Shown: piece by piece, positions 1-64,000 of the stretch | Layout: every line of letters begins with the position of its first letter | How positions within the stretch are numbered: the stretch's first letter is position 1 | NCBI GenBank assembly: GCA_023100825.1 | Contig: CP095846.1 | Span: 4,216,001-4,280,000, forward strand | DNA length: 64,000 bases | Source: Nocardioidaceae bacterium SCSIO 66511 | GTDB taxonomy: Bacteria > Actinomycetota > Actinomycetes > Propionibacteriales > Nocardioidaceae | Direction: 5' to 3' | Made by a program: the position numbers and the translations under genes | Notes under the pieces: generated by a model | Told to the model about the DNA's origin: nothing | Database searches by the model: none | Seen by the model: only the letters and a program-made list of their open reading frames with translations

Positions 1-2072
1 TACGGGCCCTGCTCGTCAGGTGTCAGCGGCACTCCGAGCTCGATGACGGGCGTACCGTGCGGCGAACGCCGGACCCGCATCCGGTACGTCGTGCCGACCT
101 CGTCTCGCGGCAGGGCGTCGAGCAGCGCGTCGGCGAACCGCGACCGCATCGCCGCGTCTCCACGGCGGCAACGCACGTGGTACGCGCCGACCTTCGCGGC
201 CCGGGCCCCGAGCGACCACTCGTCGACGGTCAGTTCGAACCGAGCCGACACACGCCGGTCACCGTCATCGGTCAGCGTGGCCTCGAAACGCCCGCCTCCG
301 CCTTCGAGAGCGATCGTCGACGGCCGGTCCGCCGGGTACGTGCCGTGCAGCTCGATCGTGGTGCCGTCGAGCAGCACCTCGTCGATCTCGAAACCCGCCG
401 CCGGAGCGGACACGGGCGCCTCCGGATCCGAGGTCTCGACGACCAACCCGGCCGCGGCGTCCCACCGCGGCGCAGCGGCGACCGCGGGGCCGGAGTACGA
501 CCGCATGGCCGATGCAGAACCCTGCCACGACAGCTCGGTCGCCCGACTCGTACGTGCCACTCCATCTGCGGAGACGCTCACCTCGAGCGACCAGGCCCCT
601 CGCGGGGCATTCATCAATGCGTCGAGCCCAAGGGTTGCGGTCACCGAGCCGTGATCGTAGTTCTGGTACGGCTGCGCCGCATGTCTGGTGACGACCGGAT
701 CGGCATACACCTGCACGTCGAGCGGCAGCCGATCATCGCCGCGGACGAGCGCGACTTCGACGTCGAGTGTCGCCTCCGCCAGCTCCACGAACCGGATGTA
801 CGCGTACAGGTCGAGTCGCAGAACATCGGGGGTCCAGTTGAGCCGTTGCACGCTCACCACTGGGCGTACCTCGCGCTCGGTCACCGCAAAGCAGTCGAGC
901 GGCACGTCGAGTTCGTCGTCGTCGAGGTACGGGAGCTTGGCGTACACCACGCCGTCGCGCACGCACGACGGATGCTGACCGTTCTCGAACCAACGCTGTG
1001 CGGTGAACTTCTCGAGGTGCGTACGCAAACCGCCGGCGGCGAGCCACGCCGCGACCCGCGCCTCCGGGCGTACTCGCTGCCACACGTCGGCGGATGCCCC
1101 CGCCACCACCTCGGCAGCGGTGTCACGCAGCACGGCCCATTCCTGTTTGTCCAGGCGCTCGACGTCGGCCAGATACGGGCGGATCCCGATGTCGAGCACG
1201 GCGTAGAGCCAGGCGTCGAGGGAGCGCTGCATATCGGGCCGGTCCAGCTCCTCTCGAGTCCTACGCTCCGCGGTGCGCCACTCGCGCAGCCCCGGCGCGG
1301 CCGGAACCAGGTAGCCGAACGGCACGCCGTCGCCACGTCTGGTCCGGTGGTACGTGACGTGCGCGAGTAGGTCGAAGCGCTCGGCCAGTACGTACGCCCG
1401 TGCAACGGGCAACGACACGGGAGCCGATGGCGACTCGGAGAACTTCAGATCGGCACCGCGCCAGAAGCGGCGCCGGAATACCCGGTTGCCCAGGTACGTG
1501 TCGGCGAGCGCATCGGGTGCATCTGCGAACACAACGCCGGACTGATCCCGCTGGTGTGCACGAGCATGCTCGGATCGGATCAGGTGCTTCTCGGGTGCGG
1601 CGTCGTGCAGGTTGCCTACCGCGAGGTCGGAGCCGGTGCGCTCGAGGCTGCCGACGAGGCGTTCGAACGCGTCCGGCGGGATTGTGTCTGCAGCGCCGAC
1701 GAACGTGATGAACTCGCCCTTCGCGCGGGCAACGCCGGCGTTCAGTGCTGCGCCATGCCCCGACACCGGGCGAGCGACTCCGAACCGCCAGTCGTCCGCA
1801 CCGTACGAGGCAGCGATCTCGGCGCATTCGTCGCCGCCGTCATAGGGGACGACGATGACCTCGAGCTCCGTCCGCGTCTGGTCTCGGATGCTGTCGAGGC
1901 ATTCGCCGAGGTACGGAGCGTGGGTCGCGGTAGCGGCGACGACGACGCTGACGAACGGTGCGTCGCGGCCGACGCGGTTACCGAACGACGACTGGTGCAA
2001 CGCAACGGTGAGCCGTCTGCGCAGCGGATGCGGCATCCACTGGGCCATCGACCGTACGGTCCGAGAACTCAC
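1..2072 (-). CDS. GT2-fold glycosyltransferase-like protein, degenerate active site (partial, runs off left edge)
   Basis: About 690 residues are visible; the C-terminus lies beyond the window. The frame starts at GTG 2072, with a GGGAG ribosome site about 10 nt upstream, 52 nt after the preceding gene on the same strand. Residues about 38-140 align with the GT2 domain of that gene, beginning VSVVVAAT. However, the Asp-Asp of the nucleotide-sugar site reads PY (76-77), and the DSDD metal-binding block reads GAAD (126-129). Around residues 400-500 a beta-rich stretch with SVQRLNW and AYIRFV matches the middle region of the same neighbour (SVQRLHW, AYIRHV). It therefore looks like a paralogue of the first part of that protein, probably in wall-polymer (teichoic-acid-like) assembly. 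Whether it is catalytic is doubtful. It could be a partner or scaffold protein. Confidence 0.8.
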   Translation of the reverse strand, partial: MSSRTVRSMAQWMPHPLRRRLTVALHQSSFGNRVGRDAPFVSVVVAATATHAPYLGECLDSIRDQTRTELEVIVVPYDGGDECAEIAASYGADDWRFGVARPVSGHGAALNAGVARAKGEFITFVGAADTIPPDAFERLVGSLERTGSDLAVGNLHDAAPEKHLIRSEHARAHQRDQSGVVFADAPDALADTYLGNRVFRRRFWRGADLKFSESPSAPVSLPVARAYVLAERFDLLAHVTYHRTRRGDGVPFGYLVPAAPGLREWRTAERRTREELDRPDMQRSLDAWLYAVLDIGIRPYLADVERLDKQEWAVLRDTAAEVVAGASADVWQRVRPEARVAAWLAAGGLRTHLEKFTAQRWFENGQHPSCVRDGVVYAKLPYLDDDELDVPLDCFAVTEREVRPVVSVQRLNWTPDVLRLDLYAYIRFVELAEATLDVEVALVRGDDRLPLDVQVYADPVVTRHAAQPYQNYDHGSVTATLGLDALMNAPRGAWSLEVSVSADGVARTSRATELSWQGSASAMRSYSGPAVAAAPRWDAAAGLVVETSDPEAPVSAPAAGFEIDEVLLDGTTIELHGTYPADRPSTIALEGGGGRFEATLTDDGDRRVSARFELTVDEWSLGARAAKVGAYHVRCRRGDAAMRSRFADALLDALPRDEVGTTYRMRVRRSPHGTPVIELGVPLTPDEQGP

Positions 2073-2124
2073 CTGCGCGCCACTCCCGTCTGTTGCGAAC
2101 GTCGCGCCATCGTACCGAGCGGAG

Positions 2125-5100
2125 CTAGGCGGGAGGCGCGTCGCCGCGGGGCACGAACACCGCGTCGACCAGGCGCGCGGCGGCATGACCGTCCTCGAGG
2201 TCGAGGTACGCGTGCCGGAACGTGTTGTACGCGTTGCGGTACTGCTTGGTCACCACGTCGAGGTCGAGGAGCGCCTCGACCACCTCGTCGGTCGTGGCGA
2301 CGAGCGGACCGGGCGCGGTCGGCTCGAAGTCGAACAACCAGCCGCGGGTCGCCTTGTAACGATCGAGATCGGGTACCTGGAAGATCATTGGTTTGCCCGT
2401 CACGCCGAAGTCGAACCGCAGTGACGAGTAGTCGACGATCGCTGCGTCGGCCGCGAGGTAGAGGTCGGCGACCCGCGGATAGTCGGTGACGTCGACGACG
2501 CCGGCCAGCGCGCCGATCCGGCTGGCCGTACGCGCGTTGAACGCATGCCCTCGGCCCAGGATCACGTAATCGTCACCCAGAGCCGCAGATGCGCGCTGCA
2601 GGTCGAGGAAGTCGACCATCTCGGCGCGCATGTCGTCGGGTGAGAGGTAGTCGCGGAACGTCGGCGCGTACAGGACGGCGGTCTGGTGATCGGCGACGCC
2701 GAGGAGCTTCCGTACCTCGGAGCGGATCTGTGCGCCCTCGGGTGCGAACAGGATGTCGTTGCGGGGGTACCCGATTTCGAGCACTTCACCGTCGTACGCG
2801 AAGTCCCGCTTGAGCAGTGGTGTCGCGTACGACGCGGGTGACACGAGGTAGTCCCAGTCTCGGGCCCGCGCGTCGTACGACTCGATCTGCGCCTGGGAGA
2901 ACTGCGACTGCTCCCAATGCTGGTGGCCCATCGTCTTGAAGGGATAGCCGTGGAACGTCTGGATGATGACCTGGCCGTCGGGCTTTCGGTGGTACGCCGG
3001 CTGGTACATGTTGTCGAGGTAGTACTTCGCGGTGTTGAGCAGGCCGTACCACTCGTAGCTGTTCTGGATCACGGCAGTGGCGCCGTCGGGTACGGGTATG
3101 GAGTGGTCCTGCACCGACCAGTAGATGTCGATGTCAGCGCCGCGTCGCTGCAACTCGCGCTGCAGACCGACTCCGCTGTCGGTCGCCTGCTCGCCGAAGT
3201 ACGAACGGATCAGCAGCCCGCGCCGGCGTCCGTTGATGATGAACTGCTCACCGCTCGCGGCGCGTAGGCGGTTCTGTCGGCATTTTCCGGCGGCGCTGCC
3301 GAGCGGGCGGCGGAGCGAGAACCGAACCATGTTCGCGACACCGCGCTCGACGACGCCTTCGAGCTGTTTGGACTCGACCCGCAGCGGCAGTGCGTCGTTG
3401 AGCTCACGGGACACCAGCAACGGCACCGCGATCGGATCCTCGCCCGACGCGACCCGGACCTCAGCGGTCAAGTCGTGGTTGCCACGGGGCAGCGGCAGCT
3501 CGCCGAATCGGTACGCGTCGTACTTCAGTGCCAGTTCGATGACGAAGTGCGTGTCATCGACCGGGCTCTGCTCGCTGCGGATCTCGGTCTTCTTGCTCTT
3601 CAGCGCGAGGGCGACCGACTCGACGTTCGGACCGAGGACCCGGCCGCTCACCCGGGCGACACCTCCGTCGAGAACCTCGACGGAGTCGGCGTACGCGGCC
3701 ATCAGCCATTCGACGAGACCGAGTTCGCCGAGGCGGTTGCCCTCGACGGCCAGCGCGCTCGTCGGCAACACCTGGGTGGTGCCGGTCTGCGCCGCTTCTT
3801 CGCTCCGCCAGGCGACCGGCACGACCTGGCCGTCGGCGAGCTCCGCGACGACCCGCGAGCGGTGCGGCGCCGCCGGAGTGTCGTGGTTCAGCGCGACCGT
3901 CGGTATCCGAAGGGCGAAGTTTCCGTCCTGCGGTGTGGTGCTCTCGACAACCCGGCCGGCCGGCCCGAGCAGCCGCACTTCGCGGACGCTCGACGCGTCC
4001 GGCCCGCCCAGGGTGCCGCGCAGAACCCGCTTGGTGAGCGCGAGCTCGTCGGCCTCGACGCGCAGCGTACGAAGGGCGAGCTGGAACGGTGCGTGCAGAT
4101 GCCATTTGACGGCGATCAGATCGCCGTTCGCGAGCCGTCCGGGCGACGGAGCACCGGGCGAGCTGCTCCGCCGCACCCGGCTGACGGTGTCTTCGACAGT
4201 GAACCCGAGCGTGCTGACCCGAAGGCGTACGTCCCATACGTCACCATCGCTGCGGTCGGCGCCGACGACGTCCTCCATCGGCACCACGAACTCGAACTGC
4301 CCGCCGTCGTACTCAACCCAGTCGTCCTCGTCGGGCGGCGGGAAGCCCGGGTCGTCGCAACCGGGCGAGCAGAAGGTGTGCTCCGCGCCGGTGCGCGTGT
4401 TACGCAGAACCAGCTCCGTCTCGACCTCGCGGCCGACCAGGTCGACGTGGCGGATGTACGCCCAGCCGGCCAGATGCATCGTCGAACCGTCGGTCCAATG
4501 CAGCCGTTGCACCGAATGCGACATGGTCAGCTGCTCGGGTCGGCGCACGAACAGCGACCGGTCGAGTCCGGGAGCATCATGCAGCGGCAGCTCGTGGAAC
4601 ACGCCGCCGTCGACGACGGTCGCGGGGAACTTGCTCGGGCGGTAGCCGTCGCTTCGCACGTACTCCTGCACATCCGCACGGCGATTACTGCGCGCGAGCA
4701 CGATCGGTACCCGCCGCTCGGGCGCCGTGGCGTCCCAGATCGACTGCGGCGCGTCCTCGGTGAGGCTGACGATCGCGTCGCGCAGCGTCGCCCAGTACGA
4801 GAGGTCGACCGTGCCGGGGCTACGGAGGTACCAATGGAAGTGGTCGTCGAACAACGTCTGCAGCCACGCGTCGTACACCCGCTCGGATGCCGTATCGGCG
4901 AACTCGCGTCGGCTCTCCTGCCACGCGGTCACCCGGTCGCGCAGGTCTGCGAGCGTTGCGGTCTGCTGGCTGATCGAGCTGGCATCCTCACGGGCGCGGT
5001 AGTCGTACGTCACCTGCGGGCAGATGTCGATGCGGTCGGCCGCGATGTAGAGCCGGGTGATCAGCGGTTGGTCCTCGTACGCGACACCCTCGCGAAACGT

Positions 5101-5727
5101 CGCCTCCTGCCCGACCCAGAAATCGCGCCGGAACAGCTTGCCGCAGCTGTAGTTGTTGCGTACCAGCGGCGGAAAGTCGTCGATCGCGATGCCTCGTCGC
5201 TGCTCCCCGTGCAGCCGGTCGACCCACGTCGGCAGCCAGTTGCTCGAGGAGTTGAACCGACGCAGTGCGCCGACGACGATGTCGGATCCGGACGTACGCG
5301 CGCTGGCGAGCATTGTCCGCAGTGCGCCGTCGGGCAGTCTGTCGTCGGAGTCGAGGAAGGTCAGGAAGTCACCGGTGGCGTGTTCGACGCCGGTGTTACG
5401 CGCCGCACCGAGACCGCCGTTAGGACGGGCGACGAGCTTCACCCGGGCGTCCCGCTCGGCGTACTCAGCGGCGATATCGGCCGAGCCGTCGGGCGAACCG
5501 TCGTCGACGACGACCACCTCGAAATCGGCGACGCTCTGCGCGAGGATGCTGTCGAGGCACTCCCGCAGGTAGCTCTCGACGTTGTAGATCGGCACGATGA
5601 CGCTGATCGCCGGCGGACCATTGGGCCGCCGCTGCCCGCTCCCGTCCGCCGGGCTCCCGGTGGCCCACCGTTTGGCACGTCGTCCGATCCCCGTCGCGAC
5701 CCGTCTGGGTGTCCATCGCGTCGTCAT
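2125..5727 (-). CDS. Bifunctional GT2 glycosyltransferase / CDP-glycerol glycerophosphotransferase
   Basis: This 1200-residue protein has an N-terminal GT2 domain (about 40-250) with intact VDDGS (74-78) and DSDD (126-129) nucleotide-sugar and metal motifs. A beta-sandwich-rich middle follows (about 390-800). The C-terminal region (about 830-1190) is a TagF-type glycerophosphotransferase with TFHGYPFK, a GYPRND block, APTFRDY and VDYSSLRFDF, the family's conserved segments. Members transfer poly(glycerol-phosphate) or similar repeats and sugars to lipid-linked wall polymer on the inner membrane face. No membrane helix is evident; the basic N-terminus may bind membrane. The ATG at 5727 is the first start and is followed by a basic leader. 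The protein clusters with its degenerate paralogue downstream and with a cytidylyltransferase gene upstream, which fits teichoic-acid-like polymer synthesis. The exact polymer cannot be read from sequence. Confidence 0.9.
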   Translation of the reverse strand: MTTRWTPRRVATGIGRRAKRWATGSPADGSGQRRPNGPPAISVIVPIYNVESYLRECLDSILAQSVADFEVVVVDDGSPDGSADIAAEYAERDARVKLVARPNGGLGAARNTGVEHATGDFLTFLDSDDRLPDGALRTMLASARTSGSDIVVGALRRFNSSSNWLPTWVDRLHGEQRRGIAIDDFPPLVRNNYSCGKLFRRDFWVGQEATFREGVAYEDQPLITRLYIAADRIDICPQVTYDYRAREDASSISQQTATLADLRDRVTAWQESRREFADTASERVYDAWLQTLFDDHFHWYLRSPGTVDLSYWATLRDAIVSLTEDAPQSIWDATAPERRVPIVLARSNRRADVQEYVRSDGYRPSKFPATVVDGGVFHELPLHDAPGLDRSLFVRRPEQLTMSHSVQRLHWTDGSTMHLAGWAYIRHVDLVGREVETELVLRNTRTGAEHTFCSPGCDDPGFPPPDEDDWVEYDGGQFEFVVPMEDVVGADRSDGDVWDVRLRVSTLGFTVEDTVSRVRRSSSPGAPSPGRLANGDLIAVKWHLHAPFQLALRTLRVEADELALTKRVLRGTLGGPDASSVREVRLLGPAGRVVESTTPQDGNFALRIPTVALNHDTPAAPHRSRVVAELADGQVVPVAWRSEEAAQTGTTQVLPTSALAVEGNRLGELGLVEWLMAAYADSVEVLDGGVARVSGRVLGPNVESVALALKSKKTEIRSEQSPVDDTHFVIELALKYDAYRFGELPLPRGNHDLTAEVRVASGEDPIAVPLLVSRELNDALPLRVESKQLEGVVERGVANMVRFSLRRPLGSAAGKCRQNRLRAASGEQFIINGRRRGLLIRSYFGEQATDSGVGLQRELQRRGADIDIYWSVQDHSIPVPDGATAVIQNSYEWYGLLNTAKYYLDNMYQPAYHRKPDGQVIIQTFHGYPFKTMGHQHWEQSQFSQAQIESYDARARDWDYLVSPASYATPLLKRDFAYDGEVLEIGYPRNDILFAPEGAQIRSEVRKLLGVADHQTAVLYAPTFRDYLSPDDMRAEMVDFLDLQRASAALGDDYVILGRGHAFNARTASRIGALAGVVDVTDYPRVADLYLAADAAIVDYSSLRFDFGVTGKPMIFQVPDLDRYKATRGWLFDFEPTAPGPLVATTDEVVEALLDLDVVTKQYRNAYNTFRHAYLDLEDGHAAARLVDAVFVPRGDAPPA

Positions 5728-5821
5728 CCGTGCTGGGTGTCCTCAAGGTTCGGCTACGTCGAAACTGGCCAGATCCGACGCACGATCCTAACTCTGCGGG
5801 GTTCGCAGGCTGAACGGTCGG

Positions 5822-6577
5822 TCAGCTGGCCAGCTCGGCGCCGCCGGATAATGCCGCGATCTCCGGGGCGCCCTGCCAGACGGCGAGCAGATCGGTCCAC
5901 GGGGTGGAGAGGCCGGCTTGTGCCGCTGTCACGAGCGCGCGCAGCGCTTCGAGATCTGCCCGGTTGGAGATCGACCAGCGTACGTCGGGGGCCGACACCG
6001 GCGTGCCGACCAGCCGTACGTTGAAGCGACCCGGCTCGTCGTAGAGGTACGACGCCGGATCGGAATCGCCCGTACGCTCGCGTCGCGATGCCCAGGCGCC
6101 GGTCAGCGCCGCCATGCTCACGACCTCGACTTCGAGGCCCGGCGGGTACGCATGGGGCTGCGGCTCGGGCAGCCGGTTCGCCGTGTAGTCACGACGCTCG
6201 TCGACATGCGTACGAACGACGAGGTCCATGACCTCGGGGTCGACGAAGGGACGATGGCCGCTCAGCCGGACGACGACGTCGGCGCGCTCGGAGGCCGCTG
6301 CGGTGACGACGCGGTCGAGTACGTCGCCGGCAGAGCCCCGAACACACGGATAGCCGGCCTCGACGCAATGACCGGCGAGCGCGTCATCGGATGCATCGGT
6401 CGTGGTGGCGACCACCACCTCATCGACGGTCTCAGCTCGGCGTGCGCGTCCGACCACCCAGTCGATCACCGCTCGTTCGGCGAGTCCGAGCAGGACCTTA
6501 CGAGGGAGGCGCACAGATGCGCTGCGCGCCTGGACGACCGCGACGATCCGGGGACGCATCGACGGTGACGCGCGCAT
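5822..6577 (-). CDS. Cytidylyltransferase-family protein (SpsF/CMP-KDO synthetase-like)
   Basis: This 251-residue protein starts with the nucleotidyltransferase loop AVVQARSASVRLPRKVL (about 13-29), typical of the PF02348 cytidylyltransferase family. It also has VVVATTTDASDDAL, a VRLSGHRPFVDP segment in place of the usual GDxPF/L, and a C-terminal RWSISNRADLEALR region seen in SpsF-like members. These enzymes activate sugars or polyols as CMP or CDP derivatives. Here it sits directly upstream of the CDP-glycerol-type transferase gene on the same strand, so supplying an activated precursor for the surface polymer is a reasonable inference. The substrate is unknown. The Gly-His in place of the usual Gly-Asp in the SGHRPFVDP block is unusual. 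A start at Met7 is possible. Confidence 0.75.
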   Translation of the reverse strand: MRASPSMRPRIVAVVQARSASVRLPRKVLLGLAERAVIDWVVGRARRAETVDEVVVATTTDASDDALAGHCVEAGYPCVRGSAGDVLDRVVTAAASERADVVVRLSGHRPFVDPEVMDLVVRTHVDERRDYTANRLPEPQPHAYPPGLEVEVVSMAALTGAWASRRERTGDSDPASYLYDEPGRFNVRLVGTPVSAPDVRWSISNRADLEALRALVTAAQAGLSTPWTDLLAVWQGAPEIAALSGGAELAS

Positions 6578-6586
6578 GGGCCGGCG

Positions 6587-6871
6587 TCAGGGGCGCCGCG
6601 AATCGCCGGCGCCCGAATCGTGGGTGTGTCCGCAGTTGCAGTCGGCGGCGACTTGCAGCTCGACCAAGCGGCGCTCGAGCGCCGCGAGCCGTCCCGCCAG
6701 CTGGCCGAGGTCGGTCGTCGTGTCGTCGACGACGCCCTCGACGTACTCGATGCGGTTACGGTGTTCGTCCAGTCGACGCAGATGTTTGGTTAGACGGCGT
6801 TCCGTCTCGACGGTGTGGTCGGGCGAGCGCCGCCGCGTACCACGGGCTATGTCACCGATACCGAGGGCCAT
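6587..6871 (-). CDS. Small coiled-coil protein with C-terminal Cys/His cluster, unknown function
   Basis: A 94-residue frame starts at ATG 6871 with AGGGTG upstream. An in-frame TTG at 6898 would add nine residues but has a ribosome site too close to it. Residues about 15-75 are charged with heptad-like leucines (RRLTKHLRRLDEHRNRIEYVEG, then LGQLAGRLAALERRLVELQ), predicted as coiled coil. The tail carries CNCGHTHD, a short Cys/His cluster that could bind a metal. It lies 9 nt upstream of the cytidylyltransferase gene and is probably co-transcribed with the surface-polymer genes. No family is recognised. Confidence 0.55.
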   Translation of the reverse strand: MALGIGDIARGTRRRSPDHTVETERRLTKHLRRLDEHRNRIEYVEGVVDDTTTDLGQLAGRLAALERRLVELQVAADCNCGHTHDSGAGDSRRP

Positions 6872-6958
6872 GGGATCACCCTGACCGCCGATCACCAACT
6901 CCGGGTTAACGGCGGCCTACGGCATCGGGAAACTTCCCGATGGAGACGCAGCAACCCG

Positions 6959-7909
6959 TCAGAGCAGACCCTCGTCGGTGAGGTACTGCTCGACCACATC
7001 GGGAACCGCAGCGCGCTCGTTGCCGACCTGGTCGTTGAGGTCCATCAACGCATCGGTGGTGAGACCTGCGGAGAGCTCGTTGAGCGTATCGGCGATATCG
7101 GAGTGGTCTTCGAGGAACTCGGTGTTGACGGCCGGCGTGAGGTTCTGTGCCGGCTGCAGACCCTTGTCGTCCTCGAGGAAGACCAGGCCGGCGCCCTCGA
7201 CGGTGGGATCGGTCGTGCCGAACTGACCGAGCTGCGACTCGCCGTCCTTGACCGAGTTGCGCGTCGGAGCGCCGCCGAAACCGAGCGGCAGGACCTGCTC
7301 GATGTCGATCTTGTAGACCTGCTCGAGCCCCTTCGCGCAGTCCATCCGATCCTCGCAGTCGGGATTGGCCGCGAGCGTGATCGACTGGTCGAGCTTGCCG
7401 AGGTCGCTCAGTGTCTTCAGGTCGTTGTCCTTCGCGAACTCCTCGGTCACGGCGTAGGCGTTCTGGTTCGTCGCCTCGGCCGGCTCGAGCAGGCTGATGC
7501 CGGCTTTGTCGGCCAACGGCGAGATCGCATCGAGTGACTCATCGGGGCTGTTTGTGGTGATCGGCTTCGCGTCCGGGCCGTTCGCGTCGATGTTGAGGTA
7601 GTCGCCGATTCCAGAGAGGTAGTCGGGCACGACGTCGACACTGCCCTTGGTCAGCTGGGAGAAGTAGATGTCGCGGGTCTCGACCAGCTTCTGCTCGACG
7701 TCGTAGCCCGACGCGCTGAGCACCTGGTCGTACATCTCGGCCATGATCTGGCCCTCGGTGAAGTCCTGCCCGGAGACGACTAGCGAACCCTTGTCGCCAC
7801 CTCCGCCGTTGTCATCGGCGAGTGGGTCGTCGTCACCGCCGCCGCACGCGGCGACCCCGAGCAGCGCGACGGAGCCGATAGTTGCGGCAAGTACGCGGCG
7901 TACGTTCAT
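6959..7909 (-). CDS. Osmoprotectant ABC transporter substrate-binding lipoprotein (OpuAC/ProX type)
   Basis: This 316-residue protein has a lipoprotein signal with the lipobox around Cys22 (LGVAACGGG) and an acidic Gly/Asp linker, then the OpuAC-type fold (about 45-316). Recognisable segments are GQDFTEGQIMAEMY, DVVPDYLSGIGDYLN and TLSDLGKL. The family binds glycine betaine, choline, carnitine or proline betaine outside the membrane and delivers it to the permeases. It is encoded last in a minus-strand unit behind two permease genes, with 108 nt between it and the nearer permease. The matching ATPase is divergent at 9450. The exact ligand cannot be assigned from sequence. Confidence 0.9.
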   Translation of the reverse strand: MNVRRVLAATIGSVALLGVAACGGGDDDPLADDNGGGGDKGSLVVSGQDFTEGQIMAEMYDQVLSASGYDVEQKLVETRDIYFSQLTKGSVDVVPDYLSGIGDYLNIDANGPDAKPITTNSPDESLDAISPLADKAGISLLEPAEATNQNAYAVTEEFAKDNDLKTLSDLGKLDQSITLAANPDCEDRMDCAKGLEQVYKIDIEQVLPLGFGGAPTRNSVKDGESQLGQFGTTDPTVEGAGLVFLEDDKGLQPAQNLTPAVNTEFLEDHSDIADTLNELSAGLTTDALMDLNDQVGNERAAVPDVVEQYLTDEGLL

Positions 7910-8017
7910 CGGTCGGTCAACCTCTCATCGGTCGGTACGCCGGTCGGCGTCTCGGCCCAGCATCACACATCTGCGGCAGGGTGAGCATCACAGTAAACCG
8001 GGCCACCGACAGATCGC

Positions 8018-8737
8018 TCAGGACACGACCGCGACCGGCTTCGGTGCCAGCTGGCGTCGCGCGCGCCGCATCGGGTCGAAGGCCCGCTCGATCAGCACTG
8101 CGATGCCCTCGAGTACGAGCGCAGCCGCCGCAACGAGCAGCGAGCCGGCGACCACTTCGTAGTACCGCGAGTTCGCGAAACCCTCGGTGATCGTGTTGCC
8201 GAGGCCGGGACCCGCGACCAGTGCCGCGATCGTTGCCGTCGCCCAGAGCTGCACGATCGCGATCCGCACGCCCGTCAGCACGACCGGCATGGCCAGCGGC
8301 AGCTCGACCCGGCGGAACAACCGCCATTCGCTCATGCCCATCCCCCGGGCGGACTCGATGACGTCGCGATCCACCTCGCGCATGCCGACGTACGCGTTCG
8401 TGATGAGCGGCGGCAACCCGAACAACACCAGGGAGATGAGGGTTGCGAGGCCGGCCCGACCGAATGGCCCGAGTACGTCGGACCCGACCGGGCCGATCGA
8501 CAGGATGGTAAGCACCGCGAAAACCGGCACCGCGCGCCCGATGTTGGAGACGTTGATCGCCAAGGTGCCGCCGCGGCCGGTGTGTCCGGCCCACAGGGCG
8601 AGGGGGACGCCGACCAACAGGCAGATCGCCAGGCTCACCAGCGTGAGCAGGATCTGCTGGCTGAGCTGCTCCCACAGCCCACCTGGACCGGACCAGTTGG
8701 AACCGTCGAAAAGGTAGTCGAACGCATCGGCAAGCAT
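8018..8737 (-). CDS. Osmoprotectant ABC transporter permease (OpuBB/OpuBD type)
   Basis: This 239-residue protein has five to six membrane segments, for example QILLTLVSLAICLLVGVPLAL and TLISLVLFGLPPLI. It carries the EAA loop for ATPase contact, ESARGMGMSEWRLFRRVELPLA (about 132-153), and the family's GPGLGNTITEGFA segment (about 184-196). It pairs with the second permease, whose stop lies 4 nt upstream of this start, to form the heterodimeric membrane channel of an Opu/Pro-type importer. The short spacing implies co-translation. It is close to the usual length of about 215-240 residues. Confidence 0.92.
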   Translation of the reverse strand: MLADAFDYLFDGSNWSGPGGLWEQLSQQILLTLVSLAICLLVGVPLALWAGHTGRGGTLAINVSNIGRAVPVFAVLTILSIGPVGSDVLGPFGRAGLATLISLVLFGLPPLITNAYVGMREVDRDVIESARGMGMSEWRLFRRVELPLAMPVVLTGVRIAIVQLWATATIAALVAGPGLGNTITEGFANSRYYEVVAGSLLVAAAALVLEGIAVLIERAFDPMRRARRQLAPKPVAVVS

Positions 8738-8741
8738 CGGA

Positions 8742-9410
8742 TCACGCCCTCGTCCACGGGGTCAGCAGGCGTTGGAGACCCACCAGGATCAGATCGAATG
8801 CGATCGCGAGGAGCACGCAGAGCACACTCGCGGTGAGGATCTGAGCGTTGAACTCGAGCGGGATCGCGTCGCTGAGGAGGTTGCCGAGGCCACCGAAGCC
8901 GATGATGGTGCCGACGGTCGTCAGCGCCACCGTCGATACGGTCGCAACGCGCAGGCCGGCCATGATCACCGGCAACGCGAGGGGCAGCTCGATCTTGAAC
9001 AGCAGCCGCGTACGCCCGTACCCCAGGCCGATCGCGGACTCTCGTACGTCGTCTGGGACCGCGCGAAGCCCCGCGAGCATGTTTCGTACCAAGACGGACA
9101 GGGTGTACAGAGCCAGCCCGATGATCACGGTGGTGGCCGTGAGACCGGTCGAGTCGACCAACAACGAGAACATCGCCAGTGACGGGATCGTGTAGATGAT
9201 CGTCGTCACGCCGAGGACGCTGCTCTCCAGGCGCAAGAATCGGCGGGCGACGAGTGCAAGCGGTAGTGCAATGACGAAACCGAGGGCAACCGCAACCACC
9301 GTGATGTAGATGTGTTGCTCGGTCGCCTCGATGAGATCGGAACGTCGGTCGACGACGTAGTCCCAGCACACCCACTCGTTGGCCGTCGCGCTGTAACACG
9401 TGTCGCTCAC
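8742..9410 (-). CDS. Osmoprotectant ABC transporter permease (OpuBB/OpuBD type), second copy
   Basis: This 222-residue permease has GTG 9410 as the likely start. A second GTG at 9425 is in frame, and the longer upstream frame only reads back through the divergent ATPase gene. Membrane helices include IYITVVAVALGFVIALPLALV and VLGVTTIIYTIPSLAMFSLLV. The EAA loop is ESAIGLGYGRTRLLFKIELPLA, and GFGGLGNLLSDAI matches the conserved segment of the partner permease. It leads the minus-strand unit of permease, permease and binding protein. Its start is about 39 nt from the start of the divergent ATPase gene. Confidence 0.9.
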   Translation of the reverse strand: MSDTCYSATANEWVCWDYVVDRRSDLIEATEQHIYITVVAVALGFVIALPLALVARRFLRLESSVLGVTTIIYTIPSLAMFSLLVDSTGLTATTVIIGLALYTLSVLVRNMLAGLRAVPDDVRESAIGLGYGRTRLLFKIELPLALPVIMAGLRVATVSTVALTTVGTIIGFGGLGNLLSDAIPLEFNAQILTASVLCVLLAIAFDLILVGLQRLLTPWTRA

Positions 9411-9449
9411 AGCCAATAGACTCACACAATGGACCGTATCGAGGATCCG
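9411..9449. promoter_or_regulatory. Very short divergent control region of the osmoprotectant transporter
   Basis: Only 39 bp separate the inferred starts of permease (9410, minus) and ATPase (9450, plus), with a GAGG ribosome site for the ATPase inside it. Two back-to-back promoters cannot fit entirely here, so at least one must lie inside a coding region or a start must be internal to those proposed. No clear inverted repeat was seen. Confidence 0.4.
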
Positions 9450-10610
9450 ATGATCGTGCTCGACGGCGTCTCCAAGACGTACCCGGGCGGCAAGCTCGCG
9501 GTCGACGACCTGGACCTCGAGGTCGCCGACGGCTCGCTGGTGACACTGGTCGGCCCGTCCGGTTGCGGCAAGTCGACCACACTGAAGATGGTCAACCGGC
9601 TGATCGAGCCGACGTCGGGGCGCATCCTGCTCGACGGTGACGACGTCACTTCGGTCGATCCGGTCAAGCTGCGCCGGCGCATGGGCTACGTGATCCAGCA
9701 GGTCGGCCTGTTTCCGCACCAAGACATTCGTACGAACGTCTCGACCGTTCCCGACCTGCTCGGCTGGAACCGCAAACAGGCGGCCGCGCGCGCCGACGAG
9801 CTGCTCGACCTGGTGGGGCTCGACCCGGGCGAGTTCGGCGCCCGCTACCCGCACCAGCTGTCGGGCGGGCAGCGTCAGCGCGTCGGCGTCGCCCGCGCTT
9901 TGGCGGCCGATCCGCCGGTGCTGTTGATGGATGAACCGTTCGGGGCGGTCGACCCGGTGGTTCGCGCCCGCCTGCAGGACCAATTCCTCGAACTCCAGTC
10001 GGAGCTGCGCAAGACGGTGCTGCTGGTCACCCACGACATCGAGGAGGCGGTCAAGCTCGGCGACGCCGTCGCGGTGTTCGCGCCGAGCGGCCGCATCGCC
10101 CAGTACGACACGCCCGCCGCCGTACTCGGCGCACCGGCCGACGACTTCGTCGCCGAGTTCGTGGGCGCGGAGCGCGGGCTGCGCCGGCTCGCCGTCACCG
10201 AGATCGACGACTCAGACCTCGTACACGCGCCGATGGTGCGTACGACCGACTCGCTCGCCGAGGCACGCGTACTCCTCGACGCCGAGGATGCGCGCTGGGC
10301 CGTCGTGCTCGACGCGGACGACAACCTTCGCGGCTGGGTCGCCACCGATTCGCTCGAGGGCCCGGGCGTCGTCGGCGACCGGGCGCGGCGGATGGAGGCG
10401 TACGTCCCCCGTGACGCCGCGCTCAAGGAGGCGCTGTCGACGATGTTGCGTCACGACGCCGGCTGGGTCGCCGTACTCGACGGCGACCGACTCGCGGGCG
10501 TACTCACGCCCGACTCCCTGCACGGCGCCCTACGCCGGTCGGTGATCGCCGCCGACGAGGGCGTCGAGGTGGCCGATATCGATCTGGAGGCCGCTGGCCC
10601 GTTGCACTAG
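9450..10610 (+). CDS. Osmoprotectant ABC transporter ATP-binding protein with tandem CBS domains (OpuA/ProV type)
   Basis: This 386-residue protein is counted from ATG 9450, which has GAGG 5 nt upstream; an ATG at 9429 is in frame but has no ribosome site. The ATPase domain has Walker A GPSGCGKSTT, Q-loop YVIQQVGLFPH, signature [15 protein letters not shown], Walker B VLLMDEPFGAVD and the switch His in VTHDIEEA. The last about 140 residues form two CBS modules (AVVLDADDNLRGWV, then VAVLDGDRLAGVL), which in OpuA sense ionic strength or nucleotides and gate transport. It energises the two permeases encoded divergently. It is convergent with the next gene, 11 bp apart. Confidence 0.92.
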   Translation: MIVLDGVSKTYPGGKLAVDDLDLEVADGSLVTLVGPSGCGKSTTLKMVNRLIEPTSGRILLDGDDVTSVDPVKLRRRMGYVIQQVGLFPHQDIRTNVSTVPDLLGWNRKQAAARADELLDLVGLDPGEFGARYPHQLSGGQRQRVGVARALAADPPVLLMDEPFGAVDPVVRARLQDQFLELQSELRKTVLLVTHDIEEAVKLGDAVAVFAPSGRIAQYDTPAAVLGAPADDFVAEFVGAERGLRRLAVTEIDDSDLVHAPMVRTTDSLAEARVLLDAEDARWAVVLDADDNLRGWVATDSLEGPGVVGDRARRMEAYVPRDAALKEALSTMLRHDAGWVAVLDGDRLAGVLTPDSLHGALRRSVIAADEGVEVADIDLEAAGPLH

Positions 10611-10621
10611 CGACCTGAGGC

Positions 10622-11194
10622 TCAGGCCTCCTTGCGCTGCGGCTCCTGGGTGAGGGTGGCGGTCGTCTGCTCCCAGCTCATCAGGTCGACGATGGTCGGC
10701 AGATCCGCGCCGTCCCAGGTCGCCAGAGCATCGACGGAGGCCGCCTGCTCGGCGGTCATGTCCTCGACCGACGACTGCAACTCGGCGGCACGCTCGGCTT
10801 GCTCACGGGCCCGACGCTCAGCGTCGTCGGCACGGCGCTCCGACAGCTTGAGCGTCCCGCGCAGCGTCACGATCGTCTGATCGCGATCGGCGAGCCGCTC
10901 GGTCATCGCGGTGGCGAACGTATCGTGCTCGGCCTGCCTGATCACGGCAAGCTCTTGATAGCTCTGCGCCTGGGCAGCCCGATCGGCGGCCCAGTCGCGG
11001 CGGGTCTGCAGGATCTCATTCCGCATGATGCGAAGCGCGCAGAAACCGGCAAGGACGGCGAACAGGCTCGAAGGTATGAGCATCGCGACATTGGCGGCGA
11101 TAGCGGACGGCACTACGGCGAGAGCTGCGACCACCAACAGGGAAGTGGCAACGACAATTCTGACGCTGCGCTGGCGACGGCGACTCTTTGACAT
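10622..11194 (-). CDS. Membrane-anchored coiled-coil protein, unknown function
   Basis: The 190-residue protein has a basic N-terminus, two hydrophobic segments (about 12-33 and 38-58) forming a hairpin or paired helices, then a long charged, Ala/Arg/Glu-rich helix (about 60-155). That helix includes RRADDAERRAREQAERAAEL, which is strongly coiled-coil in character. The tail is short and acidic. No catalytic motif or known family is recognised. It is monocistronic, convergent with the osmoprotectant ATPase gene and about 160 bp from the DUF3180 gene upstream. A structural or scaffolding role at the membrane is only a guess. Confidence 0.65.
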   Translation of the reverse strand: MSKSRRRQRSVRIVVATSLLVVAALAVVPSAIAANVAMLIPSSLFAVLAGFCALRIMRNEILQTRRDWAADRAAQAQSYQELAVIRQAEHDTFATAMTERLADRDQTIVTLRGTLKLSERRADDAERRAREQAERAAELQSSVEDMTAEQAASVDALATWDGADLPTIVDLMSWEQTTATLTQEPQRKEA

Positions 11195-11358
11195 GCGCCA
11201 AGACTAGGTGTGCGGCGCCGCGTCAGACCGCCCGCCACGCCGCCGCGAAATGTAACAACTCGGCAAGTTTCATTGGTGGTTCGCTAACGGACCCGCCCGT
11301 GGCTCGTTATGTCACTTTCCGTGACGAAGTGGCCGTACGCTGCGTTGCGGATCGGCCG

Positions 11359-11847
11359 TCAAGTGCTCGAGGACCCCGAGGCTTCGTCGTCGTCCTTCGG
11401 TACCTCACAGGCGCGTTCCAGGAGCACCGCGGCGATCACGACGACGACACCGGCGAGCGCGGTGACACCCGCATGGATCACGCGTTCCTGGCCGAGCTCG
11501 GTATCCATCGCATCGACGAAGCTGAGGGTGAAACCCGAGTAGCCACCCACCACGAGTGCACCCACGATCGCGCTCGCCTTGGCGAGTACGAGCTGGCGTA
11601 CCGCACGGTCGGAGGACATCCGCTCTCGCCGCTTGTGCACCGACTGGTGCGTTGCGTACGCGAGCCAGCCGAGGACCGCGGCGAGGAAGACCAATGCGAT
11701 CGAGGCCGTCCACGGCACGGTCGGCGCGGAGTTGTCGAAGCTCTCGAACAGCGGCCGGATCGCTCGTCCCGCGATCAGGCCGATCGCGGCGACGATCGCC
11801 AGCGTGACGGCGGAGACCCGCCCCAACCGTGGAGGATTGGGAGTCAC
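11359..11847 (-). CDS. DUF3180 family membrane protein
   Basis: This 162-residue protein has four hydrophobic helices, at about 12-30, 47-64, 87-107 and 124-143. It matches the actinobacterial DUF3180 pattern: a short N-terminus, paired helices, a basic loop (HKRRERMSSDRAVRQLVLAKASA), then paired helices and an acidic tail. The family is almost always encoded right after folK, as here, where the start overlaps the folK stop by 4 nt. Its function is unknown. The tight coupling with the folate operon suggests co-expression rather than proven folate work. It is the last gene of the folE-folP-folB-folK operon. Confidence 0.85.
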   Translation of the reverse strand: MTPNPPRLGRVSAVTLAIVAAIGLIAGRAIRPLFESFDNSAPTVPWTASIALVFLAAVLGWLAYATHQSVHKRRERMSSDRAVRQLVLAKASAIVGALVVGGYSGFTLSFVDAMDTELGQERVIHAGVTALAGVVVVIAAVLLERACEVPKDDDEASGSSST

Positions 11848-12407
11848 AGCACGATCTCGAGGTCCTCACGCCGCTTGATGCCACTGGTGTCGAGGTTGCG
11901 GATCAGATCGGCGACGAAACCCTTCTCCGGGATCTCGCCCTCGATGTCGATGTCCATCCACGGCTGGAGTACGAACGCCCGCTCATGCGCGCGCGGATGC
12001 GGCAGAACCAACGTCTCGTCACGGGCGATCCGGTCGCCGACCACGATCAGATCGACGTCGAGCGTACGGGGATCGTTCTTGTTCGTACGCTCGCGGCCGA
12101 ACGCGTCCTCAACGGCCAGGCATCGGTCGAGCAGGGTGTGCACCGTGAGCGTCGTGTCGACGAGCAGCACGATGTTGATGAAGTCACGCGACCCGGGTGG
12201 CGCGCCGACCGGCACGGTCTCGTAGACGGGCGAGACCGAGACGACTGTCACCTCGGGTGTATCGGCGAGGGCGGCGGCGCCGCCCTGCACATTGTTGAAG
12301 CGCTCCCCGAGATTGGAGCCTAATGCGAGCACGGCTTGCCGAATCGGGCGCATGCCGCCCGTCATCGTGTCGGCGTCCAGCTCGAATGGGTTGGGGGTCT
12401 CGGTCAC
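11844..12407 (-). CDS. folK: 2-amino-4-hydroxy-6-hydroxymethyldihydropteridine diphosphokinase (HPPK)
   Basis: This 187-residue cytosolic enzyme transfers pyrophosphate from ATP to the pterin alcohol before it condenses with p-aminobenzoate. Diagnostic segments are LALGSNLGERFNNV (about 28-41), the pterin/ATP region PVYETVPVGAPPGSRDFINI and the HPPK signature RTLDVDLIVVGD, followed by LPHPRAHERAFVLQPW. The first about 20 residues form an extra leader, and internal starts at Met15 or Met19 are possible. The start overlaps the end of folB by 4 nt (ATGA), indicating coupled translation within the folate operon. Confidence 0.95.
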   Translation of the reverse strand: MTETPNPFELDADTMTGGMRPIRQAVLALGSNLGERFNNVQGGAAALADTPEVTVVSVSPVYETVPVGAPPGSRDFINIVLLVDTTLTVHTLLDRCLAVEDAFGRERTNKNDPRTLDVDLIVVGDRIARDETLVLPHPRAHERAFVLQPWMDIDIEGEIPEKGFVADLIRNLDTSGIKRREDLEIVL

Positions 12408-12781
12408 GTTCGACTCCGCTCTATCGTCACGGCAACGTCGTCAAACGCCACCGCGATGGGCGCTGCTGGCTTGTGCACCGTCACCTCGGTCCATTGCACC
12501 AGATCATGGGCCAACACGCGGTCGGCGATGCGCTGGGCAAGGGTCTCGATGAGATCCACTGGCTCTGACGCGATGACGTCATGAACCTCTAGGGTCAACG
12601 ATCCGTAGTCGACAGTACGCGATAGGTCGTCGGCCGCTGCGGCGGGTCCGGTGTCGAGGCCGAGTACGAGATCGACGACGAAGGGCTGACCCACTCGACG
12701 CTCATGCTCCAGAACGCCGTGCCGGCCATGAGCGGAGATTCCCGAGACAGAGATGCGATCCAGGCCTTGCGGACAGGTCAC
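12404..12781 (-). CDS. folB: Dihydroneopterin aldolase
   Basis: The 125-residue enzyme cleaves dihydroneopterin to 6-hydroxymethyl-dihydropterin and glycolaldehyde, the step before FolK. It has the expected SGISAHGRHGVLEHERRVGQ N-terminal strand and active-site Glu, the RTVDYGSLTLEVHDVI region and LIETLAQRIADRVL (substrate-anchoring Glu). It ends with VTVHKPAAPIAVAFDDVAV, carrying the catalytic Lys. It overlaps the genes on both sides by 4 nt, consistent with one coupled message. Confidence 0.95.
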   Translation of the reverse strand: MTCPQGLDRISVSGISAHGRHGVLEHERRVGQPFVVDLVLGLDTGPAAAADDLSRTVDYGSLTLEVHDVIASEPVDLIETLAQRIADRVLAHDLVQWTEVTVHKPAAPIAVAFDDVAVTIERSRT

Positions 12782-13206
12782 TCTTCATCCCCCTCTTCAA
12801 CGATGACGACCGGCGACGCATGTCGCATCAAGAGTAGCCAACCACGTCGGTCGCGTACGAAGACGTTGGTGGCGACCGCCTTGCCACCGGCAAAGGTGTC
12901 GGTCGACTCACCCTCGGCCTCGGCGAGGACGTTCTCGGTACAGGTCACGACCGCGGTGTCGTCGCCGGCGAAGGTCACCGACACATCGGTCAGGAAGAAC
13001 TGGATGTAGCCGGTGTTGGCCATCACCATCGACCACGAACGCGACACGGTCGCCTGCCCGCGCAACGGCTCTGACCCCGGGTGGATGCACACCACGTCGT
13101 CACGGTCGGCCCACAACGAGCGCATCAGATCGATGTCGCCGCCCTCGATGGCGTCGTAGACGCTCTGGTTGGCGTTCAGCACGGAGCGCGTACGGTCGTC
13201 AGCCAC
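12778..13206 (-). CDS. NTF2/SnoaL-like protein in the folate operon
   Basis: This 142-residue protein starts at GTG 13206 with an AAGGTGG ribosome site; the longer upstream frame only shadows folP. The fold is the NTF2-like cone, with helix RSVLNANQSVYDAIEGGDIDLM, strand VVCIHPGSEPLRG and later strands VTFAGDDTAVVTCTENV and GWLLLMRHASPVVI. Such proteins may be enzymes or binding proteins; no catalytic set can be assigned. It overlaps the end of folP by 8 nt and the start of folB by 4 nt, so it is embedded in the folate operon. A folate-related role is plausible but not shown. Confidence 0.8.
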   Translation of the reverse strand: MADDRTRSVLNANQSVYDAIEGGDIDLMRSLWADRDDVVCIHPGSEPLRGQATVSRSWSMVMANTGYIQFFLTDVSVTFAGDDTAVVTCTENVLAEAEGESTDTFAGGKAVATNVFVRDRRGWLLLMRHASPVVIVEEGDEE

Positions 13207-14026
13207 GCGACCACCTTGCCACCACTCGCACGGCGTCGGCGCTCGGGCGTACGTCGTGCACTCGTACGCACCATGCGCCGGCGGCGGCCGCCAGGGCCGT
13301 GACCGCGGCCGAGGCGGCATCACGGTCGTCAGTCGGGGCGAGCGTGCCGTCGGATGCCGCGAGGAGCTCGCCGAGGAACCGTTTGCGGCTCGCAGCGACG
13401 AGGACCGGGAACCCGAGCTCCCCGAACGCATCGAGGCCGTTGAGGATCGTCCAGTTCTGGTCGCCGGTCTTGGAGAAGCCGAGACCGGGGTCGACGACCA
13501 GCCGCTCGGGGTGTACGCCCAGCTCGAGGGCACGGTCGATCGCCGGTCGCATCTCCGCAATCACGTCGCGTACGACGTCGTCGTACGCGGTGTGCTCCTG
13601 CCCCTGCATCACGGCAGAGTGCTGACGCCAGTGCATGAGGACGAACGGTACGCCCGACTCCGCTGCCACCTCGAGCATCCGCGGGTCGGCGCGACCGCCG
13701 GATACGTCGTTGACGATTCCTGCGCCCGCCGCGAGTGCCTGCTCGGCGACCTCGGAGCGCATCGTGTCGACCGAGATCAGGTGACCATCGTCGGCGAGCG
13801 CGCGTACGACCGGGACGACCCGTCGCAGCTCCTCCTCGGGCTCGACTCGGTTCGCACCCGGACGCGTCGACTCACCGCCGACGTCGACGATGTCGGCGCC
13901 CTGTGCGAACAGCGCGCGACCGTGCTCGATCGCCCGGTCGGTGTCGAACCAGCGACCGCCGTCGGAGAACGAGTCGGGCGTGACGTTGACGACCCCCATC
14001 ACCTGGGTCCGCTGCGGGCCGGTCAC
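13199..14026 (-). CDS. folP: Dihydropteroate synthase
   Basis: This 275-residue TIM-barrel enzyme condenses 6-hydroxymethyl-dihydropterin pyrophosphate with p-aminobenzoate and is the sulfonamide target. Signature segments are [15 protein letters not shown] (about 10-24), [14 protein letters not shown] (about 45-58), [19 protein letters not shown], the substrate-binding [10 protein letters not shown] and the phosphate-binding [10 protein letters not shown]. Its length is normal. The start overlaps the folE stop (ATGA), and the gene lies in the order folE-folP-NTF2-folB-folK-DUF3180. Confidence 0.96.
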
Positions 14027-14592
14027 GAACGCCCGATGAGGCCCATCGCCTCGGCTCGGGTTGCAGGGTCACGCAACTGACCCCGAACGGCGCTGGTAAC
14101 GGTCTTGGCCTCCGCTTTGCGTACGCCGCGCATCGACATACAGAGGTGCTCGGCCTCGATAACCACGATCGCGCCGCGCGGATCGAGCAGCTCGATCAGT
14201 GCGTCGGCGATCTGTGTGGTGAGCCGCTCCTGCACCTGTAGCCGACGGCCGAAGACGTCGACGAGTCGGGCGAGCTTCGACAGGCCCGCCACTCGGCCGT
14301 GCGTGCCTGGGATGTAGCCGACATGGGCGTACCCGGTGAACGGCACCAGGTGATGCTCACACATCGACCACAGCTCGATGTTTCGTACCAGCACCAGCTC
14401 GTCGTGGTCGACGGCGAACGTGGTGCTGAGGGCATCCTCTGCCGTCAACGTATTGCCGACGAGGATCTCGGCGTACGCGCGAGCAACTCGGCGCGGGGTG
14501 TCCCGCAGACCCTCGCGGTCGGGGTCTTCGCCGACGGCGATCAGCAGCTCGCGTACGGCCTTCTCAGCGCGCGCGTGGTCGACACCGTCCAT
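14023..14592 (-). CDS. folE: GTP cyclohydrolase I
   Basis: This 189-residue enzyme converts GTP to dihydroneopterin triphosphate, the first step of folate synthesis. Zinc ligands are visible in [11 protein letters not shown] (Cys and His, about 81-91) and in the [12 protein letters not shown] block (second Cys, about 149-160). The N-terminal region [20 protein letters not shown] and [23 protein letters not shown] are also family hallmarks. It lies 9 nt downstream of ftsH on the same strand, the usual actinobacterial arrangement. Confidence 0.97.
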
Positions 14593-14601
14593 GGCGAGTC
14601 G

Positions 14602-16629
<2,028 letters not shown>

Positions 16630-16634
16630 GATCG

Positions 16635-16653
16635 GGGGCGCGCCCCACTCCTT
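16635..16653 (-). promoter_or_regulatory. ftsH ribosome site with GC-palindrome spacer
   Basis: On the minus strand AAGGAGT (16647-16653) is followed by the perfect 12-bp palindrome GGGGCGCGCCCC (16635-16646), then five bases and the ATG at 16629. The linear spacing from ribosome site to start is about 18 nt, too long for efficient initiation. If the palindrome folds as a four-pair hairpin the effective spacing falls to about 6 nt. Seen directly; the functional reading is inference. Confidence 0.4.
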
Positions 16654-16784
16654 CTAGAACCGGGTACTCAGACAACAGACGTTACACGGGGCGCCGTGTG
16701 GACAGGCGCGCGCGTACGCGTATGCGTGTAGTTTCAACGAACCGTCAGAGCGCGGTGTTCCCGGATGTGTTTGCGTGTGCAACG

Positions 16785-17342
<558 letters not shown>

Positions 17343-17423
17343 GCGTGCTCCCGTTGTGCGTCCCGAGGTTGTCGCGGTCAGCCTGCCACAGGTGCGGTGC
17401 GGTCGGTACGCGACGGTCAGGCG

Positions 17424-17672
17424 GGCCCCGCGCGTACCAGCGGCAATGGCAACCGTCCAGTTTGCACGGCAAATCTGCCATGCAACGCGGTGCTTCACCA
17501 TGTTTACCTGGTGAAGCACCACCGACAGACCCCGCGAAAGCCGACCGGAACGAGATAGCCGCCAAGCGACCGAACCGAAGTGGCTGCTCCGCGCGTCGCC
17601 GCGTCTTTCCCGACCCAAGAAGCGGGAGAGCCGACAGGGAGCCGGAACCGGGCAGGCTGGTAGTCGTTCCAA
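17424..17672. repeat. Intergenic structured repeat, copy A (modules Y and inverted X)
   Basis: This fills most of the 349-bp gap between hpt and tilS. Core Y (about 17424-17525) has two hairpins. The first is at 17462-17485, with one mismatch. The second is a perfect 12-bp stem with an 8-nt loop (17489-17520). Module X follows in inverted orientation (about 17560-17672). It contains the 16-mer CGCGTCGCCGCGTCTT at 17592-17607, whose reverse complement occurs at 24529-24544 and 52538-52553; the same-strand form recurs at 52820-52835. The X module on the left side is absent. Translated frames here are not genes. Confidence 0.8.
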
Positions 17673-17691
17673 AGAAGCCGATTTGACTGGC

Positions 17692-18663
17692 TCAGCGCTC
17701 GAACGTGATCCACACTCCCGTACGCCGGGCGGTCACCTTGCCGGGGAGGTCGATGTGCTTCTGACCGTGCCACTCGGTGACCAGCCGTTCGATCTCGACG
17801 ACGTGCGCGGCCGTGAGGTCGGCGGCAGGGCACCCCATCCGCAACGCGTGGCGCCGGATCACCCGGGTACGCATGGCCCGCGGTAGCGCCGCGAGAACCG
17901 CGACCTCGAGGCGATCGCCGTCGTGCGCTTCCCACCCTGCCTCGGTCACGAGGTCGTCGAGGTGGTCGGCGTCGGCTCGCAGCAGGCCAGCGGTCCGCGC
18001 GAGCGCCTCTCGCACCCCGGGACCGAGCGCGGCCTCCAGAGCGGGCAGGGCGTCCTTTCGTACCCGCACGCGCGTGTACGAACGATCCTCGTTGTGCGGG
18101 TCGTCCCACCAGGTCAGCCCGCTCGCCTCGCACACCGATCGGGTCTGCGTACGCGAGAACGCGAGGAACGGTCGACGCCACAGACCGTCGACCGGCGCCA
18201 TGCCGGCGAGAGAGCGCGCTCCGGAGCCGCGACCCAGGCCAAGCAGAACCGTCTCGGCCTGGTCGTCGAGGGTGTGTGCGAGGAGTACGGCGGCCGCGCC
18301 GTGGCGCTCGGCGACGGCTGCGAGCGCGTCGTACCTCGCCGTACGCGCGGCGCCTTCCGGCCCACTGTCGGATCCGACCTCGACTCGTACGACCTCGACC
18401 GGTGAGAGTCCGAGTGCCCGCGCGTTGTCGGCTGCACGTGCGGCGACCGTCGCCGATCCGTCCTGCAACCCGTGGTCGATCACGACCGCGCCGGCGGTCA
18501 GGTCGATACGCGGCGCGACGAACGCCGCTGCCGCGGCAAGAGCAAGAGAATCGGCACCGCCCGACAGCGCGACGAGCACCATCGACCCTTTGCCGAGACC
18601 GGCGACGCTGTCGCGTACGAGCGCACGCGCCCGGGCCACATCAGGGTGTGGCTTGCCACCCAT
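17692..18663 (-). CDS. tilS: tRNA(Ile)-lysidine synthase
   Basis: This 323-residue enzyme lysinylates C34 of the tRNA-Ile CAU anticodon, changing its identity and decoding. The PP-loop SGGADSLALA (about 34-43) binds ATP, and GSGARSLAGM and RRPFLAFSRTQT are typical of the N-terminal domain. The C-terminal part is short, as in other actinobacterial TilS. The start is ATG 18663, one nucleotide after the TGA of the metallopeptidase gene, which indicates coupling. The longer upstream frame only shadows that gene. The downstream hpt gene is now separated by repeat copy A. Confidence 0.93.
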   Translation of the reverse strand: MGGKPHPDVARARALVRDSVAGLGKGSMVLVALSGGADSLALAAAAAFVAPRIDLTAGAVVIDHGLQDGSATVAARAADNARALGLSPVEVVRVEVGSDSGPEGAARTARYDALAAVAERHGAAAVLLAHTLDDQAETVLLGLGRGSGARSLAGMAPVDGLWRRPFLAFSRTQTRSVCEASGLTWWDDPHNEDRSYTRVRVRKDALPALEAALGPGVREALARTAGLLRADADHLDDLVTEAGWEAHDGDRLEVAVLAALPRAMRTRVIRRHALRMGCPAADLTAAHVVEIERLVTEWHGQKHIDLPGKVTARRTGVWITFER

Positions 18664-18664
18664 T

Positions 18665-19732
18665 TCAGCCGTGTACGCGCGCGAGCCAGGTGTCGGGCTC
18701 GGCGATCTCTGCCTTCGACGGCACATTCGCGGGCTCGGCCCAGACGGCGTTGAATCCATCGTGGCCGACCTTGTCGACGACGGCACGTACGAACGTCGCA
18801 CCGTCGCGGTACTGCCGGATCTTGGCATCGAGGCCGAGTAGCCGCCGCAGCAGCGAGTCGAGCCCGCCCTTGCCCTTGCGTCGTTGATTGAACCGTTTGC
18901 GGATCTTGCGCACGGACGGGATGACTTCGGGTCCGACGCCGTCCATCACGACGTCCGCATGCCCCTCGAGCAGTGACATGACGCCGGTCATCTGGTCGAC
19001 CACCTCGCGTTGGCGGGGGTTCTGCAACACGTCGACGATGCTGCTGTCCGGCTCGCCGCGGAGTACGCGGCCGAGTTCGGCAGCGCCGTCGGACATCAGC
19101 CGGCTGATGCCGTTCGGGTCGACCTCCGTCGACTCGACGAACGATGCGATCAAGCCCTGGACGTGGTCGCGCAACCACGGCACGGCGGTGAACTGGACGC
19201 GATGTGTCTCCTCGTGCAGGCACACCCACAGCCGGAAGTCGCGGGGATCGACGTCGAGCTCACGCTCGACGGTCACGATGTTCGGTGCGACGAGCAGCAA
19301 CCGGCCGGTCTCCTGTGCGCTGCCTTCCCAGAACGGGTCGAACTGGCCGAGCACCTTACTCGACATGAACGCGAGAAGGGCCCCGACCTCGGCACCGGCG
19401 ACCTTGGCGCCAACCAGGCGCGTCGGACCCTTCGGATACTTGCCGGACTCGGCGATCTTGGCCTCGAGTATGGACAGGATGGACGCAAAGCCTTCGGTGT
19501 TGGCAGTGACCCAGCCCGGACGGTCGACCACCAGGATCGGAGCCGACGCCGTACGCGCGTGCAGCCCGGTGTACTCGCGTACCGGCCCCTCGGAGGCCTC
19601 CGCACCTTCGCGCAGCTCGGCGACCGCCGCCGCGATCTCTTCGGCCGGGATCTCTGGACCCGGCCGTACGAATCGGCCGGCCGTCTGGCGCGCGAACTCC
19701 CAGTCGACCATCGAAGGCGGTTTGTCGGTCAT
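18665..19732 (-). CDS. Zinc-dependent metallopeptidase (DUF2342 / F420-biosynthesis-associated type)
   Basis: The protein is about 355 residues from ATG 19732 (MTDKPPSMVDWEFA); an in-frame extension to 19783 would overlap dacB. The zinc-peptidase motif HEETH with following RVQF is at about residue 177-184 (LWVCLHEETHRVQF), and a second metal-region helix LLEGHADVVMDGVG follows at about 250-263. These are the features of the actinobacterial DUF2342 family. The substrate is unknown. It lies between dacB and tilS on the same strand, a conserved actinobacterial neighbourhood, with its stop one base before the tilS start. Confidence 0.85.
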   Translation of the reverse strand: MTDKPPSMVDWEFARQTAGRFVRPGPEIPAEEIAAAVAELREGAEASEGPVREYTGLHARTASAPILVVDRPGWVTANTEGFASILSILEAKIAESGKYPKGPTRLVGAKVAGAEVGALLAFMSSKVLGQFDPFWEGSAQETGRLLLVAPNIVTVERELDVDPRDFRLWVCLHEETHRVQFTAVPWLRDHVQGLIASFVESTEVDPNGISRLMSDGAAELGRVLRGEPDSSIVDVLQNPRQREVVDQMTGVMSLLEGHADVVMDGVGPEVIPSVRKIRKRFNQRRKGKGGLDSLLRRLLGLDAKIRQYRDGATFVRAVVDKVGHDGFNAVWAEPANVPSKAEIAEPDTWLARVHG

Positions 19733-19764
19733 GGCGCCAACGTTACGTTGATCATGGTGACCGG

Positions 19765-21225
19765 TCAGCGTGTGCACGCGCACGCGGTGAGCGCGGCCGC
19801 AATGTCGTCGAGCCCGGCACGGGCCTCCAGGACGTTCTTGTCCTTGACCTTGTTGGCGATCGCCACGAACACCAGCGGAGCGCCCTGTTTGTCGGTGGTG
19901 ATGCCGGCGTACGCGTGGATGCCAGTGAGCGTTCCCGTCTTGGCCCGGGCAACGCCAAGACCCGCGGTAGACGATCCGGAGGTGAACCGGTCGGCGAGAC
20001 TACCGCTGAAGCCGGCAACCGGCAGCCCGGACGTCAGGACGTGCACATCGGGGTCGCGGGACGTGGCCGCGATCTTCAGCACCGAGAGCTCCGCACGTAA
20101 AGTCACCTGATTCGAGCGCGACAGCCCGCTGCCGTCGTAGACCCGGATGCCGTCCCATGGAACGCCGAGCGAGGTGAGCACCGACTTCATCGCCGCGACG
20201 CCGCCGTTGAAGCTCGCCTGCTCGCCCTCTCCGATCGCAAGCTGGCGCAGAACCACCTCAGCCGCATCGTTGTCGCTGACGGTGAGCAGATGCTCGACGA
20301 TCTGCTCGAGCGGGGGGCTGCTCACGCTGGCGATCTCGTCGGCACCGTCAGGCGCCCGGGAGGAACCGACACTGCCCTTCACCGTCACGCCGCGCTTCTC
20401 CAACTGCTCCGCGAACGTCTCACCGGCGACGCGCGCGGGTTCGGTCGTACGCTCGCCCGTTGCATCGTTGGTGATGCCTTCGTCGACCCAGAGCGCGCTC
20501 ACCGTGGTGTTCACGTTCGTCGTGATGTAGCTGTCTTCCCAACGAGGGTTGACGCCTGGACCCTTGAAGAGGGTGTCGTCGTACTGGAGCGACACCCGCT
20601 TCACGCCGCTCTGACGAAGCTGCTGGGCAGTACGGTCGGCGAGATCGGCGAGCGTCGCCGGGCGCGGGTACTCATCGGAGTCCGCGGGCGCCTTCGTTGC
20701 CAGCAAGGGGTCTCCGCCCCCGACAAGGGTCAGCTTGGCGACTTTGCCCCCGCCGGCCTGGACGACCCGGGTATCGAATCGCGTGTCGGCGCCGAGTGAC
20801 TTCAACGCGGCGAGGCTGGTGAAGTTCTTCAACGTCGACGCCGGTACGTACGTGCCCGAACCAACGGTCACGGCCTTACCGCGGTTGAGCGGTGCGACCG
20901 CGATTCCCGTGTGCTTGCCGAACTTTCGGTCCTTCAGCACGGCGCGTACCGCTTGCTCAACGGCCTGGCGATCGAGCGGCGCCGGCCGCGCGGCGTCGAG
21001 CACGGACTGCGGGGTACGCGCCGGCGGGAAATCGAGCTCCTCGGGCGGCTCGACATCGAGCGCCGAGTCCGTGTCGGAGTCATCGAGCCAGCGGTCGAAC
21101 CCGCCGAGCGCATACGCCGTGATCCCGCCGCCCGCGACGAGTACGACGAGCACGATCAGCACGACCAGCGGGCGGATGCGGCCCACGTCACATGCGATCC
21201 CCCTGCGTAGCCCGTAGCGTGTCAT
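19765..21225 (-). CDS. dacB: D-alanyl-D-alanine carboxypeptidase/endopeptidase (PBP4, DacB type)
   Basis: This 486-residue exported serine peptidase trims or cleaves peptidoglycan cross-links. After a basic N-terminus there is one hydrophobic segment (about 20-41, signal/anchor) and an acidic linker. The penicillin-binding motifs of the peptidase S13 family are in order: SxxK as STLKNF (about 129-134), SDN as SDNDAAEV (about 316) and KTG as AKTGTLTG (about 427). The start is ATG 21225; GTG 21186, after AGGGGG, is an alternative. It is transcribed away from the divergent ppa gene and leads the dacB-metallopeptidase-tilS series. Confidence 0.93.
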   Translation of the reverse strand: MTRYGLRRGIACDVGRIRPLVVLIVLVVLVAGGGITAYALGGFDRWLDDSDTDSALDVEPPEELDFPPARTPQSVLDAARPAPLDRQAVEQAVRAVLKDRKFGKHTGIAVAPLNRGKAVTVGSGTYVPASTLKNFTSLAALKSLGADTRFDTRVVQAGGGKVAKLTLVGGGDPLLATKAPADSDEYPRPATLADLADRTAQQLRQSGVKRVSLQYDDTLFKGPGVNPRWEDSYITTNVNTTVSALWVDEGITNDATGERTTEPARVAGETFAEQLEKRGVTVKGSVGSSRAPDGADEIASVSSPPLEQIVEHLLTVSDNDAAEVVLRQLAIGEGEQASFNGGVAAMKSVLTSLGVPWDGIRVYDGSGLSRSNQVTLRAELSVLKIAATSRDPDVHVLTSGLPVAGFSGSLADRFTSGSSTAGLGVARAKTGTLTGIHAYAGITTDKQGAPLVFVAIANKVKDKNVLEARAGLDDIAAALTACACTR

Positions 21226-21288
21226 GTGCGCGACAATATCCGCAGCCACCCAAAGCGCTGTCGCGCGTGCAGTTGATCCGGAGGAACC

Positions 21289-21780
21289 GTGCAATTCGAC
21301 GTCACTGTGGAGATCCCGAAAGGGAACCGCAACAAGTACGAAGTCGACCACACGACGCACCAGATCCGGCTCGACCGCACGCTGTTCACGGCCACGCAGT
21401 ACCCGGCCGACTATGGCTACATCCAGGAGACCCTCGGTCTCGACGGTGACCCGCTCGACGCCCTGGTCCTGCTGTCCGAGCCGACCTTCCCGGGTTGCGT
21501 CATCGGCTGCCGAACGATCGGGATGTTCCGAATGACCGACGAAGCCGGCGGCGACGACAAGGTGCTGTGCGTGCCGGCAGCCGATCCGCGTCAGGAGCAT
21601 CTGCGCGATATCCATCACGTGCCGGAGTTCGACCGCCTCGAGATCCAGCACTTCTTCGAGGTCTACAAGGACCTCGAGCCGGGCAAATCCGTCGAAGGCG
21701 CCACCTGGGTGGGGCGCACCGAGGCCGAGGCCGAGATCGAGTCGAGCCGCAAGCGCTTCGAGGACAACGGCGGCTACTGA
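21289..21780 (+). CDS. ppa: Inorganic pyrophosphatase (family I)
   Basis: This 163-residue soluble enzyme hydrolyses pyrophosphate and drives biosynthetic reactions forward. The start is GTG 21289, with GGAGG 5 nt upstream. The family signature [11 protein letters not shown] (metal-binding aspartates) is at about 52-62, with the N-terminal [14 protein letters not shown] and YPADYGYI blocks and the C-terminal [17 protein letters not shown] block all intact. It is divergent from dacB and its last 7 nt overlap the convergent gluQ gene. Confidence 0.97.
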
Positions 21781-22667
21781 GAGATCACCCAGGGTTCGGT
21801 CGGCAGCCGTGCCGGGTCGAACCCTTCGAGCAATTCGTCGGGCCGACGTCCCTCGAGTCGCAACGACGCAGCGATACGCGCGAACACGTCCCGCGGCTTG
21901 ACGCCCGCTGACTCGAGGTCGGCAAGCGTCACGCTGCCGTCGCGTTTTGCCAGTCGCCGACCCTCGGCGTTCACCGCGAGGGGAACGTGCGCGTACGAGG
22001 GTTCGGACACTCCCAACAATGATGCGAGGTACGCCTGCCGGGGAGCCGAGCTGAGCAGGTCATCGGCGCGTACCACCTGGTCGATCCCCTGCTCGGCATC
22101 GTCGACCACGACCGCGAGGTTGTACGCCGGCACTCCGTCGTTACGCACAAGCACGAGGTCATCGACCACTCCGACGTACCGCCCCTGCAGCACGTCGTGC
22201 ACGGTGAACTCATCCACCTCGCTGCGCAGCCTGATGGCCGCGGGTCGCTCCGCTCGGCGACGAGACCTCTGGGCTGCACCGAGGTCCCGGCAGGTTCCCG
22301 GGTACGCCCCCGGCGGAGCATGCGGAGCTGATGCGGCCTCGCGGATCTCGCGGCGCGTACAGAAGCATTCGTACGTACGCTCGTCTGCGCGGAGCCGGCG
22401 TACTGCTTGCACGTACAACTCTGTCCGCTCGGACTGGCGTACGACCTCGCCGTCCCAGTCGAGCCCGATCGCCTCGAGGTCGGCGAGCTGACGCTCCGCC
22501 GCGCCGGGGCGTACGCGGTCGAGATCCTCCACTCGCAGTACGAAGCGCCGGCTCGTCGAACGCGCGAACAACCAAGCGAGCAACGCAGTCCGCAGGCTGC
22601 CCAAGTGCAGGTCTCCCGACGGGCTCGGCGCGAACCGACCCGCTGGTGCGTACGCGTCGACGGTCAT
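21774..22667 (-). CDS. gluQ: Glutamyl-Q tRNA(Asp) synthetase
   Basis: This 297-residue protein is a shortened class I glutamyl-tRNA synthetase homologue without the anticodon-binding domain. It activates Glu and attaches it to queuosine in tRNA-Asp. The HIGH-like motif is [18 protein letters not shown] (about 14-31), the zinc region has CFCTRRE with a later GTC, and the KMSKS-like loop reads RRLAKRDG. The [26 protein letters not shown] stretch is also typical. It overlaps the 3' end of ppa on the other strand by 7 nt. Confidence 0.92.
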
Positions 22668-22698
22668 CGTGCTCAGCGTACGAGCGCGGAGCGACCGA

Positions 22699-24225
22699 TC
22701 AGACGCGGCCGGCCAGATCGGGCAGGATCCAGTAGTACATCGAAACGATCTCGACGCTCTTGCCGGGCCGCGGCGCCTGGATCATCATGCCGTTTCCGAG
22801 ATACATCGCGACGTGGTAGATCGAGCTCGAGCTGCCGTTGCTCCAGAACAGCAGGTCACCGCGCCGGATCGAGCTCATCGAGACCGGGGTTGTCGACTGG
22901 TATTGCGCAACGCTCCAATGCGGCAATGACTTGCCCGCGGCTGCCCAGGCCATCATGGTCAGTCCGGAGCAGTCCCACGAGCTCGGCCCCGCCGCACCGT
23001 AGACGTACGGCTCGCCGAGCTGCGCCTTGGCGAACGAGATCGCGCGGTTCACACCGGTCGCCGGCGTGGTGTTGCCGTTGTTGTCACCGCCGCCGTTGTT
23101 TCCGTTGTCACCGCCGCCGTTGTTGTTGCTGCCGCCGTTGTTTCCGTTGTCACCGCCGCCGTTGTTGTTGCCATCGTGATCCGGCTCGTCGGTGCTGTCA
23201 TCCGGGCCGTTGTCGCCCTCGGTGTTCCCGTCGGTTTCGGGCTCATCCGAGCCGGTGTCCGTGTCCCCGGTGTTCGTGTCGCCGGAGTCCGGCGCATTGT
23301 CACCGCTGTCGTCGCCTTCGGTCGAGTCGTCACCGCCGTCGGTCGAGTCGTCGGAGCCGTCGTCGGGCGGGTTGGTGTTGTCGTCGGGAGGTTCCTCCGA
23401 CGTGTCCTGCTGCTCCTGCTCCTGCTGCGCCTCGTCGATCGCATCCTGCTGCGCCTGCTCGCGCAGATCGCGCTGCCGCTGGCGGACGAGTGACTTCGAT
23501 ACGCCCTGCGCCTTCGCAAGCTCCGAGATCAGCTCACCGCGTTTGGCTCGTAGGCCGGCCGCCGCGTCCTCTGCCGTCGCGACGGCGGCGTCGGCTTCCG
23601 CCTTTGCAGCGCGCGCCTCGTCCGCGAGACTCTCTCGCCGGTCGACGGCGCGCGCCGAACGCTTGGCGAGCAGCTCGTACACCTGCTTGCGCGCGTCGTA
23701 CTTCTGCAGGTCGGCCGACAACGCGTCATCGATGCTCCGGTTGCCGCTGACCTGGTTGAGCAGGTCTTGCGGGCCGTTCTGCTCGAGCAGCGCCGACAGG
23801 TTCTCCAAGTCGGAGTTGCGGCTCGCATTCGCGGCGAGCGCCGTCGACATCCTGGCAATGGTGCGGTCGAGCTGTCGCTTCGCCGCCGCGGCGGCATCGA
23901 CTCTCTTGCGCTCCTGTCGGCGGGCCTGGTGCAGCTTGTAGATCGCGCCGTTGTAGGCCTCTGCCATCCGCCCGGCTTCGACGCCGAGGTCGATGACGTT
24001 CTGCTCGGCCGTGGCGAGCTCGGCCTTGATGGCTCCGACGTCACGCGCTGCCTGGGCGGCCTCGTCCTTGGCCGCCTCCACCTCCGCGCGGGTGGGAGTG
24101 TCCTCGTCGGCGCTCGCCGTCGTAAGAGAGGCCGCGCACAACGCACAGGTGGTGACGGCGGCCAGGGCAAGGCGGGTACGTCGGGTGCGCACGCTGGCGC
24201 GTCGCGATGAGCTCGATGGACGCAC
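22699..24225 (-). CDS. Secreted NlpC/P60 peptidoglycan endopeptidase with coiled coil and Asn/Gly/Asp-rich linker
   Basis: The 508-residue protein starts at GTG 24225, with AAAGGGA 6 nt upstream. It has a signal peptide (about 1-42, ending ASA), then long Ala/Arg/Glu/Gln-rich coiled coils (about 45-270), as in RipA- and CwlO-type hydrolases. An acidic then Asn/Gly-rich repeat linker follows (about 275-385). The C-terminal NlpC/P60 domain (about 390-508) has catalytic Cys in SSWDCSGLTMMAW and His in IYHVAMYLGNG. Such enzymes cleave D-Glu-DAP bonds in wall peptides and are held inactive by the coiled coil or by partners. The gene stands alone, with a structured 5' region. Confidence 0.93.
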   Translation of the reverse strand: MRPSSSSRRASVRTRRTRLALAAVTTCALCAASLTTASADEDTPTRAEVEAAKDEAAQAARDVGAIKAELATAEQNVIDLGVEAGRMAEAYNGAIYKLHQARRQERKRVDAAAAAKRQLDRTIARMSTALAANASRNSDLENLSALLEQNGPQDLLNQVSGNRSIDDALSADLQKYDARKQVYELLAKRSARAVDRRESLADEARAAKAEADAAVATAEDAAAGLRAKRGELISELAKAQGVSKSLVRQRQRDLREQAQQDAIDEAQQEQEQQDTSEEPPDDNTNPPDDGSDDSTDGGDDSTEGDDSGDNAPDSGDTNTGDTDTGSDEPETDGNTEGDNGPDDSTDEPDHDGNNNGGGDNGNNGGSNNNGGGDNGNNGGGDNNGNTTPATGVNRAISFAKAQLGEPYVYGAAGPSSWDCSGLTMMAWAAAGKSLPHWSVAQYQSTTPVSMSSIRRGDLLFWSNGSSSSIYHVAMYLGNGMMIQAPRPGKSVEIVSMYYWILPDLAGRV

Positions 24226-24248
24226 GATGCATCCCTTTCGGTAGAGGA

Positions 24249-24272
24249 CCGAGCCCCTTCCCCAGGGCTCGG
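24249..24272 (-). promoter_or_regulatory. 5' UTR hairpin upstream of the NlpC/P60 gene
   Basis: A perfect 8-bp inverted repeat (CCGAGCCC and GGGCTCGG, 8-nt loop) lies just upstream of the ribosome site of the gene starting at 24225. In the mRNA it would be a stable hairpin. It lacks a U-tract, so it is unlikely to be a simple terminator. I compared the region with the c-di-AMP (ydaO) riboswitch seen upstream of many wall hydrolases and did not find its conserved blocks. Confidence 0.4.
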
Positions 24273-24344
24273 GCACACGCCTCACGTACGACCCGGGATC
24301 ACCGAGACCGACCGCGAAGGTTCGTACCGATAGGCAACTTAGTC

Positions 24345-24425
24345 CCCATTCGCCACAATGGGAACACTTCTCACTCAAATAACTTGAATCACACGGCGTG
24401 TCGGCTTGTGAATTACAGCGCTGTA
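24345..24425. promoter_or_regulatory. Inverted repeats in the NlpC/P60 upstream region
   Basis: Two symmetric sites lie in the probable promoter region. CCCATT-6 nt-AATGGG is at 24345-24362 and the 12-bp palindrome TACAGCGCTGTA is at 24414-24425. Both could be operators for a dimeric regulator. No regulator can be named. The local A+T content is higher than its surroundings, as expected for a promoter. Confidence 0.3.
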
Positions 24426-24471
24426 GTTTTAATCTTCTCCGCTTTGCAGACTCCCGCATCTGCCAGTTCGA

Positions 24472-24845
24472 CTACCGTCTGCCCCGATTCCTCGTCGCTG
24501 TCGGTCTCCCGCTTCCTTCAGTTCGGGAAAGACGCGGCGACGCGCGGAGGCGGCTCTTCGGTTCGGTTGCTCGGCGTCTTTCCCGCCACTTTAGGCTGGC
24601 CGCGAGGTAACGTTGGTTGCTTCCCAAGGACGATGGTCACTGTCCACGGGAAGTCTCCCTCGGGACAGCGCGGTTTGCCTTGGTACCAAGGCAAACCGCA
24701 CGACGATCCGCGCGCGCCCGTACGAGTTGGCGCACTCCTGCCACGTCAGCCACGTACGTACCAACGGGCACGGCAACCGACCGCTTTGCACGGCGTCCCT
24801 GCCGTGCAAAGCGGCCCTTCACCATGTCTACTTGGTAAACGACGC
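24472..24845. repeat. Intergenic structured repeat, copy B (module X, insert, module Y)
   Basis: Copy B occupies most of the 655-bp gap between the NlpC/P60 gene and the LLM gene. X (about 24472-24625) carries the shared 16-mer at 24529-24544. A B-specific insert follows with a 30-bp perfect palindrome (24670-24699). Y (about 24748-24845) holds a perfect 14-bp stem with a 6-nt loop (24781-24814) and a weaker second hairpin (24817-24838). The closing inverted X is missing where the LLM gene ends. Short translated frames similar in sequence among the three copies are by-products of the repeat. Confidence 0.8.
24670..24699. repeat. 30-bp perfect palindrome inside repeat copy B
   Basis: Positions 24670-24684 (GCGGTTTGCCTTGGT) are exactly mirrored as reverse complement by 24685-24699. 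It occurs only in copy B, between modules X and Y. It may be a protein-binding site or a hairpin in RNA. It is not explained by any coding sequence. Confidence 0.75.
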
Positions 24846-24880
24846 ACCTACCGGACCAGGAAAGTCCGACAGCGCCAGGC

Positions 24881-25654
24881 TCAAGCGGTCGCGAGGGCAC
24901 ACCCCTGCGCATCCGCCGCGCTGAAGATTCCCCGCCGACGCAACAGCGGCATCACACCCGCCGCAAACCGGCGTACCTCTCCCACCTGCGGGTTACTCGA
25001 AACGATGAACTCGTCGATGCCCAGGTCGTGATACTCCGCGATACATTCGGCAACTTCCTCGTCGGAGCCAACCAGGTCGGGTAGCCGGATGCCGAAGCGC
25101 AGAGTTCGCCCGCGGGTACGCGCCAACCCACGCATCCACTCGACCCTCTGCGCGACAGCTTCGACCGTCTCACCCCGCGCGAGGTAGACGTCGGCGTGGC
25201 GCGCCGCGACTTCCCCCGACTCCGCGGACGAGCCGCCGAAGTAGATCTCGGGCATCGAGTACGGCATGTCGTCCCATGCAGCACGCATTGCGTGCAGAAA
25301 CTCATCGCAACGGCGCTCGTCGGTGGACGCGCCGTCAGCCGCGACGTTGAGCAACAACCGCTTGCCCGACATCCACTGGAACGCGCTCGCCAGCTGAGCG
25401 GCGAGCCTCGGGCTCAGCACGCCGGGGCGGACAGCAACAAGGAACTTCAACCGCTCGGTCTCGCGGGCAAGCGCGGCCGTCGCGATGAGCGCATCTTCGG
25501 ATGACGCCTCGGTCGACGTCAGAACGGAGGTGAAACCGAGGTCATCGGTCGTGCGGGCGATCTGTGCGAGGTAGTCGAACGTTGACGGGCGGGACTGCTC
25601 GATCCGGCTCGCCGGAAGGTACCAATGAAACTTGATCGACATAGCCGTCATCAT
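24881..25654 (-). CDS. Shortened LLM-class (SsuD-like) flavin monooxygenase homologue
   Basis: The 257-residue protein begins FHWYLPASR like alkanesulfonate monooxygenases. It keeps RLKFLVAVRPGVLSPRLAAQ, PEIYFGGSSAESGEVAARHADVYLARGE, RTLRFGIRLP and the C-terminal EYHDLGIDEFIVSS block with PLLRRRG. Family members are about 340-380 residues. Here the loop after LLLNV, the segment before PEIYFGGSS and the long insert after FGIRL are all reduced in frame. It may be a compact FMN- or F420-dependent oxidoreductase or a decaying one without activity; there is no stop or frameshift. Several starts (Met1, Met2, Met5) are possible. It abuts repeat copy B. Confidence 0.75.
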   Translation of the reverse strand: MMTAMSIKFHWYLPASRIEQSRPSTFDYLAQIARTTDDLGFTSVLTSTEASSEDALIATAALARETERLKFLVAVRPGVLSPRLAAQLASAFQWMSGKRLLLNVAADGASTDERRCDEFLHAMRAAWDDMPYSMPEIYFGGSSAESGEVAARHADVYLARGETVEAVAQRVEWMRGLARTRGRTLRFGIRLPDLVGSDEEVAECIAEYHDLGIDEFIVSSNPQVGEVRRFAAGVMPLLRRRGIFSAADAQGCALATA

Positions 25655-25728
25655 GTCGCGGAGCGGAGCATTAAATCAAGCGACTCACTCATATTTTCGG
25701 TGTCGTGAATCTCAGGGGTTGAGGTACG

Positions 25729-26714
25729 TCAGGAGTCGAAGGCGTCGAGAATGCGCCGCGCGGCAAGCGCTGCCGTGAGGTCACCGTCGCGTACCTGCTG
25801 CTCGGTCTTGTCCCGAATCGCCCGTACGTCTGCGTCGCGCTCGAGTCGTCCGAGGATCTGGTCGTGCACCATCGACCAGGTCCAGTCGACCGCCTGGCGA
25901 CGGCGTTTCGCGTCGAACTCACCCGCCTCGGTGAGTACGCGCCGATGCTTGCCGACGGCCTCCCAGAACGCGTCCAGCCCCGTGTCTTCGAGTGCGCTCG
26001 TCGTGAGCACCGGTGGCCGCCACAACGACTCCGGGGGATGGATGAGCCGCATCGCACCGGCGAGCTCGCGGGCCGCCTTCTCCGCATCGCGTACGTGCGG
26101 ACCGTCGGCCTTGTTGACCGCGAGTACGTCGGCCAGTTCGAGCACACCGCGTTTGATCCCCTGCAACTGGTCGCCGGTACGAGCCAGGGTCAGGAAGCAG
26201 AAGCAGTCGACCATGTTGGCGACCGTCACCTCCGACTGCCCGACGCCGACCGTCTCGACCAGGATCACGTCGAACCCGGCAGCCTCCAGCAACACGATCG
26301 TCTCCCGGGTCGCCTTGGCGACACCACCGAGCGTTCCGGAGGTCGGCGACGGACGGATGTACGCGTCCGAACTCGTGGCAAGACGCTCCATGCGCGTCTT
26401 GTCGCCGAGAATCGAGCCACCCGTACGCGTCGAGGACGGGTCGACCGCAAGTACGGCGACGCGATGGCCTCGCTCGATCAGGTACGTACCCATCGCATCG
26501 ATGAAAGTCGACTTGCCGACACCGGGTACGCCGGTGATGCCGATGCGATGGCTTCCGCCGGCGTCGTCGAGGAGTCGCAGCAGCAACTGCTGCGCCGACT
26601 CGTGGTCGTCGGCACGGGTCGACTCGACCAGGGTGATCGCGCGTGCCAGGTCCGCTCGCGAGTCGTTACGTACGGCGTCGGCCAGCGCGTCGACGTCAAC
26701 TCGACGGCGCGCCA

Positions 26715-26715
<1 letters not shown>
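25729..26715 (-). CDS. meaB: Methylmalonyl-CoA mutase-associated GTPase
   Basis: This 328-residue G3E-class GTPase protects and reloads methylmalonyl-CoA mutase with adenosylcobalamin. Walker A is GVPGVGKSTFID (about 61-72), followed by AVDPSSTRTGGSILGDKTRM, the switch region ETVGVGQSEV and the guanine-specificity NKAD. These are all standard for MeaB/ArgK. Its ATG shares a base with the TGA of the mutase large-subunit gene, so the two are translationally coupled. It completes the set mutA-mutB-meaB. Confidence 0.95.
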
Positions 26716-28897
<2,182 letters not shown>

Positions 28898-28898
<1 letters not shown>

Positions 28899-30793
28899 CA
28901 CGCCACCTCCAGCAGGTCGAGCAGCTCGGTCATCACGTGGACGACGTCGATTCCGGGCGCGAGATAGTCGTCCGGCGAGCCGACGGAGCTGATGAACGAG
29001 CGTTCCGAGCCGACGGCATACACCCGCGCGAGATGCCCAGATCGCAGCGCATCAACGGCATCCGACCCGATGCGCTCGTAGCGACCGTCGCCACCGCAGA
29101 GCACCGCGACCTTCAGGCTCGCCTCGCGTACCGCGGCGGTGAGTGTTTCGGCCTCCTCGGTCAGACCCGACTCGACAACATCGATGCCTGCACTCGCGAG
29201 CAGGTTTCTGGCGTACGTCGCGCGCTGGTTGTGCTCGGCTACGGGGCCGAGCGTCGCGAGGAAGACGCTCGGGCGTACGCCGGTTTCGGCGAGGTGGCGA
29301 TCGGATCGGTCGCGCATGGCCTCGAACGGCTCGGCGTACCTCGCCACCGGGAGCAGACCGCCGTCGGGACTCGGCTTCGGCTCGACGCTCGGCTCGCCGA
29401 GGTTGGGAAACTCGTTCACCCCCGTGACGCTCGTCCGCCGGTGTGCGATGTCGTCGGCGCGGGTCGTACGCGTTGCGTCGAGCCGCTCCGCGATGGCGCC
29501 GGAATCGAGCGCGGCGGCAAATCCACCCGCCCGCTCGATCTCCTGGAACACCTGCCACGCCTGGTCGGCGAGCGACTCGGTCAACTGCTCGACGTACCAG
29601 GAACCCCCGGCGGGATCGATCACGGCGCCGACATGCGACTCCTCCAGCAACAGCAGTTGGGTGTTACGTGCTATGCGTGCGGCGAACCGCTCAGAGGCAC
29701 CGGGGGCACCACCGGCGAGGGCGCTGTCGAACGGTTGCACCGTCACGTCATCCGCACCGCCGACACCGGCCGCGAAGCCGGCGAGCGTTGTGCGCAGCAT
29801 GTTCACCCACGGATCGCGCTGCGCCATCATCGCCTGTGACGTGACGGCGTGTTGGGCCGCAGCACCGGCTTCCGGGGCGTCCAGCACCTGAGCGATGCGT
29901 GCCCACGCCTTGCGGAACGCCCGCAGCTTCGCGATCCCGGCGAACTGGTCGTCGGTGACCGCGTGCCGGAACTCCACTGCTTCGAGAGCCTGCTCGGCAG
30001 TGAGCCCGCCATCGACGAGCGCGCGTACGTACGCGACACCCGCCGCGAGGCTGACGCCCAGCTCCTCTGCGTTACTGGCGCCGGCATCGTGGAAGACGGT
30101 GCCGTCGACCACGAGCGTACGAATGGTTTCGGGGCGGTCCGCCACGCGTACGGCGAGCGCGACCGCGTCGTCGATGCCGGCTCCGTCGACCGTCGTGCCG
30201 TTACGGATGTGCAGCCCGAACGGATCGGCGCCGAACCGCAACCGCACCTGGGAGGGTTCATCGATTGCTGTCCCGTCGACCGCAGCGAGCAGCGCATCGG
30301 ATGCCTCTGCGAATGCAGACCCGGCGTCCAGTCGCACCGGCGCGAGGTCGAACAGTACGCCCTTCAAAGCCGCGGCGAGATCGCTCGGCACGACGCCGAC
30401 GACCCCATCACGGTCGACGGCCAGCCAAACCGAGCTGACGCCGTTGTTCAGATCGTCAAGGAGCAGACGGTTCGTTGCCGCCGCATCGCCGCGCTCGCCA
30501 TATCGTGCGCAGACACCCCAGCCGGCCGCATCGGCACTGACTCCTCGGGTGAAGGGCGCGACGCCGGGAAGGGGAGCCTCCGCGAGCTCGTCGCCCGGCG
30601 TGTACAGCGCAGCGACGGTGACCCCGTCGTACGTCTCCGTGTCGAGCAACCGCTCCGGTTCCGGCCCGAGCTCTGCCGGATCGACCTTGCGACCCTTGGC
30701 GAGCACACCGGCAACGGCTCGCCGCCAGCTTTCGTACGCAGCGGGTTGCTGGGGAGCCGACTGGGGGTTCATGGGGCCGATGTTACGGCTCAT
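28898..30793 (-). CDS. mutA: Methylmalonyl-CoA mutase small (non-catalytic) subunit
   Basis: The 631-residue partner of the mutase heterodimer has the same overall layout: a barrel up to about 480 and a C-terminal flavodoxin-like domain. It lacks the cobalt-ligating DxHxxG motif; the equivalent stretch reads [51 protein letters not shown] is clearly mutase family. The start at 30793 is preceded by AGGGTGA, and ATG 30772 (MNPQSAP) is an alternative. It is the first gene of the mutA-mutB-meaB operon, divergent from the lipase gene. Confidence 0.94.
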
Positions 30794-30916
30794 TCACCCT
30801 GCCCGTCTCTGTGAGGTTGTTCGCAACAGCGACCGGCTTCGGCATCCACGATGAACCCGTCCGCGATACGAGATCCGCCCCTGCCAGTTCTGTTACTCGA
30901 CGGTAACCTCGCGCCC

Positions 30917-32242
30917 ATGTCTCGCCTCCGCGCATTCGCCGCCGCCCTTCTCGGCACGCTCCTCGCAGCCGGGCTCCTCGTGTCGGCATCCGCTGCTCCC
31001 CCACCCGCCCAACAGGCATCGGACGACCCGTTCTTCAGCTATCACGGTGACAAGCCGCTCAGGTCGTACAAGCCCGGTGCCGTCCTGAAGACCCGGACCG
31101 TGCCGTATCACGTCACCGGTATTCCGACGCCGGTCGACGTCGTCCAGCTGCTCTACCGCACCGTTGACGCGCAAGGCCGGCCGACGGCCAACGCGACGTC
31201 GGTCGTACTGCCGCCGGGGCCCAAGCACAGCGTGCGCGCCGTTGCGTACCAGTCGTTCTACGACTCACTCAACCCGGCCGACAGCCCGTCGCGCATCTTC
31301 GCCGGCGACGTCAGCTTCGGTGGCGCAATCGCCAACGTCGAGACGGTGTTCCTCGCACCGCTGCTGGCCAAGGGCTACCCCGTTGTCGTCGCGGACACTC
31401 AGGGGCCGACCGCCGACTTCGCCGCCGGACCCGAGTACGGCAAGGCGACGCTCGACTCGCTGCGCGCCGCACGACGGTCCAGCAAGACCGGCCTGACCCC
31501 GCAGACCGACATCGGCCTGCTCGGCTACTCCGGTGGCGCAATCGCCACCAACTGGGCCGCAACGCTCGCTCCGACGTACGCGCCCGGCGTCAACGACAAG
31601 ATCGTCGGCGCCGCCGAGGGCGGACTTCTGGTCGCGCCGGCACACAACCTCGACTACATCAGTGGTACGCCGGGATGGGCGGGTGTCGCGGCGATGGCCG
31701 TCGCCGGGGTCGCCCGCGCGTACGACATCGACTTCGACAAGTACCTCAACGCGCACGGCCGCGAGGTGATGACGAAGATGCAGAAGGCTTCCATCGCGAA
31801 CGTGCTCTTCCAGTACCCCGGCCTCACCTGGGCACAGCTGGTCAAACCTGAGTACTCCGACCCCAACTCGATTCCGGAGTACGTAAGCGCCGTCAACAAG
31901 ATCAACCTCGGCTCGCGTCCGTCCCCGACGGTGCCGATGTTCATCGGGCAGGGAGCGAACGGCATCCTCGAAGGCACACCTGGCAACAAGGCGGGCATCG
32001 GCCCGGGCGACGGCGTGATGATCGCGGGAGACGTACGGACGCTCGCGCGTCAGTACTGCTCGGACGGCGCGACGGTGAAGTACAAGCAGTACAACCTGCT
32101 GAGCCACGTGCCCACGGCTCTCGCATGGGCGCCAACCGCGATGGGCTGGCTCGACGACCGGTTCGCCGGCACCCGGGCTCCGTCGGACTGCGGCTCGATT
32201 CCGAAGGGCAACCCGCTCACGCCGGAGCAGGTCTCCCGCTAG
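30917..32242 (+). CDS. Secreted lipase (LIP / secretory lipase family)
   Basis: The protein is 441 residues from ATG 30917, which begins a clear signal peptide (MSRLRAFAAALLGTLLAAG... ending SASA). The fold is alpha/beta hydrolase, with nucleophile elbow GYSGG (about 195-199, LLGYSGGAIATNWAA) and a late His in LLSHVPTALAW as the probable catalytic base. GYPVVVADTQGPTADFAAG is the strand-turn region conserved in this family, found in actinobacterial extracellular lipases. Its likely role is acyl-ester hydrolysis outside the cell. It is convergent with pgm, 5 bp apart. Confidence 0.87.
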   Translation: MSRLRAFAAALLGTLLAAGLLVSASAAPPPAQQASDDPFFSYHGDKPLRSYKPGAVLKTRTVPYHVTGIPTPVDVVQLLYRTVDAQGRPTANATSVVLPPGPKHSVRAVAYQSFYDSLNPADSPSRIFAGDVSFGGAIANVETVFLAPLLAKGYPVVVADTQGPTADFAAGPEYGKATLDSLRAARRSSKTGLTPQTDIGLLGYSGGAIATNWAATLAPTYAPGVNDKIVGAAEGGLLVAPAHNLDYISGTPGWAGVAAMAVAGVARAYDIDFDKYLNAHGREVMTKMQKASIANVLFQYPGLTWAQLVKPEYSDPNSIPEYVSAVNKINLGSRPSPTVPMFIGQGANGILEGTPGNKAGIGPGDGVMIAGDVRTLARQYCSDGATVKYKQYNLLSHVPTALAWAPTAMGWLDDRFAGTRAPSDCGSIPKGNPLTPEQVSR

Positions 32243-32247
32243 TGTCC

Positions 32248-33873
32248 TCAACGCAGAGCGGCGTCGACCACCGCACGTGCTTCCTCCTGGACGCGAGCGA
32301 GATGGTCGGCGCCGCGAAACGACTCGGCATAGATCTTGTAGATGTCCTCGGTGCCGGACGGGCGCGCAGCGAACCACGCTTGGTCGGTGCACACCTTGAG
32401 GCCTCCGATCGCGGCGCCGTTGCCGGGAGCCTCGGTCAGCTTGGCGGTGATGGGGTCGCCGGCGAGCTCATCGGCTGTGACCGCGTCGGGGCTCAGCGAT
32501 TTGAGCTTCGCCTTCGACGTCCGGTCGGCCGGCGCATCCACCCGCGCGTACGCGGGCTCGCCGTACTGTTCGGTCAGCCCGGCGTACAGCTCACCAGGGC
32601 TGCTGCCCGTCACGGCCTTGATCTCCGATGCCAACAGGGCAAGGATGATGCCGTCCTTGTCGGTGCTCCACGTCGTGCCGTCCTTGCGCAGGAACGACGC
32701 ACCCGCGCTCTCCTCGCCACCGAAGCAGATCGTGCCGTCGAGCAGACCGGGCACGAACCACTTGAAGCCGACCGGAACTTCGACGAGCCGTCTCCCGAGG
32801 CCGCCGACGACCTTGTCGATCATGCCGGACGAAACGAGGGTTTTGCCGATCGCGACGTCGCTCGCCCAGTCGCGGTGACGAGCGAGGTAGTCGATCGCGA
32901 CGGACAGGAAGTGGTTGGGGTTCAGCAGCCCGGCGTCAGGTGTGACGATTCCGTGGCGGTCGGCGTCGGCGTCATTACCCGTCGCGATGTCGTACCGATC
33001 GCGCTGCTCGATCAGCGACGCCATCGCGTACGGGGACGAGCAGTCCATCCGGATCTTGCCGTCATGGTCGAGCGTCATGAACGCCCATTGCGGATCGACG
33101 GTGCCGTTCACGACCGTCAGATCGAGCCGATGTCGCTCGGCGATCGCGCCCCAGTACGCGACGCTTGCGCCGCCGAGCGGGTCGGCACCGATGCGTACGC
33201 CCGCTGCTCGGATCGCGTCGAGGTCGAGGACGGAGGGCAGGTCGTCGACGTAGTGCCCGAGGAAGTCGTACGTATCGGCAGCCGCCCTCGCCCGCTCGTA
33301 CGCCACTCGCCGCACGCCATCGAGGTCCCCGCGCAGTAGGTCGTTGGCGCGGTCCTCGATCCACGAGGTGGCGTCTGTGTCGGCCGGGCCGCCGTTCGGC
33401 GGGTTGTACTTGAATCCGCCGTCACGTGGCGGGTTGTGCGACGGCGTGACCACAATGCCGTCGACGGTGCCGTGCGTGCCGAGGCGGTTGAGCCGCAGGA
33501 TCGCATGCGATACCGCAGGCGTGGGCGTGAATCCGTCGGCCGAGTCGACGAGCACGGTCACGTCGTTGCCGACGAGCACCTCCAATGCACTGCGCCACGC
33601 GGGCAGCGACAGCGCGTGGGTGTCGCGCCCGATCACGATCGGGCCGTCGTACCCCTGGGCTCGCCGGTAATCGACGATCGCCTGGGTGGTCGCCAGGATG
33701 TGGTGCTCGTTGAACGCACCGTCCAGGCTCGACCCGCGATGGCCGGACGTACCGAAGGCAACACGCTGGGCGACGTCGCGCGGATCGGGCCGTAGGTCGT
33801 AGTACGCCGCGGTCAGCGCATCGATGTCCGTGAGGTCTTGCGGTTGTGCGGGCGTGCCGGCGCGAGAGTGCAT
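32248..33873 (-). CDS. pgm: Phosphoglucomutase (alpha-D-glucose phosphate-specific)
   Basis: This 541-residue enzyme interconverts glucose-1-phosphate and glucose-6-phosphate, feeding glycogen, trehalose and wall-sugar pathways. The phosphoserine loop is [11 protein letters not shown] (about 140-150), the metal loop is DADADRHG (as [14 protein letters not shown]), the sugar loop is [12 protein letters not shown], and the phosphate-binding [15 protein letters not shown] lies near the end. GTSGHRG near the N-terminus is also diagnostic. ATG 33873 is chosen because the upstream extension runs toward the MarR gene. Confidence 0.96.
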
Positions 33874-33899
33874 GTGGGCATCGTGGCATGCCCGCAGCA

Positions 33900-34373
33900 C
33901 TAGGTGCGCCTGCGGCTGGGTGCGGTACCGACCCGGACCTCCTCGGCCACCTCACGAAACGCGACGGCCGCGTTCTCGAAGTAGTCGAACAGCACCGCTC
34001 GCTGCTCGGCCGAGTAGCCACCGATCACCTCGCCCAGCCGGCGCCGCGCAGGCTCGACCGCTCGCTCGAGGTCCAACGCATCCGGTATTGACTCGACGAG
34101 CACCTTGCGCCGGTCTGCGGGATCGGCCACCCGGCGTACGTAACCGGCACGCTCCAGGCGATCGATGAGCCGCGTCGTCGCACCCGTCGTGAGCCCGGTC
34201 CGCACGGCGAGCTGCCCGGAGGTCGCCGCGCCTTCGAGCTCGATCAGGCTGAGGGCGTACCACTCCGAGGGACTGAGCCCGGCCGCCTCGGCCGCGGCCA
34301 TGCTGTACAGGCCGACCGCGTCGAGGTAACGGCGATAGGCCGTCTGCCGGTCGCCCGGCTTCGGACTCGGCAT
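33900..34373 (-). CDS. MarR family transcriptional regulator
   Basis: This 157-residue protein has a winged-helix DNA-binding core: [61 protein letters not shown] (about 33-92), where DRR is the wing. Flanking helices form the dimer interface. ATG 34373 has AAGGAGG upstream. It is divergent from an NTF2-like gene at 34467, and a perfect inverted repeat (34393-34412) lies between them, the usual layout for a MarR repressor controlling itself and its neighbour. The ligand is unknown. Confidence 0.92.
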
Positions 34374-34392
34374 GGTGGACTCCTCCTTGATT

Positions 34393-34412
34393 TATCTGCA
34401 TATGTGCAGATA
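34393..34412. promoter_or_regulatory. Probable MarR operator
   Basis: TATCTGCA-4 nt-TGCAGATA is a perfect 8-bp inverted repeat in the 93-bp gap between the MarR gene and the divergent NTF2-like gene, 20 bp from the MarR start. Size and symmetry fit a MarR dimer. That the adjacent regulator binds here is inference. Confidence 0.65.
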
Positions 34413-34466
34413 TTGTCATTGTGCAGGTTGTTTCGACCATATCAGCCGAGAAGGAGCTGGACCTCC

Positions 34467-34934
34467 ATGCAGACCTCCAACCCACATACGGACACTCGTA
34501 CCGACGTCATCCGACTACTCGACGACCTCTCAGACGCCTGGAATCGCGGAGACGCCGAGGCGTACGGCGAGCTGTTCACCGAGGACGCTTCCTATGTCAC
34601 GTACGTCGGCACGCACTACCGCGGGCGCGCCGACATCGTGGCCTCACATCGGGCGTTGTTCGAGACCTTCCTCAAGGGCACCAGACTCTCGTACGAACTC
34701 GTCGAGCTGCACCGTTACGGCACGGACACCGCCGTGGTCGTGACCCGCGGCGAGAATGCGAAAGGGACACCGAAGAGGCTCACGAAGGTTCAGTCGTACA
34801 CGCTCGTACGCGAGGACGGCGGCGAGTGGCGGGTGGCGGCGTTCCACAACACCAAGCGCAAGACACTGATGGAGCGCATCTCCTTCGTGTTCGCGCCTGC
34901 GACTCGACCGCAGCTTTACGGCACCAGCAACTGA
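34467..34934 (+). CDS. SgcJ/EcaC-type NTF2-like protein
   Basis: The protein is 155 residues from ATG 34467, with AAGGAG about 10 nt upstream. The fold is NTF2-like: VIRLLDDLSDAWNRGDAEAYGELFTEDASYVTYVGTHYRG at the N-terminus, then strands LVELHRYGTDTAVVVTRGE and VAAFHNTKRKTLMER. These are features of the SgcJ/EcaC (DUF4440-like) family. Members are binding proteins or enzymes of varied function. It is divergent from, and probably repressed by, the MarR protein. Its last 19 nt overlap the convergent TetR gene. Confidence 0.85.
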   Translation: MQTSNPHTDTRTDVIRLLDDLSDAWNRGDAEAYGELFTEDASYVTYVGTHYRGRADIVASHRALFETFLKGTRLSYELVELHRYGTDTAVVVTRGENAKGTPKRLTKVQSYTLVREDGGEWRVAAFHNTKRKTLMERISFVFAPATRPQLYGTSN

Positions 34935-35503
34935 CGCAGTGTCGCGGCGAAGACCTCGACGTCGAGATTCGGATCGAGTGAGCGCTGTGCGCCGAGCCCG
35001 ATCGACAGGCTGAGCACGATGGTTGCGATCTGCTCGGCGGGCAGGACCGGTTTGAGGCCCAGATCGGCAACACCCTTGTTCACCAGGTGCTCGATCGCCT
35101 GTCGCACCGACTGGTGTCTCGTCGCGATCTGCTTGGCGACGAACGGGTTGTGCCGGGCGATGGACGCGAACTCGACCTCGAGCGCGGTCCATTTCGGCTG
35201 ACCCAGGTGCTCGCGCGCCCACCACGCGAGCGCTTCGAGCGTCTCGTCGAGCGTGTCCTTGCCTTCCATCGCCTCCGCGGCGGCCCTGACCTGTTCGGAA
35301 TGCAGATCGTCGAGAACTGCCAGGCCGAGCGCCTCCTTACCGGAGAAGTTGGAGTAGACGGCACCCTTCGAGAAGCCGGCCTCGACAGCAACGCGATCGA
35401 GAGATGTTGCGGCGAAGCCGTCGCGCAGGAACAGGTCTCGTGCGACCGAGATCAATGCCTCGCGTGTCTGCGCCTGCCGTTCGGCGCGCGTACCGGCGAC
35501 CAT
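34916..35503 (-). CDS. TetR/AcrR family transcriptional regulator
   Basis: This 195-residue regulator has an N-terminal helix-turn-helix, REALISVARDLFLRDGFAATSLDRVAVEAGFSKGAVYSNFSGKEAL (about 14-59), and a helical ligand-binding domain. It is divergent from the monooxygenase-P450 cassette starting at 35590, and a symmetric site overlaps that promoter (35568-35586). It is therefore the likely repressor of the cassette. The inducer cannot be inferred, though it is probably a hydrophobic substrate of the oxygenases. Confidence 0.92.
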   Translation of the reverse strand: MVAGTRAERQAQTREALISVARDLFLRDGFAATSLDRVAVEAGFSKGAVYSNFSGKEALGLAVLDDLHSEQVRAAAEAMEGKDTLDETLEALAWWAREHLGQPKWTALEVEFASIARHNPFVAKQIATRHQSVRQAIEHLVNKGVADLGLKPVLPAEQIATIVLSLSIGLGAQRSLDPNLDVEVFAATLRQLLVP

Positions 35504-35554
35504 CCAACCTCCTCGGCGCGTACGTCGTCGGGCAGACAGCCTACGCCTGACCCC

Positions 35555-35586
35555 TTGGCGGCGATTCCAGATACCGTTAGTATCTG
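35555..35586 (+). promoter_or_regulatory. Promoter with overlapping TetR-type operator for the oxidation cassette
   Basis: A possible -35 TTGGCG (35555-35560), a 17-bp spacer and a -10 TAGTAT (35578-35583) lie immediately before the ATG at 35590. A perfect 7-bp inverted repeat CAGATAC-5 nt-GTATCTG spans 35568-35586, covering the -10. There is no ribosome site before the ATG, so transcription starting near 35590 would give a leaderless mRNA. All elements were read by eye. Confidence 0.6.
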
Positions 35587-35589
35587 AGT

Positions 35590-37059
35590 ATGGTCCAGAC
35601 TACCGACGTGCTGATCATCGGGACCGGCTTCTCCGGTCTCGGCATGGGCATCCAGCTGCGCAAGGCCGGCCGCGAAGACTTCATCATCGTGGAAAAGGCC
35701 GGCGATGTCGGTGGTACGTGGCGCGACAACACGTACCCGGGTTGCGAATGCGACATCCCGAGTCACATGTACTCGTTCAGCTATGAGCTCAATCCCGAGT
35801 GGAGCAAGAACTTCTCCGGCAACCAGGAGATCTGGGACTACCTGCGCGATGTGTCCGCGCGCCACGGTCTCGACGAGAAGATCCACTATGGCGTCGAGGT
35901 CACCAGCGCCGAATGGGACGACGATCGGCAACGCTGGACCGTCCTCACCGATGGCGGTGAGACGTACGACGCCCGCGCCGTCGTCTCCGGCGTCGGCGCC
36001 CTACACATCCCGAACATCCCCAATCTGCCAGGCACTGAGACGTTCCAGGGCGAGCGGTTTCACTCCTCGCAGTGGGATCACGGCGTCGACCTCCGCGGCA
36101 AACGCGTGGCAGTCGTCGGCACCGGCGCGAGTGCCGTCCAGTTCGCACCGATCATCGCCGACCAGGTCGACAGCCTCACCGTCTTCCAGCGCACTCCCCC
36201 GTGGGTGCTGCCCAAGAACGACAAGACGATCCCGCAATGGAAGCGTTCGCTCTTCCGCTCCGTGCCGCGGGCACAACGCGCGTACCGCAACGCCCTCTAC
36301 TGGACGATCGAGTCGCGCGCGATCGGGTTCAACGGCCAGGTCAACATCTTGAAGTTCGCCGAGAAGATCGTCGAACGCTATATACGCAAAGCGGTTGACG
36401 ATCCTGCCTTGCAGGAGAAGCTGATCCCTCAGTACCGCATGGGCTGCAAGCGCATTCTCCAGTCGAATACTTACTACAGGATGTTCAACCGCGACCACGT
36501 CACGCTCGTCGACTCCGGGGTCGCCGAGATCACCACCAACGGGGTTGTCGACAACGCTGGTGTCGAACACGAGGTCGACGTGATCATCTACGGCACCGGC
36601 TTCCACGTCGTCGATGCTCTCGAGTACCTCGACATCACCGGACGCGAGGGCAAGAACCTCGGCAAGGTCTTCGAGGAGGACGGCGTCGAGACCTACCTCG
36701 GCATCAACGCGACCGGTTTTCCCAACCTCTTCTTCATGCTCGGCCCGAACACCGGTCTCGGCCACAACTCGGTCGTGTTCATGATCGAGCAGCAGGCGAA
36801 GTACATCGTCAGGTTCCTCGACGAGCTCGACCGCCGCGGCGCCAGTGCGGCCGACGTACGCCCTGCGGCACAGCGACAGTTCAACGACACCGTCCAACGC
36901 AAGCTGACCAAGGGCATCTGGACGCAGGGCGGCTGCACGAGCTGGTACCTCGACTCACAAGGTAAGAACCGCACGATCTGGCCGGGGTTCACCTTCATGT
37001 ACTGGTGGGAGACCCGCAAGGTCCAAGCGCCCGACTACGAGTGGGTGAGAGCCGCATGA
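35590..37059 (+). CDS. Flavin-dependent (Baeyer-Villiger type) monooxygenase
   Basis: This 489-residue class B flavoprotein has an N-terminal FAD Rossmann motif, IIGTGFSGLGMGIQL (about 8-22), and the family fingerprint FxGxxxHxxxW as FQGERFHSSQWDH (about 154-166). It also has an NADPH Rossmann motif, VVGTGASAVQFAP (about 174-186), and DNTYPGCECDIPSHMYSF. Such enzymes insert oxygen into ketones or oxidise soft heteroatoms. It is the first gene of a cassette with two P450s and a reductase, and its stop overlaps the next start (ATGA). The substrate is unknown; steroid, terpene or alkyl ketones are possibilities. Confidence 0.92.
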   Translation: MVQTTDVLIIGTGFSGLGMGIQLRKAGREDFIIVEKAGDVGGTWRDNTYPGCECDIPSHMYSFSYELNPEWSKNFSGNQEIWDYLRDVSARHGLDEKIHYGVEVTSAEWDDDRQRWTVLTDGGETYDARAVVSGVGALHIPNIPNLPGTETFQGERFHSSQWDHGVDLRGKRVAVVGTGASAVQFAPIIADQVDSLTVFQRTPPWVLPKNDKTIPQWKRSLFRSVPRAQRAYRNALYWTIESRAIGFNGQVNILKFAEKIVERYIRKAVDDPALQEKLIPQYRMGCKRILQSNTYYRMFNRDHVTLVDSGVAEITTNGVVDNAGVEHEVDVIIYGTGFHVVDALEYLDITGREGKNLGKVFEEDGVETYLGINATGFPNLFFMLGPNTGLGHNSVVFMIEQQAKYIVRFLDELDRRGASAADVRPAAQRQFNDTVQRKLTKGIWTQGGCTSWYLDSQGKNRTIWPGFTFMYWWETRKVQAPDYEWVRAA

Positions 37060-38381
37060 CGACAACAGAGCAAGCCCCGACGCAGTTGCCGCCCGGCCCG
37101 CCGATCCCGGTCGCAGTGCAGACGGCACTGTTCATGTCGGGTGCGCTTTGGTACGTACCCGCGATGCATCGCAAGTACGGCGACGTCTTCACGTTGCGCT
37201 GTGCTCCGCGCGACCAGCGGCTGGTGTTCATCAACCGCCGCGAGCACCTCAAGGAGGTTTTCAGCGGCGACCCGCACGTGTTCCATGCGGGTGAGGGCAA
37301 CGAGCTACTTCGTACCGTCATGGGTCAGCACTCGGTGCTGCTCGTCGACGACGAGACCCACCTACGCGCGCGAAAGCTGCTGATGCCGGCGTTCCACGGT
37401 GCGGCCCTGCGCTCGTACGAAGGCCTGGTCGGCACTCTGGCCAAGAGCGAGGTCGACTCGTGGCAGCCCGGCGAGACGCTGGTGTCGCTGAACCGAATGA
37501 ACGCGCTGACGCTCGAGATCATCATGCAGGTGGTGTTCGGCGTGACCGACGAACACCGTCTCGCACAGCTGCGCCCGGTCGTGAACAACACTGTGAACAT
37601 CGGCGCGATCACGCTGCTTTCGTGGGCGTACCCGAGGCTTCAAGCGTTCGGACCGTGGCGCTCGTACATGGCGAACCAGCAGCGCTTCGACGAGCTGTTG
37701 TACGCCGAGATCGCCGATCGTCGGCAGGCTCGCGACCTCGACCATCGCGACGACGTGCTCTCCCGGTTGCTACTCGTCGGCGCGGGCGAGGATGCCGCGC
37801 ACGAGCCGCTCAGTGATGCTGAGCTGCGCGACCAACTTGTCACCCTGCTCTTGGCAGGCCACGAGACGACGGCGTCCGCACTGTCGTGGACGTTGTACGA
37901 GCTGGGGCAGAACCCCGACGCACAAGAGCGTGCGCAACGGGCCGCCGACGAAGGCGACCAGAAGTACCTCGAAGCCGTGCTCAAGGAGGCGATGCGGGTC
38001 CACCCCGTCATCGACCAGGTGCGCCGGGTACTCAAGGCCGATGCAACGGTCGCCGGCTATCGCCTGCCCGCAGGCACCACAGTGGTGCCGTCGGTGCGTT
38101 TCGCGCACGACAGCACGGTGAACTACCCCGATCCGGAAACGTTCCGCCCAGAGCGGTTCACCGACGGAGAGGTCGCGTCGAACACGTGGCTCCCATTCGG
38201 CGGTGGCGTACGCCGTTGCCTCGGCGCCGGGTTCTCGCTGATGGAGGGCACGATCATCCTCCGCGAGGTGATGCAGAGGTACGCGGTACGCCCCGACCCG
38301 CAGAGCAAGGAACGCGAGACCATTCGCAACATCACGACGGTTCCCAGGCGGAAGGCGCGAGTCGTCCTCGTCGCACGCTGA
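37056..38381 (+). CDS. Cytochrome P450 (first of a tandem pair)
   Basis: This 441-residue P450 begins after a Pro-rich hinge (LPPGPPIPV). The oxygen-binding I-helix is LLLAGHETTASALSW, the ExxR motif is in KEAMRVHP, the PERF-type segment is FRPERFTDG, and the haem-Cys loop is FGGGVRRCLGAGFS (Cys about 386). No membrane anchor or fused reductase is present, so it needs a ferredoxin partner. None is encoded in the cassette, but fprA is present at 62.5 kb. It is strongly similar to the next gene throughout, so the pair arose by tandem duplication. The overlapping ATGA with the monooxygenase indicates coupling. Confidence 0.95.
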   Translation: MTTTEQAPTQLPPGPPIPVAVQTALFMSGALWYVPAMHRKYGDVFTLRCAPRDQRLVFINRREHLKEVFSGDPHVFHAGEGNELLRTVMGQHSVLLVDDETHLRARKLLMPAFHGAALRSYEGLVGTLAKSEVDSWQPGETLVSLNRMNALTLEIIMQVVFGVTDEHRLAQLRPVVNNTVNIGAITLLSWAYPRLQAFGPWRSYMANQQRFDELLYAEIADRRQARDLDHRDDVLSRLLLVGAGEDAAHEPLSDAELRDQLVTLLLAGHETTASALSWTLYELGQNPDAQERAQRAADEGDQKYLEAVLKEAMRVHPVIDQVRRVLKADATVAGYRLPAGTTVVPSVRFAHDSTVNYPDPETFRPERFTDGEVASNTWLPFGGGVRRCLGAGFSLMEGTIILREVMQRYAVRPDPQSKERETIRNITTVPRRKARVVLVAR

Positions 38382-38407
38382 CCGTCTGAGCCTTTGGGAG
38401 GCCGACT

Positions 38408-39733
38408 ATGACCACGACCGAGCTGAACGCGCCGAGCCTGCCTCCTGGCCCGCCACTCCCGTGGTTCGTACAGACCATCGCGTTGATGCGTGCGCGGACG
38501 CGTTTCGTACCCGCAATGCATCGGCGCTACGGCGACCTGTTCACCCTCCGCGTACCCCCGAGCGGCCGGGCACTGGTTTTCGTCAATCGGCCCGAACACA
38601 TCAAGGAGGTCTTCGCCGGGGACCCGAAGGTCTTCCATGCCGGTGAAGGCAACGCGATCCTCGGTCCGGTCATGGGCGAGCACTCGGTGCTCCTGACCGA
38701 CGAGGATGTGCACCTGCGCGCCCGCAAACTGTTGATGCCGGCGTTCAACGGAGCCGCCCTGCGCTCGTACGAAGGGCTGGTGGCGACGTTGGCGAAACGC
38801 GAGGTCGACTCCTGGGAGTCGGGTCAGACCCTTGTCAGTCTCGACCGGATGAACGCGCTGACACTCGAGATCATCATGCAGGTGGTGTTCGGCGTGACCG
38901 ACGAGCACCGGCTCGCCGAGTTGCGCCCGCTCGTCAACCGCACCGTCAACATCGGGCCGCTCATCCTGCTCGGATGGGCGTACCCGAAGTTGCAGCAGCG
39001 CCGACCGTGGTCGTCGTACCTCGACAACCAGGTGGCACTTAACGAGGTGTTGTACGCGGAGATCGCCCAGAGACGCAAGGCGTCCGACCTTCACGAGCGT
39101 AGTGACGTGCTCTCTCGGCTATTGCTCGTCGGCGCCGACGACGATGCCGACCACGAGGCGCTCAGCGACGCGGAGCTGCGCGATCAGCTGGTCACCCTGC
39201 TGCTCGCGGGACACGAGACCACGGCATCGGCACTGTCGTGGACGATCCACGAGCTGGCCATGAATCCCGACGTACAACACCGGGCACGGACCGCAGCCGA
39301 CGACGGCGACCTGAAGTACCTCGAAGCCGTGCTCAAGGAGGGCATGCGCGTACACCCGATCATCGATCAGGTCGCGCGGATGCTGACCGAGGACACCACC
39401 GTCGCCGGCCACCGACTGCCGGCCGGCACCACCGTGAGCCCGTCGATCAGGCTCGCCCACCTGCGCGATCAGAACCACCTCGATCCGCACCGCTTCCGGC
39501 CGGAGCGATTCATCGACGGCGACGTCGCCCCGAACACCTGGCTGCCGTTCGGTGGTGGCGTACGCCGCTGTATCGGAGCCGGGTTCTCACTGATGGAGGG
39601 GACCGCCGTCCTGCGCGAGATCCTGCAGCGCTATGAATTGAGCATGAACGAACGCAAGCCGGAGCGTACGCGGATCCGCAACATCACCTGTGTGCCCAAG
39701 GGCAAGGCACGCGTCGTGGTGACGGCTCGATGA
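38408..39733 (+). CDS. Cytochrome P450 (second of a tandem pair)
   Basis: The 441 residues are the same length as the upstream P450, with many identical stretches (for example MNALTLEIIMQVVFGVTDEH). The canonical motifs are I-helix LLLAGHETTASALSW, ExxR in KEGMRVHP, FRPERFIDG and haem loop FGGGVRRCIGAGFS. The start ATG 38408 follows TTTGGGAGG. Differences concentrate in the N-terminal third and in substrate-contact regions, which suggests diverged substrate or position specificity. Its stop overlaps the start of the reductase gene (ATGA). Confidence 0.95.
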   Translation: MTTTELNAPSLPPGPPLPWFVQTIALMRARTRFVPAMHRRYGDLFTLRVPPSGRALVFVNRPEHIKEVFAGDPKVFHAGEGNAILGPVMGEHSVLLTDEDVHLRARKLLMPAFNGAALRSYEGLVATLAKREVDSWESGQTLVSLDRMNALTLEIIMQVVFGVTDEHRLAELRPLVNRTVNIGPLILLGWAYPKLQQRRPWSSYLDNQVALNEVLYAEIAQRRKASDLHERSDVLSRLLLVGADDDADHEALSDAELRDQLVTLLLAGHETTASALSWTIHELAMNPDVQHRARTAADDGDLKYLEAVLKEGMRVHPIIDQVARMLTEDTTVAGHRLPAGTTVSPSIRLAHLRDQNHLDPHRFRPERFIDGDVAPNTWLPFGGGVRRCIGAGFSLMEGTAVLREILQRYELSMNERKPERTRIRNITCVPKGKARVVVTAR

Positions 39734-40728
39734 CCGACGCGCCGCGCACGAACCGGATGCGAGCGGCTCAGATCACCAGCCTCGACGGGCCGGCTGCGGT
39801 CGGCGTCACCGATGTCGACGTGCCCGTGCCCGGTGACGGGCAGGTCCTGATCGACGTGCATGCGGCAGGTGTCTCGTTCCCGGAGGTCCTGCAAACGCGT
39901 GGGCTGTACCAGCTGAAGCCGCCGTTACCGTTCGTACCGGGATCCGAAGTCGCAGGCGTCGTAGTGGAGTCGCCCGCCGACTCCGGGCTGGCGGCCGGAG
40001 ATCGGGTGGCGGCGTTCCCTCTGCTCGGGGGCTTCGCCGAACGAACCGTCGTGTCGGGCGACATGGTGTTCGCACTGCCCGATGCGCTTTCGTACGAACA
40101 GGGTGCGGCTCTGCCGCTGAACTACCTGACCGCCCATTTCGCATTGCTCCGACGAGGCGGCCTGCAGCCGGACGAGTCGGTGCTCGTGCACGGCGCTGCC
40201 GGCGGCGTCGGTACGGCGTCCATCCAGATGGCCAAGGCATTCGGAGCAGGTCAGGTCATCGCCGTGACCTCGAGCGACGCGAAAGCCCAGGTCGCCCTCG
40301 CCGCCGGCGCCGACGACGTCGTCGCCGCAGACGGTTTCAAGGACGCCGTACGCGACCTCACCGGCGGACGCGGTGTCGACCTCGTCGTCGACCCGGTCGG
40401 CGGCGACCGGTTCACCGACTCCCTACGCTCGCTCGCCCCGAACGGGCGGCTGCTGGTCATCGGCTTCGCTGCCGGGGAGATCCCCACCGTCAAGGTGAAC
40501 CGCCTGCTGCTCAACAACATCGACGTACGCGGCGTCGCCTGGGGTGGCTTCATCGTGCAACGACCCGGGTACGTCGCGGCGCAGTGGGCCGAGCTGGTGC
40601 CGCATATCGAGTCTGGCGCGCTCCAACCGCCGATCGGCGCAACGTACCCGCTCGATTCGGTCAGCGACGCGCTGCGTGAGCTCGATGAGCGGCGTGCAAT
40701 CGGCAAGATCGTCCTGACACTGCGCTGA
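39730..40728 (+). CDS. Zinc-less MDR-family NADPH:quinone oxidoreductase-like protein
   Basis: This 332-residue medium-chain dehydrogenase/reductase has an N-terminal GroES-like domain with GVSFPEVLQTRGLYQ and PFVPGSEVAGVV. The NADPH-binding Rossmann segment is VHGAAGGVGTASIQMAKAFGA (about 153-173). The catalytic and structural zinc Cys residues of alcohol dehydrogenases are absent, so it belongs with quinone reductases or enoyl reductases. As last gene of the cassette it may reduce an enone or quinone intermediate, or act as a detoxifying enzyme. A direct role as P450 electron donor is unlikely. Confidence 0.9.
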   Translation: MTDAPRTNRMRAAQITSLDGPAAVGVTDVDVPVPGDGQVLIDVHAAGVSFPEVLQTRGLYQLKPPLPFVPGSEVAGVVVESPADSGLAAGDRVAAFPLLGGFAERTVVSGDMVFALPDALSYEQGAALPLNYLTAHFALLRRGGLQPDESVLVHGAAGGVGTASIQMAKAFGAGQVIAVTSSDAKAQVALAAGADDVVAADGFKDAVRDLTGGRGVDLVVDPVGGDRFTDSLRSLAPNGRLLVIGFAAGEIPTVKVNRLLLNNIDVRGVAWGGFIVQRPGYVAAQWAELVPHIESGALQPPIGATYPLDSVSDALRELDERRAIGKIVLTLR

Positions 40729-40746
40729 GGCGATAGCGTCACCCGC

Positions 40747-41529
40747 ATGGCACTCCCGAAGTACGTCGCCGAGCTGACCGAATGCTTCCTCTCCGCTGTG
40801 GACGAGGCACTGCCCGGTCGTCTGTCGGGATTGTTCCTGCGCGGGTCATTAGGTTGGGGCGAGTTCTTCTCCGGCAGCGACGTCGATTTTGTCGGCCTCT
40901 GGGACGAGCTCCCGGTCGGCGCGGACCTCGAGCTGCTCAGTGATGCCCACGCCGCCGTGAGCTCCAGCTTTCCTGCGCATGACTTCGATGGCTTCCATTG
41001 CGAGGCGCGCGATCTGTCGAGGAGTCCCGCTCTGATAGATAGGCGGCCGGTGTTCTTTCGCAGCGAGTTCGACGTACGCGGAACCCTGGACCTCAACCTG
41101 GTCTCGTGGCATGAGCTTGCCGAGCGACCGATCGTCGTACGCGGACCCATCCCGCCGATCTACACCGACCTGGACGAACTACTGGCGTTCACACGCGCGA
41201 ACCTCGACACGTTCTGGCGCGACCTCATCAAGCAAGTCGATGAGGTGGGCACGGCGGCACTCGGTGCGCATGACGCGTCGGTCGCATTCGTCACCCTCGG
41301 TCCGGCACGATTGCACCATCTGCTCCGCTCGAAGACCATGACGTCCAAGAGCGGGGCTGGCCGCTACATCATTGACCAGCTCGACTCGCGTTGGAGGACC
41401 ATCGCCGAGGAGGCCCTTCGGATCCGCGAACAGCCGGAGTCCCAATCCAGGTACGCAAGCGCGGCCGAACGTGGCCAAGACGCGTCCGATCTACTCCGTT
41501 GGCTGGTGGACGACGGGACCAGTGGCTAG
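40747..41529 (+). CDS. Nucleotidyltransferase-fold protein (aminoglycoside adenylyltransferase-like, DUF4111-type tail)
   Basis: This 260-residue protein has the Pol-beta-like nucleotidyltransferase motif RGSLGWGEFFSGSDVDFV (about 32-49), that is GS...G...SDxD, and a third acidic region near FHCEARDL. The all-helical C-terminal half resembles the DUF4111 domain of streptomycin/spectinomycin adenylyltransferases. The target is unknown: it could be an antibiotic, another small molecule or a protein. It is 18 bp downstream of the reductase gene and may be read through from the cassette. A likely terminator follows. Confidence 0.8.
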   Translation: MALPKYVAELTECFLSAVDEALPGRLSGLFLRGSLGWGEFFSGSDVDFVGLWDELPVGADLELLSDAHAAVSSSFPAHDFDGFHCEARDLSRSPALIDRRPVFFRSEFDVRGTLDLNLVSWHELAERPIVVRGPIPPIYTDLDELLAFTRANLDTFWRDLIKQVDEVGTAALGAHDASVAFVTLGPARLHHLLRSKTMTSKSGAGRYIIDQLDSRWRTIAEEALRIREQPESQSRYASAAERGQDASDLLRWLVDDGTSG

Positions 41530-41559
41530 ACCCACGCGATGCTCACGGCATGCCTGTGT

Positions 41560-41587
41560 CCCGCCACGGTGGTGCTGTGGTGGCGGG
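41560..41587. terminator. Probable bidirectional terminator
   Basis: CCCGCCAC (41560-41567) and GTGGCGGG (41580-41587) form an 8-bp GC stem between the convergent nucleotidyltransferase and HNH genes. It has a 12-nt loop that can pair further. No T-tract follows, as is common in high-GC actinobacteria. Confidence 0.55.
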
Positions 41588-41589
41588 GG

Positions 41590-43014
41590 CTAGGCGGCGC
41601 TGGGTTTTCGCTTCTCTTGGACGGTGGTGTCTGTTCGGCCGGGGAGTTTGGTGGTGGTGCCGGCGGTGACGAGGTACGACCGTCCGTCCGGTGACAACCA
41701 CAACCAGATGCCGGGTGCCGGTGTGGTGACGGTCCAGGCGGTGAACGTCTTCGCCCGATGATGGAACCGACACAACCGGTGGCCATTTCTGGAATCCGTC
41801 GGGCCGCCGTCGGCATAGTTACGGATGTGGTCATTGTCGCCGAGCTTCGCCGGCCGGTTGCAGTACGGGAACGTGCACGTCAGCGCATTCATCAGCGCCG
41901 TCTGCTCCCGCAACCGTGGCGGTGCGACGTAGCCGGTGGTCGAGATCGTCGTCTCCAGATCGATGACCGGCTTCACCACGATCCGCGACGATTTGCCGAG
42001 GATCTGTTCGGCCTCGGTACGGGTGATCGCGCCGACGTCGTCGAGTGACCAGGTGCCCCAGCACCGGTCGTAGTGGAGGTAGAGCACGGTCTCGCGCAGC
42101 CCACGACGACGACGCCTACGAGAGGGCTTCGGCTCAGACTTGGCCTCGGATTCGGGCTCGGGCTCGGGCTGCGATTCTGGTTCGGCGGGTACATCCGCTT
42201 CGGTGTCGTCGGTGTCGCCGTCGGTTTTGTCGGCGACGAGGGTGTAGAGGTCGTCGAGGCTGTCGGGTTCGTGGACCATGCCCATCGCGACCGACCGGAG
42301 GATGTGGTCGGGGCGGGTGTCGCCGAGGAACCGCATCGACTCCACCAACTGATCCAACCGCTGGTCGAGTCGTTGGCCGTCGTCGACCGACAGGGTGCCT
42401 GAAATGTGGGCGACGCCGTCTTCGAACCAGATCGTCACACCCCGCCGCCTGCGTGCCTCACGTCGCTTCTTCTCGGCACCGTCGGGGTCGTCGACGAACC
42501 GGATCTGATCCAGCACCAGCTGCAGCCGCGGCATGGTGATCCGCCCAATCAGCGGGGTCCCGTCGACATTCGCCGCCGACAGCCGCCGGTCGGCATCGGA
42601 GGCTTGGGCGATGGTGAACTCCCGCGTCGCACGCGCGACTTTACGGATCCGCCACCCATCCACCCTTCCCTCGTGCAGACACGCGTACAGCCGCGGCAGC
42701 CGATACGCCAAATCCAGTGCATCCGCGATCAGCGAACGGGCGCCATTCGCAGACAGGCCGAGGACGGGGCCGACTTCAGCGACCGCATACTCCGACACCG
42801 ACGGCGTCCCCGAGCCGCCGTAACGGGTCCACTCATTCACCCCACCCGCCCGTGCGAGCGGCTCGACGGCGATCTGCCGCAGATACGCCAACACCGCATC
42901 AAACTGCGCGGCCTCGGTGCGGGCGAGCTGAGCACGAGCGGCCGCCGCGATATCGAGACCGTCAGTGGTCTCGACATCGTCGATCAGGTTCGCCGTCCTC
43001 ATAACCCACATCAT
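41590..43014 (-). CDS. DUF222 / HNH endonuclease (13E12-type repeat family)
   Basis: The protein is about 474 residues from ATG 43014 (other starts lie within 12 nt on either side). The N-terminal two thirds is DUF222 (about 15-270), with LYACLHEGRVDGWRIRKVAR and GRITMPRLQLVLDQI. A charged Glu/Pro spacer follows, then a basic run (RRRRRR). The C-terminal HNH module is CTFPYCNRPAKLGDNDHIRNYADGGPT with HRLCRFHH. The family is multicopy in actinobacterial genomes, with unknown role, perhaps nuclease or selfish element. It is unrelated to its neighbours and lies between the oxidation cassette and the cobalamin operon. Confidence 0.9.
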   Translation of the reverse strand: MMWVMRTANLIDDVETTDGLDIAAAARAQLARTEAAQFDAVLAYLRQIAVEPLARAGGVNEWTRYGGSGTPSVSEYAVAEVGPVLGLSANGARSLIADALDLAYRLPRLYACLHEGRVDGWRIRKVARATREFTIAQASDADRRLSAANVDGTPLIGRITMPRLQLVLDQIRFVDDPDGAEKKRREARRRRGVTIWFEDGVAHISGTLSVDDGQRLDQRLDQLVESMRFLGDTRPDHILRSVAMGMVHEPDSLDDLYTLVADKTDGDTDDTEADVPAEPESQPEPEPESEAKSEPKPSRRRRRRGLRETVLYLHYDRCWGTWSLDDVGAITRTEAEQILGKSSRIVVKPVIDLETTISTTGYVAPPRLREQTALMNALTCTFPYCNRPAKLGDNDHIRNYADGGPTDSRNGHRLCRFHHRAKTFTAWTVTTPAPGIWLWLSPDGRSYLVTAGTTTKLPGRTDTTVQEKRKPSAA

Positions 43015-43257
43015 GCCACCCGCCACTGACAGGAAGGGTCCTCAGAAGTCCTTATCCACAAGGGAAAACGAAGATTCTTGACGAAACTTTTCGGACGGTC
43101 ACGTGAGTCAGACGGGCAACCGGGGAAACCGGCGGATCGGGTCAGCCGACAAACAACCCGGGCCCACTGCGGCGAGATCCTCGTCGCCGCCATACGGCCT
43201 GCACCAAAGCGCACGGGAATCGATGAAGGACACCAGCCGACGCAAGCCCGCAGCCAG

Positions 43258-44106
43258 TCACCGAGCGCGGACGGTGCCCCCGCCAGGCGGAGGCGAAAAG
43301 GTCACCTCAGCCGCAAATGACGCCCGCCTCGACGCCCGCCGCAGCACGGCGAGCACCGTGGGTCCGAGCACCAGGATCGCGACTGTGTTGGCGATTGCCC
43401 GGCCGGTGTCCCAGCCGAAGGTAGAGGTGAGCAGTGTGTAGGTGACGAAGCGGTGCAGGTTCTCGAGTACCGGATCACCGGGTACGTACGACACGCCACC
43501 GTCGGCGCCGGGCACATCGATGCCGATCGCGAACGGCCAGAACCACAGGTTCATCAGGAAGCCGAAGGCGTACGCGACCACGATCCCGTACGCCACCAGC
43601 ATCGCGATCTCCCATTTGCCGGTGACGCGGCGCGGCAACAGACCGGCGCCCATGCCGATCCACGCGGAGCACATCATCTGGAACGGCAGCCAGGGTCCGA
43701 CACCGCCGGTGAGCAGCGCCGAGGCGAACATCGAGGCGCAGCCGAGTACGAAACCGAAACCGGCGCCGTACACGCGTCCGGCCAGCACCAGCAGGAAGAA
43801 GACGGTTTCTATGCCGGCTACTCCGGCGCCGAGGGGACGGAGAGCGGCGTCGACCGCGGCCAGTACGCCGAGGATGGCTAGGGCCTTGGAGTCCATGCCA
43901 CCCTCGGACAGCTCGACGAGCACAACGACGATCACGACCGGCAGAATCGCGATGAAGACGAATGGTGCGTCTACGCTGTGCTGCGCACTGTCCGGTCCGA
44001 CGCGTAACAGCAGCGGCCAGAGGAACATCGTCAAGCCCGCGAGCGATGCCGCGGTCAGGGTGATCGCCGAACGCGGACCGATCCGAACGACCCGAGTGTC
44101 AGCCAT
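43258..44106 (-). CDS. ECF transporter S component, probably for cobalamin
   Basis: This 282-residue membrane protein has about seven helices, among them LTAASLAGLTMFLWPLLL, FIAILPVVIVVVLV, FGFVLGCASMFASALLTGG and IAMLVAYGIVVAYAFGFLMNL. GMGAGLLPRR and the helix-3-like FGFVLG segment fit ECF substrate-specific subunits. ATG 44106 has GGAG 6 nt upstream and sits within the last bases of the ATPase gene; an upstream ATG 44136 is also in frame. S components bind the vitamin and dock to the T-A-A' module. The B12 riboswitch at the head of the operon makes cobalamin or a precursor the likely substrate. It is the last gene of the operon and longer than typical S proteins (about 180-200). Confidence 0.82.
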   Translation of the reverse strand: MADTRVVRIGPRSAITLTAASLAGLTMFLWPLLLRVGPDSAQHSVDAPFVFIAILPVVIVVVLVELSEGGMDSKALAILGVLAAVDAALRPLGAGVAGIETVFFLLVLAGRVYGAGFGFVLGCASMFASALLTGGVGPWLPFQMMCSAWIGMGAGLLPRRVTGKWEIAMLVAYGIVVAYAFGFLMNLWFWPFAIGIDVPGADGGVSYVPGDPVLENLHRFVTYTLLTSTFGWDTGRAIANTVAILVLGPTVLAVLRRASRRASFAAEVTFSPPPGGGTVRAR

Positions 44107-45718
44107 CGCGATCTCCGACCGCCGCAGCAACGTCATCCACTGTCAACCACTGGGGTCCGAGCACCTTCGACACCTGCGGCGCGAACGCCGGTGAAGCCGC
44201 CAGCACGTCCACGGCCGGGCCGTCCGAAACGACCTCCCCCTCGGCCATCACGATCGCGCGATCGGCCACCGTTGCAACGAACTCGACGTCGTGCGTCGCC
44301 ACGACAACGGAGCGGCCGTCGGCAGCGAGCGAGCGGATGACCGCAGCGAACGCGTCCTTGGCGGCGTAGTCGAGGCCGCGCGTCGGCTCGTCGAGGAGCA
44401 GTACGTCGGGGGCAGCCGTCAGCTGGATTGCGAGCACGAGCGCGAGGCGTTGACCCTCCGAAAGATCCCGCGGATGTGTCTCCGGCGCAATGCCCGGCGA
44501 GAGTCGATCGAGCAGCGCTCGGCAGGTGCCGGACGCGGCGCCGGACTCCCGGTCCCCCGTGGCACATTCCTCGGCGACGGACTCGAGATACAGCAGGTCG
44601 GTCGCGGTCTGCGGTACGAGCCCGACGAGCCTTCGCGCAGCCGCGCTCGACATGCGCGACGGGTCATGCGGACCGTCGTTCGTCTCGACCGCGACCGAGC
44701 CCCCGTCTCGCGGCCCCGAACCTTGCAGCGCCCAGAGCAAGGACGACTTGCCAGATCCATTCCGGCCCATCAGCGCGGTCACCTCACCCGCATGCAGGTC
44801 GAGGTCGGCTCCGCGGACGGCGATCTTCGAGCCGTATCGCACGACAACGTCCTTGCCACGTAGCCGTGCCTCGGTCGGCGTCGGGCGACTGACGTGTCCG
44901 GCGTGGTCACTCAGGTCGTCGCGCAGACTGCGCGCTGCCCGCCGCGCATCGCGTACCGACAACGGCAACGGACTCCAACCTGCAAGCCGCCCGAGGCGTA
45001 CGACGGGCGGAGCGACCGGAATGTCCAGCAACAGCGCACGGGGATCGTCACACACGACCGTGCCGTCTCCAGCAACGTAAGCGAGCCGGTCGGCAAACGG
45101 CACCACCCGCTCCATGCGGTGTTCGGCCAGTACGACGGTCGTGCCCAGGTCGTGCACCAGACGCGCCAGTGTTGCGAGCACCTCCTCGGCCGCGGTCGGG
45201 TCGAGCGCGGACGTCGGCTCGTCGAGCACCAGCACCTTCGGATGCGGAGTCAGCACCGACCCGATAGCCACGCGCTGTTGCTGGCCGCCTGAAAGGGTAC
45301 GAAGCGCACGCCGCCTCAAACCCGCGATCCCCAGCAGGTCAAGGGTTTCCTCGACTCGACGCCGCATCACCTGCGGCTCGACGCCGAGCTGCTCCATACC
45401 GTAGGCGAGCTCCTCCTCGACTGTGTCCGTCACGAAGCCCGCGAGCGGATCCTGACCGACGAAGCCGACCAGGTGCGCGAGCTCGCGCGGCGGCCGCTCC
45501 TGCGTCGTCTCACCCGCTACGGTCACTCGGCCAGCGAGCCGACCGCCGGTGAAGTGCGGGACGAGCCCGTTCAAGGTGCCCAGCAAGGTCGACTTGCCTG
45601 CACCGGTGCGCCCAACCACGAGTACCAGCTCGGCTTCGTCGATCCGCAAGTCGACATCTCGAAGCGATGGCTCGAGTGCACCGTCGTACGTGAACGTCAC
45701 CTGGTCGAGAGTGATCAC
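44099..45718 (-). CDS. ECF transporter fused double ATPase (EcfA-EcfA')
   Basis: The 539-residue protein consists of two ABC ATPase domains. The first has Walker A GRTGAGKSTLL (about 36-46), signature LSGGQQQRVAIG and Walker B VLVLDEPTSALD. The second has Walker A GRNGSGKSSLL, a modified signature LSEGQRLALVLA, Walker B VLLLDEPTRGLD and switch His in ATHDVEF. Fused A-A' subunits are common in actinobacterial ECF importers. It powers the T and S subunits encoded on either side. It overlaps the EcfT gene by 4 nt (ATGA) and the S gene by 8 nt. Confidence 0.93.
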   Translation of the reverse strand: MITLDQVTFTYDGALEPSLRDVDLRIDEAELVLVVGRTGAGKSTLLGTLNGLVPHFTGGRLAGRVTVAGETTQERPPRELAHLVGFVGQDPLAGFVTDTVEEELAYGMEQLGVEPQVMRRRVEETLDLLGIAGLRRRALRTLSGGQQQRVAIGSVLTPHPKVLVLDEPTSALDPTAAEEVLATLARLVHDLGTTVVLAEHRMERVVPFADRLAYVAGDGTVVCDDPRALLLDIPVAPPVVRLGRLAGWSPLPLSVRDARRAARSLRDDLSDHAGHVSRPTPTEARLRGKDVVVRYGSKIAVRGADLDLHAGEVTALMGRNGSGKSSLLWALQGSGPRDGGSVAVETNDGPHDPSRMSSAAARRLVGLVPQTATDLLYLESVAEECATGDRESGAASGTCRALLDRLSPGIAPETHPRDLSEGQRLALVLAIQLTAAPDVLLLDEPTRGLDYAAKDAFAAVIRSLAADGRSVVVATHDVEFVATVADRAIVMAEGEVVSDGPAVDVLAASPAFAPQVSKVLGPQWLTVDDVAAAVGDRDG

Positions 45719-46845
45719 GCGGTCACCCGTTCGGTCGCTCGCAGCGTCGACGTCTCGTCGGCGTCGTCATACGGTGACTCAGGAGCCGGAGTGAGCCAGG
45801 CGGGCAGCATGCCGATCAACACCACGCACAGCGGCGCCCAGCTCAACGCCGGCCAACCACCGGTGACTACGCTCATGCCGACCGGGTCGTACGTCGCAGT
45901 GGCCCAGAACCCAACTACCACGGCGATTCCGGAACCAGCGGTCACGAGCTCAGCCGTACGCCAGCGGTCGGGTCGATAGCGCGTACGACGAGCCGTACGG
46001 CCGGCAAGCGCGATGCCGCCGAACGCGAGCAGGCACCCCGCCGCAAGCGCACCGAATGCGACGCCTCTGGTCATCGTGAGGTCCTGCGAGGCGTACGCAC
46101 CTACGCAGATGCCGGAAAGGCCGCCGATCAAGAGACTCCCGCTCGCGAGACGCTGCCGGCGGCCGGCTGCTCCGGTACGCCCGTAGCCGCGCGCATCCAT
46201 CGCGGCAGCCAGCCGAAGCGAGCGGTCGAGTGCGTCTTCGAGTACGGGCACGGCGACCGTGCGTACGAGATCGAGCCGTCGGGAGTCTCGGCCGCGAAGC
46301 TTGCGCGCCCGGCGTACCCGCAGGACGCTCTCGGCGAGCTGCGGAAACACCGATAACGCAACGACGACAGCGGTACCGACCTCGTACAACGCCGGAGGCA
46401 TTGCCTTCAACAACCTCTTCGGGTTGGCGAGGGCGTTGGCCGCGCCGAGACAGATGATCATCGTCGCAAGACGGAGACCGTCGTACAGGGCGCCGAGAAC
46501 TGACTCCAGCGAGACGTCTCCGAGCAGCTGGACTCCGGCGGCCCAGTCGGGCAATGGGATCTCGGGCAAGCCGAGCACGAGCGTATCGCCTCCGCCACCG
46601 CCGAACAGGATCCGAAAGACCACCCGGAGCACGACGACGAACAGGCCAAGATAGAGGTACATCCGAAAGGCAAGTGCCCAAGGCGCCTCCGATCTACGGG
46701 CGACCACCACGTACGACGCAACCGCGATGATCGTCAGCAGCAGCCAGGGGTTGATGGTTCGACTCGCCGCGACGGCAAGGCCGATCGCCCAGATCCACCA
46801 GGCGCCGGGATGCAGATCACGAGGTACGAAGTACGCGGCGGTCAT
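45715..46845 (-). CDS. ECF transporter T component (EcfT/CbiQ family)
   Basis: This 376-residue integral membrane protein couples the ATPases to the S subunit. It has several helices, such as IGLAVAASRTINPWLLLTIIAV and YLGLFVVVLRVVFRILF, and the cytoplasmic coupling helices with the Ala-Arg-Gly signature, LAAAMDARGYGRTG (about 216-229), preceded by RRARKLRGRDSRRLD. It carries extra helices at the C-terminus compared with the usual about 260-residue EcfT. It lies between the exported-protein genes and the double ATPase in the cobalamin operon, with only 1 nt between its start and the upstream stop. Confidence 0.9.
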   Translation of the reverse strand: MTAAYFVPRDLHPGAWWIWAIGLAVAASRTINPWLLLTIIAVASYVVVARRSEAPWALAFRMYLYLGLFVVVLRVVFRILFGGGGGDTLVLGLPEIPLPDWAAGVQLLGDVSLESVLGALYDGLRLATMIICLGAANALANPKRLLKAMPPALYEVGTAVVVALSVFPQLAESVLRVRRARKLRGRDSRRLDLVRTVAVPVLEDALDRSLRLAAAMDARGYGRTGAAGRRQRLASGSLLIGGLSGICVGAYASQDLTMTRGVAFGALAAGCLLAFGGIALAGRTARRTRYRPDRWRTAELVTAGSGIAVVVGFWATATYDPVGMSVVTGGWPALSWAPLCVVLIGMLPAWLTPAPESPYDDADETSTLRATERVTA

Positions 46846-46846
46846 C

Positions 46847-47746
46847 TCACCTCAACCGTTGCGATGCGCGCCGGCGTACCACCGTAACGGCAATGAGTAC
46901 GCCGATCCCGGCGATCACACCGGCAGCTGCCCACGGTGCGGCCGATGAGGACTCGGGGTCGACGTCCGCACTAGCGGCTGACTCGGTGTCTTCGCCACCC
47001 GTCCACTTGACACCGTCTTGCGCCCCCTCCGTCGGAGCGGAACCGACGTCGCGCTTCTTCGGCATCGGCAGCCCGGCACCGGAATCGCCGGTGGAGTCGG
47101 TGGAGTCGTCGGATGCCCCGCCGTCGGTCTGCCCGTCATCGCTCTTCGAGCCCTGGTCCGATTCGTCGGTCGTCGCGCCCTCGGAGCTCTCAGCCCCGTC
47201 GGAGTCGCCAGTGTCGTCGTCGGGGCGCACCGGATCGATGCGTGGCGCCGACGGCGAGGAGCGCGTCTCGTTCAACGCGAACGACCAGCCCTCGAACCCG
47301 CCGACGATCGCCTCGCGGTTCTGCAGCCCGCGCTGGCTGTACGCCCAATCGCCGCCGTTCTCGGCGCCCCAGTAGCTCCAGTACGCCGACGAGGGCGGCA
47401 TGTCGACACACGCCTCGCGGTATCCGTCGTCGCCGTCGACCGCGAGGGACTCGCCCGCGCCGGGGCGACCTTCGATGCGACACACGGCGCCGGCGCCGAA
47501 CCGGCTCGTGCCGTCGACAAGGAATCCGGCATCGCGCAGTGCGTCCAGCCCATCGCGCTGCTGGGAGCCAGGAGCGCATCGGACGACCACGTCGCCGCCG
47601 ATCGAGCCGAAGTCGACGACGACAGTGACACCGTCGCCGTCAGGGCAGAATCCGGGTGTCCCTTTGGAGTCGTCGATCGCCGACGCCGGCGCAGCACCGG
47701 CCACCACCGCTGCGACGGCGACGAGGAACATCGCCAGTCTTCTCAT
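46847..47746 (-). CDS. Membrane-anchored exported protein with four-Cys intrinsic-factor-like beta domain
   Basis: The protein is 299 residues from ATG 47746, which overlaps the upstream TGA (ATGA). Signal peptide about 1-25 (ending PASA). A compact domain (about 30-155) matches the C-terminus of the 631-residue protein of the same operon: GVTVVVDFG, VVRCAPG, GLDALRDAGF, CRIEGRPG, the Pro-Pro-Ser...YWSYW block and GGFEGWSFALN. All four cysteines are in register. An acidic Ser/Asp/Glu linker (about 160-255) and one helix (about 268-289) with a basic tail anchor it outside the membrane. The domain recalls DUF4430 and the beta domain of intrinsic factor. I infer a cobalamin-capturing half-site near the ECF transporter. 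The identity is not proven. Confidence 0.72.
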   Translation of the reverse strand: MRRLAMFLVAVAAVVAGAAPASAIDDSKGTPGFCPDGDGVTVVVDFGSIGGDVVVRCAPGSQQRDGLDALRDAGFLVDGTSRFGAGAVCRIEGRPGAGESLAVDGDDGYREACVDMPPSSAYWSYWGAENGGDWAYSQRGLQNREAIVGGFEGWSFALNETRSSPSAPRIDPVRPDDDTGDSDGAESSEGATTDESDQGSKSDDGQTDGGASDDSTDSTGDSGAGLPMPKKRDVGSAPTEGAQDGVKWTGGEDTESAASADVDPESSSAAPWAAAGVIAGIGVLIAVTVVRRRASQRLR

Positions 47747-50250
47747 GAGCGATCTCCCCTGGGGCTTTGTACGATCCGCTGCGCGAGTACGACCGCCGCC
47801 AGCAACAAGACAACTGCGAGCAGCCCGGCAAGCGCGTACACCATCCAACCGGGAAGCAGCGGGTCATCGGCCGCGTCGGATGAAGGCGCGGCCTGCTCGG
47901 TGGAATCAACGCCGACGGGTACGCGCACTGCAGGTGTGAGGGCGGACCCCTTCGCGCTCAGCAGTGAGCGACCGGCGACCGCCGGAGCAGCGCCGATGCT
48001 TGCCTCGACCTCACTCGGAGCTCGATCGGCGGCCTTCGTACCCGACGGACCGGCAACTCCGCCGTCGTTGCGCAAGAGCTGCCCCATACGATCCGCGAGG
48101 TAGGTCGCGTCGAGCCCGAGAGCCTGCTTTCCGGCGGCGACGGCCGCGAGCGTCGACCACTGCTGGTTGCCGGTCGAAGCCGGTCGTACGTCGGGCACCG
48201 ACCCGTAGTCGTACAGGTACGACGCGGCGCGTACGAGGGGATCAGAACCGTCGGGCGCGTGTGCCTCTGTCGCGCTGGCCGGCGCGTATGCCGCACTGGC
48301 GCTTTCGCGAGTCGCGTTGAGCGCCTGCACCGCCATCGCGGTCGACGCCACCTCGCCCGCTGCACAGTCGGTCTGGGTCAAGTCGGTTCCGAACGCACCG
48401 TCGTCGCATTGCACTTCCCGGATCGGCTCCAACGCCGCGTCGCTGTCTGCGTCGCGCCCGGCTGCACGAAGCGCAAGCGCCGACCACGATTGGCGTTCGG
48501 TCGACCTGCCCACATCGGCTTGCTCGCCGGTGTCGTCGAACCCGCCGTCGTCGTTCTGCAGCCGTGCCAACTCGTCGGCGTACGAGCTCGTCGCCCTCGT
48601 CGCTCGCTTGGTCGGCAGCCAGCCGGCGATCAGCGACAGCTTTGCGAGTGGTTCGGCATACGCGGCACCCTTGCTCTCATACGGTTTGCCGTATGCGTAC
48701 GCGTCGACGGACTCGGTAGACAGCAGGAACTCGGACGCGCTCCGGGCAGCATCGGGTCGCTCTCCGAGGACGCGCAGGGCGAGCACCGCGTCGGCGGTCA
48801 GGTCGTAGTCGACGTACAGCTTCCCTCGGTCGCGTACCTCGATATGCGTACCGTCGACGAGTTGGTCGGCGATGAAGGACGCGAGTCGTGCCGTCGGGCG
48901 GGTTGGTTGCGTCGGCTTTTGCTGCTCACCGCCGGGCTCATCGGCGTCGTCCTCAGACTCACGGTCCGGCTCATCGGTCGGTTCGTCGTCGGGCGGATCC
49001 GTGGTCGAGTCGTCCTCCGGCGGGCCGGTCTGCTGGTCATCGTCGGGCGGCTCGGTCTCGTCGTTGCCGTCGTCATTGCCGTCGTCGGTCGGGCCAGACG
49101 CGTTCAGCACCCGCGGATCCCCCTTCGGCGGGGTGTCGCCGAGCGTCGCGAACGACACCGGAGAGAACGCGAAGACCGCTTGCACGGTGCTCCGGCGCCA
49201 CTCGTCTCGCCCATTGTCGTCGATGCCCGACCTACGTGCCTTCGCGAGCGAGGCCGGGTCATACGCGATGGCGCCGACCTCCTTGCTCACTTGAGTTCTC
49301 GCCGCGCGTACGGGTGACACCTGGCGCTCGGCAACCCAGTCTCGCGCCCGTTCGTACGCACCCGTGGCGCCCGTCGCGTGCAGGCTCTGTGCAGCGAGCC
49401 CAGTGGAGTTGGCATTGGGCGGCTCGCTGGTGCCGACTCCCCCGAACGACCCGTCCGGGCGTTGCACCCGGCGTAGCCAGCCGCTCGCCCTCGCGATCGC
49501 GCCGTCGAGGCCGTCCGTGCCATTGGCGCGCGCGGTGAGCATCGCCTGAACAGCAATCGCCGTGCCGTCGATGTCCGGCACACCGCGTGCGGCATTGCAC
49601 GATTTGCCGTCGTTGTAGGTCATCCGGAAGTACCCGGCTGCGCACTGTTGACTGCGAAGGAACGTCAACGCTGCTTCGTGATCACCACCCGACCGCGCCA
49701 GCCCGATGACGGCGAGCGACTGCCCGAACAGATTGGTGCTGTCTCGCCCGGTGCCACGGTCGCGGAGTCGACCCGGTTGCTTCGAGCCCGACGGCGCCAC
49801 CAGGTCGAGCACTTCCTGGCGCATGTCGTACGTACCTCGGCCGGTATAGCGACCACGACCGAACGCGTGCGGGTCGCTCCCGGTGACGACGGCGACGTTG
49901 AGCAGAGCCGCCGCCGAACCCGCGATACGCGCCCGCTTGTCTCGATAGAGGTCCGGGCCGAGGAACTCACCGGCGTGTGCAGCCAGTGACCCGGTCATTC
50001 GCTTGGCTGCCGTCTCACCTACTCCGCTGGCGTACAGCGCGAACAAGGCGGACGCCGTGAGCCCCCAGTCATAGCGCGTCGCCGGGCCAGGTAGCGAACC
50101 GTCGACGGCCTCGCGAGCGATCCACGCACCGGTGGTCTCTGCGCGATTGAGCTCCGCCGGTGCCGTACGCGCAACTGAGGGCACCTGGCCGGGGACCAGC
50201 AGGGCCCCGACCAGACCCGCAATAGTCGCAGCGATCAACGGCCTTCGCAT
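47743..50250 (-). CDS. Membrane-anchored exported protein with two alpha/alpha-barrel (terpenoid-cyclase-like / intrinsic-factor alpha) domains
   Basis: The protein is 835 residues from ATG 50250 with GAGG 7 nt upstream. Signal peptide about 1-28. Barrel region 1 is about 35-375, an acidic Pro/Asp/Glu linker about 380-445, barrel region 2 about 445-720, and one C-terminal helix (about 803-826) with a basic tail. Both barrels carry the repeat QCxxGxF...C followed by TAxAVQA (QQCAAGYFR with TAIAVQAM; VQCDDGAFG with TAMAVQAL), suggesting a disulfide in each. Repeated helical hairpins of this kind form the alpha6/alpha6 barrel of prenyltransferases, cyclases and cobalamin-binding intrinsic factor. 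No DxDD catalytic motif was seen. A binding rather than enzymatic role on the surface is inferred. Confidence 0.75.
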   Translation of the reverse strand: MRRPLIAATIAGLVGALLVPGQVPSVARTAPAELNRAETTGAWIAREAVDGSLPGPATRYDWGLTASALFALYASGVGETAAKRMTGSLAAHAGEFLGPDLYRDKRARIAGSAAALLNVAVVTGSDPHAFGRGRYTGRGTYDMRQEVLDLVAPSGSKQPGRLRDRGTGRDSTNLFGQSLAVIGLARSGGDHEAALTFLRSQQCAAGYFRMTYNDGKSCNAARGVPDIDGTAIAVQAMLTARANGTDGLDGAIARASGWLRRVQRPDGSFGGVGTSEPPNANSTGLAAQSLHATGATGAYERARDWVAERQVSPVRAARTQVSKEVGAIAYDPASLAKARRSGIDDNGRDEWRRSTVQAVFAFSPVSFATLGDTPPKGDPRVLNASGPTDDGNDDGNDETEPPDDDQQTGPPEDDSTTDPPDDEPTDEPDRESEDDADEPGGEQQKPTQPTRPTARLASFIADQLVDGTHIEVRDRGKLYVDYDLTADAVLALRVLGERPDAARSASEFLLSTESVDAYAYGKPYESKGAAYAEPLAKLSLIAGWLPTKRATRATSSYADELARLQNDDGGFDDTGEQADVGRSTERQSWSALALRAAGRDADSDAALEPIREVQCDDGAFGTDLTQTDCAAGEVASTAMAVQALNATRESASAAYAPASATEAHAPDGSDPLVRAASYLYDYGSVPDVRPASTGNQQWSTLAAVAAGKQALGLDATYLADRMGQLLRNDGGVAGPSGTKAADRAPSEVEASIGAAPAVAGRSLLSAKGSALTPAVRVPVGVDSTEQAAPSSDAADDPLLPGWMVYALAGLLAVVLLLAAVVLAQRIVQSPRGDRS

Positions 50251-50279
50251 CGACGTACCTCGATCCTTGCTCTGGCGAA

Positions 50280-52175
50280 TCAGCGGCGCGGCTTGACCCG
50301 CGGCTTGGGCAGATCGGCGCGTTTGGCATTCAACGCGAACGCCCATCCTTCGAACCCGCCGGGCGTCGCGTATCGACTCGCCGGGCCGGACTTCGCGAAG
50401 CGCCAGCCTCCGCGTTTGCCGGTCGCGTGCCAGGATGCCCAGAACGCGTTGCTCGGCGGTGTGGTGACGCACTTCTCGTGGTACTTCGGACTGCCCTTGA
50501 CCGGCAGCTTCTCGGCTCGCGCGGGCCGCCCGTCGAGGCGACACACGAAGGCTTTGCCCTGCATCCGGGTGCCCTTGACCGAGATGCCCGCCTGCTTGAG
50601 CACCTGCAAGCCGGTGCGCTTCTTCACCTTGCCGGTCTTCGTGAACTTCGCGGGCGCACAACGAACGATGGTCTTGCCCTTGTGCTTGCGGAACTTCCCG
50701 AGCTTGCGGAAGTCGACAACCGCGGTGACCCCCTTGCGGCCCTTACGCGTCTTGCGCTTGCACTTGCCTGCGTAACCCTTACGGGCAGCGCCCGGCCGCA
50801 CGCGCGACAGTCCGGTCGACGACGTACGCGGACGCACTCGGATGCGCGCCTTGCCGGATCGCGCGGCGACGGCCCCGCGTACTGCCACCACCCGCTTGCC
50901 CGGCCTCGTCGCCAGCGGCACTCGCACGCGAACGCTGACCTTGCCCTTCGCATTCGCCTTGCCGTACCTGCGCACCTTGCCCGCGACCGCGATGTCGTAA
51001 CGCTCCCCCGGGACAAGCCCCGCGGCACGGACCAGCACCTTGGCACCCACGCGTACGCGATGTCGCGCTGGCCGCACGGCGAATCTCTTCGTCTGGAGCT
51101 CGGTCAGGCCGAGTGTCGCCTGGGCAGTGGCCCGACGCCATTGGTCACGCGACTTCTTGGTGATTCCTGTCTTCTTGCCCGACCGCAGCGCCGCATCGTC
51201 GAACGCGACCGCGCCGACGTCCTTCACCAGGCCCGTCGAACCGGCGCGGCGCTTGGTCGCCTGCCGGGACGCGATCCAGACCGCTGCTCGCCGGGCAGCC
51301 CGCGGATGCCCCGTACGTGCGAGGGCATGGGCTGCGAGCCCTGTGCTGTTCGTATTCGCCGTCGCCGGCTGACCGCTGCGGAATGCTCCGTTGCGCAGCT
51401 GCTTGGTACGTAGCCAACGCGTCGCCGAGGCAATTGGCTTCGCGAGTCCGCCGACGCCGTCGGCGCGTGCCGACTGCATCGCGGCAACGGTGATGGCGGT
51501 CGCGTCGAGGTCCGGCGTACGGTTCGCGGGCTTCGCCGTGCCGCAACGCAGCTTCGGGTTGGAGGCTGCGTCGTTGTACGCAATGCGGAAGAACCCGCGG
51601 GGACACTGCTGTTTGAGCAGGAACTTCTTGACTGACGGCCTCGGCGCCTTGGCTGCCGCGAACCCGCGAAGGGCGTACGCCTGCCCGATCAGGTTCGAGA
51701 AGTCACTGCTGCCGCTGTCCTTGAGCCGGCCCTTGTCCGGTCCGTCAGCGTCTACGAGGGAGGTCGCCCGCTTGACCAGATTGACTCCGCCGAAGGCCCG
51801 CGGCGTCGCATCGACCGTCGTCGCCGCGGTCAGGAGCTTCGCGACCGAGCCCGCGTACGTACCGCCGGACCCGTCACCGATGTAGGCCTCGACGTTGCGT
51901 CGCAGCGCGCGTACGACGGCCTTGCGCTTAGCGGGCTTGACGCGAGCCTCGTCCAGTGCGAGTAGCGAGTCGATCGTCAGACCGTAGTCATCGAACCCGA
52001 ACTGGTCGTTGTGAATGACGCCGCGGGTCAGCTCACCGGCCTGCCAACGGGCGGCGTCCTTGGCCGGACGCGGGGCATCTCTTGCGACGGCCGACGGCGC
52101 GAGCGCCGTACCGGCCAGGCCGAACGCGGTTGCAACGGCGAGCGCACAGCCTCGCCGCCTGATGGATCGGTTCAT
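50280..52175 (-). CDS. Secreted intrinsic-factor-like protein (alpha/alpha barrel plus four-Cys beta domain)
   Basis: The protein is 631 residues from ATG 52175, with GGAGAGGA 4 nt upstream; the longer frame enters the riboswitch. Signal peptide about 1-31. An alpha/alpha-barrel region (about 40-345) carries the shared motif KQQCPRGFFRIAYND...C...DATAIT. A basic Ig-like strand-rich part (about 350-445) follows, then the C-terminal domain (about 470-620) with GVTAVVDF, VRCAPA, CRLDGRP, PPSNAFWASW and GGFEGWAFALN. The four cysteines match those of the 299-residue protein. The order alpha barrel then beta domain is that of intrinsic factor and transcobalamin. There is no C-terminal anchor, so it may be soluble or held by its very basic (Lys/Arg-rich) surface. 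First gene of the riboswitch operon. Confidence 0.75.
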   Translation of the reverse strand: MNRSIRRRGCALAVATAFGLAGTALAPSAVARDAPRPAKDAARWQAGELTRGVIHNDQFGFDDYGLTIDSLLALDEARVKPAKRKAVVRALRRNVEAYIGDGSGGTYAGSVAKLLTAATTVDATPRAFGGVNLVKRATSLVDADGPDKGRLKDSGSSDFSNLIGQAYALRGFAAAKAPRPSVKKFLLKQQCPRGFFRIAYNDAASNPKLRCGTAKPANRTPDLDATAITVAAMQSARADGVGGLAKPIASATRWLRTKQLRNGAFRSGQPATANTNSTGLAAHALARTGHPRAARRAAVWIASRQATKRRAGSTGLVKDVGAVAFDDAALRSGKKTGITKKSRDQWRRATAQATLGLTELQTKRFAVRPARHRVRVGAKVLVRAAGLVPGERYDIAVAGKVRRYGKANAKGKVSVRVRVPLATRPGKRVVAVRGAVAARSGKARIRVRPRTSSTGLSRVRPGAARKGYAGKCKRKTRKGRKGVTAVVDFRKLGKFRKHKGKTIVRCAPAKFTKTGKVKKRTGLQVLKQAGISVKGTRMQGKAFVCRLDGRPARAEKLPVKGSPKYHEKCVTTPPSNAFWASWHATGKRGGWRFAKSGPASRYATPGGFEGWAFALNAKRADLPKPRVKPRR

Positions 52176-52395
52176 GGGGTCCTCTCCGCCGCTCAGGGCG
52201 GAGGACTCGCCGTCGTACGACGAGGGCTCCACCCTGTTCGTCGCGACAGCGTGTCGAGCGGATTCGCACGGTCGAGGTATCCCGGCTCGCCTTTCGGCTC
52301 ACGGTTGCGCGACAGCGCCGGATTTGCACCGGCTTCCCCTGCGGCGTGCGGCGTTCCTCTTGCGGAACCCATCGAATCTAACACGCGCCGCATCC
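52176..52395 (-). promoter_or_regulatory. Cobalamin (B12) riboswitch
   Basis: On the minus strand the conserved B12 box is clear: GGGGAAGCCGGTGCAAATCC (52315-52334), then GGCGCTGTCGCGCAACCGTGAGC, matching the Cbl aptamer consensus GGGAA-CCGGTGAAAATCCGG-CTG-CGCAAC-GTGA. The GAGCCGGGATACC block (52276-52288) matches the GCCAGGAGACC element. The aptamer covers about 52225-52395. Between it and the start codon a hairpin (52179-52206) pairs CCTC-CGCC with GGCG-GAGAGG and buries the ribosome site, indicating control of translation. Cobalamin binding should reduce expression of the downstream operon. Confidence 0.93.
52179..52206 (-). promoter_or_regulatory. Ribosome-site-sequestering hairpin of the cobalamin riboswitch
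   Basis: GTCCTCCGCC (minus strand, 52206-52197) pairs with GGCGGAGAGGAC (52190-52179) across a 6-nt loop with a 2-nt bulge. The GGAGAGGA ribosome site lies inside the 3' arm, four bases before ATG 52175. No T-tract follows, so this is not a terminator-type platform. Confidence 0.75.
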
Positions 52396-52484
52396 GCCGG
52401 CGCCCGTTCGGTGGCCGCTCTCACACGGCGCTGACATCGCCGTCGGCGTCACTGTCGGCGTTTCGTACTTCTTCGGCGACTACT

Positions 52485-52905
52485 CGTCTGCCCGATGCTC
52501 GTTCGCTGTCGGCTTTCCCTGCTGCTTCGGCCGGGAAAAGACGCGGCGACGCGCGGCGGCGCCATTCCGGTTCGGTTGCTCGGCGGCTTTCCCGGGACCT
52601 TAATATGGGATCGGGGTAACGTTCGGTTTCGGTGTTACACCCGTACCGGTAGCCACGTACGTACCAACGCGCACGGCAACCTGTCACTTTGCACGGTGTC
52701 CCTGCCATGCAAAGCGGTACTTCACCATGCTTACTTGGTGAACCACCACCACGACCCCGCTAAAGCCGACCGAAACGGGAAAGCCGGCAAGCAATCCGAG
52801 CCACGTAGCTGGCGGCTCCCGCGTCGCCGCGTCTTTTGCCCGGCTGAAGCAGCAGGGAAAGCCGACAGGGAGCCGGAATCGGGCAGACGAGTAGTCGCGC
52901 GAACG
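52485..52905. repeat. Intergenic structured repeat, copy C (complete X-Y-inverted X)
   Basis: This is the fullest copy, lying in the 776-bp gap between the riboswitch and lplA. Left X (about 52485-52630) has the shared 16-mer at 52538-52553. Core Y (about 52652-52750) has hairpins at 52687-52714 (10 bp, one mismatch) and 52721-52742 (7 bp). Right X is inverted (about 52775-52905), with the 16-mer complement at 52820-52835. The two X modules can pair with each other over about 110 bp, enclosing Y. Frames translated from it are not genes. The remainder of the gap (52396-52484 and 52906-52951) shows nothing recognisable beyond a possible -10 near 52375. Confidence 0.82.
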
Positions 52906-52951
52906 AAGGCGGGTAGTCGCACCGGATCGAAGCAAGAACGCAGTGCCATCG

Positions 52952-54007
52952 CTACGGCACTCGGGCGGTCCACTCCTGGGTGCCGAACTTCTCGGCCACC
53001 AGTCGTTCGGCCTCGGCCCGCGTCGCATCGTCGACGCCGACCTCGTCGAGACCGTAGCTGGACCGAAAGTGGTCGACCATCGCGGCAATGATCGACTCCC
53101 GTGTCATACCGGTCTGCGAGCGCAGTGGATCGACCCGTTTGCGTGCGCTGGTCACGCCCTTGCCGGACAGCTTCTCCCGTCCGATACGCAGGACCTGCAG
53201 CATCTTGGTGGCGTCCATGTCGTATGACATCGTGACGTGGTGCAGCACCGCACCGTTGACGAACCGCTTCTGCGCGGCGCCCGCGATCTTGCCCTCGGGT
53301 GAGGCGATGTCGTTGATCGGTACGTACGTCGCCTTGATGCCCAGCTCTGCCAGCGCGCCGAGCACCCAGTCGTCGAGGAACGCGTACGAGTCGGAGTACG
53401 AGAGACCGTCGACGAGCGAGCCCGGTACGTACAGCGAATAGGTGATGGTGTTGCCCGGCTCGACGAACATCGCGCCCCCGCCGGAGACTCGGCGGACGAC
53501 AGTCACATCGTGACGCGCGGCACCCTCGAGGTCGACCTCGTTCGAAAGCGACTGGAACGAACCGATGATGACCGCATTCGACGCCCACTCCCAGAATCGC
53601 AGTGACGGCTTTCGTACCCCGTCGCCGACCTGGCGGGCGATCACCTCGTCGAGTGCCATCTGCATCGGCGGGTGCTGGGGTCCGGAGTCGACGAGTTCGA
53701 AGTCGTGGTCATGCCAGGCGGTGGCGTGTCCGAGTGCGCGACGGACGGCAGTCGCGACCGACTTCGGCTCGAACCCGAGCAGCACTGCCTCGGGACCAAC
53801 GGCCTCGGCGACGAGGCTCGTGAGGCCGTCGGCCGGGGTGGAGGTCGGCAAACCGATCAGGCTCTTGTCGATACGCTCCAGCGCTTCGTCCGGCTCCAGG
53901 AAGAAGTCGCCCGAGATGCGTACGTCGGCGAGTCGCCCGTCGGCAACCTCGACGTCGGCCACGACGAGCTTGCCGCCGGGCACCTTGTACTCACCATGCG
54001 CTGTCAC
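52952..54007 (-). CDS. Lipoate-protein ligase family protein with N-terminal accessory domain
   Basis: The protein is 351 residues from GTG 54007, with AAGGGG 6 nt upstream; the longer frame shadows the divergent TetR gene. The catalytic domain (about 110-345) has RRVSGGGAMFVEPGNTITYS (about 180-199), the lipoate/ATP loop, and the catalytic-Lys segment GKIAGAAQKRFVNGAVLHH. Residues about 1-90 (HGEYKVPGGKLVVADVEVADG, RISGDFFLEPDEAL) resemble the small accessory domain that in E. coli LplA is C-terminal and in archaea is the separate LplB. The order is thus swapped. The enzyme attaches lipoate (or octanoate) to E2 and GcvH proteins. Confidence 0.87.
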   Translation of the reverse strand: MTAHGEYKVPGGKLVVADVEVADGRLADVRISGDFFLEPDEALERIDKSLIGLPTSTPADGLTSLVAEAVGPEAVLLGFEPKSVATAVRRALGHATAWHDHDFELVDSGPQHPPMQMALDEVIARQVGDGVRKPSLRFWEWASNAVIIGSFQSLSNEVDLEGAARHDVTVVRRVSGGGAMFVEPGNTITYSLYVPGSLVDGLSYSDSYAFLDDWVLGALAELGIKATYVPINDIASPEGKIAGAAQKRFVNGAVLHHVTMSYDMDATKMLQVLRIGREKLSGKGVTSARKRVDPLRSQTGMTRESIIAAMVDHFRSSYGLDEVGVDDATRAEAERLVAEKFGTQEWTARVP

Positions 54008-54089
54008 TGCGGGCCCCTTCCTCAGGTCTACACCAAGATCAACACCGTGTCGCCGAATGTGTTCCCTCCTGCCGCGAGATGATCTGTGC

Positions 54090-54656
54090 ATGAGTCCCGC
54101 TGCGTCGCGGCACCGGCCGCGTGTGCTCACCGCCGCCGTTACCGTGATCGCCGATCGCGGCGCCCGCGCATTGACCCACGGCGCGGTCGACCGCGGCGCT
54201 GGTGTGCCGCCGGGTACCACGTCGAACTACTTCCGAACCCGCGACGCGCTCCTCGGGGGCGTACTCGACCATCTCGTGGCAGAAGACGAGCGAAACCTCG
54301 CCCGCATAACCGCGGGCCGCATGCCAGAAGATCCCGCAGCGCTGACCGATCTGTTCATTGCTGTCGGCGAAGACCTGCTCGGCCCGGCCCGCACGACCAC
54401 GATCGCGCGGTACGCGGTGTTCCTGGAAGCGGCGACCCGACCGGAACTCGCCTCTCGGGTCGCCGAGTCTCGGCGTCGGCTCAACCAGCTCGCTGCTGAC
54501 CTGTTGCAGGGCCTAGGCGCGCAGCACGCCGAGGTCGACGCACAACGCATCATGTTCACACTCGACGGCTACATCCTGGCGAGCACCAGCCACGGCGCAG
54601 TCGACGCCACGCTCCGCGAGGTGCTCGAGCCTGTCGTCGCATCAGCGTTCGACTGA
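54090..54656 (+). CDS. TetR family transcriptional regulator
   Basis: The protein is 188 residues from ATG 54090. The helix-turn-helix is VLTAAVTVIADRGARALTHGAVDRGAGVPPGTTSNYFRTRDALLGGVLDHL (about 12-62), the usual TetR pattern with an SNYFRTRDAL recognition helix. The C-terminal domain is TetR_C-like (LEAATRPELASRVAESR). It is divergent from lplA (82-bp gap) and convergent with the sirtuin gene, whose 3' ends overlap by 15 nt. The target and ligand are unknown. Confidence 0.88.
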   Translation: MSPAASRHRPRVLTAAVTVIADRGARALTHGAVDRGAGVPPGTTSNYFRTRDALLGGVLDHLVAEDERNLARITAGRMPEDPAALTDLFIAVGEDLLGPARTTTIARYAVFLEAATRPELASRVAESRRRLNQLAADLLQGLGAQHAEVDAQRIMFTLDGYILASTSHGAVDATLREVLEPVVASAFD

Positions 54657-55475
54657 TTCGGCCTCCAACGCGAGCAGCGTCTCCGACGTGCCGGCGTCGA
54701 TCCTGACGTCCGCGAGATCGTCGCCGCGGGTCGTACCCCGGTTGACGATGACCACGGGTTTGCCCGCCTTGCTCGCCTGCCGTACGAACCGCAGCCCGGA
54801 CATCACCTGCAGCGACGATCCGACGACGAGCAGGGACTCCGCGGCATCGACCAGCCGCGTGGCATCCGCAACGCGAGCTCGGGGGACGTTCTCGCCGAAG
54901 AACACGACATCGGGTTTCAGTACGCCGCCGCACACCTGGCAGGCGGCGACGACGAAGTCCTCGACGTCTTCGAGCACCGCATCACCGTCGGGGGCGATCT
55001 CGACATCGCGCTCGGCGTACCCCGGGTTGAGGTCGGCGAGACGCTGGTGCAGATCGGCACGGCTCGACCTCGTACCGCAATGCAGGCAGATGACGTCGGC
55101 GATACGCCCGTGCAAGGCGATCAGCTGCTGCTGCCCGGCGGCCTCGTGCAGTCCGTCGACGTTCTGGGTGATGACGCCGGTGAGCCGTCCCGCTCGCTCC
55201 ATCCGCCGCAGCGCATGGTGTGCCGCGTTCGGCGACGCTGCCGACATGTGACCCCAGCCGACGTGCGCCCGCGCCCAATAGCGTCGCTGGGCGGCCGGCC
55301 CCGAGACGAAGTCCTGGTACGTCATCGGCTTGCGCGGCGGAGAGTCCGGGCCGCGGTAGTCGGGGATGCCCGAGTCGGTGCTGATACCCGCACCCGTCAG
55401 GACGGCGACGTGCGCACCGCCGAGGAAGTCATGAGCACGACCCAACGCCTCGGCGGACGCGAGATGTTCGAGCAC
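54642..55475 (-). CDS. Sir2-family NAD-dependent protein deacetylase
   Basis: The protein is about 277 residues from GTG 55475; an in-frame GTG 55538 would overlap ndh, and neither start has a clear ribosome site. Motifs in order are the NAD-binding GAGISTDSGIPDYRG, TQNVDGLHEAAG, the catalytic His in ALHGRI, a zinc finger with CLHC...CQVC, PDVVFFGENVP, VGSSLQV and VIVNRG. Class and acyl preference cannot be judged from sequence alone. It acts in the cytosol, removing acyl groups from lysines and producing nicotinamide and O-acyl-ADP-ribose. It lies just downstream of ndh on the same strand. Confidence 0.9.
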   Translation of the reverse strand: MLEHLASAEALGRAHDFLGGAHVAVLTGAGISTDSGIPDYRGPDSPPRKPMTYQDFVSGPAAQRRYWARAHVGWGHMSAASPNAAHHALRRMERAGRLTGVITQNVDGLHEAAGQQQLIALHGRIADVICLHCGTRSSRADLHQRLADLNPGYAERDVEIAPDGDAVLEDVEDFVVAACQVCGGVLKPDVVFFGENVPRARVADATRLVDAAESLLVVGSSLQVMSGLRFVRQASKAGKPVVIVNRGTTRGDDLADVRIDAGTSETLLALEAESVER

Positions 55476-55512
55476 TCGGCCAGCGTACGTCGACGCGACC
55501 AACCGGCAGAGG

Positions 55513-56820
55513 TCAGTCGAGTGGGCGTTCCTTCGCACCGAACCGGGTCGGCGTTCGCATGATGGTCGGCGGCGTCTCCCCGACGATCGCGTTGTGGTTG
55601 CGATGCCAGAACAGGTACCTAGCGCTCAGGTTGATGATCGTCGCTAGCCGGTTGCGGTTGCCCAGCAGGTAGAAGACGTGCAGCACGATCCACGAGACCC
55701 AGGCGATGAACCCCTTCAACCGCGGCCCGTGGTTGATCTCCACGACCGCCGAACTACGACCGATCGTGGCCATGGTGCCCTTGTCGCGGTAGACGAAAGC
55801 CTTCGCCTGCTTGCCCGCTTCGAGGCGCCGGATGGTCTTCGCCGCATGCTTGCCCCCTTGCAGCGCGGGTTGCGCAAGCTGTGGCAGCGGCGTAGGCGAG
55901 AGGGCGATGTCGCCGACTGCGAACACCCGATCGCTTCCGCGCATGCGCTGGTCGTACCCCGTCTCGATGCGCCCGCCGCGGCCCTGAGGTACGTCCCAGT
56001 CCTTGACGACCTCGTGCACTGTGATGCCGCTCGCCCACACGACGATGCCGGCGGGAAGGAACTCGCCGTCGTCGAGTACGACGCCGTCCTTGTGCACTTC
56101 CTTGACAGAGGTGCCGACGCGCAGGTCGACGCCACGCTTCTCCAGGGACTTACGGGCGTACTTCTGCAGGCTCGGATGGAACGGGCCCAAGACGTGCGGC
56201 AACATCTCGACCAGCGTGATGTGCACGCGATCGGTGTCGAGCTCCGGGTAGGTCACGGGCATGTCGTTGTTGCGCAGCTCGGCGAGCGAACCGGCCGTCT
56301 CCACGCCGGTCGCACCACCACCGACGACCACGATGCGCAGGTCTTCCTGCTGGCCGTTGATCGCTGAGTCCTCGAGGTTCGCGAACATCCGGTCGCGAAC
56401 CGCCAGCGCCTGGCTGCGGCGGTAGAGCGGCAACGCGAACTCCTCTGCGCCGGGGACGCCGAAGAAGTTCGTCGTCACTCCGCTCGCGATGATCAGGTAG
56501 TCGTACGCGACCGACTGACCGCCGTCCAGCTCGATGGTCTGTGCCTCGTGGTCCATCCGCAGGACGGTGCCCTTGATGAAGTGCACGTTGTCCTGCCGCG
56601 ACCGGACCGAGCGCAGGAACCACGTGATGTCGCCGGGGTTCAGCGTCGCGGTGGCGACTTGGTACAGCAGCGGCTGAAAGGTGTTGTACGTATGCCGATC
56701 GATCAGCGTGACGTCGACGTCTGCACGGCGCAGCTTTCGTACGGCGGCGAGCCCGCCGAAGCCACCCCCCACGACGACGACGTGCGGACGATCGGTGCGT
56801 ACTGCCTCGTTCTCGTCCAT
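55513..56820 (-). CDS. ndh: Type II NADH dehydrogenase
   Basis: This 435-residue peripheral membrane flavoprotein passes electrons from NADH to menaquinone without pumping protons. The FAD motif is VVVGGGFGGLAAVRKL (about 15-30), the NADH motif is VVVGGGATGVETAGSL (about 163-178), and the second FAD region is RVFAVGDIALSP. QPLLYQVATATLNPGDI is the typical quinone-site region. A C-terminal amphipathic or hydrophobic stretch (AWVSWIVLHVFYLLGNRNR) attaches it to the membrane. ATG 56820 is unambiguous. It is followed by the sirtuin gene; both use NAD, but a functional link is only suggestive. Confidence 0.95.
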   Translation of the reverse strand: MDENEAVRTDRPHVVVVGGGFGGLAAVRKLRRADVDVTLIDRHTYNTFQPLLYQVATATLNPGDITWFLRSVRSRQDNVHFIKGTVLRMDHEAQTIELDGGQSVAYDYLIIASGVTTNFFGVPGAEEFALPLYRRSQALAVRDRMFANLEDSAINGQQEDLRIVVVGGGATGVETAGSLAELRNNDMPVTYPELDTDRVHITLVEMLPHVLGPFHPSLQKYARKSLEKRGVDLRVGTSVKEVHKDGVVLDDGEFLPAGIVVWASGITVHEVVKDWDVPQGRGGRIETGYDQRMRGSDRVFAVGDIALSPTPLPQLAQPALQGGKHAAKTIRRLEAGKQAKAFVYRDKGTMATIGRSSAVVEINHGPRLKGFIAWVSWIVLHVFYLLGNRNRLATIINLSARYLFWHRNHNAIVGETPPTIMRTPTRFGAKERPLD

Positions 56821-57028
56821 ATCACGAACCTACTGCGATCGGAGCCGATATGTCGCCGCCAAATGGCCCGTTGTCTGCGGGATCACGTGTCTGGTCGGTC
56901 ACCCTCGAGTCGATGTGTCTCATACGACCCAGCCTGCTCGCGAACGCGCGTCGATCCTTCCCCCGCGCGAAGTGGGCCGGCCCCTCGCGGGTGGCAGCAC
57001 TCACTGCCTACCACTAAGGTCCTTGCTC

Positions 57029-57652
57029 ATGGTCGCGCTTCGGGTTCCGCGTCGGCAGCTGCTCTGGGTAGGTATCGGAGCGCTCATTGTGTTGCTGATC
57101 GCCGTGGTCGTGCTGATGCGGCTGTCCAGCCCGTCCTCCGGAAAGGTCGTCGACGGCGATACCGCCCAGTCGATCAGAGTCGAACACAGCTGGCAGGAGA
57201 AGCTGCGTTACGCCGATCTGTGCCTGGACGTCGATCTCGCCGGCGATATCTCCGGCAACGCGCGACCGACCTGGGGCTTCACCGGGCCGATCACGGTCTG
57301 GGAGAACCTCCGCCTGCACAACGTGGACTTCTCGGTGACCGCGCGAACACTCGACGAGACCGGTGAGTGCGGAAGTCATGCCCGGGTCAGCAAGATCGGC
57401 GCCGGATTGGTGCGCAAGAACGACGACGGCTGGGTTGCCGTACGCGGCAGTCGACACACGGCACGCGACGTCTACGAGGCGGGCAGTGTCGGCGCGTTCG
57501 GCGGACGCCTCGACGGCGGCGCGTACGACCGAGGCGAAAGCTACGACGCAGAGATCGGCGTTTGGATCGAGCCGCATTGGCGCACCGGCGGCGGCACGGC
57601 CAGCGACGCCCTGCAGGTCACGCACGCCTTCGAGGTGCCCGTACCCGACTAG
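57029..57652 (+). CDS. Single-pass membrane or exported protein, unknown function
   Basis: The protein is 207 residues from ATG 57029, with AAGGT 8 nt upstream; the longer frame shadows ndh. A basic start is followed by one strong helix (about 11-32, WVGIGALIVLLIAVVVLM). The rest is an extracytoplasmic beta-rich domain (about 40-207) with GPITVWENLRLHNVDFSVTARTL, two Cys (about 62 and 111) that may form a disulfide, and a Gly-rich stretch GAFGGRLDGGAYDRG. No family is recognised. It is divergent from ndh (208-bp gap with no clear structure) and convergent with purU. Confidence 0.7.
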   Translation: MVALRVPRRQLLWVGIGALIVLLIAVVVLMRLSSPSSGKVVDGDTAQSIRVEHSWQEKLRYADLCLDVDLAGDISGNARPTWGFTGPITVWENLRLHNVDFSVTARTLDETGECGSHARVSKIGAGLVRKNDDGWVAVRGSRHTARDVYEAGSVGAFGGRLDGGAYDRGESYDAEIGVWIEPHWRTGGGTASDALQVTHAFEVPVPD

Positions 57653-57668
57653 GGTGTGTCTCCAAACC

Positions 57669-58541
57669 CTAGTCGAACACGACCGTACGGCTGCCGTTGA
57701 GCAGTACGCGGTTCTCGGTGTGCCAGCGCACGGCCCGCTGCAGCGCGAGGCGCTCGACGTCGTGGCCGACATCGACGAGCTGAGTCGGGCTCATCGAATG
57801 GTCGACGCGGGCGACCTCCTGCTCGATGATCGGGCCCTCATCGAGGTTCGACGTGACGTAATGCGCCGTCGCACCGACCAGCTTCACGCCGCGGGCGTGC
57901 GCCTGGTGATACGGCCGAGCGCCCTTGAAGCTCGGCAGCATCGAGTGATGGATGTTGATCGCGCGGCCGGCGAGCTCATCGCACAGCTGCGGGCTGAGGA
58001 TCTGCATGTAGCGCGCGAGCACCACCAGGTCAATGCGCTTGTCGGCGATGATCTCGCGGAGGCGATCCTCGGCCTCGAACTTCGTGTCGGCCGTGACGGG
58101 GATGTGATGGAAGGGTAAGCCGTAGTTGGCGGCGAGTGGCCCGAAGTCGGTGTGGTTCGACACGATCGCCGGGATGTCGATGTTGAGCTGGCCGATGCTG
58201 GTACGAAACAGCAGGTCGTTGAGGCAATGGCCGAACTTGCTCACCAGCAGGAGTACGCGGGACCGGTAGCCGGCGTCGCGCAGCAGCCAGGTCATGTCGA
58301 ACCGCTCACCGACCGCGGCGAAGGCGGCGCGTACCTCGTCGACGGAACGGTCGCGTCCGTGTGCGTCGTGCACATGGACGCGCATGAAGAACCGATCGGC
58401 GGACTGGTCGAGGAACTGCTGGCTGGCGAAGATGTTGAAGCCTTCGTCCATGAAGTGTTTCGAGACCGCGTACACGATGCCGGGGACGTCTGGGCTCGAG
58501 AGCGTGAGCACGTAGCCCTTTCGCTCAGGTGCGTCACTCAT
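57669..58541 (-). CDS. purU: Formyltetrahydrofolate deformylase
   Basis: The protein is 290 residues from ATG 58541. The N-terminal ACT domain (about 8-90, LTLSSPDVPGIVYAVSKHFMDEGFNI) senses Met/Gly balance in E. coli PurU. The C-terminal hydrolase resembles GART formyltransferase, with VLLLVSKFGHCLNDLLFR, IVSNHTDFGPLA, the catalytic NIHHSMLPSFKGARPYHQA (Asn-His) and AHYVTSNLDEGPIIEQ. It releases formate from 10-formyl-THF and balances one-carbon pools. Its start overlaps the end of the upstream membrane-protein gene by 4 nt. Confidence 0.95.
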   Translation of the reverse strand: MSDAPERKGYVLTLSSPDVPGIVYAVSKHFMDEGFNIFASQQFLDQSADRFFMRVHVHDAHGRDRSVDEVRAAFAAVGERFDMTWLLRDAGYRSRVLLLVSKFGHCLNDLLFRTSIGQLNIDIPAIVSNHTDFGPLAANYGLPFHHIPVTADTKFEAEDRLREIIADKRIDLVVLARYMQILSPQLCDELAGRAINIHHSMLPSFKGARPYHQAHARGVKLVGATAHYVTSNLDEGPIIEQEVARVDHSMSPTQLVDVGHDVERLALQRAVRWHTENRVLLNGSRTVVFD

Positions 58542-59653
58542 GCTGTGGGGACCGCCTTCTGCTGGGACCGGAAGTACGCGTTCGCGGAGGGCCGGAACAC
58601 GAGGATGATCACCGTCACCGCGGCCGCGATCGTGGGCAGGCCCGCGATGGTCGCGACGGCCGAGACCAGGATGGTGATGCCCGACAGGACGACGAGCACG
58701 ATCCGGGCGGCATTCGACCGGCGCAGCATCCACAGCGCAGCCCCGATCGCGGCGAGTGAGAGCACCAGCATCGCGGCCATCGTGTAGACGACCGCCCGTC
58801 CGAGCGTGTCCGCCGACCAGCCGAGCTCTTGGATGTGCGCATTGTCCTCGATGGCACGCTGGGTGAGCAGCTCGTTGCCGAGGTCGGCGGGCGCCGACGC
58901 GTACCCGACCACGACGATCATCGCCGCCATCGCGATCAGGCCCGACGTGATCGTCGCGGTGAGGATCGCGGCAAGGACAGAGCCCGGGAGTCGCGACGAC
59001 TGGGGCGCTGCGTACTGAGGCGGGAGCGCATAGCGGGTCGGTGCCGCGGGTGGATTCGTCGGGTGCTGCGCGGGGGGCGCACCGAAGGGCGCATCGGCCG
59101 GCCGGGCGCGTTGCGGCGGCACCTCGGCGAGCGGGCGCGCGGAAGCGTGCGCCTCGACTGCCGGTGGCGTGTCGCGCGTCGCGGTCGCGGCGGCCCGTTC
59201 CTCGCGACGGGCTGCCTTCTCCGGGTTGAACCAGTCGTTCGCCTCACGCGACCACAGCAGAATCACGCAGCCGACGGCCATCGCCGCGGGCAGCAGGCCG
59301 GTGAGTCCCGACGGTACGAACGCCAGACTGCTCGCGGCAGATACGGCGGTCAGGCCGATGCGGGCTCCGCGGTGACGCCTGGCGGTGTAGATGGCCAGGA
59401 TGATGGCCGCCACCGCGATCGCGGCGCCGGCCATCAGGACGAGGCGCAGCCACTCCAGCACCTGGTTCGTCTGCAGGTCGTACGTCGACAGCGGCGGCTC
59501 GTCGATGACCTGCTCGACCTGGGTACGCAGCTCTCGCGGAACCCAGTCGGCAAGCATCACGGTGAAGCTGATGAACACGACGAGCGAGCCGATACCGGCC
59601 AGCAGGCAGGCCATCGTGACCTTCTGCGGGCGGGGCGCCGACTCGCTCATCAT
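58538..59653 (-). CDS. Multi-pass membrane protein with Pro/Ala-rich central loop, unknown function
   Basis: This 371-residue protein has two blocks of helices (about 15-35, 68-88, 98-118 and 120-135; then about 225-250, 285-307, 315-335 and 338-355). A hydrophilic Ala/Pro/Arg-rich segment (about 140-220) separates them. The two blocks could be an internal duplication, since each has a helix pair ending in basic residues (YTARRHRGARIGL; LWMLRRSNAARIVL). No known domain is recognised. It is coupled to purU (ATGA) and lies 34 nt downstream of clpB on the same strand. Confidence 0.72.
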   Translation of the reverse strand: MMSESAPRPQKVTMACLLAGIGSLVVFISFTVMLADWVPRELRTQVEQVIDEPPLSTYDLQTNQVLEWLRLVLMAGAAIAVAAIILAIYTARRHRGARIGLTAVSAASSLAFVPSGLTGLLPAAMAVGCVILLWSREANDWFNPEKAARREERAAATATRDTPPAVEAHASARPLAEVPPQRARPADAPFGAPPAQHPTNPPAAPTRYALPPQYAAPQSSRLPGSVLAAILTATITSGLIAMAAMIVVVGYASAPADLGNELLTQRAIEDNAHIQELGWSADTLGRAVVYTMAAMLVLSLAAIGAALWMLRRSNAARIVLVVLSGITILVSAVATIAGLPTIAAAVTVIILVFRPSANAYFRSQQKAVPTA

Positions 59654-59687
59654 GCGACTATCCCACCATGCCCGGTGAGCGCCTCGG

Positions 59688-62279
<2,592 letters not shown>

Positions 62280-62334
62280 GTGTACGCGTCCCTCCAAGGT
62301 GCGAGCGGTAGTCACTTGGTTCAACGTCAACTAA

Positions 62335-62355
62335 CTTGAGTCCATTCCGCTCAAC
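62335..62355 (-). promoter_or_regulatory. HAIR-like element (HspR operator) upstream of clpB
   Basis: CTTGAGT (62335-62341), a 7-bp spacer and GCTCAAC (62349-62355) closely match the HspR site CTTGAGT-N7-ACTCAAG, with the left half perfect and the right half 5 of 7. It lies about 55 bp upstream of the clpB start. HspR repression of clpB is established in Streptomyces and Mycobacterium; its use here is inferred. Confidence 0.65.
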
Positions 62356-62443
62356 TTCAAAACTACCGGATCGCGGCGCGAGCGTGGACGTGATGTGACC
62401 CACGCGGTCCACGGTATGAGACCTCTTGGGATACCGCCGGTCG

Positions 62444-62462
62444 CACAGTTAGCCTTACCTAA
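62444..62462 (+). promoter_or_regulatory. IdeR/DtxR-type iron box upstream of fprA
   Basis: The 19 bases at 62444-62462 match the DtxR/IdeR consensus TTAGGTTAGCCTAACCTAA at 14 of 19 positions: GTTAGCCT plus ACCTAA, with the weak part at the left end. It lies 34 bp before ATG 62497, where a bound repressor would block initiation. Suggests iron control of the ferredoxin reductase gene. Confidence 0.6.
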
Positions 62463-62496
62463 GACGTGTGAACCCGTTCACGAAAGGAGGCGGCAT

Positions 62497-63840
62497 ATGC
62501 CGAACGCACTGCGCGTCGCCGTCATCGGCTCCGGTCCGGCCGGCATCTACGCTGCCGACGCACTGGTGAAGTCCGATGTCGACGTCGCGGTGGACATCCT
62601 CGAGCGTGACCCCGCGCCGTACGGCCTGATCCGATACGGCGTCGCTCCGGACCACCCGCGGATCAAGGAGATCGTCAAGGCGTTGCGCAAGACGATGGCG
62701 CATCCGGCGATCCGGTTCCTCGGCAACGTCGCGTACGGCACCGACCTCAAACTCGACGACCTGCGCCAGTTCTACGACGCGGTCGTCTTCGCAACCGGCG
62801 CCCGCGATGACAAGCCCCTCGACATTCCGGGCGTCGATCTGCCCGGCAGCCACGGTGCCGCCGGCTTCGTATCCTGGTACGACGGACACCCCGACGTACC
62901 GCGCGAGTGGCCGCTGACCGCCGAGTCGGTCGCGGTCCTCGGCGCCGGCAACGTCGCACTCGACGTTGCCCGCGTTCTTGCCAAGACCGCCGACGAGCTG
63001 AGCACGACCGAGATCCCCGACAACGTGTACGCGGGTCTCGCCGCCAACCGAGCCCAGGACGTGCACATCTTCGCCCGGCGGGGCCCTGCGCAGGTGAAGT
63101 TCACGCCGATGGAGCTGAAGGAGCTCGGACAGTCGCCGAACGTCGACGTGATCGTCCATCCGGAGGGTTTCGAACTCGATGAGGGCAGCATGGAGGCGAT
63201 CCGGGCGACCAAGTCGGTCAAGCTCGTCGTCGACCGGCTGCAGAACTACATCGCGTGCGAGCCGTCCGGCAAGGCGCACCGCCTCCACATCCACTTCTGC
63301 GAGGCGCCGGCGGCGGTTCTCGGTGACGACCACGTAACCGGCCTGCGTACGGAGCGCACTGAGCTCACCGGCGACGGCAACGTGCGCGGCACCGGCGAGT
63401 ACACCGACTGGGACGTGCAAGCCGTGTACCGCGCGATCGGCTACCTCAGTACGCCGCTCGCGGACGTGCCGTTCGACCACCGTACGGGCGTGGTGCCGAA
63501 CGACGGCGGGCGCGTACTCGACCTCGACGGTGACGCCCTGACCGGCACGTACGTCACGGGCTGGATCAAGCGCGGTCCGATCGGACTGATCGGACACACC
63601 AAGAGCGACGCCTCGGAGACGGTGTCGAAGCTCCTCGAGGACGCCGACTCACTGCAGGGCGCTGAGCACCCCGAGCCGGACGCGGTGACCGCGCATCTCG
63701 CCGACCGCGGAGTTGCGTACACCACCTGGGAGGGCTGGGAGAAGCTCGACGCCCATGAACTCGCCCTCGGCGAGGCCGAAGGACGCGAACGCAAGAAGGT
63801 CGTGCCGCGCGAGGACATGGTCCGCGTCTGCACCGACTGA
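62497..63840 (+). CDS. fprA: Ferredoxin/flavodoxin-NADP+ reductase (FprA type)
   Basis: The protein is 447 residues from ATG 62497, with AAAGGAGG upstream. FAD-binding VIGSGPAGIYAADAL (about 9-23) and NADP-binding VLGAGNVALDVARVL (about 146-160) are intact. RRGPAQVKFTPMELKEL and GWIKRGPIGLIGHTKSDA are hallmarks of the adrenodoxin-reductase-like FprA family. It moves electrons between NADPH and ferredoxins, and could serve the two P450s at 37-39.7 kb. An IdeR-like box precedes it and clpB is divergent. Confidence 0.95.
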   Translation: MPNALRVAVIGSGPAGIYAADALVKSDVDVAVDILERDPAPYGLIRYGVAPDHPRIKEIVKALRKTMAHPAIRFLGNVAYGTDLKLDDLRQFYDAVVFATGARDDKPLDIPGVDLPGSHGAAGFVSWYDGHPDVPREWPLTAESVAVLGAGNVALDVARVLAKTADELSTTEIPDNVYAGLAANRAQDVHIFARRGPAQVKFTPMELKELGQSPNVDVIVHPEGFELDEGSMEAIRATKSVKLVVDRLQNYIACEPSGKAHRLHIHFCEAPAAVLGDDHVTGLRTERTELTGDGNVRGTGEYTDWDVQAVYRAIGYLSTPLADVPFDHRTGVVPNDGGRVLDLDGDALTGTYVTGWIKRGPIGLIGHTKSDASETVSKLLEDADSLQGAEHPEPDAVTAHLADRGVAYTTWEGWEKLDAHELALGEAEGRERKKVVPREDMVRVCTD

Positions 63841-63922
63841 CCGCGACGTACGCACCCGGGTAGCGCGCGACCGGCGCGACGGCAGATGATACGAACACGG
63901 ATCACTCGCTGCTGGAGGCACC

Positions 63923-64000
63923 ATGTTCTATCCGCTGACCGTGCGCGACTTCCTCGACCGTGCCGAGACCGTGTACCCCGCACGGGTCGCTGTCGTCGAT
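63923..64000 (+). CDS. AMP-dependent acyl-CoA synthetase/ligase, N-terminal fragment (cut by window end)
   Basis: ATG 63923 follows GGAGG with a 4-nt spacer, and 26 residues are readable to the window edge (MFYPLTVRDFLDRAETVYP, then ARVAVVD). This is the usual opening of fatty-acyl-CoA synthetases, where the first helix is followed by the P-x-R-x-A-V-x-D strand. The ANL-family active site lies outside the window, so the specificity cannot be judged. Confidence 0.65.
   Translation, partial: MFYPLTVRDFLDRAETVYPARVAVVD

Follow-up and report, generated by a model that had tools for sequence, protein, structure and literature searches.

A riboswitch-headed ECF operon with three exported proteins

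On the minus strand of the window, by which we mean the whole 64,000-nucleotide stretch of the Nocardioidaceae bacterium SCSIO 66511 genome that was analysed, a cobalamin riboswitch heads an operon encoding three exported proteins followed by the genes of an ECF transporter (Table 1). EcfT, two ATPase domains and an S-component are all present; the S-component match is weak, backed by the conserved position of its gene, and a search of this protein against PDB sequences, run up to E=5 as a check for kinship with the B12 importer CbrT, returned no match.

Table 1 Parts of the operon and of its encoded proteins, in window coordinates
Feature	Position	Strand	Evidence
Cobalamin riboswitch, operon head	52266..52349 (Rfam core 52276-52338)	-	RF00174 45.4 bits (gathering threshold 31.5); R1 74.5 bits
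First exported protein, 631 aa	50280..52175	-	ORF; model pLDDT 83
Alpha/alpha toroid, first protein, residues about 35-365	51081..52073	-	VIA-align; Foldseek; NCBIfam SCO2321_fam below cut-off
Four-cysteine domain, first protein, residues about 467-631	50283..50777	-	BLASTP to third protein E=4e-37
Second exported protein, 835 aa	47743..50250	-	Pfam Prenyltrans E=1.5e-9
Third exported protein, 299 aa	46847..47746	-	ORF and sequence
Four-cysteine domain, third protein	47267..47647	-	AlphaFold2; VIA-align
EcfT (CbiQ-like) transmembrane component	45715..46845	-	Pfam CbiQ E=2.8e-14
EcfA-EcfA' fused double ATPase	44099..45718	-	Pfam ABC_tran, two stretches, E=2.9e-48; NCBIfam ECF_ATPase models
ECF S-component, 292 aa	43258..44136	-	Weak Pfam ECF-ribofla_trS E=0.0027; conserved last gene, 73/80 loci

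The first exported protein comprises a signal peptide, an alpha/alpha toroid, a beta-rich stretch with a low-confidence linker, and a C-terminal four-cysteine domain, with no anchor seen. A first-pass annotation, made from the sequence without database searches, had placed this domain after a barrel; that order was borne out, the barrel being the toroid and the beta-rich stretch and linker lying between the two. The second protein carries toroid repeats (with 35% identity between its first toroid and the first protein's), an acidic linker and a C-terminal hydrophobic helix, and is without the four-cysteine domain. In the third protein the domain does sit on a membrane stalk, as had been described: a signal peptide is followed by the domain, an acidic stalk and one C-terminal hydrophobic helix.

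The first protein is extremely basic (pI 11.7), in contrast to the acidic second (4.7) and third (4.1) proteins. Such a basic/acidic contrast between domain copies recurs in two Nocardioidaceae loci (L062 and L078) and is absent in most others. A coupling of soluble and anchored copies through opposite charge would suit this genome, but the other loci do not bear it out (median pI 5.8 versus 7.0), and we do not put it forward as generally valid.

The interval that separates the riboswitch from the upstream gene contains a long imperfect inverted repeat (52476-52553 and 52820-52898), with 64-nt arms that are 89% complementary, plus an adjoining 21 nt, and with a separation of 266-295 nt.

One four-cysteine domain in two of the exported proteins

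The claim from which this work started, that the first and third exported proteins share one domain with collinear sequence blocks, was confirmed by pairwise alignment. The blocks (first/third protein) GVTAVVDF/GVTVVVDF, VRCAP/VRCAP, CRLDGRP/CRIEGRP, PPSNAFW/PPSSAYW and GGFEGWAFALN/GGFEGWSFALN follow one another in identical order, and 69 of 166 residues are identical (42%; BLASTP, 127 bits, E=4e-37). Chance matching does not account for this likeness, as the local alignment scored 306 against a mean of 29.6 for 1000 shuffles (sd 5.1, maximum 66). The cysteines, too, occupy equivalent positions (C472/C34, C506/C57, C545/C89 and C569/C113, with the third protein numbered from the ATG at 47746), and a six-frame search of the 4.6-Mb genome recovered exactly two copies of the domain.

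All four cysteines are present in 175 of 176 aligned copies from this and other genomes; the sole exception, a Nocardioides copy (L079:13733-14149), has lost both Cys3 and Cys4. The near-complete conservation and this joint loss both back the two-disulfide pattern that had been proposed, and the disappearance of Cys3 and Cys4 together, though a single event, suggests that the probable disulfides are Cys1-Cys2 and Cys3-Cys4.

In Pfam the window copy was unmatched, and the model PF14478 (DUF4430) was touched by only one of 24 relatives (E=0.048). Searches of PDB sequences with the domain profile and with the first protein likewise opened no route to a known family. Because the PF14478 sequence cut-off was not reached, the kinship proposed below is one of fold and context, not of Pfam-family membership by sequence.

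Predicted folds resemble the two halves of transcobalamin

An AlphaFold2 model of the third-protein domain, computed from 80 aligned sequences, had high confidence (pLDDT 95.1, pTM 0.90) and backs the common fold previously supposed for both copies. When the model was compared with known structures by VIA-align, the top 15 rows were without exception transcobalamin, intrinsic factor, haptocorrin or the DUF4430 protein 3u7z (Z 8.1-8.9, rmsd 2.9-3.3 over 95-99 residues, 12-14% identity), and the next row after these transcobalamin-type structures stood at Z 5.1. Foldseek alone also ranked transcobalamin first, but with E=0.31, so that the fold assignment rests on the structural alignments, the gap to unrelated folds and the genomic context. 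The predicted fold is thus that of the C-terminal beta-grasp domain of transcobalamin, with extra modelled strands after the helix (E54-57, E61-68, E77-80 and E83-87).

The whole first protein was modelled from a 49-row alignment, larger mixed alignments having misplaced toroid fragments, and in the resulting model the placement of the toroid relative to the domain is undefined. Its toroid aligned with toroid enzymes at Z up to 24.1 (VIA-align; Z 24 for squalene-hopene cyclase), the best matches being squalene-hopene cyclases and glycosidases in a fold that is common to many enzymes. The alpha/alpha toroid is also the fold class of transcobalamin's other half, as described by Burroughs et al. 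2007 (PMC1796856). By Foldseek, the first protein as a whole aligned with transcobalamins and haptocorrin over about 600 columns with both domains covered, at an overall rmsd near 24 that results from the undefined domain placement.

The operon is conserved in actinomycetes

One scan for the domain, seeded with an alignment of closer relatives, retrieved 80 loci from Nocardioides, Amycolatopsis, Micromonospora, Salinispora, Streptomyces, Actinomadura, Kribbella and others, a set which, having been found via the domain itself, is no measure of how often the operon lacks it. EcfT comes after the anchored domain protein in 79 of these loci, with the ATPase in 77 and the S-component in 73, and several loci without ATPase or S-component are on short contigs. 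Two copies of the domain lie on the operon strand in 62 loci and one in the remaining 18. Where there are two, a C-terminal hydrophobic helix was found on the EcfT-proximal copy in 55 loci and on the other copy in 8. The paired function within one operon that the first-pass annotation had proposed is backed by the recurrence of two copies and by the position of the anchored copy before EcfT, and its split into a soluble and an anchored copy by the helix counts. When 296 genomes of the class were sampled separately, the domain profile matched in 122, some of these being half-matches to the permuted family described below.

For the leaders, a covariance model (R1) was built from ten sequences, comprising Rfam-positive members of the same set and the window, and is therefore not independent of the set; with it, 72 of 79 loci proved to have a riboswitch ahead of EcfT, five of the seven others being at contig ends. 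With Rfam alone, 16 loci were scanned, and the operon leader exceeded the threshold in 8 (L062, L063, L078, L090, L092, L101, L130 and L134).

SCO2322 proteins as a circular permutant of the domain

The match of NCBIfam SCO2322 (NF040672) to the window domain was confined to the domain's C-terminal half (profile positions 8-56). The window proteins fell far below the cut-offs of both SCO2321 (NF053823) and SCO2322, scoring 27-29 bits against the 85 bits set for the latter. SCO2322 proteins (L032-L061) open with the C-terminal half of the domain and close with its N-terminal half. In profile-profile comparisons the matching halves aligned at E=1e-13 and 3e-7 (E-values for single comparisons) and the crossed halves gave nothing. 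This order of sequence marks the SCO2322 family as a circularly permuted form of the four-cysteine domain.

The permuted family keeps all four cysteines. In four genomes (L153-L156) its member is encoded in the corresponding position, ahead of EcfT, EcfA and EcfS, and the leader riboswitch detected there with R1 is clear in three and weak in the fourth, with the Rfam gathering threshold unreached. Our literature search found no paper naming SCO2322. A permutant that has kept its cysteines amounts to a small natural experiment on what is essential in the domain.

Cobalamin riboswitches and B12 enzymes in the genome

The genome contains two further cobalamin riboswitches, ahead of MetE and of the class I ribonucleotide reductase alpha subunit (L148 1762-1965 and L149 2542-2751), both of which are B12-independent isozymes; among the three riboswitch-headed gene groups, only the window operon includes a transporter. 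B12-dependent enzymes are represented by MetH, a methylmalonyl-CoA mutase within the window and one further mutase. The corrin-synthesis markers CbiC and CobN, the two tested, were not found in the genome, which on these two markers has the profile of an external B12 need: B12 enzymes present and corrin synthesis absent. The window mutase gene lies at 26718-28901 on the minus strand, about 17 kb from the operon.

A candidate system for B12 capture and import

The evidence points to cobalamin as the ligand of the shared domain. A transcobalamin-like domain fold in a B12-switched transporter operon indicates that B12 is probably bound extracellularly in this bacterium and then delivered to an importer, and capture followed by ECF import is the best reading because the fold model, the toroid partner, the riboswitch, the ECF genes, their conservation and the presence of B12 enzymes without corrin markers all agree with it. 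We consider it likely that the domain, probably stapled by disulfides, is divergently related to the transcobalamin-like SLBB/DUF4430 clade and that the operon is the cell's B12 scavenging system, an assignment that gives these surface proteins a fold whose animal ligand is known.

In the proposed mechanism, low intracellular cobalamin would let the riboswitch permit operon expression; every later step we infer from homology and context. The secreted toroid-plus-domain protein would hold a corrinoid clamped between toroid and domain, in the manner of transcobalamin, and the ligand would then pass to the membrane-anchored toroid protein, the anchored domain protein beside the ECF complex, or both. 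The S-component would take it up, with the EcfT/EcfAA' motor driving import. The exchange of one ligand between soluble and anchored forms, which the first-pass annotation had offered as an example of paired function, is plausible on this analysis. More specifically, and tentatively, we propose a relay in which the secreted toroid-beta protein passes B12 to an anchored, disulfide-stapled beta domain docked on the ECF complex, a domain that would be permuted in Streptomyces and relatives with its four cysteines and its slot kept. Such a relay, if true, would be a bacterial counterpart of the hand-over from transcobalamin to its receptor.

It is also possible, though rather doubtful, that the two copies divide the work without exchanging ligand, one scavenging away from the cell and the other contributing structure or a docking site to the ECF complex. 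The strong difference in charge between the copies here (pI 11.6 versus 4.1) and the 18 of 80 loci with a single copy on the operon strand are compatible with such a division; however, across the loci the copies do not differ in charge as a rule (median pI 5.8 versus 7.0), and the conservation of both copies with all their cysteines argues for one shared binding fold, which would suit relay and division of labour alike.

As to the ligand, we think it unlikely that the operon captures a corrinoid precursor or another cobamide (e.g., cobinamide) and not complete cobalamin. Cobinamide is indeed also accepted by B12 importers of both BtuFCD and CbrT type (PMC6593275), and the riboswitch reports intracellular cobalamin, not the form imported; yet the use of cobinamide would require nucleotide-loop genes, and the markers CbiC and CobN are absent. 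It seems improbable, moreover, that the likeness of the domain is no more than a common beta-grasp arrangement without a shared ligand: beta-grasp folds are indeed common, and a Z near 9 at 12-14% identity does not show function, but the other beta-grasp rows all score far lower than the transcobalamin-type structures, and the toroid partner, the cobalamin riboswitch and the ECF genes independently indicate the same ligand. Finally, it is very improbable that the toroid proteins act as enzymes, akin to class II terpene cyclases or to glycosidases, in an operon serving cobalt or some other substrate, as might be supposed from the toroid's best structural matches and from a CbiQ-like EcfT, a type first known from cobalt uptake, for DxDD is not kept (105 of 112 toroids have DxDxT with a non-acidic fourth residue, and 7 have no such motif), no CbiM-type cobalt S-component was recognised by Pfam, and the absence of corrin-synthesis markers leaves no need of cobalt for B12 synthesis. 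With DxDD missing and the window toroids carrying DLDAT and DIDGT, we discarded a class II cyclase role.

Comparison with known systems

Read as a system for B12 capture and ECF import, the operon resembles animal transcobalamin, intrinsic factor and haptocorrin (5np4, 2bb5, 3kq4 and 4kki) in that the first protein combines a toroid and a predicted beta-grasp domain in one secreted chain. It differs from them in its low identity (12-14%), its cysteine pattern and its long interdomain linker, and in being a bacterial system where a second, anchored copy and an ECF transporter take the place of a cell-surface receptor. The DUF4430 protein RUMGNA_00854 (3u7z) matches the domain in fold (Z 8.6 over 96 residues) and differs at 14% identity. 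CbrT is an established ECF importer of vitamin B12, encoded in L. delbrueckii in the cluster nrdJ-cbrS-cbrT-pduO (PMC5997447); the window operon shares ECF-type import in a B12 context but has its own EcfT and EcfA, as well as toroid and domain proteins. With the SCO2321/SCO2322 families it shares a toroid membrane protein and a four-cysteine protein before EcfT, EcfA and EcfS, although SCO2322 is permuted.

The closest precedent is a prediction: in its available text, Burroughs et al. 2007 (PMC1796856) assigned B12 scavenging to low-GC Gram-positive toroid/SLBB/CbiO/CbiQ operons, whose toroid and SLBB products are secreted and which frequently encode two SLBB paralogues. The window system, likewise composed of a toroid, paired domain proteins and CbiO/CbiQ-type genes, departs from the operons described there in having a four-cysteine domain that lies outside DUF4430 by sequence, in its actinomycete host and in being under a cobalamin riboswitch. 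What appears to be new is the four-cysteine version missed by Pfam, the actinomycete riboswitch operon and the SCO2322 permutant in the same slot; our search found no paper on actinomycete toroid-ECF cobalamin operons, which is weak evidence of novelty given its poor coverage of subscription journals. Genes previously known only by toroid or locus-tag family names would thereby be drawn into one riboswitch-marked, widely conserved candidate B12 system for actinomycetes that do not make B12, and the proposed kinship of animal transcobalamin with Gram-positive surface proteins becomes testable by simple binding assays.

Fusions of toroid and domain in the reverse order, which the same text notes in other bacteria, were found in L062, L065, L078, L131 and L132. 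Beside the operon, on the opposite strand, extra toroid or toroid-plus-domain genes occur in L062, L063, L068, L091, L094 and L095 and also in L108, L127, L129, L139 and L141, many with a riboswitch match of their own, as if surface binders had been added.
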